IMG/VR virus record: IMGVR_UViG_3300017752_000150 | Location: 1-24,803 of that record | Length of the DNA stretch: 24,803 nucleotides | Reading direction: 5' to 3' (one strand) | Origin: a virus | Program-made: the position numbers and the translations under genes | Shown: positions 1 through 24,803 of the stretch, piece by piece | Layout: each line of letters starts with the position of its first letter | Position numbering within the stretch: position 1 is the stretch's first letter | Notes under the pieces: generated by a model | Seen by the model: the letters and a program-made list of their open reading frames with translations, nothing else | Database searches by the model: none | What the model was told of the DNA's origin: nothing

Positions 1-858
1 AGTGGCACGCCAAAAGTAAACACTGGCACAAGCAGTGCTTATGCTATTGGCAGTTTAAGTGTACCAATTACAAGTAGCAGTGTGCGCACAGTTGAAACTA
101 TTAAAGCAAGAGCAAGAAACGTAAACGGAATTAGCTCATATAGTGAATTGTCTACTAAGTTGCAAGTACATACTGCATCACAAAGTGGTATTAGTGAGAT
201 TGCTATTGCAGTAAGTGACAGTTTAGGTGCTGGATTTGATGATGATGGTGTGCGTATATTTGATTTTAGTAGTGATACAACAAATACACCAAGTTACACA
301 AGTTCAACAAACTTTTACACAAACAGTTTATACGGCGAAAGTGCAGATCCAGGAGTTGCAGGAACCAAAGAAGCAACTATTAGACTAGGTGTACTCAAGT
401 ATGATGTAACAGATTACAGTAGTGGATTTTTACCTGCAGGGCCTGACCGTAGTGGCGATACAGGTACACAATACTTTACATTTGCGTTCCGCAGAACTAC
501 TACTGCAAACTTTGATATTAATATTACAAGTAGTAGTGGTATTGCAGGCGCATGGTATGCTGCACCTGGTACTACAATGGATGACAGTAGTGGACTTAAT
601 GGCTGGATTGAAACAACTACACAATACAACGGTGTAGGATTACCAGGCAGTGACACAGGCAATGGTGGTAACGGATCAAACGGTGGTGCATTTACTGGCG
701 CTGATGTTATCCCAACAGGCAGTAGTTTAAGTGGCGGATATACAATGACACTAGGTACTGCTAACCTCAGTAATGCAACAGGAAACGTTTGCTTGGTGCG
801 TATTGCACTAACTAGTGGACAAAGCGTAACTGCTCTTAGTATAGGAGTTGCTGCGTAA
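1..858 (+). CDS. Partial virion structural / tail appendage protein (3' end)
   Basis: The reading frame is open from base 1 to the TAA at 856-858, so this is the C-terminal 285 residues of a larger protein. A GTG at 82 is not a convincing start, because coding continues upstream of it with the same composition. The first ~60 visible residues look like the end of a fibronectin type III-like module (IKARARNVNGISSYSE). The remainder is rich in Ser, Thr and Gly, with a Gly/Asn linker (GNGGNGSNGG) about two thirds along, followed by a beta-rich C-terminus. It overlaps the next structural gene by one base (TAATG), and the cluster that follows is all fibre-like. Role as a virion or fibre-associated protein is inferred from composition and neighbours. 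The exact T4 counterpart is not recognised. Confidence 0.75.
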   Translation, partial: SGTPKVNTGTSSAYAIGSLSVPITSSSVRTVETIKARARNVNGISSYSELSTKLQVHTASQSGISEIAIAVSDSLGAGFDDDGVRIFDFSSDTTNTPSYTSSTNFYTNSLYGESADPGVAGTKEATIRLGVLKYDVTDYSSGFLPAGPDRSGDTGTQYFTFAFRRTTTANFDINITSSSGIAGAWYAAPGTTMDDSSGLNGWIETTTQYNGVGLPGSDTGNGGNGSNGGAFTGADVIPTGSSLSGGYTMTLGTANLSNATGNVCLVRIALTSGQSVTALSIGVAA

Positions 859-1994
859 TGGCTATTACTGACAATCAAAAAATTGACTATCTGTTTAAGA
901 AGATTGGTTATGGTGCAACTAAAACTGATACTAACGCTAACAAACTTGCTCCTAACGAAGCGATTCCAAGTCCACTACTCATACGTGGTGACAGAGTATG
1001 GCAACAATCAGGTGACATTCCTGCAGTCAGACCTAGTAGCACTAGCAGTATTGTGCAAATTTATACTGGTTCTAGTGTAGTTGAGACTACAGAAGATAAC
1101 ACAGCAACATCAAACAGAACTTGGAAAACAGGATTGACTGGTTGGATACCTCCGCAGTTTGGCAGTACCTACATTGTGAGTATATACATTCACACCAGCG
1201 GAGATGCAGCAAATGCAGCAAGTATCAGTAACAAAGTATTTGTTACAGGCAGTGGCAACAATGATGAATGGTTTTTCGATTATGAATCTGGCGTGCTTAA
1301 CTTTATTGGTACAAGTTTACCTAATGGTAAAAGTTTCAGTGGCAACAGTGTATATGTAGAAGGCGCACGTTATGTTGGTGCATATGGTGTAAGTGCTGCT
1401 AGTTCATTTGGTGATTTAGAAGCCTCTGGGACAACAGTAACTACTGCAACAGCAGGTGATGATATTACACTTGATCCTGAAACAGGCAACGTTGTAATAA
1501 GTGGCACAACTGCACTACAGATTCCAGTAGGCACAGAAGCACAAAGACCAACAGCTGCAAAAGGCATGATTCGTTTTAATGATGACGATGACGAAGTTGA
1601 AGTATACAACGGAAGCGCATGGGTTAGTATAAGTCCTAGCAACACTATTACTAAAAATGATTTTAGTGGAGACGATAGTACAGTAGCATTTACACTTGGC
1701 GCAAGCACAACCACAAATGCTGTACTAGTCACACTCAACGGTGCAGTGCAAGAAGCAACTAATGCATATAGTGTAAGTGGCACTACACTAACTTTCACAA
1801 ATGCTCCTGCTACAGGTGATGTAATACAGGTTAGAAGTTTTCATAGTGGCAATGCACAACCAGCACAAAAGTTTCAAAGTTTTACAACCACACAAAGAGA
1901 TGCACTGAGTAGTGCAAATGGTGATGTAATATATAACACAACTACAAATAAATTTCAAGGCTATGCTAACAGTGTTTGGGTAGACTTCCACTAA
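858..1994 (+). CDS. Conserved virion structural protein of marine T4-like phages (378 aa)
   Basis: The ATG at 858 overlaps the upstream stop (TAATG) and has an AGGAG ribosome site at 843-847. The N-terminal ~175 residues (beginning MAITDNQKIDYLFKKIGYG, with an NNDEWFFDYESGVLNFIGT stretch) match my memory of a conserved marine T4-like phage structural protein. Residues ~220-255 hold an AQRP...G.IRFN module. It is followed by a GDDSTVAFTL...LNGAVQE...APATGD module that recurs in the 1124-aa fibre protein downstream. A last short module (VIYNTTTNKFQGYANSVW) ends the protein. This suggests an appendage or fibre-base protein assembled from exchangeable modules. No enzymatic motif is seen. Confidence 0.8.
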   Translation: MAITDNQKIDYLFKKIGYGATKTDTNANKLAPNEAIPSPLLIRGDRVWQQSGDIPAVRPSSTSSIVQIYTGSSVVETTEDNTATSNRTWKTGLTGWIPPQFGSTYIVSIYIHTSGDAANAASISNKVFVTGSGNNDEWFFDYESGVLNFIGTSLPNGKSFSGNSVYVEGARYVGAYGVSAASSFGDLEASGTTVTTATAGDDITLDPETGNVVISGTTALQIPVGTEAQRPTAAKGMIRFNDDDDEVEVYNGSAWVSISPSNTITKNDFSGDDSTVAFTLGASTTTNAVLVTLNGAVQEATNAYSVSGTTLTFTNAPATGDVIQVRSFHSGNAQPAQKFQSFTTTQRDALSSANGDVIYNTTTNKFQGYANSVWVDFH

Positions 1995-1997
1995 TCT

Positions 1998-2005
1998 GAT
2001 AAATA
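1998..2005 (+). promoter_or_regulatory. T4-type late promoter box (GATAAATA)
   Basis: GATAAATA matches the T4 late consensus TATAAATA at seven of eight positions. It starts four bases after the stop of the 378-aa protein and lies upstream of the large fibre gene, though ~205 nt from its start. The same box recurs before other genes in this window. Confidence 0.6.
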
Positions 2006-2166
2006 AAAATGCAAGCGTTCTGTCTTGTTTAGGTTAGATTTTATCCTCTAAAAAAAGTCTGCAAAAAGTTAATAACCCTCCCTTTAACCGTTAAAAAATA
2101 CAAGAACTTTTGACGCTGTTTCTTTGCGACTAGATTATATTTTCCCCGTATCCACTAAATACACTT

Positions 2167-2190
2167 GTTAATTAACAGCACGATATCGTG
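2167..2190. repeat. Two adjacent perfect palindromes in fibre-gene leader
   Basis: GTTAATTAAC (2167-2176) and CACGATATCGTG (2179-2190) are perfect 10-bp and 12-bp palindromes two bases apart. They end 20 bases before the start codon of the 1124-aa fibre gene. They could form RNA hairpins near the ribosome site or be a protein-binding site; the sequence alone does not decide. Confidence 0.5.
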
Positions 2191-2210
2191 ATTGGACGGA
2201 GAAAAACAAA

Positions 2211-5200
2211 ATGGCATTGACCAGAATTAAAACCAACCAGATTACTGACCTAGCAGTGACTACAGCAAAACTTGCTGCAAACGCTGTTACAGCAGCTAAA
2301 CTGGAAAACAACCTTACCTATGGCAGTGATTTTACTGTTTCAGGTAACCTTACAGTTTCGGGTACTACAACAAGTGTTAGTACAACAAATACTCGCGTTG
2401 AAGATGCAATTATTGCACTAAGCGCAGAAGCAAGTGGATCAGCAAGTGTAGACAGTGGTCTACTTATCAACCGTGGTTCAGATGATAACCAAGCATTCCT
2501 TTGGGATGAAAGTGCAGATCAATTTATTGTTGCTAACGTAGGCAGTGAAGATGGTGATACAGCAGGTAACGTTAGTGTTAGCAGTTACGCTGGATTGCAA
2601 GCAGGTGCAGTTGTTTATGGTTCATTAAATGATGGAACAACAACGCTTACAAGCACAGCGGCAGAACTTAATCTAATTGATGGCTCGAGTGCAGGCACAA
2701 TTGTAAACAGCAAAGCAGTAATTTACGGATCAAGCGGTGAAGTAAACGCAACCACACTACAGATTGCTGGCACTTCAATCACTGCAACTGCAGCAGAACT
2801 TAACATCATGGATGGTGATGCTACAGTAAGCACAGATGCTTTTGCTTCTGGTGACGGACTTGTAACAAATGATGCTGGCACTATGAAACAAACTAGTGTC
2901 GATACTTTAGATACATATCTGTCAGCAAGTACAAAAACACTTACAAACAAAACTATTGACAGTGCAAGTAATACACTTACATTGGATCTAAGTGAAGGTA
3001 CACTAACAGGTACAACTGCAGAATTTAACAGTGCAATAAGTGATGACAGTTTTGCTACATTAGCAGGTACAGAAACACTAACAAACAAAACACTTACTGC
3101 TCCAAAAATTGCAAGTGGCGGCTTTATTGCTGATGCAAACGGTAACGAACTTGTTATCTTTACAACAACAGCAAGTGCAGTCAACGAAATTACACTAGCA
3201 AACGCGGCAGCAAGTGGTCATCCAACTATTACCACAACAGGTAGTGACACAAACATCAACCTAGTACTAAGTCCAAAAGGTTCTGGTACAATTGACGCTA
3301 GTACAAGTAAAATTGTAAATGTTACTGATCCAACAGCAAACCAAGATGCTGCAACAAAATCATATGTTGACAGTCAGGTTACTGGTGGTTCTACACTTGC
3401 TATTGCTGGTGACAGTGGTACAGACAACGTTGTTGTTGGTACTAACACATTTACATTTAGTGGTACTTCAAATGAAATCGTTACAGCGGTAACAGACAAC
3501 ACAGTAACTATTAGTTTGCCAGATGATGTAACAATTGGCGGTGATGCAATTGTTACAGGTAACTTGACAGTTAACGGTACTACAACTACAATTTCAACAA
3601 CAAACAGTGTGGTTAGTGATAACTTGATCGAACTTAACAACGGTGCAGGTTCAAACGCTAACGATAGTGGTATTGTTATTGAACGTGGTTCAACAGGCGA
3701 CAATGCTATCTTTGCATGGGACGAAAGTGCAGACAAGTTTACACTTGGTACAACAACAGCAACAGGTGATAGTACTGGTGATTTAAGCATTACAACAGGT
3801 ATACTAGTTGCAAATATTGAAGGTAATGTCACAGGTAATGTAACTGGTAGTGCAGATACACTAACAACAGCAAGAGCAATTGCATTAACAGGTGATGTAA
3901 CTGGTACTGCTAACTTTGATGGTAGTGCAGGTATTAGTATTGCAGCAACTATTGCTGCCAACAGCGTTGCACTTGGCACTGACACAACTGGTGATTATAC
4001 TGCAACTATTACAGGCGGCAATGGTATTGCGTCAACTGGTGCTACATCAGGTGAAGGCATTGCACATAGTCTAAGTGTTGACTTAACTGACACAGCAATC
4101 TTTGCTAGTGACGGTACAGCAAGTCGTGCAGTGGTACTAGACGGAAGTGGTGACTTTACAGCAAGTACAGGTACATTCACTAACATGGATGGTATTATTG
4201 GTGCAAACACAGCTGCAGCAGGTAGTTTCACAACAGTTGGTACAACTGGTGAAGCAACACTAGCAAGTGCTATTGTAAGTGACTTGACTGCAACTCGCAT
4301 TGTATTTGCAGGCTCAAGTGGTGCTCTTGAAGATAGTGCAAACTTGGTATTTGCTAGTAACTCACTAGATGTTACAGGTGCTATTACTGCAACTGGTAAT
4401 ATTGACATTGCAGATGCTGGCTCACTTAGAGTTGGTACAGGCAATGACTTTACTATTAACCATGATGCCACAAACACTACAATTACAAACGGCACAGGCA
4501 TACTTGCTATTGACGGTGCAGCAACAAGTGCTATCCGTATTAACGAAGCAGGCGCAAACGTTGACTTTGTTGTAGAAGGTGATAGTAACACTGGATTGAT
4601 TACAGTTGATGCAAGTGGCGACAACGTTGGTATTGGTGGAGCACCAAACGCAAACGTAGTATTTGACATTAACGACACAGGTGCAATGAAACTTGCAGTT
4701 GGTACAACTGCACAGCGTCCAGGAACTGGTGTAACAGGTATGTTCCGTTATAACTCAACTACTAACCAGATTGAATATTATGACAACGCAGGTTGGGAAA
4801 GTGTTAGTACAGCATTTACACTTGCTAGTTCACAAACATTTAACGGTGATGATAGTACTGTAGCATTTACACTAAGCGCACTAAGTGGTGCAGATAGTTA
4901 TACTGTTGCTGGTGTACTTGTTATGCTAAACGGTGTGGTACAAGAGCCAACAACTGTTTATGGTATTAGTGGTACAACACTAACATTTACAACTGCTCCT
5001 GCAACAGGTGACTTGATTGAAGTGCGTAAATTCACTACAACAACAACTGTAGTTGCAATTGCAGATAGTGATGGTGATACACAGATCCAAGTTGAAGAAA
5101 CAAGTGACGAAGATGTTATCCGCTTTGATGTTGCTGGCTCACAGATTGCTAGTATTACAAGTGCTGGAATCGTAATGGACTCTGGTAAAACACTAGATGG

Positions 5201-5585
5201 TACAGCAACAAGCGCACAATACGCTGACTTGGCTGAGATGTACGCAGCAGACGAGGAAATTGCTCCTGGTACTGTTGTACACTTTGCAGGCGAAGGCAAA
5301 CTAGCAGCATGCGATATTGAAAACTGTCGTTCAGTTGCAGGTATTGTAAGTACTGATCCAGCATACTTGATGAACAGTGTGCAGGAAGGTGTTGCACTTG
5401 CACTAGCAGGTCGTGTTCCAACTAAAGTAACTGGTGCAGTAGCAGCAGGTGACTTGATGGTATCAGCAGGCAACGGTATGGCAATGGCTAATAACGAAGC
5501 AGCAATGGGTACAGTAATTGGTAAAGCAATCGAAGCACATGAAGGCGGCGAAGGCGTTATTGAAGTACTAGCACTTATGATGTAA
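2211..5585 (+). CDS. Large modular fibre-like protein with Peptidase_G2-like C-terminus (1124 aa)
   Basis: Starts at ATG 2211 behind an ACGGAG site. Residues ~35-125 and ~443-535 are an internal duplication: GNLTV(S/N)GTTT, then (N/R)G or ERG, then WDESAD(Q/K)F. Between and after them lie repeats common in marine phage fibres: TAAELN.(I/M)DG (about residues 147 and 195) and TLTNKT(L/I). Residues ~835-870 carry an AQRPG...GMFRYN module and ~880-950 a GDDSTVAFTL module, both shared with the 378-aa protein upstream. Residues ~1000-1124 (AQYADLAEMYAADEE..., GIVSTDPAYLMN) resemble the self-cleaving Peptidase_G2/chaperone-type domain of phage appendages and are paralogous to the 185-aa protein at 7636. 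Probable host-recognition or whisker-like fibre; receptor unknown. Followed by a strong terminator. Confidence 0.8.
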   Translation: MALTRIKTNQITDLAVTTAKLAANAVTAAKLENNLTYGSDFTVSGNLTVSGTTTSVSTTNTRVEDAIIALSAEASGSASVDSGLLINRGSDDNQAFLWDESADQFIVANVGSEDGDTAGNVSVSSYAGLQAGAVVYGSLNDGTTTLTSTAAELNLIDGSSAGTIVNSKAVIYGSSGEVNATTLQIAGTSITATAAELNIMDGDATVSTDAFASGDGLVTNDAGTMKQTSVDTLDTYLSASTKTLTNKTIDSASNTLTLDLSEGTLTGTTAEFNSAISDDSFATLAGTETLTNKTLTAPKIASGGFIADANGNELVIFTTTASAVNEITLANAAASGHPTITTTGSDTNINLVLSPKGSGTIDASTSKIVNVTDPTANQDAATKSYVDSQVTGGSTLAIAGDSGTDNVVVGTNTFTFSGTSNEIVTAVTDNTVTISLPDDVTIGGDAIVTGNLTVNGTTTTISTTNSVVSDNLIELNNGAGSNANDSGIVIERGSTGDNAIFAWDESADKFTLGTTTATGDSTGDLSITTGILVANIEGNVTGNVTGSADTLTTARAIALTGDVTGTANFDGSAGISIAATIAANSVALGTDTTGDYTATITGGNGIASTGATSGEGIAHSLSVDLTDTAIFASDGTASRAVVLDGSGDFTASTGTFTNMDGIIGANTAAAGSFTTVGTTGEATLASAIVSDLTATRIVFAGSSGALEDSANLVFASNSLDVTGAITATGNIDIADAGSLRVGTGNDFTINHDATNTTITNGTGILAIDGAATSAIRINEAGANVDFVVEGDSNTGLITVDASGDNVGIGGAPNANVVFDINDTGAMKLAVGTTAQRPGTGVTGMFRYNSTTNQIEYYDNAGWESVSTAFTLASSQTFNGDDSTVAFTLSALSGADSYTVAGVLVMLNGVVQEPTTVYGISGTTLTFTTAPATGDLIEVRKFTTTTTVVAIADSDGDTQIQVEETSDEDVIRFDVAGSQIASITSAGIVMDSGKTLDGTATSAQYADLAEMYAADEEIAPGTVVHFAGEGKLAACDIENCRSVAGIVSTDPAYLMNSVQEGVALALAGRVPTKVTGAVAAGDLMVSAGNGMAMANNEAAMGTVIGKAIEAHEGGEGVIEVLALMM
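2311..2590 (+). repeat. Fibre module copy 1 (internal duplication)
   Basis: This stretch encodes the GNLTVSGTTT...WDESADQF module of the 1124-aa fibre protein. A second copy lies at about 3537-3815 in the same gene, and the WDESAD part appears again at about 5770-5910 in the next gene. Similarity is clear at protein level and partial at DNA level. Confidence 0.65.
3537..3815 (+). repeat. Fibre module copy 2 (internal duplication)
   Basis: Second copy of the GNLTV(S/N)GTTT...WDESAD module in the 1124-aa fibre protein, about 1.2 kb downstream of copy 1, in the same frame. It differs from copy 1 at many synonymous and some coding positions, so the duplication is not recent. Confidence 0.65.
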
Positions 5586-5606
5586 TCATAAAAAAAATAA
5601 ACAAAG

Positions 5607-5633
5607 AATAGCACCTTCGGGTGCTATTTTTTT
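5607..5633 (+). terminator. Rho-independent terminator after the large fibre gene
   Basis: A nine-base-pair stem AATAGCACC / GGTGCTATT closed by a TTCG tetraloop (5616-5619) is followed by a run of seven T (5627-5633). It begins 22 bases after the stop of the 1124-aa protein and precedes the next late-promoter box, so it separates two transcription units. Confidence 0.93.
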
Positions 5634-5647
5634 GACTGGCTCAACCG

Positions 5648-5655
5648 GATAAATA
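5648..5655 (+). promoter_or_regulatory. T4-type late promoter box (GATAAATA)
   Basis: GATAAATA lies 28 bases upstream of the ATG at 5683 and just downstream of the terminator at 5607-5633. It is well placed to start late transcription of the 639-aa fibre gene, which also has an AAGGA ribosome site at 5670-5674. Confidence 0.8.
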
Positions 5656-5682
5656 CAAGCAGTTAATTAAAGGAATACACAC

Positions 5683-7602
5683 ATGGCGTTTACTAGGCCC
5701 AAAGCTGCTCAGATTGATTTTGATCTCACTAACATCAGTGATCCTCTTATTCGTATCAATAGTGCCGAATCTGGTGACAATACAAACGATTTAGGTATTG
5801 TCTTTGAACGTGGAAATCATACCAATGCTGCTATAGTATGGGATGAAAGTGCTGACACATTTAGACTCATAAGCACCACTCATGATGCTAGTTCACACAC
5901 CAGTGACATTAACATCAGTGACCATCACAATATAACCCTTAAAAGAGTAACACAGTCTGAGCAACAGTATACGACTTCAAACATGATGAAGTTTAATCAA
6001 CTGTATCTCGGTGCTGCAAATGGAAGTTATTTTACCAGTGGTGAATACCAAAAAGTAGTAACTATTATTCCAAGTGCTGACAGTCAAAACTATCAAGTGA
6101 TTGGTAGAATAACTGCACAAAATGCTGGTAGTATTCACACAATTGACTTTAATGTAGCCATGCGCAGTGAAACACTTCCTGCCTTATCATATTCAACTGC
6201 TTTCACAGAACAATATACACAACAACTTATTAAACCTCAATTGTGGCATAAACAAACAACTACTGCAGGATTTATCATTGCATTTGAAGTATTAAACAGT
6301 ACAATATACGGAAACGTCACTGTTGACATTGACGTTGTACCAAGAGCAGATTCTCAAAAAGCAAATGTCACTGTAAACACAACACAAAACAGCGAAACTA
6401 CCAGTGTTGATGCAGGCTACACTGTAGTTGACATGACAAAGGTTTATGCGATCAACGGTAGTTCTTTTACAATTGCCGGTGCATATTCATTTCCTACTAG
6501 TGATGGCACAAATGGGCAAACTCTAGTTACTGATGGCAGTGGCACACTAAGTTTTACTACCTTAAACCAAACTATTAGTCTTGCAGGTGATAGTGGTACA
6601 GACAATTATACTACTGGAGAAACACTAACATTTGCTGGTGGAACTGGTATTGATACTACTGTTAGTGATAATAACATAAGTGTTGCAGTAGATAGTACAG
6701 TTGTATTAAATAATCAAAACAACACCATTACTAGCACCACAGCAGGCGGTAGTGCGGCACCTGAATTTGAACTATTTAGAGATATTACAGGTTCAGATGC
6801 AAACTATATTGGTCAGATAAAGTTCAGTGCAGACAATGATGCAAATCAAAAAACAGTTTTTGCTAAGATTACTGGTAAGATAGGCGATGCTAGTGATGGA
6901 AGTGAAGATGGCATAATTGAAATAGCCCATCAAAAAGCAGGTTCGCAAAATATCAATGTGCGCATGACCAGTACAGAGTTCAAGATTATGAACGGTACTG
7001 ATTTTGATGTTGAGACACATGATGGCTCAAGCACAGGACTAAGACTTGCTAACACTCTGGTTACTGCAACAGCCGCAGAACTAAACAGATTAGACGGTAT
7101 TGGTAGTGCCGCAGTCGGCTTAACAGATACACAAACACTAACAAATAAAACACTAACTAGTGCAATAGTTACTACAGATATAAGATTAAATGCACGAGCA
7201 GAACTAGAGTTTTATGATAGCGACAGTAGTCATTATGTTTCCTTTAGAGCACCTGCTACTATTACTAGTAATATAACTTGGACACTGCCAGCAAGTGACG
7301 GCACTGATGGACAAGTGCTTGCAACAAATGGCGCAGGCACACTAAGTTTTGCAGACGCTGGAAGCGGAGGAGGAGGGTCTGGATCAAGTTATCCAGGTAG
7401 TACATTCCAAACACTTCCTGGAACAGATGGCGACTTTGATTTAAGTTATAATGTTGCACAAACAAGTCAAGAAGCACCATTTGAAGCAGGCGGAACTGAT
7501 GCATTTGGTGTAAACCTAGGTAGTGTGTTTACACTTATGGATCCAGTTGGAAGTATAGAAACAGCATCAGAATCAGGTTTAGATTTAGGCACATTATCAT
7601 AA
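5683..7602 (+). CDS. Modular fibre-like structural protein (639 aa)
   Basis: The start at 5683 is supported by AAGGA ten bases upstream and the late box before it. Residues ~25-60 (DLGIVFERG, WDESADTF) are a third version of the module duplicated in the preceding 1124-aa protein. Residues ~100-240 look like a distinct beta-rich domain. Further on come a SLAGDSGTDN element, TAAELN.LDG (~residue 467), TQTLTNKTLTS (~485) and a Gly/Ser linker GGGGSGSS (~563). The last ~75 residues (FGVNLGSVFTLMDP, DLGTLS) resemble the C-terminal tail of several marine T4-like fibre proteins from memory. Likely a tail fibre or whisker component; which fibre cannot be told from sequence. No frameshift seen. Confidence 0.8.
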   Translation: MAFTRPKAAQIDFDLTNISDPLIRINSAESGDNTNDLGIVFERGNHTNAAIVWDESADTFRLISTTHDASSHTSDINISDHHNITLKRVTQSEQQYTTSNMMKFNQLYLGAANGSYFTSGEYQKVVTIIPSADSQNYQVIGRITAQNAGSIHTIDFNVAMRSETLPALSYSTAFTEQYTQQLIKPQLWHKQTTTAGFIIAFEVLNSTIYGNVTVDIDVVPRADSQKANVTVNTTQNSETTSVDAGYTVVDMTKVYAINGSSFTIAGAYSFPTSDGTNGQTLVTDGSGTLSFTTLNQTISLAGDSGTDNYTTGETLTFAGGTGIDTTVSDNNISVAVDSTVVLNNQNNTITSTTAGGSAAPEFELFRDITGSDANYIGQIKFSADNDANQKTVFAKITGKIGDASDGSEDGIIEIAHQKAGSQNINVRMTSTEFKIMNGTDFDVETHDGSSTGLRLANTLVTATAAELNRLDGIGSAAVGLTDTQTLTNKTLTSAIVTTDIRLNARAELEFYDSDSSHYVSFRAPATITSNITWTLPASDGTDGQVLATNGAGTLSFADAGSGGGGSGSSYPGSTFQTLPGTDGDFDLSYNVAQTSQEAPFEAGGTDAFGVNLGSVFTLMDPVGSIETASESGLDLGTLS

Positions 7603-7604
7603 CA

Positions 7605-7612
7605 AATAAATA
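7605..7612 (+). promoter_or_regulatory. T4-type late promoter box (AATAAATA)
   Basis: AATAAATA lies directly after the stop of the 639-aa gene and 24 bases before the ATG at 7636, which has AGGAG at 7625-7629. It matches the late box at seven of eight positions. Local AT-richness makes a chance match possible. Confidence 0.6.
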
Positions 7613-7635
7613 ATAAGGTATAGCAGGAGCAAAAG

Positions 7636-8193
7636 ATGCCTACAGTATTACAGTTTCGTAGAGGAACAACAGCACAAAATAATAGTTTTACCGGCGCAGC
7701 CGGCGAACTCAGTATCGACGCAGACGTGGATAGTATTCGCGTACATGATGGTTCAACAGCAGGCGGCTTTGAAACAAACGCGAAGCAAGCACAATACGCT
7801 GACGTTGCAGAACGCTATCGTGCAGACGCTGAATATGATCCAGGTACACTGCTAGTGTTTGGTGGTGAGGCTGAAATTACTATTAGTGCAGAAAAATATA
7901 GTAAACGTATTGCTGGTATTGTCAGTACTGATCCTTACTGTGTAATGAACAGTCCAAAAGACGAACGCAATGATCCAACTTTTCCTGCGATGGCATTGCT
8001 AGGTCGTGTTCCTGCACTAGTAATAGGCGAAGTACGCAAAGGTGACTTGATGGTTGCTAGTGACACTCCTGGTCACGCAGAAGCATGGCGTGACGAAAGC
8101 AATCCTCCTGCAGGCAGTGTGGTTGGAAAAGCAGTAGAAGATAAAACTGGCGCAAGTGCTGGAGAGATAGAAATATCAGTCGGCAGGCTTTAA
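7636..8193 (+). CDS. Short appendage protein with fibre N-motif and Peptidase_G2-like domain (185 aa)
   Basis: Start at 7636 follows AGGAG with normal spacing. The first ~45 residues (LQFRRGTTAQNNSFTGAAGE, then D.DVDSIRVHDGST) are the short beta motif found at the N-terminus of many phage fibre and tropism-determinant proteins. Residues ~52-185 (AQYADVAERYRADAEYDPG, RIAGIVSTDPYCVMN, LLGRVPALV, GDLMVAS) are clearly paralogous to the last ~125 residues of the 1124-aa fibre protein. That domain type is an intramolecular chaperone or self-cleaving (Peptidase_G2-like) domain in other phage appendages. Without the long shaft, this may be a stand-alone cap or trimerisation unit. Function is inferred from the family; cleavage is not shown. 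Confidence 0.75.
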   Translation: MPTVLQFRRGTTAQNNSFTGAAGELSIDADVDSIRVHDGSTAGGFETNAKQAQYADVAERYRADAEYDPGTLLVFGGEAEITISAEKYSKRIAGIVSTDPYCVMNSPKDERNDPTFPAMALLGRVPALVIGEVRKGDLMVASDTPGHAEAWRDESNPPAGSVVGKAVEDKTGASAGEIEISVGRL

Positions 8194-8194
8194 G

Positions 8195-8941
8195 ATGCCT
8201 GCAGGAAAGTTTTACACAGCAGACTATTTAGGTGAAATGGTCAGTGTAAATACCAGTTGGCGTGATCGTAACAATCCTGACAGCATGACTTGGATTGAAA
8301 AATCTATTATTAATGATGATCATGATAGCGTTGCACATGTTATAGGCAACAGCAAATCTCGACACAAGTTTGATTTAAATTTACTTAAAGGGCAAGTAGG
8401 TGGTGCTAAAGGTGTGCGCAGTGTAGGACAAAGTTACGGATGTAACTTGTTATATAAAGACTTTAATCCAACATTTTTAATTGCTACAAATAAGCATATT
8501 TGTAGTGAAATTGCTGATAGTGATTACACTAAAGAAAATATTGTTTACAGCAACGTCAAAAACATACTTGCACATCCAAATAGTTTTCATCTATATCCTA
8601 AGATGTTTACTGCAAGCACAGGTACTCTTGCACTACGTCTTGCATGTGCCGACGGGCACGAGCAAGTGTTTATGGTAGGTATGACCTGCTATGATAAAGA
8701 AGATGATAACATTTACATTGGCAAACACGATGCATATAACGAAATGAATGTTGAGAGTTCAAATGCAAAGCTCATTCAAGAAACATGTAAAATATTTCTT
8801 TCATACAGTGATGTTGAGTTTTATTATGTAGCAACTGATATGGGATTAATGCCAGAAGCCTATAACTGGTGTCCTAATGTTAAAGAAATAACTTACCTTC
8901 AATACTATAATCTAGCAGGATTAGGCGCTATTGCACATTAA
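8195..8941 (+). CDS. Unrecognised Rossmann-like protein, possibly DUF115/GT42 glycosyltransferase-like (248 aa)
   Basis: The ATG lies one base after the stop of the preceding fibre gene, with only a weak ribosome site (GGCAGG), so translation is probably coupled. A hydrophobic strand followed by GNSKSR (residues ~51-56), then CNLLYKDFNPTFLIATN and TASTGTLALRLACADG.EQVFMVGM, gives the alternating alpha/beta pattern of a nucleotide-binding fold. The layout (GN.x.S/R, a CN..Y segment, then a TG...A.A...G...V...G.D/T segment) is reminiscent of GT42 sialyltransferases and DUF115/MptE-like proteins. That resemblance is from memory of family patterns and is weak. The position at the end of the fibre cluster suggests glycan-related modification. 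The 3' end overlaps the convergent Nudix gene by 21 bases. Confidence 0.7.
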   Translation: MPAGKFYTADYLGEMVSVNTSWRDRNNPDSMTWIEKSIINDDHDSVAHVIGNSKSRHKFDLNLLKGQVGGAKGVRSVGQSYGCNLLYKDFNPTFLIATNKHICSEIADSDYTKENIVYSNVKNILAHPNSFHLYPKMFTASTGTLALRLACADGHEQVFMVGMTCYDKEDDNIYIGKHDAYNEMNVESSNAKLIQETCKIFLSYSDVEFYYVATDMGLMPEAYNWCPNVKEITYLQYYNLAGLGAIAH

Positions 8942-9388
8942 TGCTTCAACTGTTTTAATTTTATCAACAATCTCATCAATCTGAAATGTAGTAAACACAC
9001 CAGGGTGCAGAGGTTTGGGCCATGCATCCAGTTTACTCCATGCATAACCTTTGTGTTCATCGTTTAGTTTAGGAATAAATTCATCTTCTACTACACATAC
9101 ATAGGTACTGTATGTAAAGTTATTCTTGCTGTTAGTAAACTTTTCTACTGGGATAGTTTTGAGTACCAGTGGCATAAAGCCAATTTCTTCAACAATCTCA
9201 CGCTGTAGCGCAGTATATTCTGTTTCACCTTCTTCTACTTTGCCGCCAACAAACGCCCACATGCTATTATACCTAGCACCGTTACGCAGCACAAACATAT
9301 ATCTACTGGTTGATTTACTTAGAAATAACGATCCAACACTACTGTTAGATAACGATGCTCCAGTCGCCTGCTTGATATTCGCCTTCAT
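8921..9388 (-). CDS. Nudix hydrolase (155 aa)
   Basis: A complete Nudix box GX5EX7REUXEEXGU runs from Gly49 to Phe71 (GKVEEGE, REIVEEIGF), which marks a Mg2+-dependent hydrolase of nucleoside diphosphate-X compounds. The first strand pair (VGSLFLS, YMFVLRN) precedes it as in the family, which supports the ATG at 9388 rather than an internal start. That start lies inside the end of gp15, giving a 44-base overlap in another frame, and the ribosome site is weak, so expression is probably coupled to gp15. The substrate cannot be predicted; phage relatives act on dNTP derivatives, ADP-ribose or dinucleoside polyphosphates. The gene's 3' end overlaps the convergent gene at 8195-8941 by 21 bases. 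Confidence 0.9.
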   Translation of the reverse strand: MKANIKQATGASLSNSSVGSLFLSKSTSRYMFVLRNGARYNSMWAFVGGKVEEGETEYTALQREIVEEIGFMPLVLKTIPVEKFTNSKNNFTYSTYVCVVEDEFIPKLNDEHKGYAWSKLDAWPKPLHPGVFTTFQIDEIVDKIKTVEALMCNSA

Positions 9389-10730
9389 AGCTCTTGACCC
9401 ATTCTGTTCCAGTCCACTTGTACTGAAGTCCTGTATTTACATTAGTCATATAGTGTACACCCAAATCGGTACTACTGTCAAATGCAACTTGCCAATTGGT
9501 GCCGTTATATTCCACAATATCGTTAGCACCTGCTACTAAATCTCCCCAAGCATCAGATCCATCTGTGTTGCTTGCATTTCCTATATCGTTTAAGAAAAGA
9601 TAACGCTGTCCTAGAGTAGCACTAGCAAGACCTGCATCAGGCGCACTGCGCAAAGGATTAATAATTTTTGTTACTGCGGGTAAATCATTTGTTGGGATAG
9701 TATCGCTTTGTACTGTCCATAGTAGTTTGTGTGGATCACTAGGATGGAAAGCAACTGTTCCTATTATTTCTGCGGTGCCTTGTTCTAAACGCAATTGACT
9801 AATACCACTTTGTAGTTCACCATACTGGTTTATAAGTGCTGCCCAACTGACATCATCTGTGCCTACTTTTAATGGCGGATCATCTAGCGGTGTATAATCT
9901 ACTTTGTTGGTGCTTGTTTCATTGCGATCAAGTATTTGTACAGTGTTACCTAATAGTATAATTCCAAAGTTCATTGGCGTAAATTTCATACGCTCACCTA
10001 GTAGTATTTGTCCATCAATAACACCATCTGCAATGCCGCCTTGATCATCATATATACTAGCAACAATCTTGTTAATAACACCAAGTTTTTTAACTTTTGC
10101 AGGTGCAGTTAACCAAATTGGAACAGTAAACTGTAGTGTAGCAATATCAATTTGTTCATCAACACCAACTGGAACACTTCTGCTACTAAATTGTACATTT
10201 GCAAGTTCAATATAACTTAAACTTGTCCAGTCAAGATAGTTGTCAGTGCTTTGTATTTCAAGTGCAGGATTAAACAATACAAGTATTTGTTCTAATAATT
10301 GTAGTTTTTGAGTAGTGTTACTGGTCCAAATATCTACGTTCATTTGCAGTGTATAAGGAACAGGCATTGCACGCTCTACAGTAAAAGCATTACCTTGCTG
10401 TGTGTTATATTCATTTGTATTTGGATCAAACTTGCGCATACGGATATGCTTTTTATCAACAAACGTTGGATCCTGTCTTCGCTCTGCATTATATTCTAGT
10501 CCTGCCATATAACAACTGATCATAGGCGTTGGAATGATTTTGTTCTCACTGTTCTCACGGATAAGATTACTCACCATACGAGTACTATCACCATACTTAA
10601 CTGGTACAGTTGTAAGTGTTGTATTGCCAGATCTATCCTTGCCATACTCTACTTGAAAGTTACTAAATGCACGAATAAACTGCAGTAGGAAACGTCTAAT
10701 TTGTTGATCGTAAAAAAACTGTTGTGGCAT
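9345..10730 (-). CDS. 15: Tail sheath stabiliser / tail terminator gp15 (461 aa)
   Basis: The N-terminus (MPQQFFYDQQIRRFLLQF, FSNFQVEYG, TTVPVKYGDSTRM) follows the T4 gp15 pattern: FYN..FRR..., FSNIQI, then a V(P)I.Y..... segment. Residues ~125-225 (PYTLQMNVDIWTSN, QLLEQILVLFNPALEI, ATLQFTVPIWL) match the conserved middle. gp15 forms the hexamer that caps the contracted-competent sheath and tube and joins tail to neck. At 461 residues it is much longer than T4 gp15 (about 270). The extra C-terminal ~200 residues include a GQRYLFLND...W.DLVAGANDIVEYNG.NW element like modules seen in phage fibres. Its start overlaps the gp14 stop by one base (TAATG on the minus strand), so the two are one operon. 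Confidence 0.85.
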   Translation of the reverse strand: MPQQFFYDQQIRRFLLQFIRAFSNFQVEYGKDRSGNTTLTTVPVKYGDSTRMVSNLIRENSENKIIPTPMISCYMAGLEYNAERRQDPTFVDKKHIRMRKFDPNTNEYNTQQGNAFTVERAMPVPYTLQMNVDIWTSNTTQKLQLLEQILVLFNPALEIQSTDNYLDWTSLSYIELANVQFSSRSVPVGVDEQIDIATLQFTVPIWLTAPAKVKKLGVINKIVASIYDDQGGIADGVIDGQILLGERMKFTPMNFGIILLGNTVQILDRNETSTNKVDYTPLDDPPLKVGTDDVSWAALINQYGELQSGISQLRLEQGTAEIIGTVAFHPSDPHKLLWTVQSDTIPTNDLPAVTKIINPLRSAPDAGLASATLGQRYLFLNDIGNASNTDGSDAWGDLVAGANDIVEYNGTNWQVAFDSSTDLGVHYMTNVNTGLQYKWTGTEWVKSYEGEYQAGDWSIVI

Positions 10731-11893
10731 TAATCTTCTCTAGGTTTAAGTGCATCACTAAGCGACTGTCTACTAGTCGCAGTAGTGTTATCGTCTGCAG
10801 TGAACGTACTTTTGTTATTGATAAATCCATCCATTTGTGTTGAACCTGTTCCTGGTGTGAGCGCACTGCGCACATCATCTTCTACTTTTATCCAACGTGA
10901 TCCGCTGTATCTAAACAGTCTGTTTGGTAAAAAGTCTAAGCGTAGTACAAAGTCGCCTTCTTGTGCATCGCCGGGAAAACTAGTACCCATGCTAATTGGT
11001 TCGCCATTAGGAGCAAGTCCATCACCGACTAGGTATCCGCTATAAGCGTTAGTGTTAGTAGGTGTAATTCGTCTAGCATCTGCACTTGCATCAGTACTAT
11101 CTGCATTTTGTGCTGTATCATCAGCATTAACGCCCTTAGGCTCTAGTGGTCTACCAGTGACTGGATCGGTAGGAACAATATAGTATTGACTTGTATCATA
11201 TCCACTTTTAGGAACTTCTGCTTCTGCTTCCTCTACAACTTTGTTTGTAATTTCAAGTTCTTTGTTGTATGTACTAAGCAAATCACGAAGTGTATTATCT
11301 GTCGTGTTTCCGTCACTATCTTCTTGGAGTACGTTTAGAATATCGCTATATTCTTGACTGTCCACTAGTGGTGTACACTTTACACGCCACAAATGACTCC
11401 ACCAAGTTGGGCTAAAACCTTCACTTGGACGACTGCCTTCTTGAATAACATAATAGCGTTTGAGGCTAAGTTCAACACTTTCATCTAGTGCGCTAAAATC
11501 TGTAAGGTGTGGCAGTTCAATAACATCGCCTGCCATAAGTTTGCGACCAAGGTTGTTTAGCATGTCATTCTCATGGAATGTAATAAACAAGGTGTCGTTT
11601 GCTAAAAACAAACCAAACTGTGATAAGTCAAAGTCTGTATCACTTACACTGTATATGCCACGCAAGCCATAAATGTCTTGATCGTATAGTCTATCTCTAT
11701 TTTCTAAAAATAAAAAGTCTTGTATGCCTAATGGATCAGGCTCTTGCTCACCACCTGATTGGTTTGCGACACCTAAGTACTTGTGTACATTGATACCTGT
11801 GCCACCAATCGTAAACATTTCTTTGATTCTTCTGTCAAAGAATCTATAATCGTTGGTGTGAGCACCATCTTTCCATAGTGAAATTCTTGGCAT
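10730..11893 (-). CDS. 14: Neck protein gp14 (387 aa)
   Basis: The gp14 assignment rests on the conserved core: F.LFLANDTLFITFHEND, AGDVIELPHL, then a YYVI...FSPTWWSHLWRVKCTPL segment. This mirrors T4 gp14 (FGM.V..E.TL.., EGDLIYFP, F.IVWVEPYDPFYQ) and sits beside gp15. gp14 forms a neck ring between head and tail after DNA packaging. The N-terminus (MPRISLWKDGAHTNDYRFFDRRI) is not like T4 but fits my memory of marine relatives. Residues ~205-290 are polar and probably disordered. A LPNRLFRYSGSRWIKVEDD element near residue 330 resembles fibre modules. The ATG at 11893 has AAGGAA upstream and a late promoter at 11914-11921. It lies opposite to gp13, unlike T4. Confidence 0.8.
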   Translation of the reverse strand: MPRISLWKDGAHTNDYRFFDRRIKEMFTIGGTGINVHKYLGVANQSGGEQEPDPLGIQDFLFLENRDRLYDQDIYGLRGIYSVSDTDFDLSQFGLFLANDTLFITFHENDMLNNLGRKLMAGDVIELPHLTDFSALDESVELSLKRYYVIQEGSRPSEGFSPTWWSHLWRVKCTPLVDSQEYSDILNVLQEDSDGNTTDNTLRDLLSTYNKELEITNKVVEEAEAEVPKSGYDTSQYYIVPTDPVTGRPLEPKGVNADDTAQNADSTDASADARRITPTNTNAYSGYLVGDGLAPNGEPISMGTSFPGDAQEGDFVLRLDFLPNRLFRYSGSRWIKVEDDVRSALTPGTGSTQMDGFINNKSTFTADDNTTATSRQSLSDALKPRED

Positions 11894-11913
11894 ATTAATT
11901 CCTTATTGCGTAG

Positions 11914-11921
11914 TATTTATC
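11914..11921 (-). promoter_or_regulatory. T4-type late promoter box for gp14-gp15-nudix (GATAAATA, minus strand)
   Basis: Read on the minus strand this is GATAAATAC. Using T4 spacing, transcription would start near 11908 and give a ~15-nt leader carrying AAGGAA before the gp14 ATG at 11893. It lies only three bases from a perfect TATAAATA on the other strand. Confidence 0.8.
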
Positions 11922-11924
11922 GCT

Positions 11925-11932
11925 TATAAATA
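11925..11932 (+). promoter_or_regulatory. T4-type late promoter box (TATAAATA), divergent
   Basis: A perfect TATAAATA ends six bases before the ATG of the Smr-like gene (11938). With the usual T4 geometry the transcript would begin at or within a base or two of that ATG. It faces away from the minus-strand box at 11914-11921. Confidence 0.7.
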
Positions 11933-11937
11933 ACTTG

Positions 11938-12165
11938 ATGAAACTAGACCTACACGGACATACTATTCATGCAGCTTACGCTTTGTTTAACAGCCGTATA
12001 ACAGATGCATACTACGCCAAGCATCGCACTGTTGTGGTTATAACAGGGCAAGGTGCTATTATGAACGAATTTAGAGTATGGGCAGTGCAACATCCTCATA
12101 TCAGAAGTTGGTCTAACAACCCTCATAATCCCGGAAGTTATAAAATATCAATAAAAAAAGGTTGA
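11938..12165 (+). CDS. Small Smr-domain protein (75 aa)
   Basis: The protein begins MKLDLHGHTI: the LDLHG motif (residues 3-7) is the signature of the Smr (small MutS-related) domain. It is followed by a helix, then TVVVITGQG (about residues 31-39), the second Smr motif, and an R/N-rich C-terminal part with a G.Y.I.I.K strand. Stand-alone Smr domains are DNA or RNA nicking nucleases or binding modules acting on branched nucleic acids or on mRNAs and ribosomes. The length, ~75 residues, is that of a bare domain. A TTG three bases upstream (11935) is an alternative start, but the LDLHG motif fits either. No Shine-Dalgarno sequence is present, and the late box is only six bases upstream, so the message may be leaderless. 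Its TGA overlaps the -35 of the next promoter. Confidence 0.75.
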   Translation: MKLDLHGHTIHAAYALFNSRITDAYYAKHRTVVVITGQGAIMNEFRVWAVQHPHIRSWSNNPHNPGSYKISIKKG

Positions 12166-12189
12166 CACTTTTCAAATAGGTGCTATATT
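12162..12189 (+). promoter_or_regulatory. Sigma70-type promoter before the small-gene operon
   Basis: A perfect TTGACA -35 hexamer (12162-12167), a 16-base spacer and TATATT (12184-12189) form a strong housekeeping-type promoter. It overlaps the stop codon of the Smr gene and lies 35 bases before the first small gene (12224). It differs from the late boxes that serve the other genes here, so expression by unmodified host polymerase, early or middle in infection, is likely. Confidence 0.75.
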
Positions 12190-12223
12190 AATATAGTAAG
12201 TTGAAGTTGAGGAGAGATATATC

Positions 12224-12307
12224 GTGAATTACAGTTATTTGGTATTTGGCGTTTTATTTGTTATTTCAATTATATTTGTAGAATATTTTTCAGGAGGATT
12301 GAACTAA
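12224..12307 (+). CDS. 27-aa single-pass membrane peptide
   Basis: A GTG start at 12224 follows GAGGAGAG (about 12209-12216) with good spacing. The product is M-NYSYLVFGVLFVIS-IIFVEYFSGGLN in two pieces: a short polar start, about 17 hydrophobic residues (LVFGVLFVISIIFV) able to span a membrane, and a short tail. Its stop overlaps the next start (TAATG), and its last codons contain the next gene's AGGAGG site. This arrangement argues that it is translated rather than a chance ORF. It is too short for family assignment. A role at the host membrane (for example a holin-like or inhibitory peptide) is possible but not shown. Confidence 0.6.
   Translation: MNYSYLVFGVLFVISIIFVEYFSGGLN
12292..12297 (+). 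promoter_or_regulatory. Perfect Shine-Dalgarno AGGAGG for the 71-aa gene
   Basis: AGGAGG lies nine bases before the ATG at 12307 and inside the last codons (Ser-Gly-Gly) of the 27-aa peptide. It is among the strongest ribosome sites in the window and fixes the downstream start. Confidence 0.85.
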
Positions 12308-12522
12308 TGGTTAGTAACGCAAAGTTTAAAGATTTCGTTGTAGCACTTAGCGTAGAAGATCAGCAAACAGTTGTTGATAGGCAGTTGCGTTTGCTTCCTG
12401 CGTTTATCATGCAAGAAGTTGCTGGTACTAATAATCCAAAAGTTATTCGCAAGTTAGAGAGCCGCTTAAAGCAGGTTCGCTTGATGTTGTCCTCTATTGT
12501 TGCTAACGGAAAGGTTCTTTAA
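12307..12522 (+). CDS. Small helical protein of unknown function (71 aa)
   Basis: Not recognised. The start at 12307 is firmly set by AGGAGG and by the TAATG overlap with the 27-aa peptide. The protein has no Cys, Trp or membrane segment. It is predicted by eye to be mostly alpha-helical with a basic, amphipathic second half (KVIRKLESRLKQVRLMLSSI), which could be a nucleic-acid or protein-binding helix. Its stop overlaps the next start (TAATG). Membership of a tight operon behind a sigma70-type promoter suggests an early or regulatory role, but this is inference. Confidence 0.75.
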   Translation: MVSNAKFKDFVVALSVEDQQTVVDRQLRLLPAFIMQEVAGTNNPKVIRKLESRLKQVRLMLSSIVANGKVL

Positions 12523-12698
12523 TGAATGAAGTTTTAAATGATATCGAAAACCTTGAGGTTATTGCACATGGTATTCGCAAAGGTGTAAGTAAGAATCTTA
12601 CACTTGATTTGATTGAGAAGATGATCGAGTTGAAGCAACTTGAGGTAAGTATTTTCGAACAAGAAATGGAGAATGAATATGGCATTAACTGCTCTTAA
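12522..12698 (+). CDS. Small acidic helical protein of unknown function (58 aa)
   Basis: Starts at ATG 12522, overlapping the preceding stop by one base, and ends at TAA 12696-12698, inside the next gene, with which it overlaps by 20 bases. The sequence (MNEVLNDIENLEVIAHGIRK, then LDLIEKMIELKQLEVSIFEQ) forms two strong amphipathic heptad-like helices with a basic turn (RKGVSKN), suggesting a helical hairpin or coiled coil. It was found by tracing the overlaps. Function unknown. Translation is probably coupled to its neighbours. Confidence 0.7.
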   Translation: MNEVLNDIENLEVIAHGIRKGVSKNLTLDLIEKMIELKQLEVSIFEQEMENEYGINCS

Positions 12699-13830
12699 AG
12701 GTAAACCTATCAAGCGTAAAAAAGCACCTGTTGCTCGACGTAAAACAACTGGCGCCGGCGCAGCTCCGTTAGATAATTATCGGCGTGCATGCGACTTCTT
12801 TCACTTTGATGTAGATAGAAAAGAATATATACCTGTGATTAAACAGTATATAAAGAAAAAGTTTGACAAAGCAACTGCAAATCAGATTCTTAAGAATCCA
12901 GATAGTCGCTTACAGTACAGTAATATTGCTTGTTATTGTCACTACATCAACAATGATAAAGCAGATCAAGTGCCAGAAGATAGTCACAATTGGATGGAAG
13001 GCAAGTTCCAAAGCCTTGCTGAAAAAGGTAAACTAATTGCTGATGAAGCAAAAGCAGAAGAAAAAGCAAAGCCTACTAATGTGTATGTTCCTAATATTCA
13101 GGAGCGTATTAAAGAAGTAAGTGGCAACTTTATTGCAGAGATTGAGGAAATAGTTGATGATTTTATCCGAGATCCTAAGGCATTTAAAAAATTTGATGCT
13201 GTAAAGTTCTTCCGCAGTAAACAAATTAATCAAGCGCATACTAGGCATATCCGTGCATTCTATGAAACTATTCTTGCAGAATATTTGATGTTGCAACAGC
13301 CTGTGAAAGAGCAAGAAGAACAGTTGCGTGAAGCATATTCACATCTTGGCAAAGCAGAAGTAAAGAAAGCAGTAGAACTGTTTCAAGGTATTGTCGGTGC
13401 TTGTGATTTGATTACAGCAGAAAGTAAAGCAAATCGTAAAACACGCACACCTAAGCCTAAGAGTGCTGACAAGTTGGTAGCAAAAATGAAGTATTGTAAA
13501 ACCGACGAAAAGTATAAAGTAGCCTCTATCAATCCAGTTGATATTATTGATGCTAGTGAGATTTGGGTCTTTAATGTTAAAACACGCAAACTAGGCAAGT
13601 ATGTTGCAGAAGAACATGCAAGACTGCAGGTCAAAGGAACTACACTACAGTTTTTTGATGAAAAGCAAAGTGTTGCAAAAACACTGCGTAAACCTGAAGA
13701 GCAGTTGCGAGAGTTTAACAAAAGTGGCAAAGTACAGTTGCGTAAATTCTTAGATAACATCAAAGGTGTTGAAACAAAAATGAATGGACGCTTTAATGCT
13801 GACACTGTGATCCTTAAAGCAGTAAAGTAA
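12679..13830 (+). CDS. Conserved T4-like phage protein of unknown function (383 aa)
   Basis: The ATG at 12679 is preferred over the one six bases upstream (12673), because the GGAGA site at 12668-12672 is correctly spaced only for 12679. The first ~25 residues are strongly basic (KGKPIKRKKAPVARRK), typical of nucleic-acid contact or a flexible tail. Residues ~27-95 are a compact helical, aromatic-rich part (RACDFFHFD, ACYCHYIN). Residues ~110-260 are long charged helices, possibly coiled coil. Residues ~270-383 (KYKVASINPVDIIDASEIWV, NVKTRKLGKYVA, KTLRKPEEQLREF) are the part I remember as conserved in marine T4-like phages. Role unknown; it could be a DNA-binding or head-associated protein. 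Distal gene of the small-gene operon. Confidence 0.85.
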   Translation: MALTALKGKPIKRKKAPVARRKTTGAGAAPLDNYRRACDFFHFDVDRKEYIPVIKQYIKKKFDKATANQILKNPDSRLQYSNIACYCHYINNDKADQVPEDSHNWMEGKFQSLAEKGKLIADEAKAEEKAKPTNVYVPNIQERIKEVSGNFIAEIEEIVDDFIRDPKAFKKFDAVKFFRSKQINQAHTRHIRAFYETILAEYLMLQQPVKEQEEQLREAYSHLGKAEVKKAVELFQGIVGACDLITAESKANRKTRTPKPKSADKLVAKMKYCKTDEKYKVASINPVDIIDASEIWVFNVKTRKLGKYVAEEHARLQVKGTTLQFFDEKQSVAKTLRKPEEQLREFNKSGKVQLRKFLDNIKGVETKMNGRFNADTVILKAVK

Positions 13831-13836
13831 TAAATA
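13829..13836 (+). promoter_or_regulatory. T4-type late promoter box fused to stop codon (AATAAATA)
   Basis: The TAA stop of the 383-aa gene (13828-13830) runs straight into the box (TAATAAATA). The gp13 ATG is 23 bases downstream with AGGAA between. The same stop-plus-box fusion occurs at 22819. Confidence 0.75.
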
Positions 13837-13859
13837 GTGTGTAAGAACAGGAACACACT

Positions 13860-14615
13860 ATGGCAACACTAGCAAGTTTAAGAGCAGACACAACTGATTA
13901 CATTCGCTTTCGATTAGGCGATGGCATGGTTGATGTTGAACTCGATCCAGAACACTATGACAATAGCATTGATAAGGCAGTAAAACGTTTTCGTCAACGC
14001 AGTCAAAATGCTTATGAAAGCTCATATGTATTCTTAAGTGTTGTCAAAGAGCAGCAAGAGTACACACTACCAGACGAGATTGAAGAAGTGCGTCAAGCAT
14101 TTAGACGCAGTGTTGGTAGTGGATCAAGTGATACTGGTACACAATTTGAACCGTTTGAAGCAGCGTTTCAAAACACTTACTTGTTACAAAGTGGACGTAT
14201 TGGTGGCATGGCAACATATGAAATGTACTATCAGTATCAAGAACTAAGTGCAAGATTATTTGGTGGCTTTATTAACTTTGAATTTAATCCTGTAACAAAA
14301 AAACTTACACTGCTTCGTAAATTCAGCGGAGACGGTGAACAGATTGTGCTATGGACATATAACCTACGTCCTGAAGCAAGATTGCTACAAGACAGGCATG
14401 CTGGTCCATGGGTACAAGACTATGCACTAGCACTTGCAAAGTATACACTAGGTGAAGCTCGTAGTAAGTTTAGTACTATTGCAGGACCACAAGGTGGCAC
14501 AAGTCTTAACGGTGATGCACTTAAAGCAGAAGCACAGGTTGAAATAGATAAACTTGATGAAGAACTACGCAACTATGTTGATGGTAGCGATCCCCTTTCA
14601 TTTATTATAGGTTAA
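13860..14615 (+). CDS. 13: Neck protein gp13 (251 aa)
   Basis: The N-terminus (TDYIRFRLGDGMVDVELDPE, then YDNSIDKAVKRF) follows the T4 gp13 pattern, LKDVILRRLG...I.VELT.DQIYDCIQRAL. It is followed by a YVFLSV strand and a EYTLPDEIEEVRQAFR segment. gp13 joins gp14 in the neck ring that seals the packaged head and accepts the tail. At 251 residues it is slightly shorter than T4 gp13 (~309). The C-terminal helix-rich part (QDYALALAKYTLGEARSKFS, then EAQVEIDKLDEELRNYVDG) is typical of head-tail adaptor proteins that pack against the portal. It has its own late promoter and AGGAA ribosome site. Unlike T4, gp14 and gp15 are about 2 kb away on the opposite strand. Confidence 0.85.
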   Translation: MATLASLRADTTDYIRFRLGDGMVDVELDPEHYDNSIDKAVKRFRQRSQNAYESSYVFLSVVKEQQEYTLPDEIEEVRQAFRRSVGSGSSDTGTQFEPFEAAFQNTYLLQSGRIGGMATYEMYYQYQELSARLFGGFINFEFNPVTKKLTLLRKFSGDGEQIVLWTYNLRPEARLLQDRHAGPWVQDYALALAKYTLGEARSKFSTIAGPQGGTSLNGDALKAEAQVEIDKLDEELRNYVDGSDPLSFIIG

Positions 14616-14618
14616 ATT

Positions 14619-15320
14619 ATGTTAAAATTTTTCCGCTGGCAAGGCGGCTATGGCGGTGATACAATACTTGCCTCAATTTTATCTGTAAACGATGATCTAA
14701 TATCTAATATTAATAGTATCAAATTACAAAACAATGGTCGTTCTTACGCTACGTCCAACAAAGAACATGTTCTAAGTGAACTAGCACATGCAAACATATC
14801 AAGTGACATAGCATTGATAGAACAACGCATTGAAAAAACAATCAATGATAGTAAAACTCATATTATAAAAAATCATTGTTACATGCCATTTATGGACAAA
14901 TACAGCAACTATATGGTTGATATTGTGAGTACAAACAACTTATTAAGTTTTACCACTAGTGCTAATTTTAACAAAAACTATGAAATTACATCAAATTTTT
15001 TACGAGATTCGGATAAATTTTATAAAGTCTTAGAGCAAAAAGACAAACACGAGGCTGACAACTATATGTTATATCAGATTGCAGTCAGTCACTATAGACA
15101 TAATGCTAAACAACACCAATCAAAAAACAAAATAGTTCTAGACAAATGGATAGATAGGCAATATAATACTATATTAGGATATGAATTTAGCAAAGATATC
15201 TTAGATCAATGGATAGAAAAAAACCAATATTTACTGAACAGAAGTAATATAAAAATTGAAAAAATTTGTGATTTGGTAAAACAAGAAATGCCATATAATA
15301 AAATAAGGAAACTTATATGA
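14619..15320 (+). CDS. Unrecognised AT-rich gene, possible P-loop/sulfotransferase-like protein (233 aa)
   Basis: Not firmly recognised. The N-terminus FFRWQGGYGGDTILASIL is a strand, a Gly-rich turn with G-D-T and a helix, resembling the phosphate-binding loop of sulfotransferase or kinase-like proteins but lacking the Walker Lys. KTHIIKNHCY (about residues 79-88) would fit the second sulfotransferase strand. The remainder is Asn, Lys, Ile and Tyr-rich and helical. Base composition is visibly more AT-rich than gp13 before it and gp1 after it, with many AAA, AAT and ATA codons, which suggests a recent arrival. It starts 3 bases after gp13 without a clear Shine-Dalgarno site, and its TGA overlaps the next ATG (ATGA). 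Confidence 0.75.
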   Translation: MLKFFRWQGGYGGDTILASILSVNDDLISNINSIKLQNNGRSYATSNKEHVLSELAHANISSDIALIEQRIEKTINDSKTHIIKNHCYMPFMDKYSNYMVDIVSTNNLLSFTTSANFNKNYEITSNFLRDSDKFYKVLEQKDKHEADNYMLYQIAVSHYRHNAKQHQSKNKIVLDKWIDRQYNTILGYEFSKDILDQWIEKNQYLLNRSNIKIEKICDLVKQEMPYNKIRKLI

Positions 15321-15934
15321 TTATCGGAATTTGCGGACTGATTGGTTCTGGTAAAGGAACTGCAGGTGATGTGCTAGTTGATCAAGGCTTTACTAAAGTA
15401 AGTTTTGCTGACAAACTAAAAGATGGCGTAAGCACAATCTTTGGTTGGGATAGAGCATTGCTAGAAGGAGACACAGATGAGTCAAGAGCTTGGCGAGAAC
15501 GAAGAGACGACTTTTGGACTGATGAAACGAAAATGGAAATCACTCCTAGGTTGGTTCTTCAGTTATTTGGTACTGATTGTATGCGTAATGGCTTCGATGA
15601 CGGAATCTGGGTAAGCCTACTTAAAAAACAAATACTTGAAAATCCAGGTAACTATGTAATTCCCGATGTGCGTTTCCGCAACGAACAACAAATGATTCGT
15701 GACATTGGCGGAGAAATTTGGTGGGTGCAACGCGGCGAATTACCTGAATGGTGGGGCAGTGCTGTTGTAGACAATAACACCGGTACCAAACTAATGATGG
15801 GTTATGATGTCCATGCTAGTGAATACAAGTGGGCAGATACAAATGATAAATTTGACGAAATAATCTATAACAATGATAGTATAGATACACTTAGAGGTCA
15901 GGTTTTAAGTCACCTCGGGACCATCCCGTACTAA
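15317..15934 (+). CDS. 1: Deoxynucleoside monophosphate kinase, T4 gp1-like (205 aa)
   Basis: A Walker A loop GLIGSGKGT (residues 7-15) directly follows the first strand MIIGIC. Next come VSFADKLKDGVSTIFGWD, a stretch with ETKMEITPRLVLQLFGTD, and VIPDVRFRNEQQ, which carries the D-x-R-F-x-N-E pattern of the T4 gp1/phage dNMP kinase family. The enzyme phosphorylates dNMPs (in T4 including modified dCMP) to dNDPs for phage DNA synthesis in the cytoplasm. Its length is close to that of T4 gp1 (241). The ATG overlaps the upstream TGA (ATGA), implying coupled translation. The last 44 bases overlap the convergent zinc-protein gene. Confidence 0.9.
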   Translation: MIIGICGLIGSGKGTAGDVLVDQGFTKVSFADKLKDGVSTIFGWDRALLEGDTDESRAWRERRDDFWTDETKMEITPRLVLQLFGTDCMRNGFDDGIWVSLLKKQILENPGNYVIPDVRFRNEQQMIRDIGGEIWWVQRGELPEWWGSAVVDNNTGTKLMMGYDVHASEYKWADTNDKFDEIIYNNDSIDTLRGQVLSHLGTIPY

Positions 15935-16223
15935 TTAGTTCGGCATTGCAATTCAAGCAAACTGTTTTAAGATTGCGATTGCTAACATTATTTAAATTTC
16001 CATCAATATAAAACACAGTGACTTGCACTCTAAGTGTAGGTTTAAATCCACATGCTTCGCATGTACGCTTGACTTTATACCCACTATCTACCCATAATGG
16101 TTTTACAGGTTTATGTAATTTTAAACACTGTTCGCACTTCTTTCTGTAAAAGACACGATCGTCTTTGTGATAGTTGATTGCTCTAGGACGTTGTCCACAT
16201 GTCTCACAAATAGGGCGTTGCAT
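15891..16223 (-). CDS. Zinc-binding degenerate HNH-like protein (110 aa)
   Basis: Four CxxC knuckles (Cys6/9, 30/33, 55/58, 89/92) predict two zinc sites. Between the last two lies FYIDGNLNNVSNRNL (71-85), which has the D-G-N..N...NL spacing of HNH nucleases. However, the expected His before IDG is Tyr72 and the expected final His after the last CxxC is Asn93. It is therefore an HNH-like scaffold that has probably lost catalysis, and may bind DNA or RNA. I recall similar short proteins in marine T4-like phages, without known function. It is convergent with dNMP kinase, sharing 44 bases. The start at 16223 has no strong ribosome site. Confidence 0.75.
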   Translation of the reverse strand: MQRPICETCGQRPRAINYHKDDRVFYRKKCEQCLKLHKPVKPLWVDSGYKVKRTCEACGFKPTLRVQVTVFYIDGNLNNVSNRNLKTVCLNCNAELISTGWSRGDLKPDL

Positions 16224-16240
16224 ATGCTTATTTACCCATA

Positions 16241-16260
16241 CCTTTAAAGGGATTTGTCAA
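16241..16260 (-). promoter_or_regulatory. Possible promoter/operator for the zinc protein
   Basis: On the minus strand a TTGACA (16260-16255) stands ~32 bases before the ATG at 16223, followed by the perfect palindrome CCTTTAAAGG (16250-16241). The -10 that should follow is poor (GGTAAA or TAAATA at 18-20 base spacing). A weak sigma70-type promoter with an overlapping operator is possible. Confidence 0.3.
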
Positions 16261-16284
16261 ATACGGGGTTTTTAAGGGTGTTCT

Positions 16285-16292
16285 TATAAATA
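16285..16292 (+). promoter_or_regulatory. T4-type late promoter box (TATAAATA) for the tail sheath gene
   Basis: A perfect TATAAATA lies 39 bases before the sheath ATG at 16331. An AGGA ribosome site is at 16319-16322. The strong match fits the high expression expected for sheath protein. Confidence 0.88.
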
Positions 16293-16330
16293 GTTATAAC
16301 GAATTAAAACCTTGATTGAGGAAGAAAAAC

Positions 16331-18049
16331 ATGGCACTAATATCACCGGGTGTAGAAGTTACAGTTATTGATGAAAGTAATTATGCACCATCAGCAGCAG
16401 GCACAGTAGCAGCGATTGTTATTGCAACTGCACAAGATAAAACAAGTGGAACTGGCTCAGGCACTGCGGCAGGAACAACTGCAGCAAATGCTGGCAACAC
16501 ATACTTGATTGGAAGCCAGAGAGAACTAACAAGTACTTTCGGAAATCCAACATTTTACAACACTGCATCAGGATCACCGATTAATGGTTACGAACTTAAT
16601 GAATATGGCTTGATGGCAGCATACAGTTTACTCGGTGTAAGTAACAGAGCATATGTTATCCGTGCAGACATTGACCTTGCTGAACTAGCAAGCAGTACAA
16701 GTCGTCCGCTGGGTAATCCAACAGGCGGCACAGTTTGGTGGGATGTAAGTTCAGACACACGCTGGGGAATTTTTGAATGGAATGCAAGCACAGGTGCATT
16801 TACTAACAAAGTTCCAACAGTAATCACAAGTACAACTGATCTAACAGGCGGTGTTCCAAAAACTTCAATTGGTGCAATTGGTGATTATGCATTGGTTGCA
16901 ACAAATACTAGCAATCCTGTATACTACAAGAACCGCAGCAATGCTTGGGTACTAGTAGGAAGTTCAGCATGGCAGGTTGCACATGCAACAATTGCTGGCA
17001 CAGTAGCAAGCACAGGTAACGATTTTACAATTGGTAACAGCATTGACATCAATGGCTCAACTGTAACCACAACTGCACAAACACTGGCAGGTCTAGTTAG
17101 TGACATTAACACTGCAGCAATTACAGGCGTAACTGCCGCGGCAGTTGATAATAAAATTGAACTTTATGCAACTAGTGCCGCAGCAAGTGAGCAGATTATT
17201 CTTGCTAACAATACTGGTACAATCCTCACAGATGCAGGTTTGACAGCAGGTACATATGCAAGACCAAAGATTGCACAAGATCCACATTACACTGTCCCAG
17301 CATGGAAGTCAACAGATACAACACCTCGTCCAACAGGTAGTGTATGGGCAAAGACAACACAAAGTAATTTAGGATTTTTAGCAGACGTTAGTACATATAG
17401 TACTAGTACTGCATCGTTTACATCTAGTAGTGCTCCGTCATACACAAATGACCAAACTGCACTTAAGAATCTCGATGTAACAGGCGGCAGTGCAATCACA
17501 GCAGGTAGTTTTTATGTACAGTATGATGTAACTGAAAATGATACAGTAACATACAAATTGTTTAAGCGTTACAGTTCAGGTGCATTAGATGTTGTAGGTT
17601 TAGTAAATGCAGCAGCTCCGATTACTGGCAGTGAAACATTTACAATCCAAGCCAGTGTTGCAAACAGTGAAACACTTTCAACTGCAGTTCAAGTAACAAC
17701 AAGTGGCACAAGTATTGCAGACATTGCAAGTGACATTAACGGCGCAAACGTTGCAAACGTTAGTGCAAGTGTTAATAGTGCTGGATATCTTAAAATTACA
17801 CATGCACTAGGCGGTGTAATTGTTCTTAAAGATACAAGCGGTACACCAATTGCAGATGCAGGTATTACAACAAGTATTACAACTGGTCAGGTTCGTGATG
17901 GCAATGATAGTAATCTTATCCTAAGTAACTGGATTGCTGATACATACACTGCAGCATCAAGCGCACCAAGTGCTAATCCAGCAGACAATGCATACTGGTA
18001 TGCTGGTGGATTTGAAACAGACATTCTAGTACATGATGGCACAACTTGA
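16331..18049 (+). CDS. 18: Tail sheath protein gp18, N-terminal part up to in-frame TGA (572 aa)
   Basis: The ATG at 16331 follows GAGGA; an upstream in-frame TTG (16316) lacks a site and is not favoured. The start ALISPGVEVTVIDESNY is the classic contractile-sheath N-terminus. YLIGSQRELTSTFGNPTFYN and NEYGLMAAYSLLGVSNRAYV (to about residue 115) are conserved sheath segments. Gp18 polymerises around the gp19 tube and contracts on infection. Two inserted domains each contain a D-I-N-x-A type motif (LAGLVSDINTAAITGV about residue 255; IADIASDINGANVANV about 465), similar to the IN motif of flagellar hook-associated proteins. The frame stops at TGA 18047-18049 in the context DGTT-stop-RGYQ, but coding continues in the same frame for 498 codons. 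Confidence 0.88.
   Translation: MALISPGVEVTVIDESNYAPSAAGTVAAIVIATAQDKTSGTGSGTAAGTTAANAGNTYLIGSQRELTSTFGNPTFYNTASGSPINGYELNEYGLMAAYSLLGVSNRAYVIRADIDLAELASSTSRPLGNPTGGTVWWDVSSDTRWGIFEWNASTGAFTNKVPTVITSTTDLTGGVPKTSIGAIGDYALVATNTSNPVYYKNRSNAWVLVGSSAWQVAHATIAGTVASTGNDFTIGNSIDINGSTVTTTAQTLAGLVSDINTAAITGVTAAAVDNKIELYATSAAASEQIILANNTGTILTDAGLTAGTYARPKIAQDPHYTVPAWKSTDTTPRPTGSVWAKTTQSNLGFLADVSTYSTSTASFTSSSAPSYTNDQTALKNLDVTGGSAITAGSFYVQYDVTENDTVTYKLFKRYSSGALDVVGLVNAAAPITGSETFTIQASVANSETLSTAVQVTTSGTSIADIASDINGANVANVSASVNSAGYLKITHALGGVIVLKDTSGTPIADAGITTSITTGQVRDGNDSNLILSNWIADTYTAASSAPSANPADNAYWYAGGFETDILVHDGTT
18047..18049 (+). other. In-frame TGA inside the tail sheath gene
   Basis: This is the only stop between the sheath start (16331) and its natural TAA (19544-19546). 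Frame, codon use and homology continue on both sides. The next base is A (TGAA), a context known to favour UGA readthrough in E. coli. A TGG (Trp) is the likely ancestral codon. Confidence 0.9.
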
Positions 18050-19546
18050 AGAGGTTATCAAAATATAACTGACACACGAGGCTTTGCACTAGCAGATACA
18101 GATCCAGCAGGTGTTATCTTTAGCACAACAGAGCCTACTGTACAAAGTGATAATACTGTACTTGTAAATGGTGATCTGTGGATTGATACAAGTGATCTTG
18201 AGAACTATCCTGCACTTTACAGACGCGAAACTGTAAGTGGTGAAGCACGTTGGGTTGCAATTGATAAAACAGACAACACAACTGAAAATGGTATTATTTT
18301 CGGTGATGCACGTTTTATGGGCGATACAACAACAGACGTTGTAACTGGCACAATTCCGACAACTGCAAGTCTACTAACAATTGATACATTAGACATTGAC
18401 AGACCTGATCCAACAATTTATCCACGTGGTATGTTGTTGTTTAACACAAGACGTAGTACATATGGTGTAAAGCAGTTCAAGAGTGATTACTTCTCACGCA
18501 CTAACTTTAGTGACACAACTACATATCCAACGCTTCCTACAGAAAAGGATGCATGGGTAACACAGAGTGGTAGTACATTTGGACGCAAAGCAGTTCGTAA
18601 TATTATTTCAACTGCAATGAAATCTGCACTTGATGCAAGCACAGAGCTTCGTGAAGATGCAAGAATCTTTAACACTATTGCAGCACCAGGTTATCCAGAG
18701 CTAATTAGTAACATGGTAAGCCTAAACAACGACAGACGCCAAACAGCGTTTGTAGTAGGCGATAGCCCAATGAGACTAGCGTCAACAAGCACTGCTATTG
18801 AAAACTGGGCAACAAATGCATCAGTAGCATCAGACAACGGTGAAGATGGACTAGTAACTAGTGATCCATACCTGGGTGTGTTTTATCCGGCTGCAACAAC
18901 AAATGATTTAAGTGGCAACACAATTGTTGTTCCAGCAAGTCATATGATGTTACGCACAATTGCTAGAAGTGACGATATTAGTTTCCCATGGTTTGCACCA
19001 GCAGGCACAAGACGTGGACTAGTAGACAATGTTGCAAGTATTGGCTACATCAACAGTGCAACAGGCGCATTTGTTAATGACAACGTTCGCGAGAGTGTAA
19101 GAGATACACTGTATACAAACAGAGTTAATCCAATTGCATTCTTTAACGGTAGTGGAATTCTTAACTATGGTAACAAGACTCGTGCAGGCACAACAAGTGC
19201 GCTAGATCGCATTAACGTTGCTAGACTAGTTGGATATCTAAGACGTCAACTACAAACAATTGCAACAGGGTTTGTGTTTGAACCAAACGATAAGATTACT
19301 AGAGACGAGCTAAAGCAGCAAGTTGAACAGACACTTAACGATTTGGTAGCAAAGCGCGGCGTATTTGATTACTTGGTAGTTTGTGATGAAACTAATAACA
19401 CACCAGGCAGAATTGATCGTAACGAACTATACGTTGATGTTGCTATTGAACCTACTAAGGCTGCGGAATTTATCTTTATTCCAATCAGACTTAAAAACAC
19501 AGGTGAGATTGCAAGCGGAAACGTAGCGGCAGCAAGCACAGTTTAA
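18050..19546 (+). CDS. 18: Tail sheath protein gp18, C-terminal part after the TGA (498 codons)
   Basis: The same reading frame as the N-terminal part stays open from 18050 to TAA 19544-19546. The first Met is only at codon 90 (18317), with no ribosome site, so a separate protein starting there is unlikely. The sequence right after the TGA (RGYQNITDTRGFALADTDPA, then GDLWIDTSDLENYPALYR) is typical of gp18. The C-terminal part (PDPTIYPRGMLLFNTRRS, SPWFAPAG-like FPWFAPAGTRRGLV, VNPIAFFNGSGI, then the DYLVVCDETNNT and VDVAIEPTKAAEFIFIPIRL end) is the highly conserved sheath core that binds the tube and neighbouring subunits. Without it the sheath cannot function. Full length with readthrough would be 1071 residues, larger than T4 gp18 (659). 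Confidence 0.85.
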   Translation, partial: RGYQNITDTRGFALADTDPAGVIFSTTEPTVQSDNTVLVNGDLWIDTSDLENYPALYRRETVSGEARWVAIDKTDNTTENGIIFGDARFMGDTTTDVVTGTIPTTASLLTIDTLDIDRPDPTIYPRGMLLFNTRRSTYGVKQFKSDYFSRTNFSDTTTYPTLPTEKDAWVTQSGSTFGRKAVRNIISTAMKSALDASTELREDARIFNTIAAPGYPELISNMVSLNNDRRQTAFVVGDSPMRLASTSTAIENWATNASVASDNGEDGLVTSDPYLGVFYPAATTNDLSGNTIVVPASHMMLRTIARSDDISFPWFAPAGTRRGLVDNVASIGYINSATGAFVNDNVRESVRDTLYTNRVNPIAFFNGSGILNYGNKTRAGTTSALDRINVARLVGYLRRQLQTIATGFVFEPNDKITRDELKQQVEQTLNDLVAKRGVFDYLVVCDETNNTPGRIDRNELYVDVAIEPTKAAEFIFIPIRLKNTGEIASGNVAAASTV

Positions 19547-19557
19547 GTAAAAAAGGG

Positions 19558-19590
19558 AAAAAGGGGGGCTAAAATTGCCCCTCTTTTTTT
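19558..19590 (+). terminator. Rho-independent terminator after the tail sheath gene
   Basis: A stem of AAAAAGGGGGGC (19558-19569) pairs with GCCCCTCT plus T's (19577-19588), including one G-U pair, across a seven-base loop. It ends in a T run to 19590. It lies 11 bases after the sheath stop and just before the late promoter of the tube gene, separating the two highly expressed genes. Confidence 0.92.
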
Positions 19591-19603
19591 ATGACTTGAA
19601 TTA

Positions 19604-19611
19604 GATAAATA
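19604..19611 (+). promoter_or_regulatory. T4-type late promoter box (GATAAATA) for the tail tube gene
   Basis: GATAAATA lies 31 bases before the tube ATG at 19642, between the sheath terminator and an AGGAG ribosome site (19628-19632). Confidence 0.85.
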
Positions 19612-19641
19612 CTTTTATAATTAAGATAGGAGCGAAACGAC

Positions 19642-20259
19642 ATGTCAGTTTCATCATTAACAAAATTTACAGTACCTATTGACGGTGATCAAAGCGCAGC
19701 AAGTCAAGGCTTGCTTATGCCAAAACTTAAATATCGCTTCCGTGCGTCATTTGAAAACTTTGGTATTAGCACACCTCGTACAGAGATGACAAAGCAAGTA
19801 ATGAATATTACTCGCCCTGCAGTGACATTTGAAGAGTCAATGATTGAGATTTATAATAGTAAAGTTTACCTAGCAGGTAAGCATACTTGGGATCCAATTA
19901 CAGTCAATCTACGCGACGATGTCAATGGTGGTGTAACTAAATTGTGCGGAGAGCAAATCCAAAAGCAGTTTGATTTCATGGAGCAAAGTAGTGCTAGTTC
20001 AGGTATTGATTACAAGTTTGTAACACGTTTTGAACTACTAGACGGTGGCAACGGAGCAAATGCACCAAGTGTACTTGAAACTTGGGAACTATACGGTTGT
20101 TTTGTGCAGAACATCAACTACAATGATTTAGATTATGCATCACAAGAGCCAGTACAGATTACAATGAGTATTAGATTTGATAATGCTGTACAAACACCAC
20201 TTGGTGACGGTATTGGTTCAGCAGTAGCGAGAACACTAGGTCAAACTATTACTGGCTAA
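19642..20259 (+). CDS. 19: Tail tube protein gp19 (205 aa)
   Basis: Located directly after the sheath gene. KLKYRFRASFENFGI, a NITRPAVTFEESMIEIYNSK segment, GKHTWDPITVNLRDDVNG and the ending ETWELYGCFVQNINYNDLDY with PVQITMSIRFDNAVQ form the known gp19 tail-tube fold: a beta-barrel with the W.PI.V.LRDD and WEL.GC.(V/I).. signatures. It stacks as hexamers inside the sheath to make the DNA conduit. It is slightly longer than T4 gp19 (163 residues), mostly through N- and C-terminal extensions. The start has AGGAG at nine bases, and a dedicated late promoter implies high-level expression. The next gene begins 15 bases after its stop. Confidence 0.92.
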   Translation: MSVSSLTKFTVPIDGDQSAASQGLLMPKLKYRFRASFENFGISTPRTEMTKQVMNITRPAVTFEESMIEIYNSKVYLAGKHTWDPITVNLRDDVNGGVTKLCGEQIQKQFDFMEQSSASSGIDYKFVTRFELLDGGNGANAPSVLETWELYGCFVQNINYNDLDYASQEPVQITMSIRFDNAVQTPLGDGIGSAVARTLGQTITG

Positions 20260-20274
20260 TAGGAGTACTTCCAA

Positions 20275-21480
20275 ATGGCTAGTGTAAATCCAAATCTATC
20301 ACCTTTAACTGAAGGCGAAACAGTGCGTGACTACAAACATGCGTCACGCACTTTTGTTGACAATAACTACGAGCTACAGCCAAGATTTAGTAATCTTTTT
20401 CATGTAGTATTTGAGTTTACAGCAGAAGCAGCAACATTATTCAATACAATAGAGCAACTAGAAATACCTATTCTAGTAAAAAGTGTTGACTTGCCTACAT
20501 ATACTGTTGACGTACAAACACATAACCAGTATAATAGAAAAGTACAAAGTCATCATAGTATGAATTATAATCCTATTGTTGTGCGTTTCCACGATGATGC
20601 AAAAGAACTTATTCGTAACATGTGGCACAAGTATTATATCTATTATAATGCAGATAGTACATATGATTTGGATAGTAATAGTTACACAGCATATGACAAA
20701 TATAGCAACCGTGTGCAACAACAATGGGGTATGCAAAGAGGCAATAAACGTTTCTTTAAGAATATTAAAATTTATAGTATGAATAATCATAAGTTTGCAG
20801 AATACACACTTATCAATCCTATCATTACTGCATTTAATCATGACAGTCATGCTTATGCAAATGGTGGACTTATGGAAAATACCATGCAACTTGCATATGA
20901 AACTGTAAAATATGCAACAGGTTATGTAAACAATATTACACCACGTGGCTTTGCTGATATACATTATGATGTAGAAACCAGCGATTTATCAACTACAAAT
21001 ACAGATACAGAAGCCTTTATTAATGGAGAGACTGTAAGTGTCGCAGGACAAAAGCCAAAAGATTTATTCCAGGGTAATGTTATCGGTGTCATCAAAGATG
21101 CTGAAATAGTGTACAATGAAACAAGACTTAATACAGGTAATATTATAACAGATACACTAAGTATTTTTGCAAACAATTTACTGACAGGCAAAAAATCAAC
21201 AAGCAATATACTTGTTCCAGTTACTGGTTTAGTTGAAAATGTTGCTAATAAATTTGCCGGTAATATCACAGATGGTATTGCAAATACAGCAACAGGCATT
21301 GCTACAGGAATTATTAGTAGCCAGGGACAAAGTATTCAGAAAACTAATTCTACACCAGTAACCAGTGAAACACAAATTGGATTTGCAAAGACAGTGCCAC
21401 GTGTTGATGCAACAGTAAGTAACGCAAACAACATCAGTGATGTTACACAATACTTTAGTAATCTAGTAGGTAAAAAATAA
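20275..21480 (+). CDS. Tail-tube-fold virion protein (401 aa)
   Basis: Start at 20275 follows AGGAG (20261-20265). The first ~220 residues follow the gp19-type tube fold: RFSNLFHVVFEFT, IPILVKSVDLPTYTVDVQTH (orientation as in gp19 RFR..F.NF), YNPIVVRFHDDAKELI and FFKNIKIYSMNNHKFAEYTL. In T4 the baseplate tube-initiators gp54 and gp48 share this fold, so this could be an equivalent tube cap or initiator, though sequence alone does not prove it. Residues ~220-401 are Thr, Asn and Gly-rich with alternating amphipathic stretches (NIITDTLSIFANNLLTG, GIANTATGIATGI), perhaps membrane-active or internal to the tube. Its order right after gp19 suggests that it is assembled with the tube. Confidence 0.7.
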   Translation: MASVNPNLSPLTEGETVRDYKHASRTFVDNNYELQPRFSNLFHVVFEFTAEAATLFNTIEQLEIPILVKSVDLPTYTVDVQTHNQYNRKVQSHHSMNYNPIVVRFHDDAKELIRNMWHKYYIYYNADSTYDLDSNSYTAYDKYSNRVQQQWGMQRGNKRFFKNIKIYSMNNHKFAEYTLINPIITAFNHDSHAYANGGLMENTMQLAYETVKYATGYVNNITPRGFADIHYDVETSDLSTTNTDTEAFINGETVSVAGQKPKDLFQGNVIGVIKDAEIVYNETRLNTGNIITDTLSIFANNLLTGKKSTSNILVPVTGLVENVANKFAGNITDGIANTATGIATGIISSQGQSIQKTNSTPVTSETQIGFAKTVPRVDATVSNANNISDVTQYFSNLVGKK

Positions 21481-21481
21481 T

Positions 21482-21853
21482 ATGTCACAATCAACTAATC
21501 TACCAATAGTTAGTCCAGCAGATAGTTTTGATCAACGTGTTCAGGATTATTTTACTAACTATTTTACATCGCCAATTAGTTTAACGGATATGGAGTATGA
21601 AGCTGCAAAAAGTTTTTTTGTAGCTCGCACTAACAACGAAGATGCCGCCGCCGCTCTAACTGCTGCAGTCATACAAGCATCTAATGAACTTAATATTTAC
21701 ATCGTAGATATTATCAAAGAATTTGAACAAAGTAGTGATCTTAAAAGTGCAGTTCCTACGTTTTTAAATCTAAGTAGAAGGACTACAAGTCTACTTGGAT
21801 ATGAAGCAAATATTACACCAAATGAGAACATAGCACGCCAAGTGAGTGCATAA
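21482..21853 (+). CDS. Small acidic virion-associated protein of unknown function (123 aa)
   Basis: Not recognised. It starts one base after the preceding stop with a weak ribosome site and ends in a TAATG overlap with gp4, so it is translationally tied to both neighbours. It is mostly helical, with an Asp/Ser/Thr-rich N-terminus (residues 1-40), a helical AKSFFVARTNN...AAALTAAVIQASN segment and an acidic C-terminus. No Cys, metal or membrane motif. Position between a tube-fold protein and a head-completion protein suggests a tail or head assembly factor. Confidence 0.7.
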   Translation: MSQSTNLPIVSPADSFDQRVQDYFTNYFTSPISLTDMEYEAAKSFFVARTNNEDAAAALTAAVIQASNELNIYIVDIIKEFEQSSDLKSAVPTFLNLSRRTTSLLGYEANITPNENIARQVSA

Positions 21854-22293
21854 TGTTTAGTCGTAACAAATATGCCAATGGTGTATATACTATTACAAAT
21901 CCAGACAAATATAGTGGAAATAAAGCACCTCGATATAGAAGTGGTTGGGAACATGCATTTATGCGTTTCTGCGACAATAATCCAAGTGTAATAAGTTGGG
22001 CAAGTGAAGCAATACAAATACCTTATCGTAATCCACTTACAGGAAAAGGTACAGTATATGTGCCAGACTTTATTGTAATGTATCAGGACAAACGTGGAAA
22101 CAAACATGCAGAACTTATAGAAATAAAGCCTAAAGCACAGACCATGTTAACAGAAAAAACTCGTGAAAAAGAAAAACTTGCAATTGCTATTAATCATGCT
22201 AAATGGGAAGCCGCTGCTAAATGGGCAAAGCATAAAGGATTGCGATTTAGAGTTGTAACCGAAGACGATATTTTTCACAATGGTAAACGCTAA
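21853..22293 (+). CDS. 4: Head completion protein gp4, PD-(D/E)XK-like (146 aa)
   Basis: RSGWEHAFMRFCDNNPSVI, WASEAIQIPYRNP and VYVPDFIVMY match the T4 gp4 (gp50/65) head completion family in sequence and length (T4 about 150 residues). Glu33, Asp72 (in VPDF) and Glu90-x-Lys92 (EIKP) have the order and spacing of a TnsA/PD-(D/E)XK nuclease active site. The family acts after DNA packaging to make heads competent for tail joining; whether it cuts DNA is not settled by the sequence. The start overlaps the preceding stop (TAATG), and the next gene gp16 begins 14 bases after its stop behind AAGGA. Confidence 0.85.
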   Translation: MFSRNKYANGVYTITNPDKYSGNKAPRYRSGWEHAFMRFCDNNPSVISWASEAIQIPYRNPLTGKGTVYVPDFIVMYQDKRGNKHAELIEIKPKAQTMLTEKTREKEKLAIAINHAKWEAAAKWAKHKGLRFRVVTEDDIFHNGKR

Positions 22294-22307
22294 GGATAAC
22301 TATTAGT

Positions 22308-22820
22308 ATGACAAAAAAATTAGAAGAACTATTCGATGTAGCGCCTGCAGACGAACTTGATATCACTAGTGAAGAAAATAGCAAAGTAGTTGAAACGATT
22401 ACTAGTCAGGATTTGCCACAGATACAAACAGCACTAACTAATGTAGATAAAATTGATGCTGCGTTACCTAGTGTCCGTGAGCTTGATACAAGCGACAAAG
22501 AGATGGATGACATTGCAGTGTTGGCACAGGATACATTTAAAGACTTGATGGATTTAGGTATGAATGTAGAAGCACGTTTTAGTGGTGAAATTTTTAGCAA
22601 TGCAGCTCGCATGCTAGACACAGCATTAAGTGCAAAGAGTGCAAAGATTAACAAAAAGTTGCGCATGGTAGATCTACAGTTAAAGAAAGCAACATTAGAT
22701 GCTAGACTTGCTAAAGAAGCAAAAGCCAACGGTGAAGATGTTGAAGATGGCGAAGGTCAGACAGTTGACCGTAATCAACTTTTAATGGAAATCTTAGGCA
22801 GGAACTCTGAACAAAAGTAA
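22308..22820 (+). CDS. 16: Terminase small subunit, gp16-like (170 aa)
   Basis: The length (170 versus 164 for T4 gp16) and layout fit. An acidic, flexible N-terminus (residues ~1-60) is followed by a central helical hairpin (VLAQDTFKDLMDLGMNVEAR through MLDTALSAKSAKINKKLRMV), the oligomerising coiled-coil region of T4-type small terminases. It ends in a basic helix and an acidic linker leading to NQLLMEILGR. The small subunit regulates the large terminase gp17 and DNA recognition during headful packaging. Identification rests on architecture plus the neighbouring gp4, since sequence identity in this family is low. The stop codon is fused to a late-promoter box (TAATAAATA) for the next gene. 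Confidence 0.7.
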   Translation: MTKKLEELFDVAPADELDITSEENSKVVETITSQDLPQIQTALTNVDKIDAALPSVRELDTSDKEMDDIAVLAQDTFKDLMDLGMNVEARFSGEIFSNAARMLDTALSAKSAKINKKLRMVDLQLKKATLDARLAKEAKANGEDVEDGEGQTVDRNQLLMEILGRNSEQK

Positions 22821-22826
22821 TAAATA
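22819..22826 (+). promoter_or_regulatory. T4-type late promoter box fused to stop codon (AATAAATA)
   Basis: The gp16 TAA (22818-22820) merges into the box. The next ATG at 22852 lies 25 bases downstream with AAGGA between. This is the same arrangement as at 13829. Confidence 0.7.
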
Positions 22827-22851
22827 CACACATATAATAAGGAATGTTACT

Positions 22852-23343
22852 ATGAAAAGTTTTAAGAGTTATCTTGTAGAGAGCGAACAAACATACAAGT
22901 TTCGCATTAAACTAGCAAATATGCTAGATGAAGAAACAATGGACGCACTGGAATCTGCACTTGACAAATATGAAGTTGCAAGTGTAAGCAAGCCAAAGAA
23001 AACTCCAATCCAAGAACATCCAATGGATTTTCAGACTCTGCAAAACGCAGAAGTGGATATTATGGACACTGAACTAAAGTATCCTGTAACTGCACATCAA
23101 CTATATGAATATATCAGTCAAACAATTGGTGTACCTGCAAGTCATTTGGTAGTGATTAACAGTGATCATCCTGAAGAGATTGCTCGTGAAGAAGCGATCA
23201 AAGAAGAAGAATATAAGTCAGTGCTTGAAACTGATTATGAAGATTCAAATAATGCTAAAGATAGTTTTGGAGATGAGTATAATGAGAACATGCTCAAAAG
23301 TCTTGAAACTCGCAAATATGAGTTTGATAAAAAGGGCGAGTGA
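22852..23343 (+). CDS. Conserved protein with capsid-targeting-like N-terminus (163 aa)
   Basis: Unrecognised beyond being of a type I recall from marine T4-like phages. The first residues MKSFKSYLVESEQ resemble the N-terminal capsid-targeting sequence of T4 internal head proteins (MKTYQEFIAEA). They contain LVE-S (residues 8-11), a fit to the gp21 prohead-protease consensus (I/L)xE before a small residue. Residues ~15-105 form a compact alpha/beta domain (YKFRIKLANMLDEETMDALE, then KYPVTAHQLYEYISQTIGVP), perhaps ferredoxin-like. The last 55 residues are very acidic and probably disordered. It could be an internal head or core protein. The TGA overlaps the next ATG. Confidence 0.75.
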   Translation: MKSFKSYLVESEQTYKFRIKLANMLDEETMDALESALDKYEVASVSKPKKTPIQEHPMDFQTLQNAEVDIMDTELKYPVTAHQLYEYISQTIGVPASHLVVINSDHPEEIAREEAIKEEEYKSVLETDYEDSNNAKDSFGDEYNENMLKSLETRKYEFDKKGE

Positions 23344-24146
23344 TGAACGATCTTTACAAAGCAATTGATGCACTAAATGAAATTTTACAAGCAGAGCGCA
23401 CTGAACAAGAACTTGAAGAGCGTGTAACTTATAGTACACTTGCTAAACTAAGCGGCATTGAAAATCCTGATAAGATTTATCCAGGTCAAAAGATTACATT
23501 GCCAGGTGGCGGTAGTTACACAGTAAAAGGTGGCGATACACTAAGTGGTATTGCACAAGATTACAGACTTGGAAACATTGGTAAAAAAGATGACTTTAAA
23601 GGATTAGATGATCCAAAAACTAGAGCACCTCAAGTACCTAGTAAGTTAGGACCAGACGGACAATATGACGGTGATGATCTAGGTAACGCACCAACAACAC
23701 CAAATAAGTTAGGACCAGATGGAAAATATAGTGGTGATGATCTAGGTAATGCACCGACAACACCAGAGAAAAAACCAACTCCTGTGCAATATCCATCTAA
23801 GCCAGTTGATAACGATATGCTAAACAAGTATGATAAAATTAATAAAGACGAGTACAAATTAGATACTACAAGCATCAAACCAGCACCTGCTTATAATAAG
23901 ATGGACAAGCCAGTTGATATTAAGACTGCTTCAAACGACGACGCAGCTCTTGCAGCAAAGTATGCTCAAATGACAAATCCAAATTTAAATGTTAAGCCAG
24001 TTGTTACGCCTAGTGCATCTAGTGCAGAAAAAGCAATTGGCAAAGCAGGTGAAAAAGCTGCATCGGCAATAAAAACAGACATAGATAAAAGTTATACGAA
24101 AAAAGGCGTTAGTAGCCTTTACGATAGACTAAAAGACTTATTTTAA
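23343..24146 (+). CDS. LysM-type protein with repeats (267 aa)
   Basis: The ATG at 23343 overlaps the preceding TGA (TGATG); the GTG three bases earlier is less likely. Residues 30-54 (TLAKLSGIENPDKIYPGQKI) are the second half of a LysM motif, and residues 58-79 (SYTVKGGDTLSGIAQDYRLG) are the first half, in reverse of the usual order. Two 21-residue repeats follow (KLGPDG(Q/K)Y.GDDLGNAPTT, about 101-142). The remainder is Pro, Lys and Asp-rich and likely disordered, with an Ala/Lys amphipathic helix near the end. LysM domains bind N-acetylglucosamine glycans such as peptidoglycan. Neighbours suggest a virion or head-associated protein. Confidence 0.78.
   Translation: MNDLYKAIDALNEILQAERTEQELEERVTYSTLAKLSGIENPDKIYPGQKITLPGGGSYTVKGGDTLSGIAQDYRLGNIGKKDDFKGLDDPKTRAPQVPSKLGPDGQYDGDDLGNAPTTPNKLGPDGKYSGDDLGNAPTTPEKKPTPVQYPSKPVDNDMLNKYDKINKDEYKLDTTSIKPAPAYNKMDKPVDIKTASNDDAALAAKYAQMTNPNLNVKPVVTPSASSAEKAIGKAGEKAASAIKTDIDKSYTKKGVSSLYDRLKDLF
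23643..23768 (+). repeat. Two tandem 63-bp repeats in the LysM gene
   Basis: Copies at 23643-23705 and 23706-23768 start with AAGTTAGGACCAGA and differ at a modest number of mainly synonymous positions. They encode the KLGPDG...GDDLGNAPTTP repeat twice. Unit length is a whole number of codons, so copy number could change without breaking the frame. Confidence 0.85.
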
Positions 24147-24156
24147 GGAGAAAGCA

Positions 24157-24803
24157 ATGGATATTGCATCACTAAGAGCGAAACTAGACAATATCGCAGA
24201 GGAACTAGCACAGTTACCTGAGCAAGACATTGCGATTGAAGAAGAAACAATTGAAGAGGCACACATGATGCCAAAAACACTGAAGTGTAAAGAGTGTGGC
24301 GATATGTTAGGCAACCCAACTACAGATTGTGAATGCGACAGTCAGGATCCAAAAGGTGATAATTGGATTATGGTTGATGTTGACAATGATGGCGACATGG
24401 ACATGGCACTTGCTAACGAAGGTTTTGCAGTCGGTGCTAGGGTTGCTCCAGAAGAAGAAGGCCCAGATCAAGCACCAGGAAAAGTTATTGCAGTAGATGG
24501 CGATAAAGTTACTGTTGAGTTTATGGATGGTTCAACAGAAGTATTTTCACAAGATGAGTTATTTGCATTACCGGAAAGCATTGAAACAGAAGGCAAAAAA
24601 GATGACGAAGAGCATGAGTTAGAAAAACTTATTAAAGGTTCGCCAATTGATATAGATGCGTCCGGCCCAATGAAGTCAAAGAAAATGAAGGAAGAAGAAG
24701 CAGTTGAAGAAGCAACTGTAGAAGTTCCTGTACAGGAACTTGCTGATCTAATGCAACTAGCGGGCTACGAAAACTATGCAGAACGTATCGAAGAGTATGC
24801 TAA
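24157..24803 (+). CDS. Partial acidic protein with CxxC/CxC knuckle (runs off window)
   Basis: Starts at ATG 24157 behind AAGGAG and remains open to base 24803, so at least 215 residues are encoded. Cys44-x-x-Cys47 and Cys58-x-Cys60 suggest a zinc knuckle. DVDNDGDMD (residues 74-82) follows the DxDxDGDxD pattern of calcium-binding loops. A GKVIAVDGDKVTVEFMDGST segment (about residues 108-127) looks like a small KOW/SH3-type barrel. IEEA (32-35) could be a gp21-type cleavage site. The C-terminal visible part is acidic with an amphipathic helix (VQELADLMQLAGYENYAERI). Not recognised. The setting near gp16 and gp4 suggests a head-associated role. Confidence 0.7.
   Translation, partial: MDIASLRAKLDNIAEELAQLPEQDIAIEEETIEEAHMMPKTLKCKECGDMLGNPTTDCECDSQDPKGDNWIMVDVDNDGDMDMALANEGFAVGARVAPEEEGPDQAPGKVIAVDGDKVTVEFMDGSTEVFSQDELFALPESIETEGKKDDEEHELEKLIKGSPIDIDASGPMKSKKMKEEEAVEEATVEVPVQELADLMQLAGYENYAERIEEYA

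What the first reader, a model, noticed from the sequence alone, without database searches (positions are those of the whole stretch)
18047..18049. Single in-frame TGA interrupts the tail sheath gene
The sheath frame (16331 to TAA at 19546) is broken only by TGA at 18047-18049. The 498 codons after it are in the same frame, with normal codon use and the essential conserved C-terminal sheath core. The downstream Met at 18317 has no ribosome site and would lose 89 conserved-looking codons. The codon most likely replaces TGG (Trp): sheath relatives, from memory, have a W-(R/K)-G-Y here. The next base is A, a context known to raise UGA readthrough by normal tRNA-Trp in E. coli. Options are an assembly or sequencing error, an inactivating or conditional mutation, a minority allele in a population genome, or real readthrough giving a short and a long sheath. 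A major structural protein needing full-length copies makes efficient readthrough demanding, so error or polymorphism is the default.
Basis: partly seen in the sequence, partly recalled or inferred. Interest (0 to 1): 0.72.

Follow-up and report, generated by a model that had tools for sequence, protein, structure and literature searches.

The report
Isolated nonsense codon in phage sheath gene
One contig of an uncultured phage carries a single stop codon inside its tail sheath gene where every related phage examined has a tryptophan codon, which is best read as a sequencing or assembly error or a lone defective variant and not as a programmed signal.

Summary
The TGA at 18047-18049 is real in the record. 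It is the only in-frame stop between the sheath ATG (16331) and TAA (19544-19546), and the only in-frame TGA in any of the 22 genes I listed. It replaces an invariant tryptophan: all 222 fetched loci that span the position (62 distinct sequences) carry TGG. A degenerate scan of IMG/VR found the motif with TGG in 70 contigs and with TGA in none. No other in-frame stop occurs in 177,218 aligned residues of about 80 related contigs.

The 498 codons after the TGA are as constrained as in relatives: 19% of codon differences to the closest relative change an amino acid. The gp18-like sheath core lies wholly after the TGA, so a product ending there would not be a usable sheath protein. I found no sign of recoding: TGA ends two other genes, no tRNA gene was found in the window or seven longer relatives, no stable RNA structure follows, the following base varies among relatives, and the possible internal start (Met663) is Ile in 14 of 31.

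Best reading: a private single-base nonsense change, more likely an error than a real defective allele. Readthrough is not excluded but nothing supports it.

The parts
16331..19546 (+). tail sheath gene, 1071 codons if codon 573 is read as an amino acid; ATG start, TAA stop
   Evidence: phrog_10581 tail sheath on both sides; full-length relatives of 1069-1081 aa starting at the same MALISPGVEVTV
18047..18049 (+). in-frame TGA at codon 573, replacing an invariant Trp codon
   Evidence: TGG in all 222 spanning loci; W in 31 of 31 rows of alignment A1, where the window was read with table 4
18050..19543 (+). 498 codons after the TGA: rest of the sheath including the conserved C-terminal core
   Evidence: phrog_10581 and phrog_23, PF17482, gp18 structures
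18317..18319 (+). candidate internal ATG (Met663), not conserved, unlikely to be a start
   Evidence: Met in 17 and Ile in 14 of 31 aligned proteins

Best explanation
A private single-base change (G to A at 18049) turned an invariant TGG tryptophan codon of the tail sheath gene into TGA in this one assembled contig. Most likely it is a consensus error (sequencing, amplification or assembly; about 0.55). Next most likely is a real but recent loss-of-function allele, present in a minority or in dead genomes of the population (about 0.37). It is not a regulatory or recoding signal. Shown: uniqueness, the ancestral Trp, intact constraint downstream, absence of recoding hallmarks. Inferred: that it is error or allele, and which of the two.
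For: All 222 spanning loci, 62 distinct neighbourhoods, carry TGG. The degenerate IMG/VR scan gives 0 contigs with TGA and 70 with TGG. No other in-frame stop in 177,218 aligned residues of related contigs. The 498 codons after the TGA differ from closest relative L001 by 82 synonymous and 19 nonsynonymous codons, a nonsynonymous share of 0.19, at the low end of the 0.17-0.39 seen for other nearest pairs; 2 private residues, within the range of other sequences. So the frame was translated until very recently, or still is. No other gene of the window is interrupted.
Against: No reads were available, so the base itself is unverified. The collections state that records very near the window may be left out of scans, so a near-identical contig that shares the TGA could be hidden. 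The closest relative found is only 93% identical in DNA, so an older change confined to this lineage cannot be ruled out by these comparisons alone.
Confidence: 0.92

Rival explanations
1. The TGA is fixed in this phage and is read through as Trp by the host's normal tRNA-Trp, or by a suppressor tRNA, giving short and long sheath proteins or simply tolerated full-length synthesis.
For: The downstream frame is intact and constrained. UGA is known to be misread as Trp at about 1 in 15 in phage Qbeta to make minor coat protein A1 (PMC8067240). The next base is A.
Against: A sheath needs full-length copies in bulk, and every gp18-like domain lies after the TGA, unlike Qbeta, where the short product is the complete coat protein. 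No downstream structure (z -0.47, relatives similar). No tRNA gene in the window or in seven related records of 29-132 kb, all of which may be incomplete. No relative keeps the stop. The following codon is variable in relatives.
Confidence: 0.06
2. The sheath is made as two separate polypeptides, with translation restarting at Met663 (18317).
For: An in-frame ATG opens a 409-codon frame after the stop.
Against: Met663 is Ile in 14 of 31 relatives. The 89 codons that would be lost are conserved at 86%. All 46 distinct full-length relatives are single proteins of 1069-1081 aa.
Confidence: 0.01
3. The phage uses a genetic code in which TGA means tryptophan.
For: One in-frame TGA at a Trp position.
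Against: 77 TGG codons against one in-frame TGA in about 22 genes; TGA ends the genes 14619-15320 and 22852-23343. Relatives show no in-frame TGA in 177,218 residues.
Confidence: 0.005

Closest known systems
T4-type contractile tail sheath protein (gp18; PHROG 10581 and 23, PF17482)
   Same: The gene is a member by sequence: phrog_10581 at 3e-58 and 3e-146 on the two sides of the TGA, gp18 structures at 7e-30.
   Different: Longer (1071 aa against 659 for T4 gp18) with a large non-core region before residue 800. In this record the gene is cut by a stop.
Sporadic nonsense substitution in a single metagenomic contig
   Same: One base, one sequence, an invariant Trp codon, no second copy anywhere, intact flanking frame.
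   Different: Nothing distinguishes it with the data at hand.
Qbeta A1 UGA readthrough (PMC8067240)
   Same: A UGA in a phage structural gene that can in principle be read as Trp.
   Different: In Qbeta the short product is the complete coat protein and the long one is minor. Here the short product lacks the whole sheath core and no relative keeps the stop.

Membership tests
Contractile tail sheath protein (PHROG 10581 / PF17482) | Profile match of the sheath C-terminal domain above the curated cut-off | tested here: met
   PF17482 51.8 bits against cut-off 26.9; phrog_10581 E 2.6e-146
Contractile tail sheath protein (PHROG 10581 / PF17482) | Located with the tail tube and neck genes | tested here: met
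   Tube protein at 19642-20259, head closure at 21853-22293, head-tail adaptor at 13860-14615
Programmed UGA readthrough (Qbeta A1 type) | Stop conserved in relatives while the extension is coding | tested here: not met
   TGG in all 222 spanning loci; no TGA version in IMG/VR
Programmed UGA readthrough (Qbeta A1 type) | The short product is itself a functional protein | tested here: inconclusive
   The PF17482 and gp18 matches all lie after the stop; not tested by experiment
Programmed UGA readthrough (Qbeta A1 type) | Measured full-length product containing Trp at the stop | not testable with these tools
   Needs proteomics of virions
TGA-to-Trp code (tables 4/25 like) | Many in-frame TGA codons and no TGA stops | tested here: not met
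   One in-frame TGA against 77 TGG; two genes end in TGA
Suppressor-tRNA recoding phage | Phage-encoded suppressor tRNA | tested here: inconclusive
   None in the window or in seven related records, but all may be fragments
Sequencing or assembly error | Reads disagree with the consensus base | not testable with these tools
   No reads held

The most novel reading that the evidence does not exclude
The TGA is fixed in one living phage lineage, which makes its major sheath protein by efficient reading of UGA as Trp in its host, a very recent start of stop-codon recoding in an essential late gene.
Probability: 0.05. Interest if true: 0.6.

Novelty: not a real feature. Interest (0 to 1): 0.1.

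Why it matters
As it stands it matters little: it is a caution that a lone stop in a metagenomic phage contig should be checked against relatives and reads before recoding is claimed. If reads showed the TGA to be fixed in a thriving phage population, it would be a clean case of strong UGA readthrough or suppression in a major structural protein.

Tried and rejected
AlphaFold2 on the read-through protein with 31 aligned relatives gave mean pLDDT 39 and pTM 0.29. Only residues about 220-310 and 410-530 were confident, and the region around codon 573 was below 50, so it could not place the residue in a fold and no fold search was run. RNA folding downstream of the TGA showed nothing unusual. The exact-sequence scan around the site with TGR found one contig, L128, which carries TGG and is only about 72% identical in DNA overall, so it is not a copy of the same phage. 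GenBank phages have only distant relatives, best about 46-48% amino-acid identity in jumbo-type phages such as Phosso and PA5oct. A polarised test for relaxed constraint on the window branch was not significant: 16 of 53 changes nonsynonymous against 11 of 58 on the L001 branch, Fisher p 0.19. Literature searches found no report of a UGA readthrough in a tail sheath gene; the library holds open-access papers only. A genetic-code change and an internal restart were considered and rejected.

Full report
What was checked. The window is an IMG/VR virus record of 24,803 bases. The frame from ATG 16331 to TAA 19544-19546 holds exactly one internal stop, TGA at 18047-18049, codon 573. In the 22 main genes of the window it is the only in-frame stop; 77 codons are TGG, and TGA is used as the terminal stop of the genes at 14619-15320 and 22852-23343.

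What the gene is. Both sides of the TGA match the same tail sheath family, phrog_10581: profile positions 2-479 before and 496-913 after. The Pfam sheath C-terminal domain PF17482 lies at residues 955-1053 and T4-type gp18 structures match residues 804-1060. Tube, head-closure and head-tail adaptor genes are nearby. In GenBank phages the nearest relatives are about 46-48% identical in the C-terminal part, so this is an uncultured group known mainly from metagenomic contigs.

What stands at the codon in relatives. In the 79 of the first 80 IMG/VR relatives that cover the position, the codon is TGG in every one. Across all loci fetched later, 222 loci span it, in 62 distinct 123-base neighbourhoods (many loci are overlapping fetches of the same contigs), and all carry TGG. 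Trp573 is invariant in a 31-protein alignment, in which the window was read with TGA as Trp. A degenerate DNA pattern for the motif with TGA finds no contig in IMG/VR; the same pattern with TGG finds 70. The single relative in prokaryote genome contigs that covers the site, L223, also encodes Trp.

How unusual a stop is. Aligning all window proteins to the 80 related loci gave 177,218 residues with no in-frame stop and no gene split between frames. These contigs are related, so the residues are not independent, but the bound of about 1.7e-5 per codon allows roughly 0.1 such stops in a window of this size. One case in a window singled out for it needs no special mechanism.

Constraint downstream. 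Against the closest relative, L001 (93% DNA identity over 4.7 kb), the 498 codons after the TGA differ at 101 codons, 82 synonymous and 19 not. That share of 0.19 is at the low end of the 0.17-0.39 seen in other nearest pairs, and the window has 2 private residues, within the range of other sequences. When changes are assigned to branches with outgroups, the window has 16 of 53 nonsynonymous and L001 11 of 58, not significantly different (Fisher p 0.19). The frame has therefore been translated until very recently, or still is. This fits error, recent mutation and readthrough alike, and argues against an old pseudogene.

Tests for recoding. The base after the TGA belongs to a codon that is AGA, AAA, AAG, CAG, CAA or TCA in relatives that have no stop, so the UGA-A context is inherited by chance. 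The 80 bases downstream fold no better than shuffles (z -0.47) and no better than in relatives. No tRNA gene is in the window or in seven related records of 29-132 kb. The candidate internal start Met663 is Ile in 14 of 31 relatives. In Qbeta, where UGA is read as Trp about once in 15, the short product is the complete coat protein (PMC8067240); here the short product would lack every recognised sheath-core segment.

Conclusion. The best-supported account is a private G-to-A change in an invariant Trp codon, seen in one contig. I put about 0.55 on a consensus error and 0.37 on a real, recent, probably defective or minority allele; the data cannot separate them without reads. Readthrough or suppression keeps about 0.06. 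A caution applies throughout: the scans state that records very near the window may be left out, so near-identical contigs sharing the TGA could have been hidden.

Noticed in passing
14619-15320: A 233-codon gene between the head-tail adaptor and kinase genes has no Pfam or PHROG match and a counterpart in only 2 of the 80 related loci, although its neighbours are widespread; it looks like a lineage-specific insertion.
   Followed up: partly
15891-16223 (- strand): A 110-codon gene on the opposite strand with paired Cys motifs (CETCG.., CEQC, CEACG, CLNC) overlaps the end of the kinase gene just before the sheath; counterparts are in 57 of the 80 related loci, with only a weak PHROG match.
   Followed up: partly
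16331-18046: The sheath has a long region before its core; AlphaFold2 gave confident folds only for residues about 220-310 and 410-530, two similar-looking beta/alpha modules that resemble each other by eye.
   Followed up: no
2211-5585 and 7636-8193: Two tail-fibre-like genes share a similar end segment (YADLAEMYAADEEIAPGTVV / YADVAERYRADAEYDPGTLL; both match phrog_22593), and the second begins with a major tropism determinant N-terminal domain (PF18454).
   Followed up: partly
8921-9388 (- strand): A NUDIX hydrolase gene (PF00293) sits beside the sheath-stabiliser-like gene at 9345-10730.
   Followed up: partly
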